Shown piece after piece: positions 1 to 64,000 of a DNA stretch of 64,000 bases (positions within the stretch are counted from its first letter, which is position 1; the number at the start of each line of letters is the position of its first letter). Below the pieces are notes generated by a model that ran no database searches, was not told the origin of the DNA, and was given only the letters and a program-made list of their open reading frames with translations. The DNA is taken from the NCBI RefSeq assembly GCF_902364025.1, contig NZ_CABJCG010000010.1, positions 62,001 through 126,000 on the forward strand, given 5' to 3'. The translations under genes were made by a program, and so were the position numbers. Source of the DNA: Enterocloster lavalensis (GTDB lineage Bacteria; Bacillota; Clostridia; Lachnospirales; Lachnospiraceae).

Positions 1-215
1 CCCAGGCATATAAATATGGAAAGCTTCTTTGGGCCTATCGTGAAGCATTCAGGAGAGAAATTGGAATATATGGATCGTCATATACCAATACAATGATGAC
101 AGATTTGGGCGAGACACTTTATTTTGCGGCAGGTTCCGATAAGAATATTAAAATAACAACACAGGATGATTTGGATTTATTTAAAGCGCTGCTTAAAGTG
201 CGGGAAAATCAATAG
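1..215 (+). CDS. IspD/TarI-type cytidylyltransferase, C-terminal fragment
   Basis: This is the 3' end of a gene that begins before the window; the open frame runs from base 3 to a TAG at 213-215. The last 70 residues contain the pattern 'TDLGETLYFAAGSDKNIKIT' followed by 'TTQDDLDLF', which matches the C-terminus of the IspD superfamily (a GSxxNIKIT-type loop, then a D-L helix). Family members transfer CMP from CTP to methylerythritol phosphate (IspD) or ribitol phosphate (TarI). Because it is followed at once by sugar-modifying genes, a role in making a CDP-activated polyol or sugar is more likely here than isoprenoid synthesis, but this is inference from context. The catalytic N-terminal half is not visible. 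Confidence 0.75.
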   Translation, partial: QAYKYGKLLWAYREAFRREIGIYGSSYTNTMMTDLGETLYFAAGSDKNIKITTQDDLDLFKALLKVRENQ

Positions 216-226
216 GAGGGACCGGC

Positions 227-1276
227 ATGTTTTCGGATAATCAGGTTTATATAGATGATGTTAGACAGGTGGCTGTGCGACCGCTTCCCTGGGAGAAGTT
301 GAATGGAAGAACAGTTCTCATTACTGGGGCCTCAGGGATGATCGGTACTTTTTTGATTGATGTGTTAATGGAACGAAATATAAATTATGCAGCCGGAATA
401 AAGATATTTGCACTGGGCCGCTCAAAAGATCGAGCGTTAGCACGCTTTAGAGATTACATAAATGACTACTATTTCACATTTATTCAGTGTGACCTCAATG
501 AAGAAATATCTTTGGAAGGAGAATTTGACTATATTTTTCATTGTGCCAGCAATACACATCCGACTGCTTACGCCACAGATCCAATCGGTACAATCATGAC
601 AAATGTTTGGGGAACAAATCAAATCCTGCGCCTGGCTGCGAAATGCGGCAGCAAGCGGGTACTTTTTATGTCTACAGTTGAGATTTATGGAGAGAATCGC
701 GGAGATGTGGAATTATTTGACGAGGAGTATTGCGGCTATATAGACTGTAATACGCTGAGAGCAGGTTACCCGGAGGGAAAGCGTACGGGGGAAGCTCTGT
801 GCCAGGCATATATTCGTTCGTACGATTTGGACATTGTAATACCGCGTATTTGCCGTGTATTTGGGCCTACCATGCTTTCTTCAGATAGCAAAGCATTATC
901 CCAATTTATAAAAAAAGCAGTAGCTAAAGAAGACATTATTTTAAAGAGCGATGGAAATCAGTACTTTTCTTATTGCTATGTTGGAGATGCGGTTTCGGCA
1001 TTGCTATATTTGCTTTTTTATGGAGAAAAAGGACAGGCATACAATATAGCAGATGTAAAGTTTAATATCCGATTAAAAGAATTGGCCCGAATGCTGGCAG
1101 AAACAGCCGGAACTCAGGTTGTCTTTCAACTGCCGGATTCTGTTGAAGCCAGTGGGTACTCGAAAGCGACCATAGCACTTCTGAATGCGGAGAAACTGCA
1201 AAAGTTAGGCTGGGCAGTGCAGGGGGGGATCAGAGAGCGGCTTGAAAAAACGGTTTGCGTTCTTCGGTCACTTTAA
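227..1276 (+). CDS. NAD-dependent epimerase/dehydratase (extended SDR)
   Basis: A 349-residue extended short-chain dehydrogenase. The Rossmann motif GASGMIG is at residues 34-40 and the catalytic YxxxK is Y181-K185 (YPEGK). The length fits nucleotide-sugar epimerases, 4,6-dehydratases and UDP-glucuronate decarboxylases. An AGGAGGG ribosome binding site at 214-220 supports the ATG at 227. It starts 11 bases after the cytidylyltransferase, so the two are probably co-transcribed and may act on the same CDP-linked substrate. The exact reaction (epimerase, dehydratase or reductase) cannot be read from the sequence. Confidence 0.85.
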   Translation: MFSDNQVYIDDVRQVAVRPLPWEKLNGRTVLITGASGMIGTFLIDVLMERNINYAAGIKIFALGRSKDRALARFRDYINDYYFTFIQCDLNEEISLEGEFDYIFHCASNTHPTAYATDPIGTIMTNVWGTNQILRLAAKCGSKRVLFMSTVEIYGENRGDVELFDEEYCGYIDCNTLRAGYPEGKRTGEALCQAYIRSYDLDIVIPRICRVFGPTMLSSDSKALSQFIKKAVAKEDIILKSDGNQYFSYCYVGDAVSALLYLLFYGEKGQAYNIADVKFNIRLKELARMLAETAGTQVVFQLPDSVEASGYSKATIALLNAEKLQKLGWAVQGGIRERLEKTVCVLRSL

Positions 1277-1292
1277 ATAAAAGAAGGTGTCT

Positions 1293-3185
1293 ATGAAACG
1301 AAGAGTAATAAAATTTATGAATACAAGGCTGGAAATGGGAGTAAACGGAAAAGTATCGGTTTTAATGTTATGGGGAAGTTTAGTATCCATTATTTTGTTC
1401 ACCTTTTTTGTGTTTTTTTATCCAGATATTCAGGCAACGATGGAGAATTCGGTTTTGCTTTGGAAAGCGATGTACCATGGTCAGTTATTGCGCTTTTATG
1501 AATATGGTTTAACACATGTTACTTCCAGCGAATGGGCCCCAAATTATTCTATACTACTTTATCTTGTATTTGCAGTTTACAATCTACCACTTGTAATTGC
1601 AGAATTCTTTTTTCAAATGGGAAATATTGAAGGCATACTTCCGTTGCTGTGGGGGAAGGGGATTCTGATTTTGTTCTCAATCGGATCGGCAATCATGCTT
1701 GAAAAGATAGTTCTGGTAATGAGACCAGAAAAAGAAAGCCGATATAACGGATTAGCGGCATTTCTGTTGCTCTCGTCTTTAAATGTGGTAGGACCTGTTT
1801 TTGTTATAACACAATATGATATTATAGCAGTTTTCTTAATTCTCTGCGGAGTCTATAGTTTTATACAGAAAAGAGAATACCTGTTTTTGCTATTCTTTAT
1901 GCTTGCAGTGCCAATGAAATCATTTGCAGTTTTATACTTTATTCCCCTGCTCTTACTAAGGGAGAAAAATATATTGCAGATTATTTTTAAGGCCGCGCTG
2001 ATCTTTGGTGTTCCCTTGATTGAACGTTTGATTTTTTTGCAGGATACTGCCTACTCCTTTACCGTTGGAAGGCTAAATGAGTGGGGATTTAATAGACTTT
2101 TAGAAGGCAGAATTAAAATTGGAGAATACAACGTATCCTTATTTCTGATTGCGTTTTGCGGAATTTGTCTTTTTAGTTATTTTAAATCTTGCAAAGCTGA
2201 AGAAGATGAGAATAGAGAGGCAGTGTTTTCTGCCATATTAATTTCCATGGCCATTGCCGCTTTTATACCGTTAAATACATATTGGATTGTATTGGTTGTA
2301 CCTTTTCTTGTTCTTGCTGCTACAACGCAGAGATATTTTTTGAAATTAAGTATTCTGTTGGAAATGGTAGCTGGTTTATCGTATACAATAAATGCGATTT
2401 TAAATAAGGGACCATATAATTATACCTCTATTATCAAAAAGCTTATGCTGCCTAAATTGATAGAAATTCCTAAAAAAGAAATATTGCAGTTTGGTACCGC
2501 AAAAGAGCTGCTGAATTATTTGGGGTTGAATAAATTAGAGGGGGTGTGGGGAACACTATTTGTCTTTTGCCTGATCTGCATTGCATATTTATATTTTAAG
2601 GATAAACAAAGGCAAAATTCATGGGAAATGACGGATATAAAAGGTATAACACTGGAGTGGCTGCTTGCAATAAGAGTTTTTATGCTGATTGGCTTTATAG
2701 GCTTGCTTCTATATGCCAATTTGAAAACATCATCCCCTATTTTACATCATATTCCCAAATCAGACCCTATAGTATCAGAAATGTCTTTGATTGGGAATGA
2801 GATGGTGCAGCCATTTCAAATAGACGATGACAGGACAATTACACAAGTCACCTTGTTTTTTGATAATGATAGCATAAATAAAAAAAATTTCGCGTCGCTC
2901 TTTGTGAAAGTAGTAGATTATACAACCGGGAATATCTTATACAATACAAGAATTGGGGCTAACACAATTTCGAGTAAAGCGCCTCTTTATATAAAACTGG
3001 GTGACCTGAACTTGGAATCAGGTCACAATTACGCCATTGTTTTGAATGGTCAAAAAGGAACAATAAAGGGAAAGGAATACGGCCTCTATCCACTGTTGAC
3101 TCAGGATTACCAGGAGCCTTTTTTTCAAAAAATTTATTTAAACGGTATAGTGCTAAATTTTCAACTTTATTGTGAAATAAAATGA
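1293..3185 (+). CDS. Multi-pass membrane protein, GT-C-like glycosyltransferase with C-terminal extracytoplasmic domain
   Basis: About 630 residues with roughly ten hydrophobic segments between residues 20 and 490, then a hydrophilic C-terminal domain (about 500-630) rich in alternating beta-type residues. The layout, with an early loop carrying an acidic residue after the first membrane segment and a periplasm-facing beta domain, resembles GT-C mannosyl/arabinosyl-type transferases that use polyprenyl-phosphate sugars. I do not recognise a named family. A GTG at 1287 is in frame, but AAGAAGG at 1281-1287 places the ATG at 1293 at proper spacing, so I use 1293. It probably transfers the sugar made by its neighbours on the outer face of the membrane. 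Confidence 0.6.
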   Translation: MKRRVIKFMNTRLEMGVNGKVSVLMLWGSLVSIILFTFFVFFYPDIQATMENSVLLWKAMYHGQLLRFYEYGLTHVTSSEWAPNYSILLYLVFAVYNLPLVIAEFFFQMGNIEGILPLLWGKGILILFSIGSAIMLEKIVLVMRPEKESRYNGLAAFLLLSSLNVVGPVFVITQYDIIAVFLILCGVYSFIQKREYLFLLFFMLAVPMKSFAVLYFIPLLLLREKNILQIIFKAALIFGVPLIERLIFLQDTAYSFTVGRLNEWGFNRLLEGRIKIGEYNVSLFLIAFCGICLFSYFKSCKAEEDENREAVFSAILISMAIAAFIPLNTYWIVLVVPFLVLAATTQRYFLKLSILLEMVAGLSYTINAILNKGPYNYTSIIKKLMLPKLIEIPKKEILQFGTAKELLNYLGLNKLEGVWGTLFVFCLICIAYLYFKDKQRQNSWEMTDIKGITLEWLLAIRVFMLIGFIGLLLYANLKTSSPILHHIPKSDPIVSEMSLIGNEMVQPFQIDDDRTITQVTLFFDNDSINKKNFASLFVKVVDYTTGNILYNTRIGANTISSKAPLYIKLGDLNLESGHNYAIVLNGQKGTIKGKEYGLYPLLTQDYQEPFFQKIYLNGIVLNFQLYCEIK

Positions 3186-3226
3186 AGTTTCATAAATAAA
3201 CAGAAAGGATCAGGAGGGATTTGACA

Positions 3227-4393
3227 TTGTGTCAGTCTACTATGGTGATAAAGATGTATAGTGCAATTATTATTGGGGCAGGTTTATATGGATTGTATTC
3301 GGCCTTGTATTGTGCCCAAAAGGCCCAAAAAGATCTATCAAAAAAGATTTTGGTGTTGGAAAAGGATTCAGGGCCTTTTATGAGGGCCACATATATCAAT
3401 CAAGCAAGAGTACATATGGGATATCATTACCCGCGTTCTCTTTCTACCGCCGCTAAGTCAGCACACTATTTTAAACGTTTTATGGAAGAATATGACTTTT
3501 GTGTGTTAAAAAAATTTAATCAAGTCTATGCAACTTCTGCCTCGTTTTCTTGGACAAATGCACAGGAATTTAAAAAATTTTGTAAAGCTGCCGATATACG
3601 TTGTGATGAAATTGATAGTAATAAGTATTTTAAAAATGGAATGTGCGATGGAACGTTTCTTACAGAAGAATATACTTATGATGCACACATTTTAAGAGAT
3701 TATATTCTCCAACAATTAAAGAAATTTCCTAATGTCGAAGTGAAATATTCCGAGCCGGTGATAGATATCACAAAAAAAGGGAACTATTTTGAAGTCAAAA
3801 CAAATAAAGAACATTATGACACTGACTTTCTATTAAATGCTACATATGCCTCTACCAATGAAATTATTTCAAAGCTTGGCTATGAACCATTTAAAATAAA
3901 ATATGAACTCTGTGAAATTATTTTATGTAAAACGAATGACAAGCTAAAAGATGTAGGATTAACTGTGATGGATGGTCCTTTTTTTTCCATTATGCCATTT
4001 GGAAAAACAGGTTACCATTCTCTGACATCGGTTACATTTACACCTCATATTACCAGCTATGATGCATTACCCCTCTTTCCTTGCCAAAAAAATTATGATG
4101 AAACATGTACGCCACAATATTTGGGGAATTGTAATCATTGTACTCGCAAGCCAGATTCTGCTTGGACCTATATGTCAAGCTTAGCACGAAAATATATGAA
4201 GGAAGAATATCAATTTGCATATAGTCATTCTTTATTTTCTATGAAGCCTATTTTAAAAGCTTCAGAAATAGACGATTCCAGGCCAACCGTTATTAAGGTA
4301 TTTAGTCAGGCTCCAACATTTATCAGCGTACTTTCAGGAAAAATAAATACAGTTTATGATTTAGATGAGGTATTAGAAAATGAATTTAAATAA
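3227..4393 (+). CDS. FAD-dependent oxidoreductase (DAO-like)
   Basis: About 388 residues. A dinucleotide-binding GAGLYG motif sits within the first 20 residues (IIIGAGLYGLYSA), with an acidic residue ending strand 2 ('VLEKD'), typical of D-amino-acid oxidase-like and glutathione-reductase-type FAD folds. No membrane segments are seen. The start is uncertain: AGGAGGG at 3212-3218 fits a TTG at 3227 (8 bases away), while ATGs at 3242 and 3254 lack a good site; 3254 would put the FAD motif at the usual position near the N-terminus. A FAD oxidoreductase between SDR and glycosyltransferase genes suggests oxidation of a nucleotide-activated or lipid-linked sugar or polyol. The substrate is unknown. 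Confidence 0.75.
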   Translation: MCQSTMVIKMYSAIIIGAGLYGLYSALYCAQKAQKDLSKKILVLEKDSGPFMRATYINQARVHMGYHYPRSLSTAAKSAHYFKRFMEEYDFCVLKKFNQVYATSASFSWTNAQEFKKFCKAADIRCDEIDSNKYFKNGMCDGTFLTEEYTYDAHILRDYILQQLKKFPNVEVKYSEPVIDITKKGNYFEVKTNKEHYDTDFLLNATYASTNEIISKLGYEPFKIKYELCEIILCKTNDKLKDVGLTVMDGPFFSIMPFGKTGYHSLTSVTFTPHITSYDALPLFPCQKNYDETCTPQYLGNCNHCTRKPDSAWTYMSSLARKYMKEEYQFAYSHSLFSMKPILKASEIDDSRPTVIKVFSQAPTFISVLSGKINTVYDLDEVLENEFK

Positions 4394-5312
4394 AGAAAAG
4401 AATTTTATTTCAGCTGTAATTTATGTGTTTAATGCAGCGGATACGGTCTACGATTTTTTGAAAAAAATTGATACATTATTGTCGGAAAAATTTGAAAAAG
4501 TGGAGTTGATCTGTGTTAATGATGCCTCTTGCGATAATGGAATAGATAAAATAAAAAAATATTCTGATGAAACAAATAGTGTTTTAACAGTCTTAAATAT
4601 GAGCTTTCATCAGGGGTTAGAATTGTCTATGAATGCAGGAGTTGATCTGGCAATTGGAGATTTTGTTTATGAATTTGAATCAACAATATTAACATATCCT
4701 GAAAAGTTGCTGGGGGAAATATATGATAAAGCATTACAGGGGTATGATATTGTTACAGCCTCGCCGAAAACAAATAGGAATATTGCTTCGCAGCTATTTT
4801 ATCGCATTTACAATAAAAATTCAAATGCGCAGTACCCGCTTCAAACAGAAGCCTTTGGTCTTATTTCAAGAAGAGCGCTCAATCGAGTAAAAGCAATGTC
4901 TCAGACCATAGCGTATCGCAAAGCGGTTTATGCTAATTGTGGTTTAAGAAAAACTGTCATAGAGTATGAATTACTTCAAGCTATGCCCCAGGCTACGCCT
5001 TCCCAGAAACGGGACTATTGGAATACAGCGGTAGACGCATTGATTTTATATACTAACTTGGCATTTCGTTGCACTATGGCATTTTCTTTTCTGATGATGT
5101 TTGCAATGTTCGGAATGGTAGTATATACATTAATTATTTATTTCCGTGGAATTCCAATTGCTGGTTGGAGTAGTACGATCCTATTTTTATCATTTGCGTT
5201 CTTTGGCGTATTTGCGGTTTTGACTGCAATTATTAAGTACTTATCAATTCTTTTGAAATTGAATTATAATCGTTTAAATTATGTAATAGAATCAATTAAT
5301 AAGATGAAATAA
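4380..5312 (+). CDS. GT2 glycosyltransferase with two C-terminal membrane helices (polyprenyl-phosphate type)
   Basis: 310 residues: an N-terminal GT-A domain (start 'ISAVIYVFNAADT', nucleotide-binding 'ICVNDASCDNG') and two membrane segments near residues 230-255 and 265-290. This is the ArnC/GtrB/CsbB layout, in which a nucleotide sugar is transferred to undecaprenyl phosphate on the cytoplasmic face. The acidic pair usually written DXD appears as 'EFEST', so the metal-binding motif is weak. The gene overlaps the oxidoreductase by 14 bases, which points to translational coupling. A GtrA-like protein is encoded downstream, fitting a GtrA/GtrB pair. Confidence 0.8.
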   Translation: MNLNKEKNFISAVIYVFNAADTVYDFLKKIDTLLSEKFEKVELICVNDASCDNGIDKIKKYSDETNSVLTVLNMSFHQGLELSMNAGVDLAIGDFVYEFESTILTYPEKLLGEIYDKALQGYDIVTASPKTNRNIASQLFYRIYNKNSNAQYPLQTEAFGLISRRALNRVKAMSQTIAYRKAVYANCGLRKTVIEYELLQAMPQATPSQKRDYWNTAVDALILYTNLAFRCTMAFSFLMMFAMFGMVVYTLIIYFRGIPIAGWSSTILFLSFAFFGVFAVLTAIIKYLSILLKLNYNRLNYVIESINKMK

Positions 5313-5326
5313 TGTGGGGGAGTCGA

Positions 5327-6250
5327 ATGAAAACAGTACTTGTAGGCGGGACAGGTTTTGTAGGGAGCAATATTCGGTCCCAGTTTCAATTTGATTATAT
5401 ATTTAACTCTCATAATATTCAGGAATCATATGGCTTGAATCCCGATTTGCTGGTGTACGCGGGTGTAAGGGCGGAAATGTTTTTGGCAAATCAGAATCCA
5501 GAACAGGATATGAATATAATTAGCGAAGCTATGGAGAATATTCGAAAGATTAGCCCTAAAAAAATAGTTCTGGTTTCAACCGCTGCGGTGTATCAAAATT
5601 CAATTGAGCAAACAGAGGAATCTGTTATATCGATAAAAGATCTATTGCCATATGGTCGCAACAGATATTTTTTAGAGTGCTGGGTAAGGGATAATTTTAA
5701 GGAGCATTTGATTCTACGTCTTCCGGCATTATTTGGAAAAAATCTGAAGAAAAACTTTATTTACGATTTCATTTATATGATACCGTCTATGTTGAAAAGG
5801 GACAAATATTTGGAGTTGTCAGAACAGAGCACCCTTATAAAAGCAGCCTATATTGAACAGGACAGTGGTTATTTTACTTGTATGGTAAATGATAAGATCT
5901 CAAGGGATTTGCTAAAAATTGAATTTCGAGAATTGGGCTTTTCAGCTCTCAACTTTACGGATAGTAGATCGATATATCAGTTCTATAATTTGGAGCATAT
6001 ATGGCAGCATATTACAAGTTGTTTGGAGAATGGGATACAGAAATTGAATTTAGCAACAGAACCCATACAAATTTCGGAACTTTATCGAAATTTGACAGGA
6101 GAAGATTTTGAAAATCGCATATCCGCACATCCATATTGTTATGATATGCGCACTGTTTATGCAGAGCAACTGGGCGGTAAGGGGCATTACTTATATAATA
6201 AATCATTTGTTATGGATGAAATAAAGGAGTTTATAAGAAAATCATTATGA
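5327..6250 (+). CDS. NAD-dependent epimerase-like SDR protein
   Basis: About 307 residues. The Rossmann motif GGTGFVG lies at the N-terminus (KTVLVGGTGFVGSN), and a YGRNRYFLE segment near residue 110 stands in for YxxxK, with Arg in place of the usual Lys. The catalytic residue may therefore be altered. The ATG at 5312 overlaps the previous stop, but GGGGGAG at 5316-5322 supports the ATG at 5327. The C-terminal half is poorly conserved compared with standard epimerases. It is probably a nucleotide-sugar reductase or epimerase in the same pathway as the first SDR. Activity is uncertain because of the Lys change. Confidence 0.7.
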   Translation: MKTVLVGGTGFVGSNIRSQFQFDYIFNSHNIQESYGLNPDLLVYAGVRAEMFLANQNPEQDMNIISEAMENIRKISPKKIVLVSTAAVYQNSIEQTEESVISIKDLLPYGRNRYFLECWVRDNFKEHLILRLPALFGKNLKKNFIYDFIYMIPSMLKRDKYLELSEQSTLIKAAYIEQDSGYFTCMVNDKISRDLLKIEFRELGFSALNFTDSRSIYQFYNLEHIWQHITSCLENGIQKLNLATEPIQISELYRNLTGEDFENRISAHPYCYDMRTVYAEQLGGKGHYLYNKSFVMDEIKEFIRKSL

Positions 6251-7056
6251 TTAAATTATCGATTTCTAATATCGCGTGGCCTGCTGAAGCAGATGAGGAG
6301 ATGTACAGTAATCTATTTCGAATGGGATATTCTGGCTTAGAGATTGCACCAAGCAGGTTGTTCGGAAACTGCCCATATGAAAAATTGGCGCATGCGTCGG
6401 AGTTGGCGAATGATCTCCTGAAAAATTACGGGATTTCTATTCCTTCTATTCAGTCGATTTGGTATGGAAGAACAGAAAATTTTTTTAGAGGTTACCGAGA
6501 TTTTGAATACTTAATAAAGTACTCAGAAAAAGCTGTAGGTTTTGCAAGGTCGATTGGTTGTAAGAATCTTGTTTTTGGTTGCCCAAAGAATCGAAACATT
6601 GAGTCTAATGTATCAGATGTGGATAAAATTGCAGATACTTTTTTCCAAAAACTCAGTTCTATTGCAGTAAATGGAGGTGTCCTATTCGGGGTCGAAGCCA
6701 ATCCGATAATTTATAATACGAATTTTTTAAATACGACATCAGAGGTAACTGAATTGCTATCCAGGTTACATGCTCCAGGGCTGGGAATTAATTTAGATGT
6801 AGGAACTATGTTATATAATGATGAATCTATTCAAGATATACGGCCATTTATTCCGATAATTACACATGTTCACATTAGTGAACCTCAACTTGCAAAAATC
6901 AAAGAACGAGAGTTTCACAGAAGGCTGCTGCAGGTTCTGGCAGATGAAGGGTATGAGGGATACATATCTATTGAAATGGGAATTTGCGGCTCTGTTCAAG
7001 AGGTGATGGAGGTAATGTTGTATGTAAAGGAGGTTGCAGAAGATGTTAAGTCTTAA
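6247..7056 (+). CDS. Sugar phosphate isomerase/epimerase (xylose-isomerase-like TIM barrel)
   Basis: 269 residues with the AP-endonuclease-2/xylose-isomerase-like TIM-barrel pattern: 'GYSGLEIAPSR' early, 'GVEANP' mid-protein with a Glu at a usual metal position, 'LGINLDVGTM' carrying a metal Asp, and 'HVHISEPQ' with a metal His. This superfamily includes IolE, IolI and hexulose epimerases. The ATG overlaps the preceding stop (ATGA, 6247-6250), so translation is coupled. Its presence suggests that the precursor of the activated sugar is made or rearranged locally. Confidence 0.8.
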   Translation: MIKLSISNIAWPAEADEEMYSNLFRMGYSGLEIAPSRLFGNCPYEKLAHASELANDLLKNYGISIPSIQSIWYGRTENFFRGYRDFEYLIKYSEKAVGFARSIGCKNLVFGCPKNRNIESNVSDVDKIADTFFQKLSSIAVNGGVLFGVEANPIIYNTNFLNTTSEVTELLSRLHAPGLGINLDVGTMLYNDESIQDIRPFIPIITHVHISEPQLAKIKEREFHRRLLQVLADEGYEGYISIEMGICGSVQEVMEVMLYVKEVAEDVKS

Positions 7057-7780
7057 TATTTTATTCCCAGTGTTTAATGAGGAAAAACGTTTAAGAAAGG
7101 GGATTGAGGTGACATGTCGGTATTTGGAAGAACATTTTCAATGCCCATACCTATTAACTATTATTGATAATGGATCAACTGATTTGACTGAGGAAATCAG
7201 TCATTGCTTATGTACTCAATATAATTATGTCCGATATATTAAAACCCTGGAAAAAGGTGTAGGGATCGCCTTCCGTACAGGTATTGAGACTAATAGTGCC
7301 GATATAGTAGGGTATATGGATATTGACTTGTCGACTGATCTTAGCCATCTATCGGATATGTATGAAATATTCTGTAAGCAACCTGAAGTTGAAATTGTGA
7401 ACGCCTCGCGCTGGAATAAAAAATCAGATACACGAGGAAGAAAGTGGTACAGAAATTTTACATCTCATGGTTTGGTGTTTGTATTAAAATGGGCTTTTGG
7501 TATCAAAGCCACTGATGCGATCTGTGGCTTCAAATTTTTTCGCAAGGAAACGGTTGAAATGTTAGTCAAAGAGGCACAGCCAGACAATGGTTGGTTTTAT
7601 GTGATTGAGCTTTTAATACGTGCAGAGCGAAAAAACACATTAATCTATGAACTCCCAGTCCACTGGGTTGATGATTATAATACAACCGTTCATGTAAAAA
7701 GACTTGTTGTATATTATCTAAAAAAAATTTTTCATTTGAAAAAAGTTCTTCGGAAGGAACAGAACAAATATGCAGCATAG
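7043..7780 (+). CDS. GT2 glycosyltransferase (dolichyl/undecaprenyl-phosphate sugar synthase-like)
   Basis: About 245 residues, a single GT-A domain starting 'LNILFPVFNEEKRL' with 'IIDNGSTDLT' and an intact DxD-type 'YMDIDLSTD'. There are no C-terminal membrane helices, as in DPM1-type enzymes. AAAGGAGG at 7026-7033 selects the ATG at 7043 rather than the upstream TTG at 7034. It overlaps the isomerase by 14 bases and is followed by a GtrA-like gene that overlaps its end. Predicted role: forming a polyprenyl-phosphate-linked monosaccharide. Confidence 0.85.
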   Translation: MLSLNILFPVFNEEKRLRKGIEVTCRYLEEHFQCPYLLTIIDNGSTDLTEEISHCLCTQYNYVRYIKTLEKGVGIAFRTGIETNSADIVGYMDIDLSTDLSHLSDMYEIFCKQPEVEIVNASRWNKKSDTRGRKWYRNFTSHGLVFVLKWAFGIKATDAICGFKFFRKETVEMLVKEAQPDNGWFYVIELLIRAERKNTLIYELPVHWVDDYNTTVHVKRLVVYYLKKIFHLKKVLRKEQNKYAA

Positions 7781-8174
7781 TTCGGAAATTAAAGAAGCAA
7801 TTCTTTATATCATCTTTGGCGTTTTTACTACGATGGTTAATGTAACTATATATATGATCTGTTATGATCCCTTAGGGAATGTATTAGGAAATGCATTGGC
7901 GTGGCTGGCAGCTGTCTGTTTTGCGTTCGTTACAAATAAAGAATGGGTATTTCGGAGTAAGCGATGGGACCGACAGACCGTAACTGAAGAGGCCAAAGGC
8001 TTTATCGCGTGTAGGATCTCCACAGGTCTATTGGATTTGGGAGTAATGTTTTTAGGTGTTTCTCTCTGTAAGTTCAACCATTTGATTATTAAGGTATTAT
8101 CCAATATTATTGTAATTATTTTGAACTACATAGCCAGTAAATGGCTTATATTTAGTAGATGGAGGAAAGGTTGA
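7770..8174 (+). CDS. GtrA-family membrane protein
   Basis: 134 residues with four hydrophobic segments in two hairpins, and the GtrA signature region 'NALAWLAAVCFAFVTNKEWVF' followed by a matching 'NYIASKWLIF' at the end. GtrA-family proteins are thought to flip polyprenyl-phosphate sugars across the membrane with a partner GT2 enzyme, which here is the gene overlapping just upstream. The two genes share 11 bases. Product direction fits cytoplasm-to-outside transfer of the sugar donor used by the GT-C-like proteins. Confidence 0.9.
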   Translation: MQHSSEIKEAILYIIFGVFTTMVNVTIYMICYDPLGNVLGNALAWLAAVCFAFVTNKEWVFRSKRWDRQTVTEEAKGFIACRISTGLLDLGVMFLGVSLCKFNHLIIKVLSNIIVIILNYIASKWLIFSRWRKG

Positions 8175-8175
8175 A

Positions 8176-9396
8176 ATGGCAGACAGAAAACGATTCTCTA
8201 TTCTGTATAAAGGTATATTTGTGATTACACTATGCCGGCTACTATTCAATTTTGTGTATGGTTTTCGTTGGCCTTCGGAATATGTATGTTCTCAAAATGT
8301 TTTTACATATCGTTATGGCTTTTTACCCAGAGCGTTAATAGGCACTATAATGCAAATTATCTTTGGCGATAATATGTATAGCTATAAGGCAAATTATGTG
8401 ATCGCGATTGGGACTGCATTAATTCTGTTGGGGTGGTTTATATGGAGAGTTTATGATTTGGCGTTGAAAAAACGTTGCCTTGCCGCAGCGGTAATAATAT
8501 TTTGGTATTCATTAAGCATATATAGTGCCTATTCGGCACACGAGATGGGATATTTTGAACAATATGGTTATCTTTTAATTATTTTATATATAGAGTTGTT
8601 GTGCAGATGGAATTTTAGATATATGTGGTTTTTAGGAGCTGTTTTGTCATTTCTTGCGGTACTAATTAGCGAAACCAATTTGTTTGTTATCTGCCCAGTA
8701 ATATTTTTTATTGGATTGGCTGCAATTATGAACAGAACGGGTAAACTGTCAATAAATAATATAGTATTTTACACAATTTGGTATATTCCTAGTGGGCTAT
8801 TAGGAATATTTTGCAATAAGTATCAAACATCTGCATTTACAATTGCCTCTTTACTTTCAGATCTGCGTAAATTCAATCCTAGTTATAAATATGCTGCGGG
8901 CCTGGGTAAACTAATGTTACAAAATAGAATTTATTGGGAAGCACAGGAGAGAAACGACGGAAGTATTTATCTTCCATTTTCATTTGAGGTTATTCCCTGG
9001 CAAATTATGCTGTTTATAATTGTTTTGCTTCTTTTTGTTTCAGTATTCCTTTGGATGACGAATAGAAAAGAAGCGATGATTTTATATTTAACGGGTTCGA
9101 CAATTATGCTTCTTGCTGCGTATTCAATTAATTTTATTGCGTTAGATTTAGATCGTTTTCGGTATTGTGGTGTTATGATGATTTTGTTTTATTCTTTTTT
9201 TCTGTGCCTTGAGGAAAAAAAAGTACCATTGGCTGTTGAAACTCCAATCATACAGACGTGGTTATTAGCATCATTTATAATAGGGACGATTTTAGTTTTA
9301 GTGATGATGGATTTTCGACTAAGCTTATTCGAAAATTCAATTTATAATGAAAATTTTATGATTCTAAAAGAAACAATAAAAAGTATACAATGGTAA
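8176..9396 (+). CDS. Multi-pass membrane protein, GT-C-like, unassigned family
   Basis: 406 residues with about ten hydrophobic segments. After the first membrane segment comes the loop 'YRYGFLPRALIGT', an arrangement seen in several uncharacterised bacterial membrane glycosyltransferase-like families. GGAGGAAAGG at 8161-8170 supports the ATG at 8176, one base after the GtrA stop. Placement directly after a GT2/GtrA pair suggests it is the transferase that uses the flipped polyprenyl-phosphate sugar. No catalytic residue can be assigned with confidence. Confidence 0.55.
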   Translation: MADRKRFSILYKGIFVITLCRLLFNFVYGFRWPSEYVCSQNVFTYRYGFLPRALIGTIMQIIFGDNMYSYKANYVIAIGTALILLGWFIWRVYDLALKKRCLAAAVIIFWYSLSIYSAYSAHEMGYFEQYGYLLIILYIELLCRWNFRYMWFLGAVLSFLAVLISETNLFVICPVIFFIGLAAIMNRTGKLSINNIVFYTIWYIPSGLLGIFCNKYQTSAFTIASLLSDLRKFNPSYKYAAGLGKLMLQNRIYWEAQERNDGSIYLPFSFEVIPWQIMLFIIVLLLFVSVFLWMTNRKEAMILYLTGSTIMLLAAYSINFIALDLDRFRYCGVMMILFYSFFLCLEEKKVPLAVETPIIQTWLLASFIIGTILVLVMMDFRLSLFENSIYNENFMILKETIKSIQW

Positions 9397-9407
9397 ATGG
9401 AGATTTT

Positions 9408-10973
9408 ATGAAAAAAGTTGTTTTAGCGGTTTTAGTGGTAACACTTGGAGCGATATGCATAGGTTGCGTAGCAGATGAAAAAAGTTCAGAAAAACCGAAT
9501 AAAATATCTTTTCAAACGAACCTAACATTAGAACAATTAAAGGCCTCTCTTATGGGAGACATTACAGTATATGCATTAGAATCAGATCCAGGTGAGAAGA
9601 TTAATCCTGTTACTACACGGGATACATCAGCCGATTTCCTATTTGAGATGATGTACCAGCCCCTATTTAGCCAAAAGAATGGGCAGTTTAATATGGTTTT
9701 GGCAGAGGCGATTGAAAAAGAAGATGATTTCACTTATATTGTAAGTCTAAAACCAAATATTTTTTGGTCTGATGGTACAGCACTGACAGCTGATGATGTG
9801 GTTTTTACATATCAATTAATGCAGGAAGAAACATCAAGCTGGGCATATACACATTTAAATTATCCAGAGGGAGCAGTTAAAGTCCGTAAAGCGGATGAGT
9901 TTACAGTGTTGTTTTCTTTCCCATTGTGTCATGCAGATGGAGCCGCGATGCTGGCAGACATTTTAATTTTACCGGAACATATTTTTAAGATTTATAATGA
10001 AAGGTATACGATTGATAATAGTGTTTTTTGGCGAAAGCCTGTTGGAAGTGGTCCATTTATCGTAGATGAGTATGCAGCAGGAAAATATTACCTGTTTAAA
10101 AAGAATAAATACTATCCATTCTTTCCTGAAGAAAGGGTAGCGGATTTCTTAATTATAAGCAATGTGAAAAATACACGCGAGAGTGTATCTTCTTTTTCTG
10201 AAAATAGAGCAGATATTACTACAATACCTTCTTGGGATATTCGAATTTTAAATAAAAAAATTGGTCGGGATTCTGATGAGTCAAAGGTAGGGATGATAAT
10301 AAACCCCAAGACTAGAATGCGATATTTGGGCATAAATGGAAAAAAAGTTAAGAATTCTAGGTTACGAGAAGCTATATTTTATAGCATGAATAGAACATTA
10401 ATTAATGAAAGTGGATTTGTAGATTCTAAGTATTATAATTCTGAATACAGTTTTATCCCACAGTCAAATCTTTATTATAATTCTGATACTGGTTCTATGT
10501 ATCCGTGGGATCTAAATAGGGCCAAACAACTGTTAGAGGAAGTTGACTTGGAGTCATTATATTTGACACTTGCCTACCGTCCCAACGACGATGCGATAAC
10601 GGCACAAGCTGTAATTATAAAGGACTTATTATCATTAGCTGATATTAATATTATTCTTAAAAAAGTGAAGTCTTCTTCAGAATTATACGAGTATGATATG
10701 TTTTTAGACGATATTCCTCTTAATAACGAACCTGATTCATATGGTAAGTATTTTTTACAAGGCTCTAAACTAAACATGATTCATTACTACAATCCCGAGA
10801 CTGATTTGTTATTTAAAGATGGACGGAGTTGTGATAGTGATGAGTTAAGGAGAGTATTATATAACGAAGTTCAGTTACAAATTATGGAATCAGCATATTT
10901 TTATCCACTATGTACGTACTCATCGATTACACTTTACAGGCCAGGAACTCAGGAGATGATTTATGGATATTAA
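9408..10973 (+). CDS. Extracellular solute-binding lipoprotein, family 5 (oligopeptide-binding type)
   Basis: About 521 residues. The N-terminus MKKVVLAVLVVTLGAICIGC is a lipoprotein signal ending at a lipobox-like IGC. The mature part has the family 5 features: 'NPVTTRDTSADFLFEMMYQPL', 'IFWSDGTALTADDVVFTY' and 'RLREAIFYSMNR'. Family 5 proteins bind peptides, nickel or sugars for ABC importers, but no permease or ATPase gene is nearby. An ATG at 9390 exists, yet ATGGAGA at 9396-9402 favours 9408. As an orphan in a glycan cluster it may be a sensor or chaperone-like binding protein; this is a guess. Confidence 0.85.
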   Translation: MKKVVLAVLVVTLGAICIGCVADEKSSEKPNKISFQTNLTLEQLKASLMGDITVYALESDPGEKINPVTTRDTSADFLFEMMYQPLFSQKNGQFNMVLAEAIEKEDDFTYIVSLKPNIFWSDGTALTADDVVFTYQLMQEETSSWAYTHLNYPEGAVKVRKADEFTVLFSFPLCHADGAAMLADILILPEHIFKIYNERYTIDNSVFWRKPVGSGPFIVDEYAAGKYYLFKKNKYYPFFPEERVADFLIISNVKNTRESVSSFSENRADITTIPSWDIRILNKKIGRDSDESKVGMIINPKTRMRYLGINGKKVKNSRLREAIFYSMNRTLINESGFVDSKYYNSEYSFIPQSNLYYNSDTGSMYPWDLNRAKQLLEEVDLESLYLTLAYRPNDDAITAQAVIIKDLLSLADINIILKKVKSSSELYEYDMFLDDIPLNNEPDSYGKYFLQGSKLNMIHYYNPETDLLFKDGRSCDSDELRRVLYNEVQLQIMESAYFYPLCTYSSITLYRPGTQEMIYGY

Positions 10974-11017
10974 CTTATTTATGAATACATATGGTATATT
11001 TTATGAGGGATATATTG

Positions 11018-11791
11018 ATGAAAATGCGGAGTAAGGTTATTGGTATAATTCTGATGGTGGTAGTTATTACTATTGGATGTAATGACGTTGAAAGAGACAA
11101 TATAAAAAAAGACATGCAGGTTTATACAAAAATATATGTTGGTATTTCATCCGATGTTCATGAAAGTGTTTTAAAACAGCTTAATAAGATTATGGAAGAG
11201 GACGGTTACAAAATCATTATAAAATCTTATGATAATACAGATGATTTATTATATGCAGTTGCAGCTGATGATATAGATGCCGCTTATGGAATTACCAATC
11301 AAGAGGTAGCAATATTTTGTCAAAATACAGGTATGGCATTGGCATCACAGGAAACAAATACGTTTGAACCGTTAGTACTTCTTATAAACCCTGATGTTGG
11401 GCATACTACTGAGCTTGAAGTTATGCTCCCAGAAAATGAAAATAGTTATGTTAGAGCTGTAGAATTATTGTCTACAGATGATGCTAGTGAGTTGAGAGAA
11501 TATGGTTACCGGTTAATCCCTTTTAATAAAAGTGAGATATCAACAGTCCTAAAATGCGGAGGAGGGGTGATAATGGAGGCGTGTTCGATTCAGGAAGAAC
11601 TGCTGTTTTCTGATAATTACATTGAAGCTACAGAAAAGCGCAACAACAATCGATATGATATTGTATTAGCGGTTTCTGAGACGAAAAAGGATCAGTTTAA
11701 TATATTGCCGTTAAAGCAAGGTTTTCAGTCAAAGAAGTTAATAAAATATATTCGTGAGCAGTATTTGGGAGCTATAGAAATTATACAATAA
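11018..11791 (+). CDS. Putative substrate-binding lipoprotein (type II periplasmic-binding-like)
   Basis: About 257 residues with a lipoprotein signal (MKMRSKVIGIILMVVVITIGC). The rest reads like a small type II periplasmic-binding fold: a beta strand 'KIYVGISSD', 'DIDAAYGITNQEVAIF', and a central 'EPLVLLINPD'. The ATG at 10991 is in frame, but GAGGGA at 11005-11010 supports 11018. It follows the family 5 binding protein by 44 bases and appears to be the last gene of the operon before a convergent hairpin. No transporter partner is visible. The ligand is unknown. Confidence 0.6.
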   Translation: MKMRSKVIGIILMVVVITIGCNDVERDNIKKDMQVYTKIYVGISSDVHESVLKQLNKIMEEDGYKIIIKSYDNTDDLLYAVAADDIDAAYGITNQEVAIFCQNTGMALASQETNTFEPLVLLINPDVGHTTELEVMLPENENSYVRAVELLSTDDASELREYGYRLIPFNKSEISTVLKCGGGVIMEACSIQEELLFSDNYIEATEKRNNNRYDIVLAVSETKKDQFNILPLKQGFQSKKLIKYIREQYLGAIEIIQ

Positions 11792-11810
11792 ATACTCTTC
11801 AAACGAGTAA

Positions 11811-11848
11811 ACTTTCAAAACCAGATTAAACCATCTAGTTTTGAAAGT
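11811..11848. terminator. Hairpin between convergent genes
   Basis: A 16-base stem with one mismatch (ACTTTCAAAACCAGAT at 11811-11826 against ATCTAGTTTTGAAAGT at 11833-11848) with a 6-base loop. It lies between the end of the plus-strand operon (11791) and the end of the minus-strand glycosyltransferase (11877), so it probably ends transcription from both sides. The U-tract is weak in both directions. Confidence 0.65.
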
Positions 11849-11876
11849 GCATTATATAAAATTGAGGTAATGCCTA

Positions 11877-13076
11877 CTATATATGCGTAGCCTCAATACC
11901 TTCCACATACCCACGCCCATAAGCCTCCCACGTGAATTGGTTCTTAATCAATTCCTGAGCGGCTGTGGCAATAGATTGGTATTGCTCTGGATTTTGAGCG
12001 ATATTGATGATATACTCCGCATATTCTTCGGCGCTATTGGCAATCAAAAAATGGACCCCGTTTTTGGCTCCGACAATGGAGGCCGCGGCAAGAGGCGAAA
12101 TGATATTGATTTTACCTAAAGCCATTCCCTCCAAAACTTTATTCTGAATCCCACCACCGGTTTGCATCGGGGCAACGATTGCGAGTGCGGAATTCATATA
12201 AACATATGGATCATCGACATAGCCAGTGATAGTTACGTTGGGGAACTTGCGGGCAAAATTTTGCAGCTCCTCGGTGGGATAAGCCCCAACAATTATGAAA
12301 GGAATTTTCGAACCAATTATAACATGGACATTGTTCAGATACCATAGTGCTGCTTCCACATTCGGACGGTAATCCATTTTTCCAATAAAGACTACGGAAT
12401 TCGAGTAATCTTGAGTTGTCCTGGTATAGGTGAAAAGTGTATTGTTTACACCATGTGGAAGCCATGTGACATTTCCGGCATTATTCCAAAAGTTCACTTC
12501 TTCGGGGTTAAATAAGTAGGTAATTGTGCTGGTTTGAATATAATTCCGTTCATATTTTAATAAACGTTTACTTTCAATAGAGTAGAGGAATCTCCATAAC
12601 AATGAGCTTGTGTGCTCTTTGGATCGGGAGTAATTGAGGGCGATGGAATCAACCATATCGAATACAAGCGTTTGATTCGCTTTGAGCTGGATTGATTCGA
12701 AATACTTTCTGGTCCTGATCAAAGCTGCTATTAGGATATCACTTTCACTTGCCAGTAGATCAATTTTTTTCTGCAATTCTCTATCATAAAAATAGCAAAT
12801 CTGGAGGGGCCTGGAAGAAAATAAGCCGATGGCACAGCTCAAATAGCTTTTATATTTTGGGATTCTATATGAATAAAATTCCACTGATAAACTTTCATAA
12901 AAATTCTGTTCTTCCGAAGATATATCTTTTTCGGAAATCAGAATGATTTTTAAATCATAGTGAGTATTTAATATTTTTATTAAATGATAATTCTTGAGAG
13001 CATAACCGCACACAAGCGGAAAAACAGGGCGGGGTAAAACTAATAAACAACGTTTTTTCATAGATTTATTATCCAC
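11877..13076 (-). CDS. GT4-family glycosyltransferase
   Basis: About 399 residues of the GT-B fold. The C-terminal donor-binding half is clear: 'SVVFIGKMDYRPNVEAALWYLNNV', then 'NVTITGYVDDPYVYMNSALAIVAPMQTGGGIQNKVLEGMALGK', the ExxxxxE-type site of retaining GT4 enzymes. The N-terminus has no signal peptide, so it is cytoplasmic. The first in-frame start is a GTG at 13076; an ATG at 13061 is the alternative, and neither has a strong ribosome binding site. It is convergent with the operon and therefore separately transcribed. It probably adds a sugar to the same surface polymer. Confidence 0.85.
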   Translation of the reverse strand: MDNKSMKKRCLLVLPRPVFPLVCGYALKNYHLIKILNTHYDLKIILISEKDISSEEQNFYESLSVEFYSYRIPKYKSYLSCAIGLFSSRPLQICYFYDRELQKKIDLLASESDILIAALIRTRKYFESIQLKANQTLVFDMVDSIALNYSRSKEHTSSLLWRFLYSIESKRLLKYERNYIQTSTITYLFNPEEVNFWNNAGNVTWLPHGVNNTLFTYTRTTQDYSNSVVFIGKMDYRPNVEAALWYLNNVHVIIGSKIPFIIVGAYPTEELQNFARKFPNVTITGYVDDPYVYMNSALAIVAPMQTGGGIQNKVLEGMALGKINIISPLAAASIVGAKNGVHFLIANSAEEYAEYIINIAQNPEQYQSIATAAQELIKNQFTWEAYGRGYVEGIEATHI

Positions 13077-13180
13077 TTTCTCATCTACTTTAGAAATCGA
13101 ATTGGCTATACGTTTATATTTTCTACTATTTTAGAAAAATATGCAAGAAGAATTAATTCGTGTCAGAGATTAAAAGTATT

Positions 13181-13921
13181 TTATCGTTGTTCTTTTAAGG
13201 CTTTTAAAAGGCGGCATATCTCATCTACATCATTTTCCGAGAGCTCAGAAAAACGATCTAACTGAACTTTTACCATTTCCAAAACTTCGCTGTGTAAACT
13301 TTTAGACTTGCTTTTTAAAAAATAAGAGGTAATGGTACTGGTAACAGAACCAATCAAACCAATCCCCATCAGCATTAGAATCATAGCAATCACTCTGCCA
13401 TAAAGCGTATGGGGGGATATATCTCCATATCCAACGGTAGTTGCAGTGACAAAGGCCCACCAGATTCCGTCAGAATAGCTCATGTTTTCTGCGAAGTGGA
13501 TTAAAAAGCCACCTAATAATATGAGCAGTGCCGTGATAAAAACTATATATTTGAAACCATTGGTATTAAAAAAGCCTTTTGCCTTTTTCAGAGGGCGATA
13601 GAGAAAGGCAAATAGACGAGGAAGCTTAAAAAATTTCAACAATTTCGTATGAAAGATTTTAAATGTTCGGAAGGCAGTATGCAGAGGGATGATTGCAATC
13701 AGATCGCATATGTTATCTCGGATAAATTTGCGGCGATTATCTGCAATGAACAGGCGAATCAGATAATCGAAAGAGAACAGTGCCAGTATAAACTGATCCA
13801 GACATAATTGCCACGTATTTAATCCATCTGATAGATCTATAATTACAAGAATTACAGCGGCAAAAGCCAGTGAGCTGATTACAATATCATAAATAAAATG
13901 TTGCGGCTTTGTGAGCTTCAT
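13181..13921 (-). CDS. Voltage-gated-type potassium channel protein
   Basis: About 246 residues with six predicted membrane segments. The selectivity filter TVGYGD is at residues 162-167, preceded by the pore helix 'DGIWWAFVTATT'. Between segments 3 and 4 lies a basic stretch (KIFHTKLLKFFKLPRL) that resembles, but is poorer in Arg than, a voltage sensor. A short C-terminal tail with a coiled-coil look follows. GGAGGT directly before the ATG at 13927 spaces properly with the second ATG at 13921. It is monocistronic and lies at the boundary between the AT-rich cluster and GC-richer DNA. Confidence 0.85.
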   Translation of the reverse strand: MKLTKPQHFIYDIVISSLAFAAVILVIIDLSDGLNTWQLCLDQFILALFSFDYLIRLFIADNRRKFIRDNICDLIAIIPLHTAFRTFKIFHTKLLKFFKLPRLFAFLYRPLKKAKGFFNTNGFKYIVFITALLILLGGFLIHFAENMSYSDGIWWAFVTATTVGYGDISPHTLYGRVIAMILMLMGIGLIGSVTSTITSYFLKSKSKSLHSEVLEMVKVQLDRFSELSENDVDEICRLLKALKEQR

Positions 13922-14166
13922 AGGCATACCTCCGATTTGAATCTCTTTAGGTTTAGTATATCTTTAGTCAGGAGGCTAGTATATAAAGTAATAATTAAAA
14001 ATAAAGGAATTAAAACTTAATTTTTTACAGATGCTTTAAGAGAGCGTGCATAACCCCTCCGACCTATGCTATAATCAACCCAACCGTACCACTGCCCGTT
14101 CCCCATCTCCCTCCCCCCGAATACAATAACACCATAAAATAAACCCAACCAGAAAGGCCCACTCAT

Positions 14167-14721
14167 ATGACCAAACCCCTCTCATGGAAAACACTATCCG
14201 AAACAACAATTCTTAAAGACCCCTGGATCGACCTCCGCGCCAGTACCTGCCTGCTTCCGTCCGGCATGACCATAACTCCGTTTTATGTGAACCATTTACC
14301 GGATTTCGCAGTGGTCGTGGCAGTGACGCCGGCTCCGGCGCCAAAGGTTATTTTGGTGCGCCAATACCGGCATGGGGCGGGGAAGGTGCTTCTGGAGCTG
14401 CCGGCCGGCTGTATTGAGCCGGGCGAGGACCCGGAGGCGGGGGCGGCCAGGGAGCTGTTGGAGGAAACAGGATATCAGGCCGGCCGGCTGGAGTTCCTGT
14501 TCAGGATTGCGCCCAATGCCACCAACTGTACCAGCTATGCCCAGTGTTACTTGGCGCGGGATGTAAGGCTGGTGAGCGAACAACACTTGGACGAAACGGA
14601 ATCGCTGGAGGTGGTTGAAATGGAATGCGACGACGTGAAACGCTTTCTGAGGGAAGGCGGATTTGAGCAAGCTGTGCATGTGGCGGCGTTGTACCGTGCA
14701 ATGGAGTTAGGGGCGCTGTGA
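14167..14721 (+). CDS. NUDIX hydrolase (ADP-ribose pyrophosphatase-like)
   Basis: 184 residues. The full Nudix box GX5EX7REUXEEXGU is at residues 81-103, beginning GCIEPGE and ending EETGY, so the metal-binding glutamates are present. The upstream strand 'VILVRQYRHGAGK' is typical of ADP-sugar pyrophosphatases, which split ADP-ribose to AMP and ribose phosphate. AGAAAGG at 14150-14156 supports the ATG at 14167. It stands alone, with no operon partner. Confidence 0.9.
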   Translation: MTKPLSWKTLSETTILKDPWIDLRASTCLLPSGMTITPFYVNHLPDFAVVVAVTPAPAPKVILVRQYRHGAGKVLLELPAGCIEPGEDPEAGAARELLEETGYQAGRLEFLFRIAPNATNCTSYAQCYLARDVRLVSEQHLDETESLEVVEMECDDVKRFLREGGFEQAVHVAALYRAMELGAL

Positions 14722-14733
14722 GGGCGTGAGGGG

Positions 14734-14866
14734 CTGCTCGTGCATACAGCACCCGCGATCCACACCAGACTGCGCCTGCGAATCTAGCCGTAGGCCCGGC
14801 CCCACTACGCCGTTGATTCGTTGGCACACTTCTGCTGCGGATATCAGGCACTCTATGCACGAGCAG
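14734..14866. repeat. Long-spaced 13-base inverted repeat
   Basis: CTGCTCGTGCATA at 14734-14746 is repeated as its exact reverse complement at 14854-14866, 107 bases away, in the gap between the NUDIX and cytidylate-kinase-like genes. No gene is visible in this gap (14722-14988). Confidence 0.6.
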
Positions 14867-14911
14867 TGCTCCACGTATTCCAACATCCCCCTTCCGCCTC
14901 CCACCACAAAA

Positions 14912-14940
14912 GCCGGAGCAGTCTCCGAACCTGCTCCGGC
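14912..14940 (-). terminator. Intrinsic terminator after the cytidylate-kinase-like gene
   Basis: A perfect 10-base stem GCCGGAGCAG (14912-14921) and CTGCTCCGGC (14931-14940) with a 9-base loop. On the minus strand it is followed by CTTTTGTGG and lies about 50 bases after the stop of the gene at 14989. It may also act on read-through from the NUDIX gene. Confidence 0.65.
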
Positions 14941-14988
14941 CAATTCAAGCCTTTATTTTCTCATTGGGTTTCAAATCTCCAACACATC

Positions 14989-15591
14989 TTACCCATTATA
15001 AATCCCCGCAATCACCCCCACCACCTTCTCCACCCCCAACTTACTCAAATTAAACAACATCTGGTGGGATTCAATGCTTCCCCATTCCTGCTTGGTATAA
15101 TTTTCATAATACTTCCGCCTCTGGCTGTCCGTGTGCCGGACGGCGCTGGCGGCTTCCTTGCGCGGGATCTGGTAGCGGTCCATGATGCGGCTTATGCGGT
15201 CCTCCATGGAGGCGCAGAGGAAGACGTCGATGAGATCCGGGTAGTTCCTCAGTATGTAGTCTCCGCAGCGGCCTACGATGATACAGGGGCCTTCCTTGGC
15301 CAGGGTTTCGATGATGGCGGTCTGGGTCAGGTAGGTGCTGTCGTTTAAAGGGAGACCGTAACCGGTTACATCGTTGGGAGTTTTGGGAATCCGGTAGGTG
15401 GACAGGAAGGAGTGAAGCGCAGCTTCGTCCACTTCCTCCACCGTGATGGGGGAGAGGCCCATTTTTTCTGCGGCCATCTCAACCAGGCTCCGGTCATAAA
15501 GGGGGATCTGCAGAAGTTTCGACAACCGTTCTCCGACTTCGTGTCCGCCGCTGCCGAACTGGCGGGCGATGGTGATAATTTTATGACTCAT
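14989..15591 (-). CDS. Cytidylate-kinase-like family protein
   Basis: About 200 residues. The N-terminus 'KIITIARQFGSGGHEVGERLSKLL' is the P-loop region of the cytidylate-kinase-like family, with a glycine-rich loop lacking the classical GKS/T. 'PCIIVGRCGDYIL' and a 'RDxxRRxYYENYT'-like basic region follow, as in the many Clostridia paralogues. A TTG at 15612 is in frame, but AAAGGAG 8 bases upstream selects the ATG at 15591. The family's substrate is not established; nucleotide or other small-molecule phosphorylation is assumed. Confidence 0.85.
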   Translation of the reverse strand: MSHKIITIARQFGSGGHEVGERLSKLLQIPLYDRSLVEMAAEKMGLSPITVEEVDEAALHSFLSTYRIPKTPNDVTGYGLPLNDSTYLTQTAIIETLAKEGPCIIVGRCGDYILRNYPDLIDVFLCASMEDRISRIMDRYQIPRKEAASAVRHTDSQRRKYYENYTKQEWGSIESHQMLFNLSKLGVEKVVGVIAGIYNG

Positions 15592-15815
15592 AAGCGCGCT
15601 CCTTTCTGACAAGTGTGGGTATACAGTAAAATGCTATGTTGCCGTTTGCAGTGGTATCCCGCGGAGCATACTGCTGCTAACCGTGCAAACAATAATAAGT
15701 ATACGTCTATTATAATGCAAAACAGAAAGAAAAGATAGCAAAATGTCAGAAAATACACGCGGCCGGTTCGAATCAAATCCCTCCAATCCCCATGTCGTCA
15801 ACCGCCTCCCTCACC

Positions 15816-16352
15816 TCAATGCTCGTTCCTCGGTCCCGGCAGTTCCTGCGTAGCTGCCGCCTCTAACCCAGGGCCAGCCTTCTCAATTCCCACCTCCACC
15901 GTATCTGCTCCGCCCTCAGCCTTCGCCGGGGCTTTTGCCTCAATCCCGTCCGTCGCAACCCTCTCTTTAGACTTCTGATCCAACCCCTTCTGTGCGCGCA
16001 GCATATCCCAAATCGTATCGTGCATCCAGCTGACCGTGTCGCTGAGTATTTTGTTCTCCGCGTCCAGATCCATAATAACGTTGCACAGCTCCGCGATGGT
16101 CTCACGGCTGTTGAAGCGCTTGTGGGGCTCGGTGATGCGGGCCATGATCGAGGGATTCCGTTTTAACATTTCCATGGAGAGATAATTGTCACGTTCCTCA
16201 CACGTCATATTCATGAATTCCGTATAGTACATCTTTAGCATGCACATAGCTGTGCGGCCGTCGCCGCATTTGGGACAGACCGGATGCCGGGATGTCTGGT
16301 AGTAAGCGTAATGGCCGCAATCCGGGCAATAAAATACCGCTAGTTCGCGCAT
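15816..16352 (-). CDS. Zinc-ribbon protein of unknown function
   Basis: About 178 residues. The N-terminus has paired cysteines YCPDCG and VCPKCG about 18 residues apart, a rubredoxin/zinc-ribbon-like knuckle pair. A helical middle section (residues 50-110) follows, with a low-complexity Ala/Glu/Gly-rich tail from about 125. GGGAGG 8 bases before it selects the ATG at 16352, although the frame is open to 16430. I know of no assigned function. The gene is preceded by a structured leader (see the separate entry), which suggests regulated expression. Confidence 0.65.
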   Translation of the reverse strand: MRELAVFYCPDCGHYAYYQTSRHPVCPKCGDGRTAMCMLKMYYTEFMNMTCEERDNYLSMEMLKRNPSIMARITEPHKRFNSRETIAELCNVIMDLDAENKILSDTVSWMHDTIWDMLRAQKGLDQKSKERVATDGIEAKAPAKAEGGADTVEVGIEKAGPGLEAAATQELPGPRNEH

Positions 16353-16381
16353 AAATGAATCCTCCCTTTCTATTTCCGGAT

Positions 16382-16513
16382 CCCAGTGCGGATTTGAAAC
16401 CGGTCGTACCTCGGCACAAAACGTTTTCAAACCGGCACTGGGCTTACATATGTAATGCCGATTGCCGGAGGCATAGCCCCCCTACATACTATTTATAACG
16501 CTGAAATCGTCAA
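16382..16513 (-). promoter_or_regulatory. Promoter and structured 5' leader of the zinc-ribbon gene
   Basis: On the minus strand a -35 TTGACG (16513-16508), a 16-base spacer and a -10 TAGTAT (16491-16486) predict a start near 16480. The roughly 130-base leader contains ATGCC/GGCAT arms (16461-16480) and a long imperfect hairpin whose 21-base arms are 16422-16442 and 16382-16402. The gap 16353-16723 holds this leader and the terminator of the next gene; no other gene is seen. Confidence 0.5.
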
Positions 16514-16561
16514 AATATACCTCACGAATAGAAAAAATACAATTTTTTGGCAAAATATACA

Positions 16562-16599
16562 AAAATGCGGCAAGACTTTTAGCAAGTCTGCCGCATTTT
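16562..16599 (-). terminator. Intrinsic terminator of the cell-wall-binding protein gene
   Basis: AAAATGCGGCAAGACTT (16562-16578) pairs with AAGTCTGCCGCATTTT (16584-16599) with one bulge. On the minus strand the stem is followed by a T-run. It lies about 125 bases after the stop at 16724. Confidence 0.8.
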
Positions 16600-16723
16600 C
16601 GTCTCCCTTTTTATCGGATGTCGTCTTAACATGTTTGAACGGATGTGTGTATCAGGAGGGAGATGGTTGGTTTTTCATGGCTGCCATCGCGGCAGCCATG
16701 GATCGGTGCAGGGCGCTGGCGCC

Positions 16724-18070
16724 TTACTGCTGGATCATGCCCTCGGTGTTTACAACCCAGATCTTATCGTTCTCGTCCTTGTAATCCTTGAAACCGTTGC
16801 CCAACTCAGGCTTGGTGCTGGATTTGGAGGAGGAGCTGGCTTTCTGAACAACGCCGTTGGCATTTACCAGGTACTGGTTGCCGTTCAGCTCTACCGGAAC
16901 GTAGCGCAGGTCCTTGTCGGCTTCTTGGCGCAGGCCGTAGATATACAGAACGTTATCCTTGATCCCGTGGTAACCCTGGCCCTTTCTGGAGCCGTCGGTG
17001 TGGAAGTACCAGTTCTGGTTCTCATCGCTCTTCTCGTCGTAGATGACCTGCTTGCCGGTGCGCATTACGCCGTCCTCGCCGAAGTAGAAGTTGGCTACCT
17101 CGCCTTCGCCGATGTTGACAACCTGCTTGCCGGTCTGCATTTCACCTTTGGTGTTGAACGCATATTTCTTGGAATCGATGGAGAACAGCTCCAGGCCGCT
17201 CTCTGCGTAGTAGGGCTTGCCGTTCTTGAAATAGAAGCGGTAGGTCTCCCCCTCCTCGCTGATTCCCTCAACGCCCTCGATGTTTCTCCAGTCGGAGGCG
17301 CGTTTTCCGTCCTCGTCGTAATACTGGTAGCCTGCCACGCTGTTGTTCGCGGGAGCTGCCTCGGAGGCGCTGGCAGTTTCCGTTACCGGAAGCTTGTACC
17401 AGCCGGTCTGCATACGGCCGTCCTCAAAGGTGTAGTATGCGCCGTCAATCTTTTTATCGACCTGGTTTTCCACGCGCTTGCCGCTGCGGTCATAGTAGAA
17501 CCAGGACTCAGTGTAATCGGAATCTTCGTTTTCATCCTCAAGCTGGATCCAGCCGGTTTTCATCTTGCCGTCGCCTTCTTCGCCCAGGTAATAGTTGAAG
17601 CCGTCAAGGCTGAGTTCGCCGGTCATCATGTGGCCGTCCTCATTGAAGTAGTAGGTGCTTCCCTCGATGGTCATCCAGCGGGATGTGGTCATTTTTCCGT
17701 TTTTTCCGTAATAGTACCAGTAATATTCCGGCTCGCTCTCATCGTTGCCGTAATCTTCGTTTTCCACGGAGATCCAGCTCTCGGTGACGCGCTTTCCGTC
17801 TTCTCCTACGTAATACTCATCTACCTGCGCATTGATTGCCTGCATTCCCTCGGAATCCAGATAGAACCAGTCGTCGCCTCTCTTTTTCCAGGTGTCCGTC
17901 AGCAGATCGCCGTCGGAATCGTAGAACACCCAACCCCCATTTTCCTGAGTCCAGCCTGTGCTTGCAGCGTATACGCTGGATACGGGAGCGTTGGATAAGA
18001 AGTTCGGGGCAAATGCCGCCATGAACGCGGTAGTGGATAATACAGCCAGTACTTTTGTGTGTTTTTTCAT
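16724..18070 (-). CDS. Secreted cell-wall-binding repeat protein
   Basis: About 448 residues. The N-terminus MKKHTKVLAVLSTTAFMAAF and an 'AAS' site around residue 38 form a Sec signal peptide. Nearly all the mature protein is choline-binding-type repeats of about 20 residues, each with Trp/Tyr-Tyr-Phe and Gly/Asp patterns such as 'GGWVFYDSDG', 'DDWFYLDSEG' and 'STYYFNEDG'. No catalytic domain is seen, so it is a wall-anchored surface protein or adhesin-like module. AAAGGAGAGA before the ATG at 18070 sets the start; longer frames upstream lack support. A terminator follows. Acidic residues are unusually common in the repeats. Confidence 0.88.
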   Translation of the reverse strand: MKKHTKVLAVLSTTAFMAAFAPNFLSNAPVSSVYAASTGWTQENGGWVFYDSDGDLLTDTWKKRGDDWFYLDSEGMQAINAQVDEYYVGEDGKRVTESWISVENEDYGNDESEPEYYWYYYGKNGKMTTSRWMTIEGSTYYFNEDGHMMTGELSLDGFNYYLGEEGDGKMKTGWIQLEDENEDSDYTESWFYYDRSGKRVENQVDKKIDGAYYTFEDGRMQTGWYKLPVTETASASEAAPANNSVAGYQYYDEDGKRASDWRNIEGVEGISEEGETYRFYFKNGKPYYAESGLELFSIDSKKYAFNTKGEMQTGKQVVNIGEGEVANFYFGEDGVMRTGKQVIYDEKSDENQNWYFHTDGSRKGQGYHGIKDNVLYIYGLRQEADKDLRYVPVELNGNQYLVNANGVVQKASSSSKSSTKPELGNGFKDYKDENDKIWVVNTEGMIQQ

Positions 18071-18359
18071 AATATTGATGTCTCTCCTTTTTGATATACT
18101 GTTTTGGATTCGTATGTGGCCGAAAATCCGTCGTTGCATTACGATCATGATTATAGCGGACGCGGGGGCATTTGAATAGTGAGGGTTATTGGAAGTTCTG
18201 GAAGCGGCTGGGGAGGGGAGAAAATGGACGGGGCGCGCGGGAGCATGCGCCATTGGGCAGGGGTCTCCCGTCGGAGTGAAAAACAGTAGGATTTTGCGGG
18301 AAGTTATGCTATACTCACGTTATACAAAATTGACCGCAGAATCAGAGGAGAAGATGTTT

Positions 18360-20363
18360 ATGAAAAAAAGATTGTCCGACTATATTGCCGATCGGTTGGT
18401 GGAGGCGGGAATTTGCCAGGTGTTCACGGTGACCGGCGGGGGAGCCATGCATTTAAATGACGCCCTGGGACATAAGGAAGGGCTTCATTGCCTGTACAAT
18501 CATCATGAGCAGGCCAGCGCCATGGCGGCGGAGGCTTACGCACGGATTCACAACCGGATCGCGGCGCTCTGCGTGACCACCGGCCCGGGCGGAACCAACG
18601 CGATCACCGGGGTTGTGGGCGGCTGGCTGGATTCCATTCCCATGCTGGTGCTCTCCGGTCAGGTGCGCTACGATACCACGGCCCGCTGGTCCGGCGTGGG
18701 AATCCGCGCCATGGGCGACCAGGAGTTCGACATCTGTAAGTCCATCGACTGCATGACCAAATACAGCGAAATGGTGATCGATCCGGAGCGCATCCGGTTC
18801 TGCCTGGAGAAGGCATTGTATCTGTCCCAGTCCGGCCGCCCCGGCCCCTGTTGGCTGGATATCCCCTTAAATGTACAGTCCGCTCAGATCGAGACGGAGG
18901 CGCTGGTGGGATTCGACCCCGCGGCCTACGAGGCGGGCGGGACCGGCTGGGGCACGAAAGAGGCCCAGGATTCCTACGGCATTCCCGGGGATTTTGCCGG
19001 AAAAGGCGAAAAACGCCAGGTTCTGCCCCCGCCGGTGTCGCGGGAGACGGCGATGGCCGTGCTCGAAAAGATCCGCGCTGCGCAGCGCCCGGTGATTAAC
19101 GCCGGAAATGGAATCCGTATCGGCAAAGCTTTCGACGTGTTTGAACGGGTGGTGAACAAGCTGGGCGTTCCGGTGATTACCGGCTGGGACAGCGAGGATC
19201 TGATGTGCGACGACGATCCGCTGTACGTGGGCCGCGCGGGCAACATGGGCGACCGCCCCGGGAATTTTGCCATTCAGAACAGCGATCTGGTGCTGAGCAT
19301 CGGCAGCCGCCTGAGCATCCGCCAGGTTGGCTACAACTACGGCACCTGGGCCAGAGCGGCCTACGTGATTGTCAACGACATCGATGAGGAAGAGTTAAAG
19401 AAGCCTTCGGTGCACAGCGATATGCGGATTCACGGGGACGCCAGGGACCTTTTAGAGCAGATGGACAAGGTGCTGGACGAGCTTCTGACCGCGGAGGGGG
19501 GATGCGCCGGGGGAGAAGCCGGCGGGAAACCGTTCTTTGACGGCGGCCAGGGGCTTGCCGGCATGAGCTGGATCGAGACCTGCCGGATGTGGAAGGAGAA
19601 ATACCCGGTGGTGCTGCCCAAGCATTTTGCGCATGGTGATGAGGAACCGGCCAATGTATACGCCATGATCAAGGAGATCAGCAGCCGCCTTGAGGAGGGC
19701 CAGATCACGGTGGTTGGAAACGGCTCCGCCTGCGTGGTGGGCGGTCACGCCTGGGTGATTAAGAAGGGCCAGCGGTTTATTACCAATTCCGCCATTGCGG
19801 CCATGGGCTACGACCTGCCGGCGGCCATCGGCGTGTGGGCGGCCTCCAGGGACCAGCAGTGCTACCACCAGGGCGACCGGGTGACCGGGAAGGACCTGAT
19901 CCTGCTCACCGGGGACGGCAGTATCCAGATGAATCTGCAGGAACTGCAGACCATTATTCACCATGAGATGAATATTAAGATATTTTTGATCAATAACGGC
20001 GGCTATCATTCCATCCGCCAGACCCAGAAGAATTTCTTCGGGGAGCCCCTGGTGGGCATCGGAGTGGACAGCGGGGATCTGAGCTTCCCGTCCATGGAGA
20101 AGCTGGCCGCGGCCTACGGCTATCCCTATGTGGCCGTTTACCACAACAGCCAGCTGCCGGAGGCGGTGGAGCAGACATTGGCCATCGACGGACCGGTGAT
20201 CTGCGAGGTGTTTGTCAGCCGGGACCAGAATTTCGAGCCCAAGTCCTCGGCCAAGCGCCTGCCGGACGGGACTATGGTGTCCCCGCCCCTGGAGGATCTG
20301 TCCCCCTTCCTGCCGGATGAGGAGATGGACGCCAATATGATGATTCTCAGGATCAAGGAATAG
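18360..20363 (+). CDS. Thiamine-pyrophosphate-binding enzyme (acetolactate-synthase fold)
   Basis: About 667 residues, longer than the usual 550-590 of acetolactate synthases. The catalytic Glu of the N-terminal PYR domain is E50 (NHHE), and the TPP/metal motif GDG is at residues 518-520 followed by NN about 27 residues later. Extra segments near residues 185-220 and 385-440 enlarge it. The neighbours (SDR, C-methyltransferase, alcohol dehydrogenase, GT2s) argue against amino-acid biosynthesis. TPP enzymes of this fold, such as YerE, add a two-carbon branch from pyruvate to a ketosugar, and that role is a reasonable inference here. GAGGAG at 18345-18350 fits the ATG at 18360; 18354 is the alternative. 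Confidence 0.85.
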   Translation: MKKRLSDYIADRLVEAGICQVFTVTGGGAMHLNDALGHKEGLHCLYNHHEQASAMAAEAYARIHNRIAALCVTTGPGGTNAITGVVGGWLDSIPMLVLSGQVRYDTTARWSGVGIRAMGDQEFDICKSIDCMTKYSEMVIDPERIRFCLEKALYLSQSGRPGPCWLDIPLNVQSAQIETEALVGFDPAAYEAGGTGWGTKEAQDSYGIPGDFAGKGEKRQVLPPPVSRETAMAVLEKIRAAQRPVINAGNGIRIGKAFDVFERVVNKLGVPVITGWDSEDLMCDDDPLYVGRAGNMGDRPGNFAIQNSDLVLSIGSRLSIRQVGYNYGTWARAAYVIVNDIDEEELKKPSVHSDMRIHGDARDLLEQMDKVLDELLTAEGGCAGGEAGGKPFFDGGQGLAGMSWIETCRMWKEKYPVVLPKHFAHGDEEPANVYAMIKEISSRLEEGQITVVGNGSACVVGGHAWVIKKGQRFITNSAIAAMGYDLPAAIGVWAASRDQQCYHQGDRVTGKDLILLTGDGSIQMNLQELQTIIHHEMNIKIFLINNGGYHSIRQTQKNFFGEPLVGIGVDSGDLSFPSMEKLAAAYGYPYVAVYHNSQLPEAVEQTLAIDGPVICEVFVSRDQNFEPKSSAKRLPDGTMVSPPLEDLSPFLPDEEMDANMMILRIKE

Positions 20364-20391
20364 GGTCCGGGACTGTGAAGGAGTATGTGAC

Positions 20392-21339
20392 ATGCGTATT
20401 GTTGTGACCGGAGCCACCAGTTTTATCGGCAGGGCCGTTGTGGAGGAACTGCTGGACAAACGCCATCGGGTGTTTGCGGCGGTGCGCCCGGATTCGGCCG
20501 GGCGAGGGGAGCTGGAAACAATGCAGCGGGAGACCGGCGGGCAGTTGACTGTACTGCCGGTGGACCTTAGCGCCTGCGGGACGCTGGACCGCCACCCGGT
20601 CCTGGAGGGACGGGCGGACCTGTGGCTCCATCTGGGCTGGGAAGGCTCTGGGAGCGCCAACCGCACGAACCCGGAGATTCAGGCCCGGAATATTGGTTAT
20701 GCCCTGGAGGCGTTGGGGGCAGCCGCGCGTCTGGGCTGCACCCGCTTTCTGTTCAGCGGTTCCCAGGCGGAGTACGGGATTACGGACGGTCTTATGCGCG
20801 AGGATTCCCCCTGCCATCCGGTGTCAGAGTACGGCAAGGACAAGTTGGAGGTGTGCCGCCGGGCCGGGGAGAAGGCCGGGGAGCTGGGAATCACCTATCT
20901 GCACACACGGATTTTCAGCGTTTACGGTCCGGGAGACCATCCCTGGTCCCTGGTGTCCAGCTGCGTGGACACCTTTTTAAAGGGCGGACATATGGAGTTT
21001 GGAGCCTGCACCCAGCTGTGGAACTATCTCTATATTAAAGATGCAGTCCGGGCCATTACCGGTCTGCTGCTTGCAAAATCCCCTTCCGGCGTGTATAATG
21101 TGGCGGGTAACGATACCAGGCCGCTGCGGGAGTTTATCGGGGAAATCCACCGCCTTTGCGGAGGCCGCGGCACCTTTGAGTACGGAAAACGCCCGCCCAA
21201 CGCGGAGGGCGTGGTGTCCCTGAACCCGGATACGGGGAAATTATACCGGGCTGCGAATTTTCAGCCCAGGATCTCCTTTGAGGAGGGAATCCGGGAAATG
21301 ATTGCCAACCATGAGTTTTATAAGGAGAATAGCAAATGA
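20392..21339 (+). CDS. NAD-dependent epimerase/reductase (extended SDR)
   Basis: 315 residues. The Rossmann motif GATSFIG is at the N-terminus, the catalytic YGKDK (YxxxK) near residues 144-148, and the Ser/Thr partner in 'FLFSGSQAEYG'. AAGGAG lies 8 bases before the ATG. The 28-base spacing from the TPP enzyme and the 4-base overlap with the methyltransferase place it in one operon. In branched-sugar pathways an SDR reduces the new side chain or the C4 ketone; which of these applies cannot be told. Confidence 0.88.
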   Translation: MRIVVTGATSFIGRAVVEELLDKRHRVFAAVRPDSAGRGELETMQRETGGQLTVLPVDLSACGTLDRHPVLEGRADLWLHLGWEGSGSANRTNPEIQARNIGYALEALGAAARLGCTRFLFSGSQAEYGITDGLMREDSPCHPVSEYGKDKLEVCRRAGEKAGELGITYLHTRIFSVYGPGDHPWSLVSSCVDTFLKGGHMEFGACTQLWNYLYIKDAVRAITGLLLAKSPSGVYNVAGNDTRPLREFIGEIHRLCGGRGTFEYGKRPPNAEGVVSLNPDTGKLYRAANFQPRISFEEGIREMIANHEFYKENSK

Positions 21340-22469
21340 AACGATGCATCGCCTGCGGCGCCCCTTTGTGGGAGACGCCGCTGCTTACGCTAGATAACAT
21401 GCCCGCTTCGGCCCAGCACATGCCGGATGCAGAGGGAGTTAAGACGGATGAAGGGCTGACTCTGGACTTATGTCAATGCGCCGGCTGCGGGCTGGTTCAG
21501 TTTGACTGCGAGCCGGTGGATTATTACCGGGATGTGATCCGGGCGGGAGGATTTTCCAAGACTATGGTGGAGCTGCGCAGATACCAGTACCGGCATCTGA
21601 TCGACACCTACCATCTGGAAGGAAAACGGTTTATTGAGGTGGGCTGCGGACAGGGCGAATTCTTGAGCGTGCTGTCCGAGTTCCCGGTGGAGGCCCACGG
21701 AATCGAGCACGATCCCAGGCTGGTGGCCCTGGCCAGGGAGCGCGGGCTGGATGTGACGGAAGGGTTTACGGAGACGGAGGACACCGTTTTTCCGGACGGG
21801 CCTTACGATGTGTTTCTGTCCTTCAATTTTTTGGAGCACCAGCCGGATCCCTGCGCCATGCTGCAGGCAATCCACCGCAATCTGGACGACGACGGCATGG
21901 GCCTGATCACCGTGCCCAGCTTTGAGTATATCATGGACCACAACAGCTATTACGAGTTGATCCGGGATCACATCGCCTACTATACCTTTGACACCCTGAC
22001 GCCGCTTCTGGAGCGGAACGGTTTTGTGGTGGAGGAATGCGAGATCATCAACCGGGACACCCTGTCAGTAGTGGTTAAAAAGCGTCCGCAGATGGAGACG
22101 GGGAATCTGCTGGAATGTTATGTGAACCTGCGCAAGGAAATGGACACGTATCTGAAATATCTCAAGGCGTGGAACAAGAAGGTCGCCATCTGGGGCGCCA
22201 GCCACCAGGGCTTCACGCTGGCGGCCACCACCAAGCTGGGGAAAAAGGCGGAGTACATCATCGATTCCGCCCCGTTCAAGCAGGGAAAATTCGCACCCGC
22301 CTCCCACCTGCCCATCGTAGGCCCGGAACATTTTGAAGAACACCCGGTGGACGCCATCGTGATCACCGCACCGGGATATACGGACGAGATCGCAGCAAGC
22401 ATCCGGGAGCGGTTCGGCAAAGACGTGGAAGTTCGCGCGATGCGGTTCAATCACCTGGAGACGTTATAG
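21336..22469 (+). CDS. SAM-dependent C-methyltransferase (three-domain sugar type)
   Basis: 377 residues in the TylC3/NovU/EvaC arrangement. The N-terminal zinc domain has CIACG and CQCAGCG cysteines; the central Rossmann methyltransferase has 'FIEVGCGQGEF' and 'FNFLEH'. The C-terminal domain contains 'KKVAIWGASHQGFTL' and 'PIVGPEHF', which completes the sugar-binding half. The family methylates a carbon next to a keto group in NDP-deoxysugars. ATGA overlap with the SDR suggests translational coupling. With the TPP enzyme it supports synthesis of a branched-chain sugar. Confidence 0.9.
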   Translation: MKRCIACGAPLWETPLLTLDNMPASAQHMPDAEGVKTDEGLTLDLCQCAGCGLVQFDCEPVDYYRDVIRAGGFSKTMVELRRYQYRHLIDTYHLEGKRFIEVGCGQGEFLSVLSEFPVEAHGIEHDPRLVALARERGLDVTEGFTETEDTVFPDGPYDVFLSFNFLEHQPDPCAMLQAIHRNLDDDGMGLITVPSFEYIMDHNSYYELIRDHIAYYTFDTLTPLLERNGFVVEECEIINRDTLSVVVKKRPQMETGNLLECYVNLRKEMDTYLKYLKAWNKKVAIWGASHQGFTLAATTKLGKKAEYIIDSAPFKQGKFAPASHLPIVGPEHFEEHPVDAIVITAPGYTDEIAASIRERFGKDVEVRAMRFNHLETL

Positions 22470-22474
22470 ATTTT

Positions 22475-22603
22475 GTCCTAAGGGGTACCAGGCGAAGCCT
22501 GGTGGATTCCTTAGGACGGCTTGCGAATTCTAACCGTTGGATTATGGGGTACCAGGCGAAGCCCGATAGATTCCTTAGGACGGCCCGCGAATTCCGGCGT
22601 TGG
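22475..22603. repeat. Two tandem copies of a ~59-base hairpin-forming repeat, period 64
   Basis: Copies at 22482-22540 and 22546-22603 share GGGGTACCAGGCGAAGCC, ATTCCTTAGGACGGC and GCGAATTC blocks. The first copy can fold with outer arms GTCCTAAGG (22475-22483) and CCTTAGGAC (22509-22517) and an inner ACCAGGC-GAA-GCCTGGT stem. The second copy keeps the right outer arm but not the left, and its inner right arm is degraded. Confidence 0.75.
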
Positions 22604-22707
22604 CCCAGACGACCATAGTATCCCAATGTTGGCCTCAGACGCTCCGAGAATCCCCACCCCTCCCCCACCATCCCAATCACCACATAAAAAGAAAGGACCT
22701 CCTCACC

Positions 22708-23769
22708 ATGAAAGCATTCGTACTAAAAAAACCAGGCGTAGTCGGCTGGCACGATGCCCCCGAGCCGTCCCTCGTCCCTTACGGCGCAATACTCGCCCCA
22801 GTGGCTATGACGCCCTGTTCGTCGGACGTGCACACCGTGTACGGCGGGGGCTCGCCCAAGGCGCCCAATCTGATTCTGGGTCATGAGTGCGTGGCGCGGA
22901 TTCTGGAGGTGGGGGATCAGGTGCGTGATTTCTCTCCCGGAGAGATCGTCGCGGTTCCGGCCATCACGCCGGACTGGCGGGCTCTGGCCATCCAGGAGGG
23001 CAACGACCGCCACGCCGGGAAGCCATTTTCCGGCCACCAGCTGGGCAGAACCCAGCCGGGGGTATTTGCGGAGCGGTTTCTGATTCCGGACGCGGACACC
23101 ACGCTGGCGAAGATTCCCCAGGGGGTCACGCTGGAGCAGGCGCTGATGTGCGTGGACACCATGACCACCGGCTTTACGGGGGCGGAGTACGCGGATATCA
23201 AGGCCGGAGATACCGTGGTCGTGCTGGGCATCGGGCCCATCGGCCTGATGGCGGTGGCCGGGGCGGTCCACATGGGCGCGGCGCGGATCATCGGCGTGGG
23301 AACCCGCCCGGTCTGTGTGGACCTGGCCCGGGAGTACGGAGCCACGGATGTCATCAGCTACCGGGACGGGGACGTGGTGGAGCAGGTCCTTGACATGACG
23401 GACGGTCTCGGCGCGGACGGCGTGATCATCTGCGGCGGCGGGGACGAGGTGTTCACCCAGGCCGTGGACATGGTGCGCTACGGCATCGGAACGGTTTCCA
23501 ATGTAAATTATTACGGCGGAACCGGCTCCATCGGCTACCCGAAATTTTCCGGCGGCAGAGGCATGGCCGGAAAGACCATCCATATGGAGCTGGCCAGAGG
23601 CGGCCGCGCCCGCATCGAGCGTATGCTGAAAATGGTTCAGTACAGGCGGGTGGACCCGGGGAAAATGGTGACCCACCGGCTGCACGGCCTGGACAAAGTG
23701 GAGGAGGCGTTGGAGCTCATGCACCACAAGCCGAAAGACCTGGTCAAGGTCATGGTACAAAACGATTGA
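22708..23769 (+). CDS. NADP-type secondary alcohol dehydrogenase, zinc-dependent (medium-chain)
   Basis: About 353 residues, matching the length and landmarks of clostridial and Thermoanaerobacter secondary (isopropanol) dehydrogenases. The catalytic zinc ligands C37, H59 and D150 are all in place. The family-typical 'VPAITPDWR', 'MTTGF' and 'GIGPIGLMAVAGA' are present, and the NADP-selecting loop reads 'GTRPVCVD' with a Tyr downstream. AAAGAAAGGA upstream of the ATG at 22708 sets the start. Family activity is reversible ketone/secondary alcohol oxidation. In this position it may reduce a sugar side-chain ketone, or it may be an unrelated neighbour. Confidence 0.85.
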   Translation: MKAFVLKKPGVVGWHDAPEPSLVPYGAILAPVAMTPCSSDVHTVYGGGSPKAPNLILGHECVARILEVGDQVRDFSPGEIVAVPAITPDWRALAIQEGNDRHAGKPFSGHQLGRTQPGVFAERFLIPDADTTLAKIPQGVTLEQALMCVDTMTTGFTGAEYADIKAGDTVVVLGIGPIGLMAVAGAVHMGAARIIGVGTRPVCVDLAREYGATDVISYRDGDVVEQVLDMTDGLGADGVIICGGGDEVFTQAVDMVRYGIGTVSNVNYYGGTGSIGYPKFSGGRGMAGKTIHMELARGGRARIERMLKMVQYRRVDPGKMVTHRLHGLDKVEEALELMHHKPKDLVKVMVQND

Positions 23770-23806
23770 ACGCAAATACGATATCCTGGAGTAAACGAGA
23801 GATAAT

Positions 23807-24784
23807 ATGAAAACCATAAGTATTGTAGTGCCTTGTTATAATGAAGAAGAGAACGTAATCCCCTTAAGCCGCGCGATCACGGCCCTGTTTGAGAAGGAGC
23901 TGGCGGATTACCGGTACGAGCTGATTTTTATCGATAATGATTCGAGGGACCGGACCCGGGAACTGCTGCGGGGGCTCTGCCAGAGCGACCCAGACATCAA
24001 GGCGATTTTTAACGCCAAGAATTTCGGCCAGTTTAATTCCCCCTATTACGCCATGCTGCAGACCAGCGGGGACTGCACCATTCTCATGGCTGCGGATTTC
24101 CAGGACCCGGTGGAAATGATTCCCCAGTATGTGCGGGAGTGGGAGTCCGGGTATAAAATTGTGATCGGCATCAAGAAGAGCAGCCAGGAGAACAAGTTTA
24201 TGTACTGGCTCAGAGGCTGTTATTACAAGCTGATCAAAAAACTCTCCGACGTGGAGCAGATCGAGCAGTTTACCGGCTTTGGCCTCTATGACGCCAAATT
24301 TATCCAGGTTCTGCGGGGGCTGAACGACCCCACGCCGTTTTTGCGCGGAATTGTGGCGGAGCTGGGCTTTAAGCGCAAGGAAATACCCTACGAGCAGCCC
24401 TTGCGCCGGGCGGGCAAGACCAGCAACAATTTCTACCGCCTGTATGATGCGGCTATGCTGAGTATCACCTCCTATACCAAGGTGGGGCTGCGGCTGGCTA
24501 CCATTTTCGGCAGCATCTGCGCCGGGCTCAGCATGGTGGTGGCCCTCGTCTACCTGGTGATGAAGCTGATCTGGTGGGACCGTTTTCCGGCCGGCATGGC
24601 GCCCATGCTGATCGGGATGCTGTTTCTTGGGTCGATTCAGATTTTCTTCATTGGATTGCTTGGGGAGTATATTATGAGCATCAACCAGCGGGTGATGAAA
24701 CGGCCTCTGGTGATCGAGGAAGAGCGGCTGAATTTTGGCAGGGATGAGAAGTCCGGGGCGCAGCAGATACAGGATGGTGAGTAA
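23807..24784 (+). CDS. GT2 glycosyltransferase with two membrane helices (undecaprenyl-phosphate type)
   Basis: 325 residues. The GT-A core starts 'ISIVVPCYNEEENV', with 'FIDNDSRDRT' and 'LMAADFQDP' carrying the metal Asp; two membrane segments lie near residues 230-255 and 265-290. This is the GtrB/CsbB/ArnC design, which forms an undecaprenyl-phosphate sugar at the inner leaflet. No GtrA partner is adjacent in this cluster; the GtrA-like gene near 7.8 kb is the only one seen. It is 3 bases upstream of the next glycosyltransferase. Confidence 0.88.
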   Translation: MKTISIVVPCYNEEENVIPLSRAITALFEKELADYRYELIFIDNDSRDRTRELLRGLCQSDPDIKAIFNAKNFGQFNSPYYAMLQTSGDCTILMAADFQDPVEMIPQYVREWESGYKIVIGIKKSSQENKFMYWLRGCYYKLIKKLSDVEQIEQFTGFGLYDAKFIQVLRGLNDPTPFLRGIVAELGFKRKEIPYEQPLRRAGKTSNNFYRLYDAAMLSITSYTKVGLRLATIFGSICAGLSMVVALVYLVMKLIWWDRFPAGMAPMLIGMLFLGSIQIFFIGLLGEYIMSINQRVMKRPLVIEEERLNFGRDEKSGAQQIQDGE

Positions 24785-24787
24785 ACG

Positions 24788-27004
24788 ATGAAATATAAAG
24801 TTGATGTGGTCCGGATCCGGGAAAATTCCATTACCTTAAACGGATGGGTGATCGGCAAATCCCCGGAGAGCAAGGCGACGTTCCGTGTGGAGGACGAGCG
24901 GCACAACCCGGTGAAATTTAAGTATGTCCCCACCAGGCGGGACGATGTGAGCCAGATTTATTATAAAAAATGTTATGACAGGGACTTCGGCTTTGACATT
25001 CGGTTTCCCTATGAGCGCGGAAAAAACTATTTCCTGCTGATCCGCTGCGAGGGGAAGCAGGCAAAGATCAAATATAATGAGGAGCTGATCGCCAGGCGTT
25101 CCAGCGTGGCCCACAAGCGGATCGAGAAACTCAAGGACCTGATGAACATGGAAACGGTTCATGTGGCCATGGATTTCTGGAAGGAACACGGCCTGAAGGC
25201 CCTGGTGGTCAAGTCCAAACACAAGCTTCAGGGGCTGGACAACGACTATGATTACGGGGAGTGGTACGAGCTGACCAAACCCACGGAGGAGGAGCTGGAG
25301 GCCCAGAGGAAGAAACTGTTCGATTTTGAGCCCAGGCTGTCCATCGCCATTCCGGCTTACAAGACGCCGGAGCGGTATTTGAAGGAGATGCTGGACTCTA
25401 TTCTGGCCCAGACGTATACCAACTGGGAGGTCTGCATTGCCGACGGCAGCCCCAAGGGCGAGAGCCTGGAGCGGGTGCTGCGCAGGTATGCGGAGAAGGA
25501 TTCACGGATTCGTTACCAGATTCTGGGAGAAAATAAGGGGATCGCGGGAAATACCAACGCGGCCATGGATATGGCGCGGGGGGATTTTCTGGTGCTTGCG
25601 GACCACGACGACACGCTGCCGCCTCATGCGCTGTACGAGGTGGTGAAGGCGGTTAACGAGCGGCCGGGCGCACAGGTGATCTATTCGGACGAGGATAAGC
25701 TGGACATGGACGGGAAGGCGCTGTTCGACCCGCATTTCAAGCCGGATTTCAACCCGGATCTTTTGACCAGCGTGAATTATATCTGCCATTTGTTTGTGGT
25801 GCGGATGGATCTGCTGGAAACGGTGGGAAGGTTTCGGCAGGAGTTTGATGGGGCCCAGGACTATGATTTCATTTTCCGGTGTACGGAGGCGGCGAAGGAG
25901 GTTTACCATATTCCCAAGGTGCTGTACCACTGGCGCTGCCATCAGAATTCCACGGCCAGCAACCCGGAGAGCAAGCGGTATGCCTTTGAGGCCGGGGCCA
26001 GAGCCATTATGGCGCACTATGAGCGCATGGGAATCGAGGCGGAGTCCGTGGTGAAGGGCGTGGACTTTGGGATTTATCACACGAAGTTTAAGATTCAGGG
26101 GGAGCCGCTGGTGTCGGTGGTGATTCCCAATAAGGATCACTGGCAGGATCTGGATGTATGCGTGAAGTCGCTGTTGGAGCGGGCGACGTATAGGAACCTG
26201 GAGTTTGTGATTGTGGAGAATAACAGTGCGGAGGCGGAGACCTTTGCGTATTATGAGCGGCTTCAGGCGGAGCACGGGAATGTGAGGGTTGTGACCTGGG
26301 AGCGGGAGTTTAATTACTCGGCCATTAATAATTTTGGGGCCGGGTTCGCGAAGGGAGAATATTTGCTGCTGCTGAATAACGATACGGAGATTATTGAGCC
26401 GGATTGTATTCAGGAAATGTTGGGTTTCTGCCAGCGCGAGGACGTTGGGATCGTGGGCGCGAGACTGCTCTATGCGGACGATACGATCCAGCACGCGGGC
26501 GTGGTGGTTGGGTTCGGCGGGATTGCCGGGCACACGTTTATCGGGCTGCATAAGGCGGAGAACAGCTATTTCCACCGGGCCATGTGCGCCCAGGATTACA
26601 GCGCGGTGACGGCGGCCTGCATGATGACCAAAAAGTCGGTGTTCGATCAGGTGGGCGGACTCTCGGAGGAGCTGGCCGTGGCGTTTAATGATATCGACTA
26701 TTGCATGAAGGTGCGCAGTTTGGGGAAACTGGTGGTGTATGCGCCGTATGCGCTGCTGTACCATTATGAGTCTAAGTCCAGAGGGCTGGAGGATACGCCG
26801 GAGAAGATCGAACGGTTTAACCGGGAAGTGGCGGTTTTTATTAAGAAATGGCCGGATATCATTCAGAATGGGGATCCGTATTATAATCCGAATCTGACGC
26901 TGCGCAAGTCTAATTTCGCGCTGCGGGATCTGCTGAAGGAGAAAATCGGGGAACCTTATGATCTGAGCGTGTACGATCGGTTTGCGCCGGAGGAACAGGC
27001 ATGA
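24788..27004 (+). CDS. Two-domain GT2 glycosyltransferase
   Basis: 738 residues. A beta-rich N-terminal domain (about 1-150) is followed by two GT-A domains, the first from about residue 182 ('RLSIAIPAYKTPERYL', 'LADHDDTLP') and the second from about 439 ('LVSVVIPNKDH', 'LLNNDTEI'). Both keep a D-D/N-D acidic pair, so both may be active. Such bifunctional proteins build rhamnan or mixed polymers in Gram-positive bacteria. The 4-base overlap with the following GT2 suggests coupling. There are no membrane segments, so it should act in the cytoplasm on a lipid-linked acceptor. Confidence 0.88.
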   Translation: MKYKVDVVRIRENSITLNGWVIGKSPESKATFRVEDERHNPVKFKYVPTRRDDVSQIYYKKCYDRDFGFDIRFPYERGKNYFLLIRCEGKQAKIKYNEELIARRSSVAHKRIEKLKDLMNMETVHVAMDFWKEHGLKALVVKSKHKLQGLDNDYDYGEWYELTKPTEEELEAQRKKLFDFEPRLSIAIPAYKTPERYLKEMLDSILAQTYTNWEVCIADGSPKGESLERVLRRYAEKDSRIRYQILGENKGIAGNTNAAMDMARGDFLVLADHDDTLPPHALYEVVKAVNERPGAQVIYSDEDKLDMDGKALFDPHFKPDFNPDLLTSVNYICHLFVVRMDLLETVGRFRQEFDGAQDYDFIFRCTEAAKEVYHIPKVLYHWRCHQNSTASNPESKRYAFEAGARAIMAHYERMGIEAESVVKGVDFGIYHTKFKIQGEPLVSVVIPNKDHWQDLDVCVKSLLERATYRNLEFVIVENNSAEAETFAYYERLQAEHGNVRVVTWEREFNYSAINNFGAGFAKGEYLLLLNNDTEIIEPDCIQEMLGFCQREDVGIVGARLLYADDTIQHAGVVVGFGGIAGHTFIGLHKAENSYFHRAMCAQDYSAVTAACMMTKKSVFDQVGGLSEELAVAFNDIDYCMKVRSLGKLVVYAPYALLYHYESKSRGLEDTPEKIERFNREVAVFIKKWPDIIQNGDPYYNPNLTLRKSNFALRDLLKEKIGEPYDLSVYDRFAPEEQA

Positions 27005-27996
27005 AGCGGACGATGGTGACGGTGGTGATACCGAATTATAACGGACTGCGGTTCATGGAGGATTGCTTCGCGGCGCTGGATTTGCAGGTGTACCGGCATT
27101 TTAAGGTGCTGGTGGTGGACAACGGGTCCACGGACGGCAGTGTGGAGTGGTTGAAGGAACGGGGGATTCCGACGATTTTTCTGGAGAAAAATACGGGATT
27201 TTCCGGGGCGGTGAATGTGGGGATCAGGACGGCGGATACGCCTTATGTGATCCTGTTAAATAATGACACGGAGCCGGAGCCGGATTATGTGGGGGAGCTG
27301 GTGAGGGCCATTGGAAGGTCGGAACGGATTTTTTCGGTGAGTCCTAAGATGGTGCAGATGTTTAACCGGGAGCTGATGGACGACGCGGGGGATATGTATT
27401 GCGTGCTGGGCTGGGCGTTTCAGAGAGGCGTGGGGAGGTCGGCGAGGAAGTATAACCGGGCCAGCAGGGTGTTTTCGGCGTGCGCGGGGGCCGGGATTTA
27501 CAGGAAAAGTGTGTTTGAGGAGATTGGGTATTTTGATGAGATGCATTTTGCGTATTTGGAAGATATGGATGTGGGATACCGGGCGAAGCTGGCCGGGTAT
27601 GATAATGTGTATTGCCCGGATGCGGTGGTGTATCATGTGGGGAGCGGAACCAGCGGGTCGAAGTATAATGAGTTTAAGGTGAGGCTGGCGGCAAGGAATA
27701 ATGTGTATTTGAATTATAAGAATATGCCGGACTGGCAGCTGGCGCTGAACGCGGTGCCGCTGGCAGTGGGGATTTGGGTGAAGTATGGGTTTTTTAAGAG
27801 GTTGGGGTTTGGAAAGGTTTATTGGGATGGGGTGTTGGAAGGGATTAAGAGCAGGGGGAAGTGTAGGAGGGTGGATTTTCGGAAGGTGAAGAGTGGGGCC
27901 TGCTGGAGAGCTCAGGGGGAGATGATGGCGGGAATGATGGTGTATTTGTGGGAGTTTGGATGGAGACAGGTGGGGAAGATAGGGAAGAGAAGATAA
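27001..27996 (+). CDS. GT2 glycosyltransferase (rhamnosyltransferase-like)
   Basis: 331 residues with an N-terminal GT-A domain: 'VTVVIPNYNGL', 'VVDNGSTDGS', 'LEKNTGFSGAVNVGI', 'LLNNDTEP' and 'FAYLEDMDVGYRAKLAGY'. These are the hallmarks of the WbbL/RfbF-like rhamnosyltransferases. A basic C-terminal tail with one moderately hydrophobic stretch may peripherally bind the membrane. It ends the operon, followed by a strong palindrome. The acceptor is unknown. Confidence 0.88.
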   Translation: MKRTMVTVVIPNYNGLRFMEDCFAALDLQVYRHFKVLVVDNGSTDGSVEWLKERGIPTIFLEKNTGFSGAVNVGIRTADTPYVILLNNDTEPEPDYVGELVRAIGRSERIFSVSPKMVQMFNRELMDDAGDMYCVLGWAFQRGVGRSARKYNRASRVFSACAGAGIYRKSVFEEIGYFDEMHFAYLEDMDVGYRAKLAGYDNVYCPDAVVYHVGSGTSGSKYNEFKVRLAARNNVYLNYKNMPDWQLALNAVPLAVGIWVKYGFFKRLGFGKVYWDGVLEGIKSRGKCRRVDFRKVKSGACWRAQGEMMAGMMVYLWEFGWRQVGKIGKRR

Positions 27997-28064
27997 TGGA
28001 TCAGACGAGGTGAGGGGGACGCGGGAGCTGGGAAGGGGGGACTGGCGGGAGAGAGTCCGCCGGG

Positions 28065-28178
28065 AAGCCTGGGGCCGCGCGCGGCCCCAGGCTTTGTGGC
28101 TGTCGCCACACAGGGGACCTTAGAAAAGTGCCCGGGAACGTGCGAGCACGCTCCCGGACCCTTCCCTAAGGCCCCCTG
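28065..28178. terminator. Intergenic hairpin array after the GT2 operon
   Basis: The gap 27997-28322 holds three stems and no gene: a perfect 14-base palindrome arm pair (28065-28078/28081-28094), a small TGTGGC/GCCACA hairpin (28095-28110), and a nested structure 28111-28178 whose outer arms are CAGGGG-CCTTAG and CTAAGG-CCCCTG. The first stem could end transcription, although no long T-run follows. The CCTTAG/CTAAGG arms recall the repeats near 22.5 kb. Confidence 0.6.
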
Positions 28179-28322
28179 CCCGGCTCGTAGTCGGAAAAAA
28201 TTAAGATATTTTTTATAGTCAAGCCTTGACAGATCATGTATAATATACAGGATATTCGGAGTTTTTTGAGCGGATTTTGCGGCGGCGGGGGTTGGCCGGG
28301 AATTAGGGTGAGATGAGATAGA

Positions 28323-29738
28323 ATGATTAAGGATAATCAAAAGACATTGAACCGGCTGCATGTGGTGCTGGACGCGCTGTTTATTGTGGTGACGTACAGC
28401 CTGGTGTGGCTGATTATGATCAGCGGTAAGGTGCTGCCTGTGACGGAGGGCGTTGTCCCGGCGCAGTATTATTTCGCAGCGCTGCTTTTTATTGTTCCGG
28501 TGTATCTGCTGCTGTACGGCGGATTTCACCTGTATGCGCCGAAACGGGTTCAGGGCCGGCGCCTGGAGTTTGCTAATATCTGTAAGGCCAATATTATCGG
28601 CCTGATGCTGATTACGTTTGTGCTGTTTGCAGCGCGTAAGAACGGCTACCTGTACCATTTTTCTACAAAAATGATTCTGGCGTTCTTTGCGCTGAATATT
28701 GTGATGCAGGCCCTGGAGCGGAATGCGATCCGCCTGTTCCTGCGTTCCATGCGCTCCAACGGCTTTAATCTGAAACACATTCTGCTGATCGGCTACAGCC
28801 GGGCGGCGGAAGGGTTCGTGGACCGGGTCTGCGTTAACCCGGAGTGGGGATATCAGATCCGTGGGATTTTGGACGACCATCAGCCGGCGGGTTATGCCTA
28901 CAAGGGAGTGGAGGTGCTGGGCCCGATTGCCAATCTGGAGGTGTTCCTGGCGTCCAATACGCTGGATGAGATTGCGATCACCCTCAGCATCAAGGAGTAT
29001 ATGAATCTGGAGGAGATTGTGGCCGCCTGCGAGAAGTCGGGGGTTCACACCAAATTTATTCCGGATTACAATAATATGATACCGACCATACCGTTTATGG
29101 AGGACCTGCAGGGCCTTCCGATTATCCATATCCGCCACGTGCCGTTGACGAATATGTTCAACGCCACCATGAAGCGGCTGGTGGATATTGCGGGGGCTGT
29201 GTTTGGTCTGGTTATTTTTTCGCCCATTATGCTGGTTACGGCCCTGCTGGTCAAGGTAACTTCTCCGGGACCGGTGCTGTACAGCCAGGAACGGGTGGGA
29301 CTGCACAACCATACGTTTAAAATGTATAAATTCCGTTCCATGGAGGTCCAGGATCCTAAAAAGGAGCGGAGTCAGTGGACGACTCCTCATGATCCCAGAG
29401 TGACTCCCATCGGGAAGTTTATCCGCAAGACAAGCATCGATGAGATGCCGCAGTTTTTCAACATTCTGGTCGGGGACATGAGTCTGGTGGGGCCCAGGCC
29501 GGAGCGGCCGCTGTTTGTGGAGAAGTTTAAGGAAGAAATTCCGCGCTATATGATCAAGCACCAGGTGCGTCCGGGATTGACCGGCTGGGCGCAGGTCAAC
29601 GGCTACCGGGGGGATACCTCCATTACGAAGCGGATTGAACACGACCTTTACTATATCGAAAACTGGAGCCTGGGATTTGATTTTAAAATTATGTTTTTGA
29701 CGATCTTTAAAGGCTTTATCAATAAAAACGCATATTAA
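28323..29738 (+). CDS. Undecaprenyl-phosphate glycosylphosphotransferase (WcaJ-type initiating enzyme)
   Basis: 471 residues. Four N-terminal membrane segments, a nucleotide-binding-like middle domain ('HILLIGYSRAAEGF') and a C-terminal bacterial sugar-transferase domain. The latter has the re-entrant 'KRLVDIAGAVFGLVIFSPIM', then 'SPGPVLYSQERVG', 'MYKFRSM', 'TSIDEMPQFFNILVGDMS' with 'LVGPRPE', and 'RPGLTGWAQVNGYRGD'. The enzyme moves a hexose-phosphate from a nucleotide sugar to undecaprenyl phosphate and starts the repeat unit of the polymer built by the upstream GT2 proteins. Confidence 0.93.
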   Translation: MIKDNQKTLNRLHVVLDALFIVVTYSLVWLIMISGKVLPVTEGVVPAQYYFAALLFIVPVYLLLYGGFHLYAPKRVQGRRLEFANICKANIIGLMLITFVLFAARKNGYLYHFSTKMILAFFALNIVMQALERNAIRLFLRSMRSNGFNLKHILLIGYSRAAEGFVDRVCVNPEWGYQIRGILDDHQPAGYAYKGVEVLGPIANLEVFLASNTLDEIAITLSIKEYMNLEEIVAACEKSGVHTKFIPDYNNMIPTIPFMEDLQGLPIIHIRHVPLTNMFNATMKRLVDIAGAVFGLVIFSPIMLVTALLVKVTSPGPVLYSQERVGLHNHTFKMYKFRSMEVQDPKKERSQWTTPHDPRVTPIGKFIRKTSIDEMPQFFNILVGDMSLVGPRPERPLFVEKFKEEIPRYMIKHQVRPGLTGWAQVNGYRGDTSITKRIEHDLYYIENWSLGFDFKIMFLTIFKGFINKNAY

Positions 29739-29824
29739 TTGTATGGGAAAACACATACTATTGATACCCAAGTGGTGTGCGCGGCAGGTATGATGGTGCA
29801 CGCGCAATGGAATGAGGATGACGC

Positions 29825-32662
29825 ATGAATCGTGAGTTTGAGAGTGGAAATGGATTTGATCAGGAGGAGATGAACGGCGCAGGGCAGAGCCGCCGCAGAC
29901 CGGCGGCTGGCCGGCAGGCGGACAGCGCTGCCGCGGGCAGGCCGTCGGGGATAGAGCGCCCGGCGAGGCCGGCAGGCGGGGATTCGGCTGGCCGTACATC
30001 CGGAACCTATAGGACGGCGGGCCGCGCGGAGTACGGTGCGGGAGAAGCAGGCGCAGCCAGACGTCCGGCGGGAAGCGCGGGTCAGACAGCGGCGGGAGAC
30101 ACGGCCGGGCGGAGAACAGCGGCCGCGGCCGGGGGAAGGCCGGACGCCGCCCGTTCAAGACGCGCGGATGCAGGGGCTGCGGGCGGTTACGCCGGCGGCC
30201 GCGCTGCGCTTCAGGGAGCGGCCGGACGGACCGCGGCGGCTGCGAGCGCGGATGGCCGGACCGGAGCCAATGGGCTTGGAACCGGCGGTCGGACTGCGGC
30301 TGGAGCTGCGGGTGCGGGAAGCCGCGCTGCCGGAGGTGCAGCGCCGTCCGGAAGCAGAGGCCAGATGGCGGGCGGAAGCGGCGGAGTTGGAGCGAGAGGC
30401 CAGATGGCGGGCGGAAGCGCTGTTACCGGAGCGAGGAGCCAGGCAGCGGGAGGAAGCGCCGGAGTTGGAGCGAGAGGCCAGATGGCGGGCGGAAGCGCTG
30501 TTGCCGGAGCGAGAGGCCAGATGGCGGGCGGAAGCACCGCCGCCGGAGCGAGAGGCCAGATGGCGGGCGGAAGCGCTGTTGCCGGAGCGAGAGGCCAGGC
30601 AGCGGGCGGAAGCACCGCCGCCGGAACGAGAACCCAGGCAGCCAACGGAAGCACTGCCGCCGGTGCGAAAACTCCGGCAGCGGGCAGAACCGCCGCCGGA
30701 GCGAGAACCCAGGCAGCAGGCGGAACCGCCGCCGGGCCAAGAACCCAGTCCCCTAACGGAACCACGGCCGGTTCAAGACCCCAGACGCCCGGTGCGGGCG
30801 CAACCGGCGCCCGGCGCGCCGGGCAGCCCGGCAATGTTCCGGGAACCGCCACTGCGGCAGGCAGACAGGGCGCAGCCGCGGGGCAGCGCGCTGCCGGTGG
30901 AGACCGCCCGCGTTTTAAAGGCGAGACTGGCGGGGCGGTAGGCGCCAGAGCGGCCGGAAACGGAACCGACGGCTGGATCGATCTGGATGAGAGCGGCCCA
31001 AAGACGGACCGCAAAGGGGGCGGCTCCGGAAACGGAGGCAACCGCGGAACCGGCGGAGGCCGGGGAAATGGCGGGGGAAGCGGCAAGCAGAGCTCAGAGA
31101 ACCGCTATTGGCGCAAAGTGATGATCGGCGTGATCGTGGTGGAGCTGCTGTTCCTGGCATTACTGTTCCTGGTGATCGTGCCCGTCAAAAAGAAGCTGAA
31201 CTCGATTCAGCGCAACCCCAACATCAACATGGCGGAGATGACGAACCCGAACCTGTCCTACGAGAAAGTGGAAAGTATGAAGGGGTTCTGGACTGTGGCG
31301 CTGTTCGGCGTTGACAGCCGGAACAATTCCCTGGGCAAGGGGAACAACGCGGACGTAAACATTATCTGCAACATAAATCAGGATTCGGGCGAGATCAAAC
31401 TGGTCAGCGTGTTCCGCGATTCGTATCTGAACATAGATGAGGAAGGAAGCTATAATAAGATCAACCAGGCGTATTTCAAGGGTGGCCCGGATCAGGCGGT
31501 CAAGGCGCTGAACCGGAACCTGGATCTGGAGATTGACGATTATGCCGTGTTCAACTGGAAGGCCGTTATCGACGCCATCAACATTCTGGGCGGTGTGGAC
31601 ATCGAGCTGAGCAAGGCGGAGTTCTACTACATCAATGCATTTATCACAGAGACGGTGCAGGCCACCGGAGTCGGCTCCGTACAGTTGACCCACGCGGGCA
31701 TGAATCATATGGACGGCGTTCAGGCGGTGGCTTATGCCAGACTGAGAAAGATGGACACGGACTTTGCCAGAACGGAGCGCCAGAGAAAGGTCATTCAGCT
31801 GGCCTTTGACAAGCTGAAAAAAGCGGATTTTGCGGTTGTGAACAACGTTATGGAGGTTGTGCTGGGCCAGATCGAGAGCAGCGTGGACTTAAACGATCTG
31901 ATCCCCCTGGCGAAAACCGTGACCAAATTCTATATCGGGGAGACAACAGGCTTCCCCCAGGCCAGAGGCGACCTCAACATGGGGAAAAAGGGCGACTGCG
32001 TAATTCCGCAGACGCTGGAGAGCAATGTGGTGCTGCTGCATCAGTTCCTGTTTGGGGATGATAATTACGAGCCCAGTGAAATGGTCAAAAAGATCAGTTC
32101 CAAGATCGCGGCGGACTCGGGACTTTATAAAGAAGGTAAACCCATAGACCACGTGGGCACGGACGGCGGATATATTCCTAAACCGACCCAGGCGCCCAAG
32201 GCCACAACGGCTGCGGAGACGGAGGAGGAGAACGAGGAGAAAACCACCGCGTTCGAGACGGAACCCGGTATTATCGACGGGGAATTCCCGGACGGCCTGG
32301 AGCTGGAAACAGACGAATTCGGCAATGTGATCGACCCGCCGGAGGACGAAGATCCGCGGTACCCGGGCGGAACCGGCACATACCCCGGCGGAGGAACCGG
32401 CAGCTACCCGGGAGGCGGAACCAGACCGTCACAGCCCGGCAGCGACAGGCCCACGTCTTCCAGCACGGCGGCTTATCCGGGCGCAGGGGCGACAACCTCA
32501 CCGGACGATGTATCCGGCCCCGGAGCGGCGACGGCGCCCACCAGGTCCCCGTACAACAATAACCCGACTGTACCTTCAACCACCAGGGCGTCGGAACCCA
32601 CGGAGAACAACAGCACGGGAGGCCCCGGATCAGTGATTTTGGGCCCGGGCGGGAACGGTTGA
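29825..32662 (+). CDS. LytR-CpsA-Psr family protein with long repeat-rich N-terminal tail
   Basis: 945 residues. A cytoplasmic Ala/Gly/Arg-rich tail (1-425) comes before one membrane segment (about 430-452) and an LCP domain (about 489-690). The LCP landmarks are 'VALFGVDSRN', 'VSVFRDSYLNI', and 'AYARLRKMDTDFARTERQR' with the conserved Arg/Asp set. LCP enzymes move undecaprenyl-linked polymers to peptidoglycan. Residues 177-325 are about twelve copies of a 12-13-residue repeat (RGQMAGGSAVAGA-like). The C-terminal tail (780-945) is Pro/Gly/Thr-rich. Directly after the initiating transferase, it probably attaches this cluster's polymer to the wall. The start at 29825 is the first ATG, with GAGGATGACGC upstream. 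Confidence 0.9.
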   Translation: MNREFESGNGFDQEEMNGAGQSRRRPAAGRQADSAAAGRPSGIERPARPAGGDSAGRTSGTYRTAGRAEYGAGEAGAARRPAGSAGQTAAGDTAGRRTAAAAGGRPDAARSRRADAGAAGGYAGGRAALQGAAGRTAAAASADGRTGANGLGTGGRTAAGAAGAGSRAAGGAAPSGSRGQMAGGSGGVGARGQMAGGSAVTGARSQAAGGSAGVGARGQMAGGSAVAGARGQMAGGSTAAGARGQMAGGSAVAGARGQAAGGSTAAGTRTQAANGSTAAGAKTPAAGRTAAGARTQAAGGTAAGPRTQSPNGTTAGSRPQTPGAGATGARRAGQPGNVPGTATAAGRQGAAAGQRAAGGDRPRFKGETGGAVGARAAGNGTDGWIDLDESGPKTDRKGGGSGNGGNRGTGGGRGNGGGSGKQSSENRYWRKVMIGVIVVELLFLALLFLVIVPVKKKLNSIQRNPNINMAEMTNPNLSYEKVESMKGFWTVALFGVDSRNNSLGKGNNADVNIICNINQDSGEIKLVSVFRDSYLNIDEEGSYNKINQAYFKGGPDQAVKALNRNLDLEIDDYAVFNWKAVIDAINILGGVDIELSKAEFYYINAFITETVQATGVGSVQLTHAGMNHMDGVQAVAYARLRKMDTDFARTERQRKVIQLAFDKLKKADFAVVNNVMEVVLGQIESSVDLNDLIPLAKTVTKFYIGETTGFPQARGDLNMGKKGDCVIPQTLESNVVLLHQFLFGDDNYEPSEMVKKISSKIAADSGLYKEGKPIDHVGTDGGYIPKPTQAPKATTAAETEEENEEKTTAFETEPGIIDGEFPDGLELETDEFGNVIDPPEDEDPRYPGGTGTYPGGGTGSYPGGGTRPSQPGSDRPTSSSTAAYPGAGATTSPDDVSGPGAATAPTRSPYNNNPTVPSTTRASEPTENNSTGGPGSVILGPGGNG
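30355..30800 (+). repeat. Coding tandem repeat, about 12 copies of a 36-39-base unit
   Basis: Within the LCP gene a unit beginning around GGCCAGATGGCGGGCGGAAG recurs every 39 bases and then every 36 bases in the last four copies. It encodes R-G-Q-M/A-A-G-G-S-x-x-x-G-A. Drift grows towards the 3' end, as in slippage-expanded repeats. Confidence 0.8.
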
Positions 32663-32693
32663 ACCGGTGAATAAAATACAGAACCACGTGCCA

Positions 32694-32721
32694 CAGGGCG
32701 CCAGCACAAGCTGGCGCCCTG
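32694..32721 (+). terminator. Intrinsic terminator after the LCP gene
   Basis: A perfect 12-base stem, CAGGGCGCCAGC (32694-32705) and GCTGGCGCCCTG (32710-32721), with loop ACAA, then TTTGGTTG on the plus strand. It sits between the LCP gene and the convergent LysR gene and may serve both. Confidence 0.85.
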
Positions 32722-32755
32722 TTTGGTTGTGGACTCAGAAATATTCGGGAATTTC

Positions 32756-33640
32756 TCAGAGGCACGAAAGCCTTCTGGAGAGGAACGCGATAAACTGCTG
32801 TTCGCGCAGGTTCAGCTCGTAGAGCTGGAACTTGATCAGACAGATTGCCACCGGTTCGCCGTCCGTCAGGGGTTTGCTGACGCAGTCCATGGTTTCCAAG
32901 TTGCCCGGATGGATGAGCCCGGCTAACAGGTAACCGCCCTTGCAGACCGCGTCGTAGGATGTGCCCCGGTCCGACACATAGAGGGTATTTTGCCGCCCGT
33001 CCGACAGGCTGAGGCGGTCGTCGGTGTCCAGATTGACGTCCGTCACAGTGGGGTAACAGCTTAAGTCCGCCCTGGTTACCCGGGCGGCGCCCGCCAAAGG
33101 GTGGGAGCGGGACATGTACACATGCATGGGAATGTGCTGCTTCATTACGGTGAAATCCAGCTTGTAATCGCTGGCCAGCTGGCTGTATTTGGGAAGCTGG
33201 CTTTCCAGCATCATCAAAATGCCGATCCGGCAGCGCCGGTTCACGATACCGGTCATGGTCTCCTTCAGACCGCTCTCCAGAAAGGTGTCGCTGCATTTGG
33301 CGGGATAGAGCTCTTTGTAATCCAGAAAATATTGGAAAATGTTGGAGGACGGGGTGCAGCAGATGGTCAGCGTGTTCCGGTCCCGGAAAATATCGGGCAC
33401 GTCCAGAATGCTGCTCCAGTTTTTTACAATTTTTTCGGCATTTTCCAGAAAATACCGCCCCTCGTCGGTGGCGGTCAGGCCGGAGGGCGTGCGGATGAAC
33501 ACGGCATAGCCGATCTCGCTCTCCACGTTTTTGATGATACTGCTCAAGTGTGACTGGGAAATGTACACGTTCTGGGCCGCCTTGTTGATGGAGCGGCATT
33601 TGTAAGCCTCCAATATGTACGCCAGGTTTTTGATATCCAT
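32756..33640 (-). CDS. LysR-family transcriptional regulator
   Basis: 294 residues. The N-terminal winged helix-turn-helix is clear: 'MDIKNLAYILEAYKCRSINKAAQNVYISQSHLSSIIKNVE', split here by the usual AAxxLxxSQ-like motif (AAQNVYISQSHLS). The rest is a periplasmic-binding-like effector domain. It is divergent from the AbgT-transporter operon, the normal arrangement for a LysR activator of its neighbour. A candidate LysR box lies in the gap (33662-33680). The effector is unknown; it may be the substrate of the operon. Confidence 0.92.
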   Translation of the reverse strand: MDIKNLAYILEAYKCRSINKAAQNVYISQSHLSSIIKNVESEIGYAVFIRTPSGLTATDEGRYFLENAEKIVKNWSSILDVPDIFRDRNTLTICCTPSSNIFQYFLDYKELYPAKCSDTFLESGLKETMTGIVNRRCRIGILMMLESQLPKYSQLASDYKLDFTVMKQHIPMHVYMSRSHPLAGAARVTRADLSCYPTVTDVNLDTDDRLSLSDGRQNTLYVSDRGTSYDAVCKGGYLLAGLIHPGNLETMDCVSKPLTDGEPVAICLIKFQLYELNLREQQFIAFLSRRLSCL

Positions 33641-33660
33641 AAGATTCCCATTGCCCCCCG

Positions 33661-33681
33661 CTTATCTGTATTTGAGATAAC
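33661..33681. promoter_or_regulatory. Candidate LysR-type operator
   Basis: TTATCT (33662-33667), a 7-base spacer and AGATAA (33675-33680) form a 6-7-6 inverted repeat with the T-N11-A character of LysR boxes, 20 bases upstream of the LysR start in the divergent gap 33641-33874. Confidence 0.5.
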
Positions 33682-33874
33682 CTATCCACGATCCGTATTA
33701 GTAAAACCATCCGTCATATGCTAAGATTGATGATACAAGACCGGCAGCCGCAGGCCGTCGATCAGGGATACGTTTCCCTAATTATAACATAAAAAGCCGG
33801 GCCGGCAAGGGAATTCAAAGGCAAGGGAAGCTTTCTTCTGCAGAGAAGGCAACCCGAACATAGGAGGGTAACAA

Positions 33875-35476
33875 ATGAGTAAGAATGTAGCTGTAGCTGC
33901 TGCGCGGGATGGAAAAAAATCCCGTGTGGACAGGATACTGGACTCCATCGAACGCGCTGGAAACGCTCTGCCCCATCCGTTCATTCTGTTTATGATCCTG
34001 TCCGGCATCATACTGGTATTGTCGCTTGTCATGTCCAGGGCCGGGGTTTCTGTGACCGCCCTGTCCGCCACCAACGGAGGCAGCGAGACTGCTGAGACGG
34101 TGTTTACCATTCAAAACCTGGTGACCAAAGACTATCTGTTAAATCTGGTCATCAATTTCCCGCAGACCTTTATCTCCTTCGGCCCGTTAAAGACCGCCCT
34201 GGTGGTGATCATCAGCATCGCGGTGGCGGAGCGCTCCGGCCTGCTGTCCGCGTTTGTGCGCCGGGTCCTGCTGGGGGCCTCCCCCACCTGGATGATGCTG
34301 ATCATCGCCTTTATCGCGGTCAACGGCAATCTCCTGGCGGACGTGGCCGTGGTGGTGCTGCCGCCGCTCTCCGGCGCGATTTTCGCCGCCATGGGCTTTA
34401 ACCCCTGGCTGGGAATCACCCTCTCCTACATCGGAGCCACTGCTGCCAACTCGGCCACCATCGTGATCACCAGCACGGACATCAACCTGGCCGCCGTGAC
34501 CCAGCAGATCACCGGAAATCTGGGGATCAGCGCCCCGGTGAATCCGCTGATGAACTGGTATTTCATCATGGTCAGCACATTCCTCATCACGATCACCATG
34601 GTGGTGGTCAGCAAAACCATCATGAAGAACAAGCTTCCGCTGCGGGACCCCAACGCCAATTTAACCGGCGGGGGGAGCACGATGATCTCGGACAGCCAGC
34701 TGACGCCGGCCGAGCTTAAGGGCCTGCGGGCCGCGGGGATTTTTTCTCTGGTCTATTTCGGCTTTCTGGCCTTTATGACCATTCCGTCCGGCGGCCTGCT
34801 CCGGTCCCCGGAGGGCACCATTCTGCCCACGTCGCCGTTTTTGAACGGCCTGGTGATGATCATCACCCTGTACTTCATTTTCGCCGGTATCATTTACGGC
34901 AAGGTGTCGGGAAGCCTGAAAAGCCTTCAGGACCTGCCGGACATGATGGCGAAAGGAATCACGGATGTGTCCGGGTTCATTGTCATCATCCTCAGCGCCA
35001 GCATCATGATCCAGGTATTCTCGGACAGCCACATCGGCGATATGATCGGCGCTGCCGGCGGCCAGTTCCTCAAGGACTTTAACATCGGCCCCACCGCCGC
35101 CCTGGTGGGACTGATCCTGATCACCATGTTCTCCAACCTGTTTGTGATCAGCGGACTGACCAAATGGCTCTTGTTTGCGCCGGTGTTCATCCCGCTGTTC
35201 GCGTCCATCGGCGTGTCTCCCGCGGTGATCCAGATGACCTACCGGATCGGCGACGCCATCACCAACTCGATCTGCCCGATGAACGCCATGCTGGGCGCGA
35301 TTATCGGCTATTACACGCTCTGGAAACCCAAGGGCTATGGCAAGGTGGGCCTGGGAACCATCATGGTTCTGGCGCTGCCCTACACTGTGGCCATCGCCGT
35401 GGTGCTGATCCTGCAGTTCCTGGTCTGGATGCTGTTTAAGCTCCCGTTAGGACCCGGCGCGGGAGTCTTTATGTAA
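33875..35476 (+). CDS. AbgT-family transporter
   Basis: 533 residues with about twelve membrane segments and AbgT-family signatures: N-terminal 'ALPHPFILFMILSG', the 'AVNGNLLADVAVVVLPPLSG' loop, 'GATAANSATIVITSTDINL', and a matching C-terminal 'YRIGDAITNSICPMNAMLG'. E. coli AbgT imports p-aminobenzoyl-glutamate; homologues have been reported to export drugs. AGGAGG lies 8 bases before the ATG. It leads a three-gene operon with a PyrK-like and a DHODH-like protein, so it probably brings in the operon's substrate. Confidence 0.92.
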   Translation: MSKNVAVAAARDGKKSRVDRILDSIERAGNALPHPFILFMILSGIILVLSLVMSRAGVSVTALSATNGGSETAETVFTIQNLVTKDYLLNLVINFPQTFISFGPLKTALVVIISIAVAERSGLLSAFVRRVLLGASPTWMMLIIAFIAVNGNLLADVAVVVLPPLSGAIFAAMGFNPWLGITLSYIGATAANSATIVITSTDINLAAVTQQITGNLGISAPVNPLMNWYFIMVSTFLITITMVVVSKTIMKNKLPLRDPNANLTGGGSTMISDSQLTPAELKGLRAAGIFSLVYFGFLAFMTIPSGGLLRSPEGTILPTSPFLNGLVMIITLYFIFAGIIYGKVSGSLKSLQDLPDMMAKGITDVSGFIVIILSASIMIQVFSDSHIGDMIGAAGGQFLKDFNIGPTAALVGLILITMFSNLFVISGLTKWLLFAPVFIPLFASIGVSPAVIQMTYRIGDAITNSICPMNAMLGAIIGYYTLWKPKGYGKVGLGTIMVLALPYTVAIAVVLILQFLVWMLFKLPLGPGAGVFM

Positions 35477-35504
35477 ATCATGCAGCTATGAAACGGAGGA
35501 ATCT

Positions 35505-36251
35505 ATGCCTTTCAAACATAATAACATCGTAGAGACGCGCGTCTTGGAGGTCCGGGAGCTTGGAGGACCGGGAATACGCTGCTGGAAGGAAATTCTGGTG
35601 GAGTACCCGGAGATTTCCTTTGGCCCGGGGCAGTTTGTCATGATCCGAATGGACTGCGGCCCCACCTGCTGGGCTTATCCCTACATGCTTCAGAAACGCA
35701 CGGATCAGGGATTTGCGGTCTGCGCGGTGGAACATTCATCCCTGTATGAGGCGCAGCCCGGAACCCCGCTGGTGGTCTGGGGAGCCAACGGCCGCGCGGT
35801 GCGGCCCGGCGCGGACACGGTTGTTTTGTCCCAGTCCGCCACCTGGTTTCTCGCCGCTCCATTTCTGGAAGCGGAGCCCCGGTGCAGGCAGATCGTGCTG
35901 TGCGATCCGATGGACAGGGAATTTCTGGAAAAAAATCCGTCCGTACGCCCGGTGGAATCGGTGGAGGAGATGGCGCGGGAGCTGGAGCTGACACGGCCCG
36001 GCGCGGTGGCCGCCGCGCTCAACATCCCTGTCCTGCTTAAGCTTACCGCTGTCTGGGACCGGCCGCAGCATCTGCCTTTTGACGTGTTCGCCGCCACCAG
36101 GATCAGCTGCGGGGTGGGAGGCTGCAAGAGCTGTTACCTGCACAGCCAATCCATCCGGCTGGGAATACCCGTGTGCTGCAGCGGCCCCTACCTGCCCTAC
36201 GAGCGGGTGGACTTTGAGACGGACCGCCGCTGTTTCCACACATTTGAATAG
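35505..36251 (+). CDS. PyrK-like electron-transfer subunit (FAD, 2Fe-2S)
   Basis: 248 residues. The N-terminal ferredoxin-reductase-like barrel has 'FGPGQFVMIRMD', and the C-terminal cysteine set is C202-x4-C207-x2-C210-x13-C224 (C225 adjacent), which matches PyrK iron-sulfur ligands. The NAD-binding glycine-rich segment in the middle is eroded ('VVLSQSATWFLAAP' in place of GGGxGxxP), so NAD binding is doubtful. PyrK passes electrons between NADH and the flavin of DHODH class 1B. The partner here is the next gene, 14 bases downstream. Confidence 0.85.
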   Translation: MPFKHNNIVETRVLEVRELGGPGIRCWKEILVEYPEISFGPGQFVMIRMDCGPTCWAYPYMLQKRTDQGFAVCAVEHSSLYEAQPGTPLVVWGANGRAVRPGADTVVLSQSATWFLAAPFLEAEPRCRQIVLCDPMDREFLEKNPSVRPVESVEEMARELELTRPGAVAAALNIPVLLKLTAVWDRPQHLPFDVFAATRISCGVGGCKSCYLHSQSIRLGIPVCCSGPYLPYERVDFETDRRCFHTFE

Positions 36252-36265
36252 ACAGGGGGAACGAT

Positions 36266-37204
36266 ATGGCTGACTTATCTGTCCGCATTCCCGTGGGAAA
36301 ACGGGAACTGTGCTTTAAAAATCCGATCATGCCGGCCGCCGCCGGGCTGGGCGATCTGATCGAATACGGAAAATACTACGATTTGAGCAGGCTGGGCGCG
36401 CTGATGCCCAATTCCATCATGATGGAAAGCGGTTCGGTTTCCAGAGCCAGGAAGCTCTACGGCGCGGAGTACGGCTACATCACCTCCCTGGGCAGCAACA
36501 GCCTGGGCGTGATGGAATTTGTGAAAAAGATCGCCGTGCATCTGCCCTGGCAGGAATCCCCTCTGATTCTGAACCTGAAGGCCGAGGACCTGGAGGGGCT
36601 GGTAAAGCTGGCCGGTACCGCGGCGGGCTGCCGGGAGGTGGCGGGAATCGAGATCAACATGAACTGCCCCTACTCCATGGCGGCCACAGACCCGCGCCAG
36701 TATTGGCGGGATTACGGATGGCTGCGGGAAATGATCCGGGGCGTCCGGGAGGCCGCGGGGGAGAAGCTTCTGATCATCAAGGTGCCCACCACCATGGTGG
36801 ACGTGGAGGACATCGCCGCCATTGCCAGGGAGTGCGGGGCGGACGGGTTTACCTCCTTCGGCGCGCTGACCGGCTGCGCCATCGACGTTCACAGCCGTGA
36901 ATTCCGCTGCGGAAACAGCGGCAGCGGCGGCTACTGCGGTCCGGGACTCAAACCCCTGGCCCTGTGGAGCTGCAGCCGGGTGCACAAGGCCGTGGACATC
37001 CCCATTTTCAGCGCAGGGGGCGTGACAAATGCCGATGATGTGATCGAGCACATCATGGCCGGGGCCTGGATGGTGCAGGTGGGCTCCGCCAATCTGACCA
37101 GGCCGGATTTTATGCCCCGCCTGATCGAATCCCTGGACCGCCGTCTGGACGAGCTGGGAATCCGCTCCCTGGACGAAATCCGGGGCTGTGTGAAGCCGCA
37201 CTAA
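36266..37204 (+). CDS. Dihydroorotate-dehydrogenase-like flavoprotein
   Basis: 312 residues with the DHODH/DPD TIM-barrel pattern: 'NPIMPAAAGLGD' at the start, a mid-protein catalytic region 'EINMNCPY' with Cys134, 'LLIIKVPT', and FMN-phosphate sites 'PIFSAGGVTNADDVIEHIMAGAWMVQVGS'. In true DHODH the motif is SCPN; here the Asn after CP is Tyr and the following residues are SMA, closer to the CPHGM of dihydropyrimidine dehydrogenase. The substrate is therefore probably not orotate. With PyrK-like and AbgT genes it may form a reductive or oxidative catabolic unit. Confidence 0.8.
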   Translation: MADLSVRIPVGKRELCFKNPIMPAAAGLGDLIEYGKYYDLSRLGALMPNSIMMESGSVSRARKLYGAEYGYITSLGSNSLGVMEFVKKIAVHLPWQESPLILNLKAEDLEGLVKLAGTAAGCREVAGIEINMNCPYSMAATDPRQYWRDYGWLREMIRGVREAAGEKLLIIKVPTTMVDVEDIAAIARECGADGFTSFGALTGCAIDVHSREFRCGNSGSGGYCGPGLKPLALWSCSRVHKAVDIPIFSAGGVTNADDVIEHIMAGAWMVQVGSANLTRPDFMPRLIESLDRRLDELGIRSLDEIRGCVKPH

Positions 37205-37214
37205 GCGTTTTATA

Positions 37215-37248
37215 AGGCCGCTGCCTGGCTTTTGGGGCAGCGGCTTTA
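37215..37248 (+). terminator. Intrinsic terminator after the DHODH-like gene
   Basis: GCCGCTGCC (37217-37225) and GGCAGCGGC (37236-37244) form a 9-base stem followed by TTTAAGATTTT, 13 bases after the stop at 37204. Confidence 0.75.
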
Positions 37249-37282
37249 AGATTTTAGGGTTTTCTAATAAAAATGTCACAAA

Positions 37283-37304
37283 TTTATCACATTTCATTGA
37301 TAAA
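37283..37304 (+). promoter_or_regulatory. Inverted repeat upstream of the HtrA gene
   Basis: TTTATCA and TGATAAA separated by 8 bases lie 55-76 bases before the htrA start. The spot suits an operator, but no regulator is assigned. Confidence 0.3.
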
Positions 37305-37358
37305 CTTATTCCCAGAATCGGAACAAATGAGAATGTTCAGAGAAAGGGGTGCGTGTTC

Positions 37359-38780
37359 ATGTATGAGAATGGACAGCAGTATGAAAATGGAATGAATTAC
37401 AGCCAGGGTCCGCAGCAGGGCCCGGGTTCTTACAATAACCCAGGGGGCGGAGCGCCGCGGCCGGGCGGGCCGTCCAGGCCGCCCCGCAGGAAGAAGGGGG
37501 GAGCGGTCAAGAGAGTGGCCGGTCTCATCGCCGGCGCAATTCTGTTCGGCGGCGTGTCGGGCGTCACCATGGTGGGCGTAAATATGGCGGCCGCCAGTTT
37601 TCTGCCCCAGGCCGTGTCTGCGCCAGAGGGAACCGCGGAAACGGAGGAGCAGAAGCCACAGGAGACCCAGACGCCCGGCCAGGATAACGGGAGTATTGAG
37701 AATATCCAGCCTCCGGCGGGGAAATTTTATGGCAACGGCGGAGGGCCCTACAGCTCCGGCGGTGTGGACGTGTCCTCCATCGTGGAGGAGGCGATGCCCT
37801 CTGTGGTGGCGATCACCAGCCTGATGGAGTATCAGAGCAATGATCCCTACTCCTGGTTTTTCGGGGGCGGCGGCACGCAGACCTACGAGGTGCCCAGCAG
37901 CGGTTCCGGCATCATCGTGGGGGAGAACGACAAGGAGCTGTTGATTGTGACCAACAATCACGTGGTGGCGGACTCCAAGGAATTGAAGGTGGCGTTCATC
38001 GACGACGAGGTGGTGGAGGCGGCCGTCAAGGGTACGGATTCCGACTCCGATCTGGCGATCATCGCGGTACCGTTGGAAAATATCCCGCAGGAGACGCGGA
38101 ACAAAGTCCGGGTGGCGAAGCTTGGAGACTCCGACGCTCTCAAAGTAGGGCAGGGCGTGATCGCCATCGGCAACGCCCTGGGTTACGGCCAGTCGGTGAC
38201 CGTGGGTTACGTCAGCGCGCTGAACCGGGAGGTGCGCACCTCTGAGAATAACACCAGGACGCTTCTGCAGACGGACGCGGCCATCAACCCCGACAACAGC
38301 GGAGGCGCCCTTGTGAATATGAAGGGCGAGGTGGTCGGCATCAACGCGGCCAAGTACGCCTCCACCGAGGTGGAGGGCATCGGCTACGCCATTCCCATTT
38401 CCAAGGCTGAGGATATCATCGGCGATCTGATGAACAAAAAGACCCAGACCCAGGTGGCCGAGGAGAAAAGGGGATATCTGGGAATTCAGGGTATCACCGT
38501 GGACATGGACACCGCCAAGGCCCTGGGGATGCCCGAGGGCGTGTATATTTACAAGATTCTGGAGGACGGGGCGGCAGCCGGTTCCGGTCTGTTTGAGAAG
38601 GACATTATCACCAAGTTCGACGGTCAGTCGGTGAAAACCATGGCGGATCTGCAGGAGGTGCTCACCTCCTACGAGGTTGGGGAGACGGTGGATTTGACGG
38701 TGCAGTCGCTGCAGGACGGGCAGTATGTGGAGCACAAGGTGCCGGTCACCCTGGCCCCCATGCCGGCGGATGAGCAGTAG
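37359..38780 (+). CDS. HtrA/DegP-like membrane-anchored serine protease
   Basis: About 473 residues. A Gly/Pro/Asn-rich cytoplasmic N-terminus comes before one membrane segment ('AGAILFGGVSGVTMVGVNMA', about residues 55-75), a trypsin-like domain with the triad H201, D231 and S314 (NNH, SDL, NSGG), and a C-terminal PDZ domain from about residue 365. The enzyme degrades or refolds damaged envelope proteins on the outer face. GAAAGGGG at 37342-37349 selects the ATG at 37359 over a GTG at 37353. The gene is monocistronic, between terminators. Confidence 0.92.
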   Translation: MYENGQQYENGMNYSQGPQQGPGSYNNPGGGAPRPGGPSRPPRRKKGGAVKRVAGLIAGAILFGGVSGVTMVGVNMAAASFLPQAVSAPEGTAETEEQKPQETQTPGQDNGSIENIQPPAGKFYGNGGGPYSSGGVDVSSIVEEAMPSVVAITSLMEYQSNDPYSWFFGGGGTQTYEVPSSGSGIIVGENDKELLIVTNNHVVADSKELKVAFIDDEVVEAAVKGTDSDSDLAIIAVPLENIPQETRNKVRVAKLGDSDALKVGQGVIAIGNALGYGQSVTVGYVSALNREVRTSENNTRTLLQTDAAINPDNSGGALVNMKGEVVGINAAKYASTEVEGIGYAIPISKAEDIIGDLMNKKTQTQVAEEKRGYLGIQGITVDMDTAKALGMPEGVYIYKILEDGAAAGSGLFEKDIITKFDGQSVKTMADLQEVLTSYEVGETVDLTVQSLQDGQYVEHKVPVTLAPMPADEQ

Positions 38781-38797
38781 GATAGCTCCATTTATTG

Positions 38798-38829
38798 AAA
38801 ATGCTTCCTCTTGTTAGGGGAGGCATTTT
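38798..38829 (+). terminator. Intrinsic terminator of the htrA-like gene
   Basis: AAAATGCTTCCTC (38798-38810) pairs with GGGGAGGCATTTT (38817-38829) around loop TTGTTA, with one G-T pair and one mismatch, 18 bases after the stop. Confidence 0.8.
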
Positions 38830-38839
38830 GTTATATACT
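38811..38839 (+). promoter_or_regulatory. Predicted promoter of the clpX-like gene
   Basis: -35 TTGTTA (38811-38816), 17-base spacer, -10 TATACT (38834-38839). The -35 is the loop of the preceding terminator hairpin. Confidence 0.5.
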
Positions 38840-38886
38840 AAGAGGAACGGAGACTCTATTTTTGAGAAGCAGAGAGGAGAAATACT

Positions 38887-40320
38887 TTGGGAGAGAGCGA
38901 TAAGAACCAGGATGAGATAAAGGAAAATCCCGCCGGTCCGGAGGACAAGGGCCAGGCGCGGGATGACGATCAATATGAGAAGGTATGTTACATATGCCGC
39001 AGGCCGGAGAGCAAAGCGGGAACCATGATCTCCATGCCCGGGGGTATGAACCTCTGTCACGACTGCATGCAGAAGGCATTTGACACGGTGACCAAGAGCG
39101 GCATGGACCTCTCCAAGCTGCCCGGGATGCCGTATATGAACATGAATCTCAACGAGATGAATTTAAACCAGCCCGGTATGGAGATTCCCAAGAAGCAGAA
39201 GATCCGCAAGAAAGCGGACAAACAGCCGGCGCTGTCCATGAAGGATATCCCGGCTCCGCACCAGATCAAGGCCCGGCTGGACGAGTACGTGATCGGCCAG
39301 GAGAAGGCTAAGAAGGTGGTTTCCGTGGCCGTTTACAACCATTACAAGCGCGCGTTCCTGGATGGGAAGCCTGAGGAGGAGACCGTCCCCGGGCCGGATG
39401 AGGAAGTGACCATCGAGAAATCCAACATTCTGATGATCGGCCCCACGGGCAGCGGCAAGACGTATCTGGTGAAAACCCTGGCCCGGCTGCTGGACGTGCC
39501 CCTGGCCATCGCGGACGCCACCTCCCTGACGGAGGCGGGGTATATCGGAGACGACATCGAAAGCGTGGTCAGCAAGCTGCTGGCCGCTGCGGACAACGAT
39601 GTGGCGCGCGCCGAAAAGGGCATCATTTTCATCGATGAGATCGACAAGATCGCCAAGAAAAAGCAGACCAACACCCGGGACGTCAGCGGCGAATCCGTGC
39701 AGCAGGAGCTACTAAAGCTGCTGGAGGGCAGCACGGTGGAGGTGCCGGTGGGGTCCAACCAGAAGAACGCCATGACGCCCATGGCTACGGTCAATACGGA
39801 CAATATCCTGTTTATCTGCGGCGGCGCGTTCCCCGACCTGGAGGAGATCATTAAGGAGCGGCTGACCAAAAAGTCCTCCATGGGCTTCGGCGCGGTGCTG
39901 CGGGATACCTTTGACAAGGATCCCAACCTGCTTAGCTACGTGACCAACGAGGATTTGCGGACCTTTGGCATGATCCCCGAGTTCCTGGGACGCCTGCCCA
40001 TGACGGTGACCCTTCAGGGGCTGGACCGGGATATGATGGTGCGCATCCTCAGAGAACCGAAGAACGCCATCACCAAGCAGTATGAGAAGCTGCTGGCCAT
40101 GGACGAGGTCCGGCTGGTGTTTGAGGACGACGCCCTGGACTGGATCGCCGGGGAGGCCATCAAGCGGGGCACGGGCGCCAGAGCGCTGCGGGCTATCCTG
40201 GAGGAGTTCATGCTGGATATCATGTATGAGATTCCCAAGGACTCCAACATCGGCTCCGTGGTGGTCACCCGTCCGTACCTGGAGAAGAGCGGCGGGCCGC
40301 TGATCCGAATGCGCGGCTGA
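38887..40320 (+). CDS. clpX: ClpX-like ATPase, divergent
   Basis: 477 residues, longer than typical ClpX (about 420). The zinc-binding domain has C34-C37 and C57-C60. The AAA+ core has Walker A GPTGSGKT (about 185-192), pore loop GYIG (about 218) and Walker B 'IIFIDEIDKI' (about 246-255). Two functional loops deviate: the RKH substrate loop reads NQKNAMT, and the ClpP-docking IGF loop reads MGF (332-334). Start is a TTG at 38887, with GAGGAG 8 bases upstream. ClpX unfolds proteins for ClpP; no clpP is adjacent. It may be a second, specialised copy. Confidence 0.85.
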   Translation: MGESDKNQDEIKENPAGPEDKGQARDDDQYEKVCYICRRPESKAGTMISMPGGMNLCHDCMQKAFDTVTKSGMDLSKLPGMPYMNMNLNEMNLNQPGMEIPKKQKIRKKADKQPALSMKDIPAPHQIKARLDEYVIGQEKAKKVVSVAVYNHYKRAFLDGKPEEETVPGPDEEVTIEKSNILMIGPTGSGKTYLVKTLARLLDVPLAIADATSLTEAGYIGDDIESVVSKLLAAADNDVARAEKGIIFIDEIDKIAKKKQTNTRDVSGESVQQELLKLLEGSTVEVPVGSNQKNAMTPMATVNTDNILFICGGAFPDLEEIIKERLTKKSSMGFGAVLRDTFDKDPNLLSYVTNEDLRTFGMIPEFLGRLPMTVTLQGLDRDMMVRILREPKNAITKQYEKLLAMDEVRLVFEDDALDWIAGEAIKRGTGARALRAILEEFMLDIMYEIPKDSNIGSVVVTRPYLEKSGGPLIRMRG

Positions 40321-40349
40321 TATTACACGGATGATCCCCATAAGTTTGT

Positions 40350-40371
40350 ATCCGCAATTTTTTCCGCGGAT
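40350..40371. terminator. Short hairpin between convergent genes
   Basis: ATCCGC (40350-40355) and GCGGAT (40366-40371) around an A/T-rich 10-base loop, between the clpX stop and the minus-strand protease remnant stop. The stem is short and there is no clear T-run. Confidence 0.3.
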
Positions 40372-40440
40372 TTATTCCCTCAGATGAAGAAATGTCTGGA
40401 ACAGATCCAGCGCGCCATACCCCCACTCGCGGTTGGGGGA
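40372..40440 (-). pseudogene. C-terminal remnant of an S8 (subtilisin-like) peptidase gene split by the prophage
   Basis: Read on the minus strand, this stretch encodes SPNREWGYGALDLFQTFLH, then LRE and a TAA stop (40372-40374). The block 'NREWGYG' plus 'LDL' is the usual C-terminal ending of Clostridia S8 peptidases of the Csp/subtilase type. The frame continues only to 40470, where it meets the integrase end. No S8 catalytic domain is present, so the rest should lie beyond the right end of the prophage. The junction (attL) is between about 40435 and 40467. Confidence 0.7.
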
Positions 40441-40467
40441 GCGAAAGTTAATACAAACAAAAGAGCG

Positions 40468-41889
40468 TCAAAGAAAATCGATAAAGTTTACGAAACTGTT
40501 ATCTGCATTAAGATGTATTTCTTTTATAATCGAACGCCAAAATGCCTGTTTGTTCTGGCGGGACAGATGTTCGTACATTTCGTGCCAGCCGGAGTGCAAA
40601 ACTGTCTCAAGCTCCTTATAGGATCGCTTGGGAGCCGGGAGCGTCTCGATTGACATAGCCTTGATGTCGGACGAAATACGTTCATACTCAGAATCGTATT
40701 TTTCATCAGATATACGTCCTTTTTGGTACATGTTATTCAACCGATCAAGCTCAGCAAGCAGTTTTTCCTTGCTGGGCTTTTTCTTTTCTACGGGGGCCTG
40801 AGCACTGATCCTTGTCAACAAAATTTCTTCCCGCTGGCGGTAACGCTCCTTTTCCTCATCGATATGACCGAGAAGATACTTTTCAATCGTGGCCTCGCTC
40901 GCTATCTTGCTATAAGTGCACGACTTTTTATAGCACCAGTTCTGGCAGCGATAATAGCGAAGAGGATCCTTTAGAGGTTTGCCAGTATGACTATTTTTGG
41001 TAATCCTATTTGCACTCATAGGACGCCCGCAGATGGGGCAATGTATCAGTCCGCAAAATAGATACACCTCTCCAGTTCCGAGATTGCTTTGATATACTTT
41101 GATATTTTTCCGATTGATTTCGCGGATCTGGATGTACTGATCGAACGTAATGTAAGCCGGGCAATAGTTTGGGTTTTCCCGGTAGGCACCGAAGTACATT
41201 GTATTTTTGCACATGGTTATAACTTGGCTCATTGTGATAACTGGGCCGTATTTTTCGGTCAAGTACAGAAACGCTCCGCGTTTTGATTGATGGACCAAAA
41301 AGTGGCGAAAGAATTCTTCCACATACAATTCGCGTTCCGGATCCTTCACGACAACTTTGGCACCAGATTCATTCCGAACCACTTTATAACCGTATGGCTG
41401 AGCTCCGGAGATGGCCTTGCCAAGGCGGACCGATGCCTCATTCACGAAGCATATGCGCTCAGAGGTCGTATCAGTTTCGTTCTGATTGATCGACAACATA
41501 ATGTTGACATTCAGACGCCCCTCACGCGTCTCCATATTCATATTCGGCTCGGCCGTAGCGATCCAGCGGGCTCCATGGGCGTCTAAGATATCTTGCACCT
41601 TATAGAAATCACCAACATTTCGAAACCAGCGGTCCATCTTCCAAAAAATGATAACATCGATTTCGTTCCGTTTGACAGAACTTAGCAGATTTTTAATTTC
41701 TTTTCGATCACGTAGGTTTTTACGTGCAGTTTTACCTTGATCAGCATAGACGCCGGCCACTACCATGTCGTGATCTTTGGCATACTGGGTAAGGTAGCTC
41801 AGTTGAGCCTCCAGGGATTTGCCATGCATGGCCTGCTCTGCAGTAGACACACGAATATAGATTGCACATCGAAGCACTTTTTTCACCAC
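40468..41889 (-). CDS. Large serine recombinase (phage integrase)
   Basis: 473 residues. The resolvase domain has 'CAIYIRVSTAEQ' with catalytic Ser15 and downstream 'IIFWKMDRWFRN' with the conserved Arg. A recombinase domain and a zinc ribbon (CGLIHCPICG and CQNWCYKKSC) follow, and a coiled-coil segment lies near residues 350-410. This enzyme integrates and excises the prophage without homology. The start is a GTG at 41889 or the adjacent GTG at 41886, with GAGGAG about 10 bases away. It sits at the extreme left end, next to attL, facing the host gene. Confidence 0.93.
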   Translation of the reverse strand: MVKKVLRCAIYIRVSTAEQAMHGKSLEAQLSYLTQYAKDHDMVVAGVYADQGKTARKNLRDRKEIKNLLSSVKRNEIDVIIFWKMDRWFRNVGDFYKVQDILDAHGARWIATAEPNMNMETREGRLNVNIMLSINQNETDTTSERICFVNEASVRLGKAISGAQPYGYKVVRNESGAKVVVKDPERELYVEEFFRHFLVHQSKRGAFLYLTEKYGPVITMSQVITMCKNTMYFGAYRENPNYCPAYITFDQYIQIREINRKNIKVYQSNLGTGEVYLFCGLIHCPICGRPMSANRITKNSHTGKPLKDPLRYYRCQNWCYKKSCTYSKIASEATIEKYLLGHIDEEKERYRQREEILLTRISAQAPVEKKKPSKEKLLAELDRLNNMYQKGRISDEKYDSEYERISSDIKAMSIETLPAPKRSYKELETVLHSGWHEMYEHLSRQNKQAFWRSIIKEIHLNADNSFVNFIDFL

Positions 41890-41941
41890 TTAAAATCATC
41901 TCCTCAAATTATACGAAAAAAGAGTACAAAAAAGACGCCCC

Positions 41942-42078
41942 TTGCCAGAACGTCCCTGAGATGATATAATGCAGTTGCATACTTTTTGTTTCTTATCATC
42001 TTCATCAGGGACTGAAAACTCTGGAAGGGTAAGAATCTGCAAAAGTCTCCGTGTTCCCGCACGGGGGCTTTTGTTTTT
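41942..42078 (+). ncRNA. Candidate small RNA between integrase and hicB
   Basis: Plus-strand -35 TTGCCA (41942-41947), 17-base spacer, -10 TATAAT (41965-41970), predicted start near 41977. About 100 bases follow, ending in a hairpin (AAAAGTCTCCGTG / CACGGGGGCTTTT, about 42037-42070) and TGTTTTTT. No open frame with a ribosome site is visible in it. Complementary pieces TTGCA/TGCAA and TTCTTA/TAAGAA suggest folding. It runs opposite to its minus-strand neighbours. Confidence 0.5.
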
Positions 42079-42482
42079 TAGTTCCGCGGCTGTACGTTGA
42101 GGTATTCCATCAGGGACACCTCCAGCAGTCGGGAATAATTCACATCATTGACTTCAGCCAATTCCTTCAGCCAAGATGGAATGGTAACATTCGTTTTGAC
42201 CCGCCGGTTGCGCATTTCGTTCCGGACCAGATCCGGGAAAATTGTTACGGGAGATACGAGGCAGCCGTCGCTATCCTCCGGGGAAATTGCCAGGGACGGA
42301 TCAGGAAGAACCTCGCCGCCTCTTTCCATGCCATATACATGCAATTCCAGCGACTCCCTGGCGTCTGCCTGCGCCGCCTCGATATCCTTACCATATCCAA
42401 TACACCCGGGAAGGTCAGGAAAGTATACACTGTAACCGTCTGCCGATGGCTCCAGAACCGCCAAATAAGTCAATTTCCGCAT
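42078..42482 (-). CDS. hicB: HicB-family antitoxin
   Basis: 134 residues. The N-terminal half is the HicB partial RNase H-like fold ('YSVYFPDLPGCIGYGKDIEAAQADARESLELHVYGME'), and the C-terminus has a ribbon-helix-helix-like segment ('RVKTNVTIPSWLKELAEVNDVNYSRLLEVSLMEYL', split by a loop) for DNA binding. AAGGAG 10 bases upstream selects the ATG at 42482 over a GTG at 42491. It lies 33 bases after the toxin gene and should neutralise HicA and repress the operon. Confidence 0.9.
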   Translation of the reverse strand: MRKLTYLAVLEPSADGYSVYFPDLPGCIGYGKDIEAAQADARESLELHVYGMERGGEVLPDPSLAISPEDSDGCLVSPVTIFPDLVRNEMRNRRVKTNVTIPSWLKELAEVNDVNYSRLLEVSLMEYLNVQPRN

Positions 42483-42515
42483 AATTTGCACGCTCCTTTT
42501 TTGATGGCGGGGCTT

Positions 42516-42698
42516 TTATTTTAGCCCCGCTTGTTTTAGGATACTGTTTAATGTACCTTTTGCGATATCCCCGGAATGCTTTGGTACTGTGACCTTGCCT
42601 TTTTTGGTCGGATGTTCGTACTGTACATGCGACCCCTTTGTTTCGCTTTCGTACCATCCATCATCCCGGAGAAGTTTAACTATCTCTCGTACAGTCAT
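42516..42698 (-). CDS. hicA: HicA-family mRNA interferase toxin
   Basis: 60 residues, the standard HicA size and double-stranded-RNA-binding-like fold: 'MTVREIVKLLRDDGWYES', then 'KGSHVQYEHP' with the catalytic His24, and 'VPKHSGDIAKGTLNSILKQAGL'. HicA cleaves mRNA when not bound by HicB. TAAGGAGG lies just before the ATG. A strong promoter with a palindrome sits upstream. It provides prophage stability or abortive defence; which is not visible. Confidence 0.93.
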   Translation of the reverse strand: MTVREIVKLLRDDGWYESETKGSHVQYEHPTKKGKVTVPKHSGDIAKGTLNSILKQAGLK

Positions 42699-42721
42699 GT
42701 CGTATCCTCCTTACACTATCT

Positions 42722-42775
42722 ATTATACGCCTGTTTTGTGCGTATGTCAATAGATAATGCGCATAAATCATGCGT
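42722..42775 (-). promoter_or_regulatory. hicAB promoter and candidate operator
   Basis: On the minus strand TTGACA (42750-42745), 17-base spacer, TATAAT (42727-42722): a consensus sigma-A promoter. Just upstream of the -35, GCGCAT and ATGCGT arms 5 bases apart (about 42759-42775) form an inverted repeat that HicB could bind. Confidence 0.8.
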
Positions 42776-42778
42776 ATT

Positions 42779-43015
42779 TCAAAAGATTTCCGCTTTGAAA
42801 CCATGACTAAGCAACCATTCTGCGGAGAACGCCTTCTTCTCAAGGGGAGCGCTGGGGAGTGCGCAGATACATTTGTAGATACCCGCCCAGAAAACTAGCT
42901 CATTATCAGGAATGGGAACGCCATATTTGCGACAATATGTCAATAGCACATCCTTATCCATGGAAAACAGGGCCGCATCACGCTCGCGCTTAAATGCCTC
43001 AATGTCAAAACCCAT
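42779..43015 (-). CDS. Small conserved phage protein, unknown
   Basis: 78 residues, acidic-to-neutral, with 'MGFDIEAFKRERDAAL' and 'YCRKYGVPIPDNELVFWAGIYKCICALP'. I do not recognise a function. Its ATG follows the stop of the next upstream gene with no gap (TGA ATG), and GAGGTGG precedes it, so the pair is translationally coupled. Being in the immunity region next to hicA and the repressor, it may be part of lysogenic expression. Confidence 0.7.
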   Translation of the reverse strand: MGFDIEAFKRERDAALFSMDKDVLLTYCRKYGVPIPDNELVFWAGIYKCICALPSAPLEKKAFSAEWLLSHGFKAEIF

Positions 43016-43324
43016 TCATGCCACCTCGTCGAAGAAATCGAGTTCACAGATCGATTCATTTACACTTTCAAGAACGTCGTTGTTCTTGATGTAGGATACC
43101 CAGGCTGAGGGGGAATCCGACTTAACCACAGACCGCAGGTTGTTATACAGGCTCTCCGCCGCCGCCGTCCACATTTTGTAAGCCGCTTTTTCCACCTCAT
43201 AATCAGACCACGGTTTTTTTCGCTTGGCATTCTGGCCGATCTGGAACTGCCGGGCCTTGCGCAGGAATGTTTTGTAGCCGTCAAGATTGTTTTCCAGGTA
43301 TTCTATAAATTCTTTGAATTTCAT
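43016..43324 (-). CDS. Small phage protein, unknown
   Basis: 102 residues, helical and charged, with Trp-containing segment 'AAYKMWTAAAESLYNN'. No family is recognised. The ATG at 43324 has AGGAGGAAAAACC upstream, and the stop abuts the next gene. It lies 11 bases after the repressor on the same strand, so it is probably co-transcribed with it from the lysogenic promoter. Confidence 0.7.
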   Translation of the reverse strand: MKFKEFIEYLENNLDGYKTFLRKARQFQIGQNAKRKKPWSDYEVEKAAYKMWTAAAESLYNNLRSVVKSDSPSAWVSYIKNNDVLESVNESICELDFFDEVA

Positions 43325-43335
43325 GGTTTTTCCTC

Positions 43336-43971
43336 CTAAAATTTTCCTCTTAACTCAACTACCTTGCCTATGATCTTTACGGGTTTTTTGACGATGTCCT
43401 CATTAGTAAATACCATAGGCTCATATTTGGAATTGTTCGACAAAAGCATGATTCCACCATCATATTTTTTGAGACGTTTGCAAGTAGCCTCATCACCGTT
43501 GACCATGGCGATAATCACTTCGCCACTTTCGGCGTCGTCTTGCTGCCGGACTATGACAACATCACCTTCATACATTCTTGGTTCCATGGAATCACCATGA
43601 ATCTGGAGGCCAAAAAAATCCCCGGTATTTGCCATTTCTTCCGATATTTCTTCGGTATCAATAATATCTTCGATTGCCTCAATAGGGACTCCAGCGGCCA
43701 CACGACCAAGGACATTGATGGTAACGCCAGGTTTTTTGTTTTTGACTCCGTTAGTTATTGGGACAACATTATTGTCCCAACCCATAAGATATGCGGGAGA
43801 AATATTTCCAATACTAGCGGCAGCTTCAATTTTATCAGAAGGAATGTTTGTGATAATATTATTTTCATATTTATAGAGAGTCTGCTTTGATACATTAATT
43901 TTATCTGCAAAGTCTACTTGGCTAATACCTAATTTTTCTCTTAAATTTTTGATACGTTCTCCAACGGTCAT
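43336..43971 (-). CDS. CI-like phage repressor (XRE helix-turn-helix plus S24/LexA-like peptidase)
   Basis: About 211 residues. The N-terminal helix-turn-helix is 'LGISQVDFADKINVSKQTLYKYE'. The C-terminal S24 domain has cleavage site A93-G94, nucleophile Ser128 (GDSMEP) and Lys165. Such repressors hold lysogeny and cut themselves upon RecA activation. GGGAG 8 bases upstream selects the ATG at 43971. Its promoter region carries the operator half-sites described in separate entries. Confidence 0.93.
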   Translation of the reverse strand: MTVGERIKNLREKLGISQVDFADKINVSKQTLYKYENNIITNIPSDKIEAAASIGNISPAYLMGWDNNVVPITNGVKNKKPGVTINVLGRVAAGVPIEAIEDIIDTEEISEEMANTGDFFGLQIHGDSMEPRMYEGDVVIVRQQDDAESGEVIIAMVNGDEATCKRLKKYDGGIMLLSNNSKYEPMVFTNEDIVKKPVKIIGKVVELRGKF

Positions 43972-43993
43972 TTCTATAACTCCCTTCTGCATG

Positions 43994-44030
43994 GTAACTT
44001 AATAGTAGCACAAAAATGTTATAAATGCAA
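43994..44030 (-). promoter_or_regulatory. Repressor promoter with operator half-site
   Basis: Minus-strand -35 TTGCAT (44030-44025), 17-base spacer, -10 TACTAT (44007-44002). The -10 overlaps a degenerate operator starting GTAACTTAAT (43994-44003), matching the palindrome across the gap. Confidence 0.65.
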
Positions 44031-44041
44031 TAAAAAATATC

Positions 44042-44090
44042 TTGACAAGTTACAAAAACGTGATATGATTATAGTAACTTAATAAGTTAC
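44042..44090 (+). promoter_or_regulatory. Early lytic promoter with palindromic operators
   Basis: -35 TTGACA (44042-44047), 16-base spacer, -10 TATGAT (44064-44069). An AAGTTAC half-site overlaps the -35 (44047-44053), and a perfect palindrome GTAACTTAATAAGTTAC (44074-44090) sits over the transcription start. Confidence 0.8.
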
Positions 44091-44109
44091 GAAAGGAGGT
44101 ACGGGAATC

Positions 44110-44310
44110 TTGATTAGAACTGATGAATTAAGAGGAATCATTGCGAAAAATGGCTATTCTCAATCAGATATTGCAGCTAAAATAGGAATTACGCCAAAAA
44201 CATTTTATGAAAAAATGAAAAACGGTGTTTTTGGTAGTGATGAAATTCAGATTATGATTGATGAATTGCTTATTGATGATCCAATGCCTATTTTTTTTGC
44301 CAAAGAGTAA
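44110..44310 (+). CDS. Cro-like small helix-turn-helix protein
   Basis: 66 residues with 'LRGIIAKNGYSQSDIAAKIGITPKTFYEKMKNG', a DUF739-like phage helix-turn-helix. The start is a TTG at 44110, with AAAGGAGG about 10 bases upstream. As first gene of the rightward early operon and opposite the CI-like repressor, it probably acts as Cro. Confidence 0.82.
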   Translation: MIRTDELRGIIAKNGYSQSDIAAKIGITPKTFYEKMKNGVFGSDEIQIMIDELLIDDPMPIFFAKE

Positions 44311-44346
44311 CTTTAAAAGATACTTAAAGAAAGGAGCGTGAGAGAG

Positions 44347-44814
44347 GTGGACAATTTTGAGATTACGAAAGAGGTAAATATCAGCAGAACGGATATTGAA
44401 AAATTCCTAATTGCAATACAGCAGATAGCACTTCCTCTGGAGCCGGGAAAGGTTACCCAGATTGTAGCGGAATATGATCCGGATAGCCCCATGGTAAAAA
44501 TCACTTTTCGGGAAAGCGAGGAAGATATCGAATGGAGTAATAAGGCTCAGACCGGAAATTACAAAGCCACCAAAGAGGAAGGAAATGCGTTGCAGACATC
44601 GGAACGGCAACGGAGGAGAATGAAAGAGACCGGAAGAGACCTGAGAAAATTAAAAACACTTCCGATATTACTTTTAACAAAATTGAGGGATGAGGGAACG
44701 AGAATTGATGAAGCAAAGCTTATTGTCGCTCGTATGGCCCGTATTTTAGAAGAATCGGAAAAACACGGGCCAGAGACACTTTTAGCAAATATTCCTTTGC
44801 GGTTTCCTAGCTAG
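44347..44814 (+). CDS. Early phage protein, unknown
   Basis: About 155 residues. The N-terminal part has 'FEITKEVNISRTDIEKFLIAIQQIALPLEPG', then a basic, Gln/Glu/Arg-rich linker and a C-terminal helical part. Both candidate starts are GTG (44338 or 44347); AAGGAG at 44331-44336 fits 44347. The function is not recognised. The end overlaps the minus-strand gene at 44807 by 8 bases. Confidence 0.6.
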   Translation: MDNFEITKEVNISRTDIEKFLIAIQQIALPLEPGKVTQIVAEYDPDSPMVKITFRESEEDIEWSNKAQTGNYKATKEEGNALQTSERQRRRMKETGRDLRKLKTLPILLLTKLRDEGTRIDEAKLIVARMARILEESEKHGPETLLANIPLRFPS

Positions 44815-45019
44815 TCTTGTTTTCTTTGTCGAAATACTCAAATGCCTCATCGAAGGCTACGGCATATAATTGGGCGGCCTTGCGGGCAGCGGAAGTGACT
44901 TCCGTGCCGTCAACGTCTAGTATACGGGCATTATCAAGGCCACGAATATAATGATCACTAAATATTGTGGCAATATTATGCGCTGCCTGTTCGGGGTCAA
45001 TTTTATGAATATCAGCCAT
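44807..45019 (-). CDS. Small minus-strand phage protein, unknown
   Basis: 70 residues: 'MADIHKIDPEQAAHNIATIFSDHYI' then a helical, Ala-rich part. GAGGAGCTTAAGGA precedes the ATG. It is the only minus-strand gene inside the rightward early region, so it would need its own promoter. It is probably real from its ribosome site and codon use. Confidence 0.6.
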   Translation of the reverse strand: MADIHKIDPEQAAHNIATIFSDHYIRGLDNARILDVDGTEVTSAARKAAQLYAVAFDEAFEYFDKENKTS

Positions 45020-45208
45020 TCCTTAAGCTCCTCTCGCATATACTCAGCCCTGGCGGGGGCCTGTACATCCAGTATAGGACAGAGGGGGACAAAAATCAAT
45101 CAAGAGCCAGAAAACGAAGCGACCGCGGGCGATCCGCATGATGTATAGAAAGCAGAGGAAACAAGTACAACCGGTGCCTCATACAATCTACCAGAGAGGA
45201 GTGAGCGA

Positions 45209-45325
45209 ATGCTGGATATCAAAAATGTAGTAAAGGTCCTGATCCACCTGTTAGAGGAACAGGAAAACGTCAAAATTGAATACGAATTTAAAAACGAGGC
45301 CAACAAGGAGGTCAAAGCCGGTTAG
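45209..45325 (+). CDS. Small phage protein, 38 residues
   Basis: ATG at 45209 after AGAGAGGAG gives MLDIKNVVKVLIHLLEEQEN and a charged tail ending KEVKAG. It is acidic and helical. No family known. Confidence 0.45.
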   Translation: MLDIKNVVKVLIHLLEEQENVKIEYEFKNEANKEVKAG

Positions 45326-45362
45326 TCCGGCCACAATGGACAAGCATAAGGAGGACAAGCCA

Positions 45363-45539
45363 ATGGCAAAGACAATAGCAGAATACTGCATCAGAGAGTG
45401 GACCAAGCGGAATTTTCCGGTCAAGGACCTGCACCTGGAGTTTACTGCCCCGCGCTGCGCGGTGCTCACTGATCGCAACGGGGACCGGATCAGAGTCGTA
45501 TACCACAACGGGGAGGTGCAGCTGACGGATGCATGGTAA
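45363..45539 (+). CDS. Small phage protein, 58 residues
   Basis: AAGGAGG at 45348-45354 selects the ATG at 45363. The sequence 'IREWTKRNFPVKDLHLEF', then 'CAVLTDRNGDRIRVVY', suggests an alpha/beta fold. Function unknown. Confidence 0.6.
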   Translation: MAKTIAEYCIREWTKRNFPVKDLHLEFTAPRCAVLTDRNGDRIRVVYHNGEVQLTDAW

Positions 45540-45648
45540 TGATGATACCCCCATATGGGATTTTGTATACTGGGCCGTGCCGACGGTGATTCTGGGGAGC
45601 ATAGTGTTTATGGCGGCTGTATTAATCGGATCGTATTTGAGGGGGTGA
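45529..45648 (+). CDS. Single-membrane-segment small protein
   Basis: 39 residues starting MHGNDDTPIWDFVYWAVP, with one hydrophobic helix and ending SYLRG. GGGAGG lies 12 bases before the ATG, and the gene overlaps the previous one by 11 bases. Short acidic head and one membrane helix; function unknown. Confidence 0.45.
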   Translation: MHGNDDTPIWDFVYWAVPTVILGSIVFMAAVLIGSYLRG

Positions 45649-45654
45649 GGAACA

Positions 45655-45822
45655 ATGACCAGAGAGCAGAAAATCGACATCATGCTGGAGCACATTTCGG
45701 AACATGCCGGGACGATACCGGGATATCTGTGGGACGACTACCGGGAGGCGGTCAACATGGCATTCCGAAAGATTGAACGGGTAAAACGGGCAGAATGTAC
45801 ACCGGGAGCAGGAGAGGATTAA
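45655..45822 (+). CDS. Small phage protein, 55 residues
   Basis: ATG at 45655 after GAGGGGGTGAGG. The sequence 'REQKIDIMLEHISEHAGTIPGYLWDDYREAVNMAFRKIE', split only by turns, looks helical. Overlap spacing with its neighbours fits an early-gene string. Function unknown. Confidence 0.5.
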   Translation: MTREQKIDIMLEHISEHAGTIPGYLWDDYREAVNMAFRKIERVKRAECTPGAGED

Positions 45823-45824
45823 AA

Positions 45825-46010
45825 ATGGGCAGAAGCAGAGCAATGCGTCCCACAAGAGCGCAAAAGGAATTGATTTCAGGCGCGGGACTAATTGTAAAAA
45901 ATTGGTTAGTAATAGCGGACAAGCCGGACGCATTAAACCTGGTAAGCCGTGGCAGCGGCCGGAGCCGGACAATCAAAAAGCCCCAGGCTGGCAGGCCCGG
46001 AGCACATTGA
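45825..46010 (+). CDS. DUF6906-like small phage protein
   Basis: 61 residues: 'MGRSRAMRPTRAQKELISGAGL', 'NWLVIADKPDALNLVSR', 'GRSRTIKK'. The pattern of an (R/P)TRxQKE helix, AGL, NWLV and a closing GKxRxI strand matches the DUF6906 group of Firmicute phage proteins. Function unknown. It ends the small-gene string before the candidate minus-strand RNA. Confidence 0.65.
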   Translation: MGRSRAMRPTRAQKELISGAGLIVKNWLVIADKPDALNLVSRGSGRSRTIKKPQAGRPGAH

Positions 46011-46021
46011 AAATGAAGATT

Positions 46022-46119
46022 AAAAACCCCTGATATTATTGGCGTAATATCAGGGGAATGGTCCCGTACAGACCAATATCTACACTCATTATTATACCTG
46101 TGCGGGGCCAAAAAGTCAA
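46022..46119 (-). ncRNA. Candidate minus-strand small RNA
   Basis: Minus-strand -35 TTGACT (46119-46114), 17-base spacer, -10 TATAAT (46096-46091); predicted start near 46084. The RNA, about 60-65 bases, would end at a perfect 12-base hairpin (CCCCTGATATTA / TAATATCAGGGG, 46056-46027) followed by TTTTT on the minus strand. A GGTC/GACC mini-stem lies in its 5' part. The orientation is opposite to the surrounding early operon. Confidence 0.65.
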
Positions 46120-46184
46120 GGAAAATCAAGGCTTTTCGGCCTTTTTCGGACTCGATCAAAGGATTAACTTTGGAGGTAGAGGAC

Positions 46185-46967
46185 ATGCACAGGTATAAGC
46201 AGATTGAGTACAAGGCGGGGGCCACGCTGGAGATCATCAAGTGCGTGCCAAAGGGTTTGCGGACAGGATGCGGCCGGGGGAAGCGAAAAACAAAAGAGGA
46301 GATCACCAAAGCCAATATGCGGCAGGCGGCCCGCAAACTGGTGCGTAAGATCAACGCGAATTTCAGGCCGGGGGACTGGCATGTAATCCTGACTTACCGC
46401 AAGACGACCAGGCCAGACCGGCAGGAAGCCCGAAAGGCGCTGAGCGGGCTCCTGGAGAAGCTGCGGGCAGAGTACAGGAAGCACGGCTTCCAACTCAAAT
46501 ACATCCATGCGACGGAGTACGAGAACAAGGCGATCCACCACCATCTGATCATCAACAACGTGAACGATGGGAAGCGGACCACCTCAGACTACATCCGCAA
46601 GCTCTGGAAGGACCGCGGAAGTCCGAAGTTCGTCGGTCTATATGATGATGGGGAATATCAAAAGCTGGCGGAATACATCGTCAAAGAGACGGAAAAGACA
46701 TTCCGACAGGCGGACAGTCCGTCCAAACAGCGATATTCCTGTAGCCGGAACCTAATTACACCGTGGCCGCGGCGCCGGACTAGGACCACCAAGAAGGGAT
46801 GGGACATGGACCCCAAACCGAGGAAGGGCTATTACATATTACCGGGCAGCCTGTACAACGGGACGGACAAGCTGGGCTATCCATACCAGCGTTACACGAT
46901 GGTCAAGATCGCCCCGGAACCGTCAGACTGGGAGCCGGCGCTCTGGCCGGACGAGGGAGGTGGATAA
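46185..46967 (+). CDS. HUH-type rolling-circle replication-like protein
   Basis: About 260 residues. 'WHVILTYRKTTRP' and the HUH motif in 'KAIHHHLIIN' (H118-H120) mark a Rep-type HUH endonuclease; Y164 followed by K167 (EYIVK) would be the nicking tyrosine. This matches phage proteins grouped as rolling-circle-replication-associated proteins. The start is the ATG at 46185, supported by GGAGG at 46172-46176. A role in starting phage DNA replication is plausible; the nicking site is not identified. It is unusual in a head-module siphovirus prophage. Confidence 0.78.
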   Translation: MHRYKQIEYKAGATLEIIKCVPKGLRTGCGRGKRKTKEEITKANMRQAARKLVRKINANFRPGDWHVILTYRKTTRPDRQEARKALSGLLEKLRAEYRKHGFQLKYIHATEYENKAIHHHLIINNVNDGKRTTSDYIRKLWKDRGSPKFVGLYDDGEYQKLAEYIVKETEKTFRQADSPSKQRYSCSRNLITPWPRRRTRTTKKGWDMDPKPRKGYYILPGSLYNGTDKLGYPYQRYTMVKIAPEPSDWEPALWPDEGGG

Positions 46968-46968
46968 A

Positions 46969-47337
46969 TTGACAAATCAGGTCAACATCAGCATAACCGC
47001 AACGCCCAATAAATACTGTGCTGTCATGACCGTCGAGAAGGACGGCACAGTGCACAAAAAGGTCGTAGCAGAGGATCGCAAGGCCTCGATCAACAGCAAT
47101 ACGCTCCAGGCCGCGATAGCTGCCCTGAAAGCCCTTAACAGGCCCTGCATGTTGGACATATACGTCAACAACGACTACATGACCGGCCCGATCCGCAACG
47201 GCTGGCTAACAGAATGGCAGCGCAACGGCTGGCGGAACGCCAGGGGGCGGGAGGTCAAGAACCGCGGACAATGGCAGGAACTGGCCGCTCTAATGGCCCG
47301 GCATTCCATCCGCCTGACATGCACCAGGGACGTGTAG
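46969..47337 (+). CDS. RNase-H-fold protein lacking catalytic residues
   Basis: About 122 residues aligning by eye with RNase HI from its first strand to 'WxxNGW...VKNxxxWQEL' ('GWLTEWQRNGWRNARGREVKN' is the conserved handle-like stretch, split here). The four acidic catalytic positions are absent: the first Asp reads Thr/Ala, the NxMEL Glu reads Thr, the TDS Asp reads Asn, and the region with the last Asp is missing. It is therefore probably a nucleic-acid-binding fold. GAGGGAGG selects the TTG at 46969; a GTG at 46960 is within that site. Confidence 0.7.
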   Translation: MTNQVNISITATPNKYCAVMTVEKDGTVHKKVVAEDRKASINSNTLQAAIAALKALNRPCMLDIYVNNDYMTGPIRNGWLTEWQRNGWRNARGREVKNRGQWQELAALMARHSIRLTCTRDV

Positions 47338-47338
47338 C

Positions 47339-47695
47339 GTGAAAAAATCAATCATAGAGGATGATCCAACCGTCTGCTATGTGTGCGGCAGCCAGCGGGG
47401 CTTGGAGCGGCACCACGTATTCGGCGGGGATCCGAACCGGACATGGTCCGAGAAATACGGCCTGACCGTGCACCTGTGCTACCGGCATCACCGGGATCCG
47501 CGGGATGGCGTACATTTCAACAAGGCCCTGGCCGATCAACTGCATCAGGATGGACAGCGAGCGTTTGAGCGGGTCCACCCAGATAAGGAATTCACAGCTA
47601 TTTTCAAGAAGAATTACCTGGACGGCCCGGCAGAGGAAACGCCGCGAAACATCCCCATCAGCGAGGGGATCATCTGGCTGCAAGACGAGGAGTAA
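47339..47695 (+). CDS. HNH-nuclease-like zinc protein
   Basis: 118 residues. 'CYVCGSQRGLERHHVFGG', then 'YGLTVHLCYRHH', gives a C-C / H-H / C-H-H zinc-and-catalytic set typical of phage HNH or DUF968-type nucleases. The start is a GTG one base after the previous stop. It may act in recombination or DNA processing; this is by family resemblance only. Confidence 0.75.
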   Translation: MKKSIIEDDPTVCYVCGSQRGLERHHVFGGDPNRTWSEKYGLTVHLCYRHHRDPRDGVHFNKALADQLHQDGQRAFERVHPDKEFTAIFKKNYLDGPAEETPRNIPISEGIIWLQDEE

Positions 47696-47698
47696 CAC

Positions 47699-47926
47699 AT
47701 GGACGAGGGGATCAGAGGGCACGCCTGGAGCATTGAGAGCCTGCCGGAGGACGCCGGCCAGTTGGAGCGGGTCGGAGAGGCCCAGGAAGGGAACCGGATA
47801 TACATATATTACCGCGATGCCATGGGCCGGTATTGGTATCGCAATATGATCATGACGGACCAAGGCCCAGTCTCAGAGTACGAGGCCATATTTGGGTCCA
47901 GGAAAATATCGAGGAGAAGATCGTGA
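47699..47926 (+). CDS. Small phage protein, unknown
   Basis: 75 residues, with 'NRIYIYYRDAMGRYWYRNMIMTDQGPVSEYEAIFG'. Rich in Tyr and Arg. GAGGAG precedes the ATG, three bases after the upstream stop. No family known. Confidence 0.55.
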   Translation: MDEGIRGHAWSIESLPEDAGQLERVGEAQEGNRIYIYYRDAMGRYWYRNMIMTDQGPVSEYEAIFGSRKISRRRS

Positions 47927-48027
47927 CGAGTTTGATGGTATTCTGCGCCGGCATGGCGCTGGGAATTGGCATTGGAATCGCCGCCGACATCATATGGACG
48001 CTGGCGGCCAAAGAAAAGGAGAAATAG
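47923..48027 (+). CDS. Small single-membrane-helix protein
   Basis: 34 residues from a GTG at 47923 that overlaps the upstream stop (GTGA). GAGGAGAAG precedes it. Nearly all of it is one hydrophobic, Gly/Ala-rich helix with a KEKEK tail. Function unknown. Confidence 0.5.
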   Translation: MTSLMVFCAGMALGIGIGIAADIIWTLAAKEKEK

Positions 48028-48029
48028 AC

Positions 48030-48527
48030 GTGTACGAAAAATTTGGAGAATTTGACTCCGCCGCGGAGATCAACCGCGCGGCCGCAGCCCAGCGGGCCGA
48101 AGGAGACGACGAGGCGATCCTGATGATCGCCGAAGAAAACGGTATCGATAAGGAGGACGCCCTGGACTACATCAACGGGGACGTCGGCGAACTGGCGTCG
48201 CCCCTGATGGCCGCATACGGCAAGCTGGAGGTGGAACGCAAGGTCCTGGAGCCCTACGAGATCATGGAGGACTGGCTGCAGTACATCCGGATCCGCTGCG
48301 CAGAGGATCCCCGGATGGCCCTGGCCGTCCGCAGGAAGGGCAAGAGCCTGAAAGGCTGCATTGCCGCGATCCTGGAATGGAGCATGAAGCACCAGCGGCC
48401 GGTAGACAAGGAGATTCTGAAGGCCGTGGGAATCACGTACCGGGTGACGCTGGGGATCCCCGGCATGGGCCGGGTCAAGCAGATCATCACAGAGTATTAC
48501 CTGAGAGAGGAGGCAGCGGGATCATGA
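48030..48527 (+). CDS. PcfK-like protein
   Basis: 165 residues. The C-terminal segment 'KSLKGCIAAILEWSMKHQRPVDKEILKAVGI' and 'VKQIITEYYLREE' resembles the PcfK domain of conjugative plasmids and phages. The start is a GTG at 48030, with AAAGGAGA 8 bases upstream. PcfK usually precedes PcfJ, as here after one intervening gene. Role unproven. Confidence 0.7.
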   Translation: MYEKFGEFDSAAEINRAAAAQRAEGDDEAILMIAEENGIDKEDALDYINGDVGELASPLMAAYGKLEVERKVLEPYEIMEDWLQYIRIRCAEDPRMALAVRRKGKSLKGCIAAILEWSMKHQRPVDKEILKAVGITYRVTLGIPGMGRVKQIITEYYLREEAAGS

Positions 48528-49105
48528 TTGCATACAAGGGATTCGATGCGGACCTACAGGCACGGTGGGGATCCGGGACATATCGGTACGAGGCCGGGAA
48601 AACCTACAAGGAGGACAGGTCGAAATGCGCGTCAAGCGGTTTTCATTGCGCAGAAAATCCAATCGATTGCCTGAAATGGTATCCGCTGGGAGCCGGAAAC
48701 CGGTATTTCCTGGTGGAAGCCTCGGGCAGCCTTGACGAAACGACCGGAGACAGCAAGATCGCATGCACGCAGATCACGTTACTGAAAGAACTGACCACCA
48801 AGAGGCTGGCTGGACATGCCATGATATACATGGTGAAACATCCACTGCGGGAGTGGGAGCGCATAGAAACGCAACTGAAAATCTGCAAGGATAAGGCAGA
48901 CGCACCCGCAGCTGGACACGTTGCCATTGCCAGGGGAGAGGCCCCAATGGTGAGAGGGGCAGAGGGCGCGATTCTTGGGCTGATCCGGGAGGTTGGCGGG
49001 ATCATTGAGGATGCCAAGCTTTTCGAGGTAACAGGAGATGTCAAACCGTACACATGGTACACCCTGGAGAATCGGACGCCGAAGGAGGTGCAGGATGAAA
49101 CGTAA
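48524..49105 (+). CDS. DUF7666-like protein
   Basis: 193 residues. The N-terminus 'IAYKGFDADLQARWG' with 'YEAGKTYKEDRSKCASSGFHCAENPIDCLKWY' follows the DUF7666 pattern (AYKGF, GKTY, GFHxxxxPLD). Ala/Gly-rich C-terminal half. ATGA overlap with pcfK-like and overlap with the PcfJ-like start show tight coupling. Function unknown. Confidence 0.75.
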   Translation: MIAYKGFDADLQARWGSGTYRYEAGKTYKEDRSKCASSGFHCAENPIDCLKWYPLGAGNRYFLVEASGSLDETTGDSKIACTQITLLKELTTKRLAGHAMIYMVKHPLREWERIETQLKICKDKADAPAAGHVAIARGEAPMVRGAEGAILGLIREVGGIIEDAKLFEVTGDVKPYTWYTLENRTPKEVQDET

Positions 49106-51224
49106 AGCAGTAATGCAGCTGCCGGAGGCGCAGACAAAAAAGATGGGCAAGGTGCTCACGCTTCAGACCATGGACGAAATTCTGATCCTCAATTACTGGG
49201 AAGATCGGGCACTGGTTGGCCGGTATTGCATGAACACCAAAACTCACGAGTATGCCACGTATTATGCGGACGGATCGTGGAGAGAGCAAAAGCTGATGAG
49301 CTTAATGGGATACAACCCGGCCTACTACTCATATTACAGTGTCGGCCATGACGTCGCGTTCGATCCGGTCGCGGCAAAAGAAAATATTATGGCCTTCCTT
49401 CCGCCAGAATACGGGGAGAACGATCCGTATGTCTCGATAGGGCATCATGAGGAGGAATACAGCAGAGAGAAAAGGGATCAGAAAGAGCTCAGAAGAATTG
49501 AGCGAATACGGGAGAAGATGAACCAGATTCCCAAGCTCCCAGACGATTTCAAGACATGGATCCACCGCGTGGCCGCCGGAGAGAAGGATTTTGGATTCTA
49601 TGATAAGGACAAGAGCGAATGGAGCTGCACGGCCTGCGGAAAGACATTCGGGGAATCCGATATCGAACACGAACCGGGGCAGAAAAAGATCAAGAACAAT
49701 CAAATCTTTTTCTGCCCAGAATGCCACAAGAATATCAGGGCAAAAAAGCGTTCAAAGGGCGTATCACTCCGAACATGCGCGGTGGTCCTTCAGAACGTCA
49801 ACCAGCGTGCCGGTGTCGCCCGCTATATCGATGTATGCATTGATTGGGGATACACTGGCAGGACCGTTAAAACATCCGAGGCCGTAAGAATCCTGCTGTT
49901 GAGAGATAGCCCCAGATATGCCTGCGAACTGTACTATGGCCAAGGCTGCCGAAGCGATTGGGGAGCATACGGGGAACATTTCGACGATAAGAACCCGTCT
50001 AATCGGCGCATAGGGGAAGGATACCTACATCCGGAAGGAATACAGGAAGCATTGAAAGGAACATATTTCTCGGACTGGGACAAGCTATTCCATCAACTGG
50101 CGCAGGCCGGGAAACAGCTGGACTACAACAGGCTGATGATCTCCCAAGGGAACCGCGACCTGATCAATACGGTGGAATATCTATTTAAGGGCCGGTTCGA
50201 CCGGCTGTTACTGGAAACCTCCCGGAAGATATCGCCCTACACATGCGAATATTACGGTCCACTGAAAATACGCGGAAAATCAATCGAGCAGGTATTTGGC
50301 CTCAGGGACCGGCAGCTGATCAACCGGATTCGCAACTGCGATGGCGGCGAAAATATCCTTGCGTGGCTACGCTGGTCCGAACAGAGCGCGAAAAAAATCG
50401 ACGAGGAAACCCTGAATTGGCTGACAAAATCAGACATTAAGCAGGAAGATTTGAGTTTCCTTACGGCTCCAATGTCGCCCAGACAAGTAATGAATTACAT
50501 CGAAAAGCAGCGCGCAGACGGGTACAAGGGAAAGAGCGCGAGAACAATTCTGAACCAATGGAGCGATTACCTCAGCATGTGCAGAGGGCAGAAGAAGGAT
50601 ATATCCGATGAACTGGTCTACCGGCCGCGTCAGCTGAAACGCCGGCACGACGAAATTGTGGAGGAGATCAGGAAGCAACGGATGATCGAAGAGATGAAAC
50701 GCAGCAAAAAGGCTGCCGCAGAGGCCGCAAAAAAGATGCGCGAGAAATACCCGGGAGCCGAGGAGATCCTTGGAGAAATCAAAGAGAAGTACGAATACAG
50801 CAACGATGAGTATATGATGATCGTCCCGCAGCGGCTGACGGAGATCATCACCGAGGGAAACGCGCTCCATCATTGCGCAGGAAGCTCGGAGCGGTATTTT
50901 GAGCGAATCATGCAGCGAGAAACATACATATGCTTCCTACGCAAGGCTGCGGAACCCCAAACTCCCTACTATACCATCGAAGTGGAGCCGGGCGGAACCA
51001 TTCGGCAGCACCGTTCCTATTACGACGAGGAACCAGGAGTCCAGGAGATCAGGGGATTTCTGCGGGAGTGGCAGCGGGAGATCAAAAAGCGTCTGAAGGC
51101 AGAGGATCACAAACTCGCCCATATTAGCGCGCAAAAGCGCCGGAAGAATATTGAAGAGCTTCAGGCGAAAAACAACCTCCGGGTGCTGAAGGGCCTGGAA
51201 GAGGACTTTATGGAGGCGATATAG
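49095..51224 (+). CDS. PcfJ-like protein
   Basis: About 709 residues. 'WSCTACGKTF' and 'FFCPECHKNIRAKKRSKG' give a zinc finger near residues 175-220, and the C-terminal third has the PcfJ-domain region 'LTEIITEGNALHHCAGSSERYFERI' followed by 'YYTIEVEPGG' (residues about 570-650). AAGGAGGTG selects the ATG at 49095. PcfJ occurs on conjugative plasmids, ICEs and phages; its biochemical role is not established. It is the largest gene of the early region. Confidence 0.85.
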   Translation: MKRKAVMQLPEAQTKKMGKVLTLQTMDEILILNYWEDRALVGRYCMNTKTHEYATYYADGSWREQKLMSLMGYNPAYYSYYSVGHDVAFDPVAAKENIMAFLPPEYGENDPYVSIGHHEEEYSREKRDQKELRRIERIREKMNQIPKLPDDFKTWIHRVAAGEKDFGFYDKDKSEWSCTACGKTFGESDIEHEPGQKKIKNNQIFFCPECHKNIRAKKRSKGVSLRTCAVVLQNVNQRAGVARYIDVCIDWGYTGRTVKTSEAVRILLLRDSPRYACELYYGQGCRSDWGAYGEHFDDKNPSNRRIGEGYLHPEGIQEALKGTYFSDWDKLFHQLAQAGKQLDYNRLMISQGNRDLINTVEYLFKGRFDRLLLETSRKISPYTCEYYGPLKIRGKSIEQVFGLRDRQLINRIRNCDGGENILAWLRWSEQSAKKIDEETLNWLTKSDIKQEDLSFLTAPMSPRQVMNYIEKQRADGYKGKSARTILNQWSDYLSMCRGQKKDISDELVYRPRQLKRRHDEIVEEIRKQRMIEEMKRSKKAAAEAAKKMREKYPGAEEILGEIKEKYEYSNDEYMMIVPQRLTEIITEGNALHHCAGSSERYFERIMQRETYICFLRKAAEPQTPYYTIEVEPGGTIRQHRSYYDEEPGVQEIRGFLREWQREIKKRLKAEDHKLAHISAQKRRKNIEELQAKNNLRVLKGLEEDFMEAI

Positions 51225-51228
51225 ACAG

Positions 51229-52536
51229 ATGGAAGAGTTAAGAGAGCTTGGCAAACTTGCTAGCTATGAGGATTACAAAAAGGCGTTCGATGCAGAAGTC
51301 GGACGCATCGAAACGGGGTTCGTGCGGATCGGTTATATGCTGCGGGTGGCAGTGGACACGGCAATCCTGAAAGAATCCGGATATGCCAACATGGAGGAAT
51401 TTGCCTGGGCCGAGTATCGAATCGATAAGTCCCAGGCCTCCAGGTTCGTGAACATCAATAAGCGATTTTCCGAGGGCGGTTATTCCGACCGCCTTCAGGA
51501 TCGTTTCGAAGGATACGGGGTTGCCAAGCTCGGGGAGCTGCTGACGCTTTCGGACGCGGTGATCGAGGCAATTCCGCCGGAACTGAGCAGGACTGAGATC
51601 CAGGAAATCAAGAAGGAGATCAAGGAAGAGCAGAGGATCACGGATCTGGAAGTCATGATGGAAGGGCACAATGAGGCCCAGGAGATCATGACGAGCAACC
51701 TGGACCGATTCATGCACCAGTATATCCACGATAACCCAGAGGAACTGGCGGAGCTCTGCGCGGCCATGCAAAGCGGCTGCGGAGCTGATCGGATCATGGA
51801 CGCATTGGCGCCGGCCGGAGCGGCTGCCAAGATGGCCCGTATCCAGGGGATTGGGAAACTCATGTTGTCGATCAAGGGCAAGGATCACCCCTTAGAGCTC
51901 CTGAATGTTCGGACAGGAGACAAGGAATCATGTACCTGGGAGGCCATGCAGAATACGATCCGCGGGCTGGTCCTCTGCACAGATCCGGAAGAGTGCTACC
52001 GGGAGCTGTATGGGGAGCCATATCCGCCGGCAGAGGCGGAGCGAGAAGCCGAGAGGCGCCGGGCAGAGGTAGAGGCCAGGAAGGCGGAGGAAGAGCGGAA
52101 GGCCCAGGAGGAGCGGAAGCGGGTCCAGGCGGAGCAGAGGGCCAAGAGGGAGCGCGAAAAGCAGCAGGCAGAGAAACCAAAAGAGCAGGAGCCGCCCCAC
52201 GAACCGAAAAAGCCGGAAGTTGCACCGGTGCAACCGAAAGCCCAAGTAGTTACTGAGGAAGCAGAGAACCCAGAACCCGAGTCGGTACATCAGATGCAGA
52301 TCGAAGAATACCCGGAAGCCCTGCCAGAAGGATACGTCAAGTGCCATGATGGAACAGAAGTCGTGGAGAACCTGGCGGAACTGACATGGAAACATATCCG
52401 GCAGCTGGCGGAGGAGTTAAGAACGGGGACAGAACGGGCTCTGAGCGAGATCGCGGCGCAGGACATTATCGACATGTACAAGGACGCCCAGACAATACTG
52501 GGGGAACTTGAAAAACTGATGGGAGAAGAATCATGA
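51229..52536 (+). CDS. DNA-binding-like phage protein with coiled coil
   Basis: 435 residues. The N-terminal half contains a helical DNA-binding-like part ('FAWAEYRIDKSQASRFVNINKRF') and 'AKLGELLTLSDA', while residues 265-325 are a charged, Ala/Glu/Arg coiled coil and 325-360 a Pro-rich linker. The ATG follows the PcfJ-like stop by 4 bases. I do not know a named family; partition or replication accessory roles would fit the layout, without proof. Confidence 0.65.
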   Translation: MEELRELGKLASYEDYKKAFDAEVGRIETGFVRIGYMLRVAVDTAILKESGYANMEEFAWAEYRIDKSQASRFVNINKRFSEGGYSDRLQDRFEGYGVAKLGELLTLSDAVIEAIPPELSRTEIQEIKKEIKEEQRITDLEVMMEGHNEAQEIMTSNLDRFMHQYIHDNPEELAELCAAMQSGCGADRIMDALAPAGAAAKMARIQGIGKLMLSIKGKDHPLELLNVRTGDKESCTWEAMQNTIRGLVLCTDPEECYRELYGEPYPPAEAEREAERRRAEVEARKAEEERKAQEERKRVQAEQRAKREREKQQAEKPKEQEPPHEPKKPEVAPVQPKAQVVTEEAENPEPESVHQMQIEEYPEALPEGYVKCHDGTEVVENLAELTWKHIRQLAEELRTGTERALSEIAAQDIIDMYKDAQTILGELEKLMGEES

Positions 52537-52718
52537 AACTACACAGCGAAAGACAGATCATCCGCGTCCAGCTCTGGACCAACGGAGCGTGGCGCCGCCA
52601 GATCCGCGGAACCGTGATAGGCACCAGTGATGGATTGGTTGGGGTATTGCTTGACAACGGAGAATACGCAGACGTCCAGGAGGGGCGCCTGCGGGTGATC
52701 GGCAAAACACGGATTTAA
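52533..52718 (+). CDS. Small phage protein, unknown
   Basis: 61 residues, beta-rich: 'IIRVQLWTNGAWRRQIRGTVIG' and 'GVLLDNGEYADVQEGRLRVIGK'. Start overlaps the upstream stop (ATGA). SH3-like strand pattern; function unknown. Confidence 0.6.
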   Translation: MKLHSERQIIRVQLWTNGAWRRQIRGTVIGTSDGLVGVLLDNGEYADVQEGRLRVIGKTRI

Positions 52719-52734
52719 CCGAGGAGGGAGAAGC

Positions 52735-53139
52735 GTGGGAAGAACATTAAAACGAGTGCCGTTAAATTTTAACTGGCCTCTCAATACGATATGGTACGGG
52801 TATTATTCCAGCTATTGCCATGATGACAATTACAGCGCTGGCGGTTGCGACAAGTGCATACGGTTCGCAGAATTGAAGGGAATTGGTCTAACAAGTTACG
52901 GTTGTCCAGATTTTGAACCTTTTGTAGGTCCGCCAAAAGGAGACGGCTATCAGCTTTGGGAGACAACTTCAGAAGGAAGTCCGGTAAGTCCGGTTTTCGA
53001 AACGCTGGATGAACTTTGTGAATGGTGCGAGAGTAACTATACAGTATTTGCGGACATTAAAGCCAGCAAAGAACAATGGAAAGAAATGTTGGATGATGAT
53101 TTTGTACTCGCAAAAGTGGGAAATGGAATATTCATCTAA
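52735..53139 (+). CDS. Phage protein with cysteine pairs
   Basis: 134 residues, start GTG at 52735 after GAGGAGGGAG. 'MGRTLKRVPLNFNWPLNTIW', then 'GGCDKCIRF' and 'SYGCPDFEPF', and a closing 'LDELCEWCE'. The MGRTxxRVPxxFxWPL N-terminus recurs in Clostridia phages. A metal-binding role for the Cys pairs is possible. Confidence 0.65.
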   Translation: MGRTLKRVPLNFNWPLNTIWYGYYSSYCHDDNYSAGGCDKCIRFAELKGIGLTSYGCPDFEPFVGPPKGDGYQLWETTSEGSPVSPVFETLDELCEWCESNYTVFADIKASKEQWKEMLDDDFVLAKVGNGIFI

Positions 53140-53192
53140 ATCGTTATTTACAAAATCACATCAAAATGTAAATCAGAAGGGAGAGAGGCAGC

Positions 53193-53444
53193 ATGACGGT
53201 GAAAGAGTATGCCAATAAAATGGGGCTGACGGTCAACGGATTATGCGAGATAACCGGCATAAGTCGGCAGGGCTTGTACAACATTCTGGTCAAGGAACAT
53301 CGAGCAGAGAACACACAAAAGCGGCGTAAAGCGGTTACAGAGCTGCTTAAGACCATCCACGAGGACGCGGATCGGAAAGTAAAACAGGCAGAGCAGGAAT
53401 GTGAGGAACGCACAAAAATGTTAGATATGTTCTATAACAACTAG
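53193..53444 (+). CDS. Small helix-turn-helix-like protein
   Basis: 83 residues. 'VKEYANKMGLTVNGLCEITGISRQGLYNIL' is a phage-type helix-turn-helix; the C-terminus is a charged helix. AGAAGGGAGAG precedes the ATG. It may regulate the accessory region. Confidence 0.65.
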   Translation: MTVKEYANKMGLTVNGLCEITGISRQGLYNILVKEHRAENTQKRRKAVTELLKTIHEDADRKVKQAEQECEERTKMLDMFYNN

Positions 53445-53485
53445 ATAAAATCGTTATTTCCCGGCAGAACCGGGGAGAGGGAAAG

Positions 53486-53719
53486 ATGAAAGTAATAAAA
53501 AAGAAGATACTGCCTGAATACTTTAGGGCGGTGCGAGCAAGGGAGAAGAATTTTGAGATCCGAAAAGATGAAGATGATATCAGGGTGGGTGATCTTCTTA
53601 TCCTGGAGGAGTGGGACGAATTGTATACTGGGAACAGTGTAAGACGGTATGTGAAATATGTCTTGCGGGACTCTCAGGACTATGGATTAATGCCAGGATA
53701 CTGCGTTATTGGATGGTGA
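53486..53719 (+). CDS. DUF3850/ASCH-like protein
   Basis: 77 residues: 'ILPEYFRAVRAREKNFEIRKDEDDIRVGDLLILEEW' and closing 'GYCVIGW' match DUF3850 (ILPxYFxAVxxxxKxFEIRK.D.xVGD). The fold is ASCH/PUA-like and is thought to bind RNA. Substrate unknown. Confidence 0.82.
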   Translation: MKVIKKKILPEYFRAVRAREKNFEIRKDEDDIRVGDLLILEEWDELYTGNSVRRYVKYVLRDSQDYGLMPGYCVIGW

Positions 53720-53756
53720 AATTAGCGTTTAACGGCATTGCAGAGAAAGGTGAAAA

Positions 53757-54056
53757 ATGAAAAAGAAATATGATAATGGAATGTTAAAAACGGAGTTATC
53801 AGCAGACGGGAAAATCATTCATTTTTCCTTGAAGGTTACGGATTTAAAGAAATTGTTTAAATACAGCCCTGAAAATTATGACGGTAGCAATATAAAGAGA
53901 GGGAAAGAACAGGATTTTGTTGATTACATTTTAAACAGATTAAGTGAACCAAGTACCAGTGATGAAAATTCTGTAAAATGGTTAATTCCCTTTGAAGAAG
54001 TATTTCTGGAGATTCTGGAAGGGTACGAGGATTTTGTGACCTATAAAGAAAAATAG
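53757..54056 (+). CDS. Small phage protein, unknown
   Basis: 99 residues; N-terminal strands 'GMLKTELSADGKIIHFSLKV', C-terminal helices. GAAAGGTG precedes the ATG. More AT-rich than the flanking early genes. No family known. Confidence 0.55.
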   Translation: MKKKYDNGMLKTELSADGKIIHFSLKVTDLKKLFKYSPENYDGSNIKRGKEQDFVDYILNRLSEPSTSDENSVKWLIPFEEVFLEILEGYEDFVTYKEK

Positions 54057-54076
54057 CATTTCCTGGAGGTAGAGAT

Positions 54077-54259
54077 ATGGCAATAGCAAGATTTGTGGCC
54101 ACACAATGTGATACACGATTTGACCGTCCAATGCAGGCGGTAAGTGGTTGTAGTAGTGTAGGTATAGTGGTCAATATCTCATTTGAGACGGATCAGGAGA
54201 TAACACTTGAGTATTTATTGTGGATGTCAAAAAAAATATCGAAGCACTACCTCCAGTAG
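54077..54259 (+). CDS. Small phage protein, unknown
   Basis: 60 residues starting MAIARFVATQCDTRFD, with a predicted beta-then-helix layout. TGGAGGTAG lies 6 bases before the ATG. Weakly supported by codon use; function unknown. Confidence 0.4.
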   Translation: MAIARFVATQCDTRFDRPMQAVSGCSSVGIVVNISFETDQEITLEYLLWMSKKISKHYLQ

Positions 54260-54309
54260 ATCATAAATATTTCAGGAATGTACGACCAGTTTTTTAGTAA
54301 GGAGATAAT

Positions 54310-54428
54310 ATGAGACGAATACTGTATAACACATGGTATTTTTACAATAGAATCGATGGCAGACACGATATTGTGAGCTATTTGAGGTGGATGATGGCAG
54401 TTATTTAATCCACAAAATTAGCATTTAA
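54310..54428 (+). pseudogene. Short frameshifted gene
   Basis: GGAGATAAT then ATG at 54310 gives MRRILYNTWYFYNRIDGR. The frame closes at 54408 after a poor tail, while the next frame from about 54378 reads FEVDDGSYLIHKISI to a stop at 54428. The join suggests one indel near 54370-54380 in a roughly 40-residue gene. Confidence 0.4.
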
Positions 54429-54453
54429 CGACCCAGACAGGGAAAGGAACACT

Positions 54454-54756
54454 ATGCACGAAATCAACAAAGACAGAACCAAGGCAATAATGGATATCAA
54501 TAGTTTTGCAAATATGTGTGGCTATTTCTTCAATGCCAATTTTGACGATGGTTGTGACATATGCCCCAATAATGGGTATAACTGTCGGCACCCGGAGTGC
54601 GAAGAAAAATTTAATGGAATAGGTTGCTGTTATTCGTGGGGGTGCCCTTTTGGTTGGCCGGCCGATGAAGAGGACTGTTTGGAATTTGGGTGGGATTACG
54701 AGGAAAATGAATTTATCGTGATTGATGATCCAGAAATTATTGCAAGGTTAAGTTAA
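54454..54756 (+). CDS. Cysteine-rich small phage protein
   Basis: 100 residues with ten cysteines between residues 22 and 75: 'CDICPNNGYNCRHPEC', 'GCCYSWGCPFGW', 'DCLEFGW'. The spacing suggests bound zinc or iron-sulfur. AGGGAAAGGAAC precedes the ATG. Function unknown. Confidence 0.65.
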   Translation: MHEINKDRTKAIMDINSFANMCGYFFNANFDDGCDICPNNGYNCRHPECEEKFNGIGCCYSWGCPFGWPADEEDCLEFGWDYEENEFIVIDDPEIIARLS

Positions 54757-54787
54757 GATTTTCCGTAACTGGAAGGAGTGAGTAGAA

Positions 54788-55225
54788 ACGGAAATTAGAC
54801 CTATAACATTCCGACAGGCCAGTGATTTTATTAACCAGAATCATCGTCACCATAAGGCCACGGTCGGTCATAAGTTTTCCGTTGGGCTGTATGAAGATGA
54901 AAAACTTATAGGCTGTGCTGTATGTGGTAGACCTGTTAGTAGATATTTGGATGATGGATTGACCTGTGAGATTAATAGATTATGTACAGATGGTACATAC
55001 AATGCTTGTAGTATGCTTTACGGAGCGTGCTGCCGGATCGCAAAGGATATGGGATACCGAAAGATTATCACCTATATTCTGCGGAGCGAACCAGGAACAA
55101 GTTTAAAGGCCAGCGGTTTTCTGTGTGACGGAGAAGCTGGTGGAACCCATTGGACGGGTGAGCGGAACCGAGGGCAGAGCATACCGGCAGAGATGAAAAC
55201 ACGGTGGTATCGCTTACTTGCCTAA
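54788..55225 (+). CDS. XF1762-family (GNAT-like) protein with an apparent ACG start
   Basis: 145 residues if read from ACG at 54788: (T/M)EIRPITFRQASDFINQ, then 'NHRHHKATVGHKFSVGLYED', 'CAVCGRPVSRYLDDG', and an acetyl-CoA-loop-like 'MLYGACCRIAKDMGYRKIITYI'. This is the complete XF1762 family protein. A stop lies just upstream in frame, and no ATG, GTG or TTG exists before residue 52. AAGGAG (54773-54778) is ideally placed 9 bases before the ACG, so the original start codon was probably ATG. Expression may be very low or lost. Confidence 0.75.
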   Translation, partial: TEIRPITFRQASDFINQNHRHHKATVGHKFSVGLYEDEKLIGCAVCGRPVSRYLDDGLTCEINRLCTDGTYNACSMLYGACCRIAKDMGYRKIITYILRSEPGTSLKASGFLCDGEAGGTHWTGERNRGQSIPAEMKTRWYRLLA

Positions 55226-55258
55226 ACTGACATTTCCGGGAAGAATCGAGCAAGCACA

Positions 55259-55288
55259 TTGAAAAGCGAATATGGATAGTGGTATAAT
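55259..55288 (+). promoter_or_regulatory. Promoter upstream of the 55311 gene
   Basis: -35 TTGAAA (55259-55264), 18-base spacer, -10 TATAAT (55283-55288), just before GGAGGGAGG and a GTG start. It suggests separate transcription, possibly in the lysogen. Confidence 0.6.
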
Positions 55289-55310
55289 TAACCCGGAGGG
55301 AGGTGGTGAT

Positions 55311-55715
55311 GTGAATGACAAAGAGCGTGAACAATGGGACGACTTTTTGGGGAAATATGAGTATTATAAAGGCATTAGTCCGTATAAAAATGCTGTTGTA
55401 ATACATCCGATTGCATTAAAAGGCAATGAATATGTGTATGAACGGTTGTTAAGGTGTCCTCACTTTATGATGAATATGTTCGAACACGATGAGAAAGTTT
55501 TTTTCGATGGAGTATACCATACTGAGAAAGTATGTATTGCCCGTATTGTTCGCAAAGATACTTGCGAGATTAAGAATTATGAGGATAAAGATAAATTTAT
55601 AGAAGATTTTTGTAAGATTGCAATAGCAGGTATAGAATCAGAATTTGAACCTGTAATTTGTCAGTATGATGTGATCGGTAATTTTGTTGATATAATTGAT
55701 CAAATAATGCAATAG
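55311..55715 (+). CDS. Unknown prophage protein with its own promoter and terminator
   Basis: 134 residues from a GTG at 55311 (GGAGGGAGG upstream; an ATG at 55272 lacks support and overlaps the -10). It is AT-rich relative to neighbours, soluble, with 'YKGISPYKNAVVIHPIALKGNEYVYERLL'. No family known. A consensus promoter before it and a strong terminator after it make it an independent unit between early and late genes, the usual place for lysogenic-conversion or superinfection genes. Confidence 0.65.
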   Translation: MNDKEREQWDDFLGKYEYYKGISPYKNAVVIHPIALKGNEYVYERLLRCPHFMMNMFEHDEKVFFDGVYHTEKVCIARIVRKDTCEIKNYEDKDKFIEDFCKIAIAGIESEFEPVICQYDVIGNFVDIIDQIMQ

Positions 55716-55724
55716 TAAAATTAT

Positions 55725-55762
55725 AGCTACTATCCAATATTCGGATAGTAGCTGTTTTTTTT
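55725..55762 (+). terminator. Strong intrinsic terminator
   Basis: AGCTACTATCC (55725-55735) and GGATAGTAGCT (55743-55753), 7-base loop, then G and eight T residues. It ends the 55311 gene. Confidence 0.93.
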
Positions 55763-55801
55763 GAAAGAAAAGCGTAAGAGGCAACGGGCAGAGGTGGCAA
55801 C

Positions 55802-56212
55802 ATGGGAAACGTAAGACCAATCAATCATGGAAAATATGGGATCAGTAAGAACCGATTTAGGGAACTGTATTACTGGTGCCTCCAATACAACGAGTGGAGG
55901 GACGAGTTGAAATACAAAACTAGCACCGTCGGAGCAATGGAGATAACCGGAATGCCGGCGGCACATGGAGGAGGGGATGCTACTCAGCAGCTCGCCATGC
56001 ACAGGGCAGAGTTGGAGCAAAACTGTAGACTGATCGAGCAGACGGCAATAGAGGCAGATCCTGAGATATACCAATACATTATCAAGGCCGTGACAGACGA
56101 GGACATAACCTACCGATATCTCAAAACGATTATGGACATACCATGTGGGAAAGATATGTATTATGACCGTCGGCGGAAATTCTTTTGGCTGCTGAATCAA
56201 AAAAAACATTAA
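55802..56212 (+). CDS. RinA/ArpU-like late transcription regulator
   Basis: 136 residues. The C-terminal helix 'YLKTIMDIPCGKDMYYDRRRKFFWLL' is the hallmark of phage late activators of the RinA/ArpU/DUF1492 type, just upstream of terminase. ATG at 55802, weak ribosome site (GGCAGAGGTGGC). It probably turns on the packaging and head operon. Confidence 0.75.
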   Translation: MGNVRPINHGKYGISKNRFRELYYWCLQYNEWRDELKYKTSTVGAMEITGMPAAHGGGDATQQLAMHRAELEQNCRLIEQTAIEADPEIYQYIIKAVTDEDITYRYLKTIMDIPCGKDMYYDRRRKFFWLLNQKKH

Positions 56213-56275
56213 GAGCCGTACTCACGGGACAAGTCAATATGGTATAACTATAGCATGGAGCAGAAGGGAAACAGT

Positions 56276-56455
56276 ATGAATGGGATTGAAGGAGGTATAA
56301 CGACAGAAGAAATGGCGGAGGCAGTAACACGCATTATACAATCGATGCCTACACCAGGGGAAAACGAAACAATGATGGTTAAGAACAACCCCAATCTGTC
56401 AATACTAGAGAAGCAAAAAGCAATAAGAGCTATCAAGGAAAATAAGGACGAGTAA
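56276..56455 (+). CDS. Small phage protein, unknown
   Basis: 59 residues from the ATG at 56276 (AGAAGGGA upstream; an earlier ATG at 56255 is possible). Acidic and helical: 'GITTEEMAEAVTRIIQSMP'. Ends 6 bases before a terminator. Function unknown. Confidence 0.5.
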   Translation: MNGIEGGITTEEMAEAVTRIIQSMPTPGENETMMVKNNPNLSILEKQKAIRAIKENKDE

Positions 56456-56460
56456 CACAA

Positions 56461-56494
56461 AGAGGCACTTGCTGAATGAGCAGGTGTCTTTTTT
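56461..56494 (+). terminator. Intrinsic terminator before the terminase genes
   Basis: GAGGCACTTGCT and AGCAGGTGTCTT arms with loop GAATG form an imperfect stem with G-T pairs, followed by six T residues. Confidence 0.65.
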
Positions 56495-56497
56495 GTA

Positions 56498-56697
56498 TGA
56501 AAGCATGAGGCTATTGCACGGAATTGTTCACATAATTAAGACAACAAGGTACTTCCAGGGGGAGCCGGCCCCTATGCGGGGCGCGGAAGGCCCGGTGTTT
56601 TTCTCTTTCCAGGGTAAAAAAATAGGTGACTTCCTTCCGCTTTCAGGACGGGCCGAAGCATTACAAAATATGGAAATGACAAGGAGGGAAAGGCGAG
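56498..56697 (+). other. Gap before terS with GC-rich patch, candidate cos/packaging region
   Basis: No convincing gene is seen between 56495 and 56697. A GC-rich patch at about 56555-56595 carries GGGGAGCCGGCCCC and GGGGCGCGG with repeated CTTCC/TTCC elements on either side (56551, 56608, 56632). The spot just upstream of terS is where cos sites occur. Confidence 0.35.
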
Positions 56698-57234
56698 ATG
56701 ATTGTCAATCAAAAAGAATTAGCGCAATGCCTTGATATATCGACGCGCCAGGTCAGAAATCTGAAGTCAGAGGGACTGTTCCAGACGGTCGAAAACAGCA
56801 GAGGATACAGCCTGGAAAAGTGTGTACGCGAGTACATCAATTTTAAGGTCAATGCGGAAACGGACAGGCGGACACATATCACGAAAGAGGAAATACAGGC
56901 GCAGCACGAAGAGGTGAAAAAACAGATATCGGTATTGAAGCTCAGAACACTGAGGCGAGAGCTCCATGAGGCAGCACATGTGGAGGCATTTTTGGGCAAC
57001 ATGTTGGCAGCGTTTCGCAACAGACTCCTCTCACTTCCACCAAAACTCGCGATGCAACTAAGCGGAGAAACAGATCTGAACGAGATGATCCGCATTATCA
57101 AAAAGGAGCTGGAAAATACCCTTGAAGAGCTCGCTGATTACGATCCGGATGAAATAGACGGAACGATCCATAGCGAGAGCGAGGAGGACGAGCCAGAGGA
57201 GGATATTGACGAGGAGGACGAAGAAGAGGGATAA
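56698..57234 (+). CDS. terS: Terminase small subunit (Nu1-like)
   Basis: 178 residues. The N-terminal winged-helix 'VNQKELAQCLDISTRQVRNLKSEGLF' is Nu1-like and recognises the packaging site; a helical middle and a long Asp/Glu tail (150-178) follow. AAGGAGGGAAAGG precedes the ATG. It lies 2 bases before terL. Lambda-type terminases make cohesive ends. Confidence 0.88.
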   Translation: MIVNQKELAQCLDISTRQVRNLKSEGLFQTVENSRGYSLEKCVREYINFKVNAETDRRTHITKEEIQAQHEEVKKQISVLKLRTLRRELHEAAHVEAFLGNMLAAFRNRLLSLPPKLAMQLSGETDLNEMIRIIKKELENTLEELADYDPDEIDGTIHSESEEDEPEEDIDEEDEEEG

Positions 57235-57236
57235 CC

Positions 57237-59093
57237 ATGGGGTACAAAAACAGATCACGAAAAAAAACCAAGAATCTGTTTCGCCGAGTAATCCGAAGGA
57301 CCCTTGCAAAACCAGAGGAATTGACCGTCAGCCAGTGGGCAGAAAAGTACCGGGTGTTAGACGAGTCGAGCAATATCAGCGGAAAATGGTCCAACGATGT
57401 GACGCCGTATCTGGTGGGAATCATGGATACCATGAACGACGACTATATACGCGAGGTATATCTGTGCAAGGGATCACAGTTGGGGGGGACGGAGGTCATG
57501 ATCAATATGCTGATGTATATTATCGACAAGACGCCGGCTCCCACCATGATTGTATACCCGTCCGACGATTTGGCAAAAGACGTATCCAACGACAGGTTGA
57601 AGCCGGCATTCCGGCTATCGCCAAGGATTAAGCGTGGATTCTTGGAGAATTCTTCGAAGGAGCTGCGGCTGAAGTTCAGGACCATGGCGCTGTACCTGCG
57701 GGGAGCCGGGTCTCCGTCAAAGCTGGCATCAAAGGCGATCAAGTATCTGTTTTTCGACGAGATCGACAAGATGGCCGGAGCCTCACAAAAAGAGGCGTCG
57801 CCATATAACCTTGCCATGGAACGAATCAAAACATATAAGGCGCAAAGCAAGGTATACGCATGCTCAACCCCAACCGTGTCAACAAATTACATATGGCAAC
57901 TACACGATAATGCAGACGAGGTGAGACACTATTTTGTGCCGTGCCCCCACTGCGGCGAAATGATCGAGCTACAATGGAAGCAGATCAAGTATGTGGAGGA
58001 CGAAGAAAAAAAACTAAGTCCGCGCGATCGGGCAATGACAGCGAAATATATATGCCAGGAATGCGGCTGCGTGATACAAGACAAGGACAAACCCAAAATG
58101 CTGCGGCTCGGAGAATGGAGAGCCGTAAAGAAACGGGGGATTGGAAGGCCGAAAACAGTTGGGTTCTGGATTAACTCTCTATACAGCTTCTTTTTGACTT
58201 GGGCAGACATCGCAGAGGAATTTATCAAGGACAAAAAGGATCCGGAGCTCCTGCAGAACTTCATAAACTCCTGGCTGGCGGAACCGTGGGAGGACACAAA
58301 ACTTAAAACCTCCGCCGAACTGGTGATGGAACGTAAGACCGATATGCCGGAAATGATTGTACCGGCCTGGGGGAAGCTGCTCACCGGAGGAGTGGACATC
58401 CAGGAAGGGAGCTTATACTACACCGTCAGAGCATGGGGGAACCATGTAACCAGCCAAAACATAACGCATGGACAAGTGCTGTCATTTGCGGACATTGAAC
58501 GAATCATGAACCTGGAGTGGGAGCGGGAGGACGGCGCCAAGATGATCGTGAACCTGGCGCTAATTGATTCCGGATTCCAGCCAGACAATACCTACGATTT
58601 CTGTATCACAAATGCGGACTGGGCCATGCCGTGCAAGGGAGCAAGCAATCCTATGCACAATCATTATCATATCAGCCAGATCAACAAGCCGGGGAGTAGG
58701 GTGGACGGAATTAAGCTGGTCATGATCGATGGCGGGAAATATAAGGACAATATCGCAGCGCGGATGCAGAGGGCCAATGGGCCAAATACGGGAAGCTGGA
58801 TGGTCAGCCGGGATTGCGATGAAGACTACGCGCAGCAGGTAACGGCAGAGCACAAGATTAGCATCCGGAAAGGCAACGGGAAGGTGGTCCAGGAATGGCA
58901 ACAGAAGAAATCACATGGGGACAACCACTACCTCGATGCAGAAGTATATGCGATGGCGGCGGCGGACATTCTGGGCGTGCGTAGCCTGCACCTAGAGCCA
59001 GAGCAGACCGGCCGTAGCGAAAAGCCACAACAGGAGGAACAAGCACAGAATGAGAATTGGGTTCAGGCGGAGCCTGAATGGATAGGAGGATAA
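57237..59093 (+). CDS. terL: Terminase large subunit (lambda gpA-like)
   Basis: 618 residues. The ATPase part has 'LCKGSQLGGTEVMINML' in the Walker A position, as in the gpA family's deviant loop, and 'YLFFDEIDKM' as Walker B. The nuclease half has 'CPHCG', 'CQECGC' zinc knuckles (residues 235-285) and 'GVDIQEGSLYYTVRAWG' and 'DAEVYAMAAADIL' metal Asp residues. It packages phage DNA into heads with TerS. Confidence 0.92.
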   Translation: MGYKNRSRKKTKNLFRRVIRRTLAKPEELTVSQWAEKYRVLDESSNISGKWSNDVTPYLVGIMDTMNDDYIREVYLCKGSQLGGTEVMINMLMYIIDKTPAPTMIVYPSDDLAKDVSNDRLKPAFRLSPRIKRGFLENSSKELRLKFRTMALYLRGAGSPSKLASKAIKYLFFDEIDKMAGASQKEASPYNLAMERIKTYKAQSKVYACSTPTVSTNYIWQLHDNADEVRHYFVPCPHCGEMIELQWKQIKYVEDEEKKLSPRDRAMTAKYICQECGCVIQDKDKPKMLRLGEWRAVKKRGIGRPKTVGFWINSLYSFFLTWADIAEEFIKDKKDPELLQNFINSWLAEPWEDTKLKTSAELVMERKTDMPEMIVPAWGKLLTGGVDIQEGSLYYTVRAWGNHVTSQNITHGQVLSFADIERIMNLEWEREDGAKMIVNLALIDSGFQPDNTYDFCITNADWAMPCKGASNPMHNHYHISQINKPGSRVDGIKLVMIDGGKYKDNIAARMQRANGPNTGSWMVSRDCDEDYAQQVTAEHKISIRKGNGKVVQEWQQKKSHGDNHYLDAEVYAMAAADILGVRSLHLEPEQTGRSEKPQQEEQAQNENWVQAEPEWIGG

Positions 59094-59094
59094 C

Positions 59095-59328
59095 ATGGAC
59101 AACACGCCGGTATTTTCAGACCCGCAGCAACAGCTAAAGACAGTCAACGACGCCATCTACAACATATTGATAGGCGGACAGTCGTATCAGCTTGGAACGA
59201 AAAGACTCACAAGGGCGGACCTGGGACTGCTGTATGATATGCAAGCTAAGCTCCAGGCACAGATTGCAAACAGTGAGCCGAGCACACTGTTTCAAGACAC
59301 GGTTGTTGCGGTATTTGATGGGAGGTAG
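59095..59328 (+). CDS. gpW-like head-tail joining protein
   Basis: 77 residues: 'LKTVNDAIYNILIGGQSYQLGTKRLTRADLGLLYDMQAKLQAQI' follows the gpW helix-hairpin-helix pattern, between terL and portal as in lambda. It stabilises the filled head and allows tail joining. Confidence 0.82.
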   Translation: MDNTPVFSDPQQQLKTVNDAIYNILIGGQSYQLGTKRLTRADLGLLYDMQAKLQAQIANSEPSTLFQDTVVAVFDGR

Positions 59329-59331
59329 CGG

Positions 59332-60852
59332 ATGAACTGGTTAGACCGTGCAATCGAATGGATTTCGCCGGAAACGGCTTATGAGCGGAAGGCATACCGC
59401 CGGGCATTGGAACAGGAACGCAATTATGACGCGGCCGGATTCGACCGCGTCAATTCAAATTGGCGAGTAATTAACGAATCAGCGGAAATGACGGACCGCT
59501 ATGGCCGGGATGTAGTCAGGGCAAGAGCCAGGGACCTGGAGCGCAATTCCGACATCATGGGCGCGGTGATCGGAGCCTATAAGCGCAATGTTTTCGGGAG
59601 GGGATACCGCCTGAGAGCAGGCAGCGGAGACGAAAAGCTGGACACCAGGATCGAGGAGCTGTGGGAAATTTGGTGTAAAAAGAAAAACTGCGACGTAACG
59701 GGGACACAGAGCTTTAACGCCATGATGCGCATGGCGGTCAGGCGCAAGAAGATTGATGGTGGAATTATTTTTCTGAAGCGCTACACCGCCGGCGGGCTGG
59801 TTCCGTTCAAACTCCAGGCTATCGAGGTTGATGAGCTGGACGCCAATTCAATGTGCCCGCATAAAAAAGGAAACCGGGTGGTCGGAGGCATTGAGTATAA
59901 TCCATACAACCGGCCGGTCGGATATTGGATCAAGCAGTACAGCATCGATGGAATGGACATCACGGACCCGACTTTTATCGAGGAAAAAGAGGTTATATTT
60001 TTCTTTACAAAAAATCGGCCGTCACAAATTCGGGAAATATCAGACATGACGCCTACAATCACCAGAATCAGAGACGCGAATGAATTCATGCGGGCGGTTT
60101 CTGTCAAAGAAAGGATATTATCGTGCTTGGCAGTATTCATTACCCGAAAATTGCCAGAGGCCGGAAAGAGTCCGGGAAGAGGAATAACGGCCGGAGTGCA
60201 GGGCGAATCGAACGAGCGATATCAGGGAAAGACACTGACCCCGGGCATGATTCAATATCTGAATCAGGGGGACGAGGCACAGGTAGTGAACCCAAGCGGG
60301 CAGGCAACCGATGCCACGGCATATACAAAACAGGAGATACGACTGGTTGGTGCGGGACAGGGACTAAGCTATGAGACAGTCAGCCGCGACATGTCGGAAA
60401 GTAATTACAGTTCCGCGAGGCAGGGGATGATCGAGGATGATCTGACATATGAGGAGGACAAGGAACAGTTGATGGAGGTAATGGACGAAATCTACGAAAC
60501 CTTTGTCATATCCCTCGTGCTCAGCGGGAAAATAGCCGTACCGGATTTCTGGGACAAAAAAGACGGATATTTGGCGCACAAATGGATCCAGGCGCCCAAA
60601 CGCTGGATCGATCCATTAAAGGAGGCTAATGCAAACAAAATAGCCCTAAATACCGGGCAGAAAACATGGGCCAGCCTTGCGGCGGAGAACGGACGAGATT
60701 GGAAAGAACAGATCGACGAGATGGCCGAGATATTGGCGTACGGCGATAGCAAAGGAATCGACATGGGAGGGATCATATTTGGAAAAGCCGACAAGCAGCC
60801 TGCTGCGGGAGCAGGCGCGAAAGAAACAAACGGAAATGCGGGGAAATCTTAG
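59332..60852 (+). CDS. Phage portal protein (lambda gpB-like)
   Basis: 506 residues. 'RARARDLERNSDIMGAVIGAYKRNVFG' and 'MRMAVRRKKIDGGIIFLKRY' match the lambda portal family, with the stem region 'GLSYETVSRDMSESNYSSARQGM' near 340-365. It forms the dodecameric channel for DNA entry. GGAGGTAGCGG precedes the ATG. The 3' end overlaps the protease gene. Confidence 0.92.
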   Translation: MNWLDRAIEWISPETAYERKAYRRALEQERNYDAAGFDRVNSNWRVINESAEMTDRYGRDVVRARARDLERNSDIMGAVIGAYKRNVFGRGYRLRAGSGDEKLDTRIEELWEIWCKKKNCDVTGTQSFNAMMRMAVRRKKIDGGIIFLKRYTAGGLVPFKLQAIEVDELDANSMCPHKKGNRVVGGIEYNPYNRPVGYWIKQYSIDGMDITDPTFIEEKEVIFFFTKNRPSQIREISDMTPTITRIRDANEFMRAVSVKERILSCLAVFITRKLPEAGKSPGRGITAGVQGESNERYQGKTLTPGMIQYLNQGDEAQVVNPSGQATDATAYTKQEIRLVGAGQGLSYETVSRDMSESNYSSARQGMIEDDLTYEEDKEQLMEVMDEIYETFVISLVLSGKIAVPDFWDKKDGYLAHKWIQAPKRWIDPLKEANANKIALNTGQKTWASLAAENGRDWKEQIDEMAEILAYGDSKGIDMGGIIFGKADKQPAAGAGAKETNGNAGKS

Positions 60853-61420
60853 CAGAGCCATTTTCTCCGCCGCGATCCGGGAAGTGGAGGGAGAGGAGAG
60901 AACAGTTGAACTTTCCTTTTCGTCCGAGGAACCATACGGACGGTGGTGGGGGGTAGAGGTCCTTGATCACACAGAAGGCTGCATTGATTTGGCGCGGCTC
61001 AACCAGATCGGCTGCGTGCTGTTCAACCACAAGCGCGACATCGTAATCGCGAAAGTGATCAAAGCATGGCAGGAAGGCGGGAGAGGCTGCGCGAAAATCC
61101 AATTTGATGAGGATCAGGAGTCAGACACAATCTACAAGAAGGTCAAAAGCGGGACATTAAAAGGAGTATCGGTGGGATATACGGTGGATTCCTGGGAAGA
61201 AGTGGCAGCGGGAAAAAAATCCGCAGACGGACGCTTCACGGGCCCGTGCGAAATTGCGAAAAGGTGGACTCCACTTGAAATATCAATCGTATCGGTTCCG
61301 GCAGACCCTACCGTGGGAGTCGGGAGAGAAATGGAAAGTTGCACCGGTGCAACGCATAGCAGAGGTACAGACTGCTACACCCGGCAGCTTCAGATAAATT
61401 ATAACAAATATAGGAGGTAA
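60836..61420 (+). CDS. HK97-type prohead protease
   Basis: About 194 residues. The protease pattern is clear: 'ELSFSSEEPYGRWWGVEVLDH', 'VLFNHKRDIVIAKV' with the catalytic His, and 'SGTLKGVSVGYTV' with the catalytic Ser, then 'WTPLEISIVSVPADPTVGVGR'. It cleaves the scaffold and capsid during maturation. The ATG at 60836 overlaps portal by 17 bases and has a weak ribosome site, so translation may depend on coupling. The frame is open further upstream. Confidence 0.88.
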   Translation: MRGNLSRAIFSAAIREVEGEERTVELSFSSEEPYGRWWGVEVLDHTEGCIDLARLNQIGCVLFNHKRDIVIAKVIKAWQEGGRGCAKIQFDEDQESDTIYKKVKSGTLKGVSVGYTVDSWEEVAAGKKSADGRFTGPCEIAKRWTPLEISIVSVPADPTVGVGREMESCTGATHSRGTDCYTRQLQINYNKYRR

Positions 61421-61425
61421 CAAAC

Positions 61426-62946
61426 GTGACAAGACAGGAGATTTTAAAGCGACAGCAGGAAATTGTCGATGCCGCAAAACGAGAAAACAGGGAACTGACA
61501 GCAGCAGAGCGGGCAGAGTTCGACGATCTTCAGCGCCAGTTTGAGGAGCTGCCGGATGGGGCAGAAGGACAAGAGGGGGCGCAGGGGCAGAGAACGGCGC
61601 AAACGACCGTGACAGAGCGGCAGCAGGTCCAGGACCCGCAGCAGGCGGCCCAGCGCGCAATCGCGGCCGAACGCAAAAGAGCGGCAGACATTACAAGCCT
61701 GTGCCGCAGCTTCGGGATTTCGCCGGAGGAGTACATCAATAACGGTTCCACAATGGACCAGGTAAGGGAAGCAGTATTGGGAAGATTACAGCAGACCGGT
61801 GCGCCAGTCAATGCGCGCGTAACCGCGGATGAGGGGGACAAGTTTCGCAGCCGCGCTTCAGATGGAATGCTGTTAAGAGCAGGAATCGCAGTTCAGTCGC
61901 CGGCAGAGGGAGCCAATCAGATTCGGGGGATGAGCCTGCGGGACCTGGCAATCGAATGCTATTCCAGAGAGGGAGAGGACGCCATGCACTACCTCAGAAT
62001 GGACTCGTCCGAACTGTACAGCAATCTCTGCCGCCAGTTTTATAACCCGACGGCCGCATTTCCATCAATCCTGGACAACACCATTCGCAAGAGCATCGTG
62101 CAGTTGTACAACCAGGTGCCCACCACTTTTCAGGCATGGACTACAAAGGGAAGCCTTAGCGATTTTAAGGAGACGCCAGATCACGAGTATGTAATGGGAG
62201 GACTGGGAGACTTTGAAGAAGTTCCGGAAAACGGAGAGATCAAGGCAGATGTACCCAGAACAGAACTGCTCCCGAGCAGACGGCTGAAAACCTACGGGAA
62301 ACAGTTCAGCATGACCCGACAGGCGTTCATTAACGATGACATTGGATTCCTGACGAAGATTCCGGGAGCGTATGCAACCAAGGCCAAAATGACGCTTGAC
62401 AAGCAGGTGTACTCCTTGATCTTCAATAACAAAAAGATTTTTGATGGGAAGCCGTTATTTGACGACGCGCACGCCAATGTATTGCCGACGGGCGCAAAAC
62501 CGTCCCAGCAGACGATCCAGAAAATGATCCTCAAGATGCAGAGGCAGAAAGATCAGTTCGGAGAAGCAATCTATATAATTCCGAAATGGATCATTGTGCC
62601 GGTGGGGTATGAATTCGATCTGGCCGTAATCCTGCATTCCACACAGGTGACGGGGTCGAACAACAACGACATCAATCCGCTGTACAATTATCCAATCAAC
62701 ATTGTCCAGACGCCGGTGCTCAATGCCATGGCAGCAGGCAAGGCGGCACCGTGGTTCATGGTAGCGGACCCGATGAGCGCAAAATCAATTCAGGTAGATT
62801 ACCTGAACGGCCAGGAAACCCCGATTGTGAGAAGGATGGAGACACCGGGAACCCTTGGATTTACGTGGAACATTTACACCGACTGGGGCATTGCAGTCAG
62901 GGACTTCCGTGGGATTAACAAGAACCCCGGAGAAGTGATTGAATAG
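61426..62946 (+). CDS. Major capsid protein with N-terminal scaffold domain
   Basis: 506 residues. Residues 1-110 are charged and coiled, like the delta/scaffold domain removed by the protease. The remainder shows capsid landmarks 'YGKQFSMTRQAFINDDIGFL' and 'GKPLFDDAHANVLP' with C-terminal 'TDWGIAVRDFRGI', as in gpT/HK97-fold capsids. GTG start at 61426 after AGGAGGTAAC. Forms the head shell. Confidence 0.88.
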   Translation: MTRQEILKRQQEIVDAAKRENRELTAAERAEFDDLQRQFEELPDGAEGQEGAQGQRTAQTTVTERQQVQDPQQAAQRAIAAERKRAADITSLCRSFGISPEEYINNGSTMDQVREAVLGRLQQTGAPVNARVTADEGDKFRSRASDGMLLRAGIAVQSPAEGANQIRGMSLRDLAIECYSREGEDAMHYLRMDSSELYSNLCRQFYNPTAAFPSILDNTIRKSIVQLYNQVPTTFQAWTTKGSLSDFKETPDHEYVMGGLGDFEEVPENGEIKADVPRTELLPSRRLKTYGKQFSMTRQAFINDDIGFLTKIPGAYATKAKMTLDKQVYSLIFNNKKIFDGKPLFDDAHANVLPTGAKPSQQTIQKMILKMQRQKDQFGEAIYIIPKWIIVPVGYEFDLAVILHSTQVTGSNNNDINPLYNYPINIVQTPVLNAMAAGKAAPWFMVADPMSAKSIQVDYLNGQETPIVRRMETPGTLGFTWNIYTDWGIAVRDFRGINKNPGEVIE

Positions 62947-62957
62947 GAGGAATTTGC

Positions 62958-63299
62958 ATGAAAGCAACATATATTCAGCCGGGTGGAAACCTGGACTATA
63001 AAAACAACGGAGACGCCGCGATTGAAGCGGGTGATGTGGTGGTATTAGGAGACAGGGCGGGAATCGCAGGGACGCCGATTCCAGTTGGAGAATTGGGCAG
63101 CATTGTGATGGATGGTGTCTACAAGATCGCAAAGAAGTCGGGAGAAGCGATCAAGGCAGGAAAGGACGCGTATGTTTCGGACGAAGGGATAACCGGAACC
63201 AGCCCGGCCCCCGCAGAGGGAGGATTACCGAAAATCGGGTACGCCGTGGAGGACGCGGCAGAAGGAGACGCATACGTGAAAGTCAAATTGCAGGCGTAA
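62958..63299 (+). CDS. DUF2190-family capsid decoration-like protein
   Basis: 113 residues: 'MKATYIQPGGNLDYKNNGDAAIEAGDVVVLGDRAGIAG', 'ELGSIVMDGVYKIAKKSGEAIKAGKDAYV' and 'KIGYAVEDAAEGDAYVKVKL' give the DUF2190 beta-barrel pattern. It sits right after the capsid gene and probably decorates or stabilises it. AGGAGG precedes the ATG. Confidence 0.9.
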   Translation: MKATYIQPGGNLDYKNNGDAAIEAGDVVVLGDRAGIAGTPIPVGELGSIVMDGVYKIAKKSGEAIKAGKDAYVSDEGITGTSPAPAEGGLPKIGYAVEDAAEGDAYVKVKLQA

Positions 63300-63311
63300 G
63301 GAGGGCTTAAA

Positions 63312-63563
63312 ATGGCATACACACCACATATATGGGTGAATGGAGAGCTTATCACCGCAGAGAAACTGAACGATCTGGAACAGGCTGCCGGACAGGCCGC
63401 AAAGCCGGGACCAAAAGGAGATAAAGGCGATCCGGGGGAGGGGCTTACAGGAAAAGCCGTTGCGGTCGCAGACCTTGCAGCAGACGCCGGAGCCGAGGCG
63501 ATTGTGGCCAAAATTAATGATATCCTGGCGAAATTGCGGGCGCGCGGCGTCATCGGATCGTGA
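63312..63563 (+). CDS. Collagen-like head-fibre protein
   Basis: 83 residues. An N-terminal 'HIWVNGELITAEKLNDLEQ' anchor is followed by Gly-X-Y triplets 'GPKGDKGDPGEG' and a helical 'AEAIVAKINDILAKLRARG'. This is the phage head-fibre layout (short collagen stalk). Overlaps the following gene by 4 bases. Confidence 0.8.
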   Translation: MAYTPHIWVNGELITAEKLNDLEQAAGQAAKPGPKGDKGDPGEGLTGKAVAVADLAADAGAEAIVAKINDILAKLRARGVIGS

Positions 63564-63907
63564 TGAGCGCGTTCAAAGACATCCTCCGGAAAGACAATGC
63601 GCGCGTATTCCTGAACCCGAACGAGTTCGGGGAGGAGCATATGGTCGGAAACAAACGCATGGTGATCAGCATAGACAACAATGAGATGGTGGAACGAGAA
63701 AAACGCAGAACCGCGCAAGGCGACCTAATGAGCTACAGGCAGGGGGTGTTCAAAGAAACAGTCCTATTCTATGTTCTGGCGCAGGATTACGGGCCACTAC
63801 CAGCGGTAGGACGTAGGCTGGAACTGGACGGAAAACAGTATATCATCTCAGACGCAATCAACGAAGACGGAATCTATTCGATCAGTCTGGAGGCGCAGAG
63901 GTCATGA
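63563..63907 (+). CDS. Head-tail connector/neck protein
   Basis: 114 residues, ATG at 63563 directly after a GTG at 63560. 'LFYVLAQDYGPLPAVGRRLELDGKQYIISDAINEDGIYSISLEA' resembles the beta-barrel stopper/neck proteins (lambda FII-like). ATGA overlap upstream and overlap downstream. Confidence 0.65.
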   Translation: MSAFKDILRKDNARVFLNPNEFGEEHMVGNKRMVISIDNNEMVEREKRRTAQGDLMSYRQGVFKETVLFYVLAQDYGPLPAVGRRLELDGKQYIISDAINEDGIYSISLEAQRS

Positions 63908-64000
63908 GCTCATTGATTTTAATTGGCGTTGACATGGATCGTGTCAACGCCATTTTTCGAAAGCTGGAGAACAAAGGGACCCAAAACGAGGCAATGAAAA
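63904..64000 (+). CDS. Tail-completion protein (HK97 gp10-like), 5' end only
   Basis: The ATG at 63904 overlaps the previous stop and begins MSSLILIGVDMDRVNAIFRK. The gene runs off the window. Position after the neck gene fits the tail-completion family. Only 32 residues are visible, so the call rests on context. Confidence 0.5.
   Translation, partial: MSSLILIGVDMDRVNAIFRKLENKGTQNEAMK

Follow-up and report, generated by a model that had tools for sequence, protein, structure and literature searches.

A Csp-family S8 peptidase gene of Enterocloster lavalensis is split near its 3' end by a prophage carrying a large serine recombinase

We found that a prophage interrupts the gene of a subtilisin-like (S8) peptidase in Enterocloster lavalensis, leaving the last codons of the gene next to the large serine recombinase gene of the prophage in the window (the whole stretch of DNA analysed, 64,000 nucleotides). 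Such a split had been proposed in an earlier note made from the DNA letters, and it was borne out by the intact gene in relatives and by fusion proteins of the same species; the splitting of the S8 gene and its restorability are both well supported. We hold it to be highly probable that a temperate siphophage-type phage with a serine recombinase integrates into the 3' end of a Csp-family gene, at the PNRE/WGYG codons. After a host segment, the window covers the left part of a prophage of siphophage type, which continues past position 64,000. The relevant features of the window are the following.

38887..40320, plus strand: host ClpX-like gene adjoining the split gene, used as the marker for finding the empty site
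40372..40438, minus strand: 3' fragment of the Csp-family S8 peptidase gene, the host half of attL (last 21 codons and stop)
40426..40438, minus strand: CCCCAACCGCGAG, the largest stretch possibly common to attP and attB, within which the crossover would lie
40439..40467, minus strand: phage half of attL, without a match to the sister genome described below
40468-41889, minus strand: large serine recombinase (integrase), 473 aa (phrog_95 integrase 1.1e-90; Resolvase PF00239)
42078..42491, minus strand: HicB-like antitoxin (PF15919)
42516..42698, minus strand: HicA toxin (PF07927)
43336..43992, minus strand: CI-like repressor (HTH and Peptidase S24)
44110..44310, plus strand: small HTH protein opening the rightward early region (weak HTH matches; probably Cro-like, judging by position)
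46170..46967, plus strand: replication initiation protein (phrog_3584)
56698..57234, plus strand: terminase small subunit (phrog_57)
57237..59093, plus strand: terminase large subunit (phrog_15)
59332..60852, plus strand: portal protein (phrog_21)
61426..62946, plus strand: major head and protease protein (phrog_4523/133)
62958..63907, plus strand: head decoration protein (62958-63299, phrog_122) and minor tail protein (63560-63907, phrog_2551)

The structural genes shared 65-67% DNA identity over parts with Faecalibacterium phage FP_Epona and two other records. HicA and HicB form a toxin-antitoxin pair near the recombinase (42078-42698). Neither an Rfam search nor a tRNA search of the window gave a match.

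At the border between host and prophage, the minus strand reads ...NFIDFL, a stop, RSFVCINFRSPNREWGYGALDLFQTFLHLRE and a final stop at 40374-40372; the peptide encoded by 40438-40372 on this strand is PNREWGYGALDLFQTFLHLRE, followed by the stop. The degenerate pattern PNRE[WF]GYG had a single match in the 64 kb, at 40415-40437 on the minus strand, where 0.00 were expected from 100 shuffles. We compared the window with the sister genome, [Clostridium] asparagiforme DSM 15981 (locus L003), whose host segments are 92-93% identical in nucleotide sequence, and observed that identity to the intact S8 gene ends at 40438, 29 bases from the recombinase stop. The bases between, 40439-40467, resemble those 3' of the stop in related recombinase loci (TTTGTATTAAC vs TTGTACTAA). 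One bound of CCCCAACCGCGAG was set where attL begins to agree with the intact L003 gene, and the other where the fusion proteins described below cease to agree with that gene, at the GAG (E567) codon. The earlier note had read a minus-strand S8 C-terminal tail beside the recombinase and had placed attL near the recombinase 3' end. Both readings held: the tail is present, an intact S8 gene stands at the same place in L003, and identity to L003 breaks at 40438. Where the tail was said to start needs correction; the S8 end is real, but the serine before PNREW is phage-derived and the host part begins in the CCCC before AAC (40438).

We surveyed the empty site by searching with the ClpX-like protein of the window and listing the best 80 ClpX-like loci, of which L003 was the best. 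Beside the same ClpX-like gene, L003 carries an intact, convergent S8 peptidase gene of 584 aa ending in SYPNREWGYGALDLFQTFLHLRE. Among the matches listed, a peptidase relative was found at 54 of the 80 loci; 46 of these lay less than 500 bases from the ClpX-like gene (36 convergent and 10 in the same direction), 8 lay farther away, and at one of the 54 (L012) the gene was cut by the contig end. The other 26 loci had no peptidase relative in the stretch covered, and at 16 of them the gene can be called absent because 10 kb downstream was covered. Prophage-free relatives have a whole gene at the site and not merely the short tail. Across 295 relatives, 167 genomes gave a peptidase match at E <= 1e-100. 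Two peptidase copies ended early (before residue 570, among the matches listed) and neither was an insertion: the G011 copy was frameshifted, the remainder of the gene continuing after the shift, and the G072 copy met a contig end. Beyond the matches listed, more split copies may occur. The G011 copy on contig 13 (L109/L124), at an intact site, is frameshifted near the catalytic serine, which may be genuine or an assembly error; a database protein of 528 aa (P0243), whose contig is also 122,970 bases long, looks like the same copy.

If the gene is split, the species should encode a protein that matches the peptidase exactly as far as the junction and turns foreign beyond it. A protein database search with the L003 peptidase returned 12 intact proteins (P0001-P0012) of 584 aa and 98% identity to the query, among them P0008, an S8 family peptidase of Enterocloster lavalensis. 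It also returned eight fusions (P0013-P0020; seven of 619 aa and one of 599 aa) that follow the peptidase sequence to ...SYPNRE, residue 567, and then continue into foreign sequence, YMLIQTFDRPQYKTGALFFSFLGLLPQSLKSFWIRLWPSFRLCFRFCLLERL (52 aa) or near variants of it. One 619-aa fusion, P0014, is named E. lavalensis. The N-terminal S8 fragment that the earlier note had said should exist was in this way recovered in the same species, as database proteins in which matching residues 1-567 are joined to foreign sequence. The claim of an interrupted protease stands, with the amendment that the lysogen form, instead of being a bare truncation, is a fusion of 619 aa in which the foreign tail makes up 52 aa. 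A database recombinase from E. lavalensis, P0121, listed as 100% identical, differs from the window recombinase at 2 internal residues; database recombinases P0122-P0132 share 65-85% identity with that of the window. The longest contig has 85,848 bases for P0014 and P0121 alike, which is circumstantial evidence that fusion and recombinase lie on one contig.

We then joined four of the eight fusions to the window tail and compared the products with the 12 natural intact proteins. Residues 1-567 of P0014 plus the window WGYGALDLFQTFLHLRE gave a 584-aa protein that differed from each of the 12 at 1-4 residues, and the three other fusions, joined to WGYGALDLFQTFLHLRE, gave 2-5 differences of 584. 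The two gene halves thus rejoin exactly at the protein level, with the 5' half coming from database proteins and not from one DNA molecule. The idea that exact excision would restore the gene is supported to this extent, as the joined halves make an ordinary 584-aa protein.

After a further protein search, with P0102 as the query, the 147 csp-type proteins listed in this search and in that with the L003 peptidase were checked against an intact-end pattern. Fifteen failed it: the eight fusions, P0101, P0102, P0022, P0241, P0242, P0243 and P0261. P0101 (...YPNG) and P0102 (...YPNREY) change at the same codons as the E. lavalensis fusions, and their altered residue shows foreign sequence, whether the end is a stop or a contig end. 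P0101, which is on three contigs, and intact P0073 share 100% identity over residues 1-564, so a second species has both the intact and the interrupted state; P0102 is on one contig of 2,731 bases. The remaining proteins were rejected as split copies: frameshifts appear to explain P0022, P0241, P0242 and P0243, while P0261 fails the pattern by a one-residue change. P0241 and P0242 are Csp-like; ahead of the junction codons their reading frame changes, giving the tail KSPPPVKRVAR, probably through frameshifts.

The intact form has the catalytic triad D107, H186 and S516, and PF00082 is listed for database copies of the peptidase. It matched the NCBIfam CspBA model at 1.3e-89, best over positions 643-1098 (the C-terminal half), with 301 bits against a cut-off of 1250, and the CspC model at 3.4e-73, with 247 bits against a cut-off of 675. 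Because both scores are below the cut-offs of these exception-type models, we named the protein Csp-family and not CspBA or CspC. Its best sequence matches among solved structures are germination proteases. The intact form was modelled with AF2 (37 sequences, mean pLDDT 74.8, pTM 0.83); in a PDB search with this model, ranks 1-11 were all CspA, CspB or CspC chains (E <= 4.7e-33; 22-30% identity), followed by the next match at 1.2e-11. The fold matched CspB of C. perfringens and CspA/CspC of C. difficile over the whole length, including the jelly-roll region (PMC6636752, PMC12880746). The jelly-roll insertion appears to be unique to the Csp family (PMC6636752), and the model has strands at about 308-426 for it. 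Lachnospiraceae Csps are usually single proteins with intact triads (PMC6636752), and the split peptidase likewise has its triad. The sister genome has a second Csp-like protein (L084, 567 aa) that scored 340 bits to CspB, compared with 222 for the split-gene peptidase. The split peptidase, unlike L084, is not the closest CspB homolog in that genome, so we regard the split gene as Csp-family but not as the CspB ortholog. A second Csp closer to CspB makes redundancy possible, and the effect of the split may be small.

In the lysogen form, the last 17 residues of the peptidase are replaced. The lost segment holds G, Y, G, L, L and F residues that are conserved in 132-133 of 133 intact tails, and the fusion lacks both the invariant GYG-x-L-x-L element and the C-terminal helix (575-583 of the model). 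The foreign tail was predicted at block pLDDT means of 27-38, compared with 48-69 for the native end, which is itself moderately confident. From the loss of the element and the helix we infer that the lysogen protein is inactive or impaired; judged by conservation and by models of moderate confidence, loss of function is likely.

We collected relatives of the recombinase at E <= 1e-60 (7 of 295 genomes) and at E <= 1e-125 (6 of 397 genomes); two genomes are common to both lists, giving 11 loci, and the recombinase-proximal flank was read in all 11. No csp tail was found in this flank at any of the 11 loci. Four Lachnospiraceae recombinases of 46-49% identity (L089, L129, L130, L132) adjoin the later part of a substrate-binding-protein gene, and two more of this range and family (L088, L131) adjoin its first part; the L089 gene matches Pfam NMT1-like families, and the genes at the other loci were named by likeness to L089. 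The window recombinase, given these relatives in a substrate-binding gene and the similar bases after the stop, belongs to a gene-invading family and uses another target. The six loci, together with L090-L092 (recombinases of ~35%), lie inside what is apparently one kind of substrate-binding-protein gene, at two insertion places, the FGADK codons and, farther along, the EFEP codons, and this gene looks like a recurrent phage landing gene in Lachnospiraceae.

Viral contigs yielded two recombinase relatives (45-47%) and, for the intact peptidase searched as an alignment, four near-full-length relatives (30-40%); the peptidase searched as one protein, the C-terminal codon pattern and the ClpX-like gene gave no match there. 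Among the matches listed for the phages collection, no recombinase exceeded 48%, and those to the attL stretch, with E values of 2 or worse, were not credible. In plasmids, no recombinase exceeded 33% in the best 6 of 282 matches, and all 282 were below 60%. No phage record or genome with the window junction was found in the viral contigs, the phages collection and the genome sets searched. Near-full-length Csp-like genes occur on contigs classed as viral (L125, L126 and the phages-collection records MT835487 and MT837365), either as host flank or as carried genes.

We also asked how the peptidase is distributed with respect to sporulation. A search of the same 295 genomes for SpoIVA (TIGR02836) gave 221 matches at E <= 0.001, 217 of them above the cut-off. 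SpoIVA was present in 163 of the 167 genomes with the peptidase and in 58 of the 128 without it (Fisher p ~6e-27, a value that ignores kinship and genome incompleteness). The promoter of the split copy itself falls outside the window, and upstream counts were therefore taken from orthologs, with sequences identical over 60 bases collapsed and those of less than 80 bases dropped; the starts were set by alignment, so some ortholog upstream regions will be misplaced. A CATANNNT box preceded the start in 41 of 46 distinct orthologs (at least 45% identity), compared with a mean of 4.1 in 100 shuffles, and CATANNNTA in 28 of the 46, compared with 1.0. In 32 more distant orthologs the corresponding counts were 26 (3.1 shuffled) and 5 (0.9 shuffled). 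We take CATANNNT(A) to be the -10 type of sigma-E/sigma-K promoters. The upstream box of the orthologs also contains TATANT and may be a housekeeping -10. No convincing -35 was seen upstream of the CATANNNT box in the orthologs; the -10 of sprB matched the sigma-E or sigma-K consensus, with an imperfect -35 (PMC4191935). By family and co-occurrence, the prophage appears to lie inside a spore-associated gene.

A mechanism can be outlined from these observations. The phage recombinase would integrate the prophage at the PNRE/WGYG codons, leaving the last 21 codons in attL, and the other host half would run from residue 1 to 567 into the foreign 52-aa end, giving the 619-aa fusion. Recombinase-mediated excision would presumably restore the intact gene. 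Excision might be triggered by a phage directionality factor from the sporulating mother cell, as for SPbeta/spsM and skin/sigK, and the intact protein might thereby be made for the spore. By analogy with these elements, regulated excision in the mother cell is a tentative idea. Equally tentative is a developmental germination switch, in which the prophage would stay in the forespore genome and related phages would behave likewise at the same codons elsewhere.

Three other explanations need to be weighed. Host and phage sequence may have been wrongly joined in assembly, so that the gene is not split at all; the window has only one prophage end, which would allow this, but only 29 bases separate the junction from the recombinase stop, eight database proteins of the species show the matching opposite junction at this codon, and same-codon junctions recur in two further proteins from other hosts, making a chimera very improbable. 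For a split gene, one may ask whether the 619-aa fusion still works, perhaps as an altered protease, so that lysogeny changes activity instead of removing it. The whole triad lies upstream of the junction, only the last 17 residues are replaced, and the reading frame is open in the fusions seen. Against this, the lost segment includes residues that 132-133 of 133 intact tails share, the model gives the new tail low confidence, and in other hosts the tail varies or ends early (P0101, P0102); we consider a working fusion rather unlikely.

Plain lysogeny with insertional loss of the gene bears directly on the switch, and we give it an even chance. Here the gene would be a conserved landing site whose product is lost or altered in lysogens, excision would occur on phage induction only, and no switch would serve the host. 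Recombinases 46-49% identical to that of the window use an ABC-transporter substrate-binding (NMT1-like) gene that has no known developmental role; the phage looks complete and not domesticated; and the second Csp could cover the loss. In the part of the phage that the window covers, we identified neither a directionality factor nor a sporulation-type promoter, and sporulation-type boxes numbered 31 in the whole window, a count not above chance (25.2). What speaks for a switch instead is that the target is a spore-linked gene and that the gene halves are undamaged in the eight fusions seen, both of which are compatible with plain lysogeny too.

The regulated-excision reading draws on elements known to interrupt spore genes. 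SPbeta (PMC4191935), skin of C. difficile (PMC5025042) and gin (PMC5595907) are excised in sporulation by a recombinase acting with a directionality factor, and excision of yin depends on growth phase (PMC10747680). As in this class (skin, SPbeta, yin, gin), the element-encoded serine recombinase of the window adjoins the attachment site. SPbeta in spsM of Bacillus subtilis is likewise a large serine recombinase prophage that splits a spore-related gene restored by exact excision; for SPbeta, however, sporulation excision and the factor SprB with its mother-cell promoter were shown, neither of which was seen for the window prophage, and its target is a spore polysaccharide gene and not a protease gene (PMC4191935). 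Like the window prophage, skin of the gut clostridium Clostridioides difficile carries a serine recombinase and interrupts a spore gene, but it is prophage-like, lies in a sigma-factor gene (sigK) and has a demonstrated directionality factor, CD1234 (PMC5025042), whereas here an apparently complete phage lies in a Csp-family gene. In Clostridium botulinum, yin, predicted to be a functional prophage and carrying a recombinase, lies within the spore-protease gene yabG, whose product processes CspBA; YabG is a cysteine protease, in contrast to the S8 Csp-family target here, and yin was described as unique to one strain, whereas the same-codon junction described here occurs in more than one host (PMC10747680). 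The recombinase lies beside the 5' fragment in yin and in B. subtilis skin, but beside the 3' fragment here (PMC10747680). In Bacillus cereus, gin is likewise a serine recombinase element in a spore gene, gerE, excised in sporulation; it has three recombinases and is without phage genes, unlike the window prophage (PMC5595907).

With the window prophage, the group of prophages that interrupt sporulation genes (skin, SPbeta/spsM, yin/yabG) would gain a new member. We found no report in the openly licensed literature of a csp gene as the target of such an element. Spore-gene elements have so far been found in sigK, spsM, gerE and yabG, and a csp target would extend them to the germination step; if the switch is true, the restored Csp protease would let the spores of a gut commensal wake up. 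Same-codon junctions occur in more than one host, which suggests that the arrangement between phage and host is a stable one.

Elsewhere in the window, a LytR-CpsA-Psr family gene (29825-32662) contains tandem repeats of ~39 and ~78 bases at 30338-30784, and the copy number of these repeats differs between the window and the sister genome L003.
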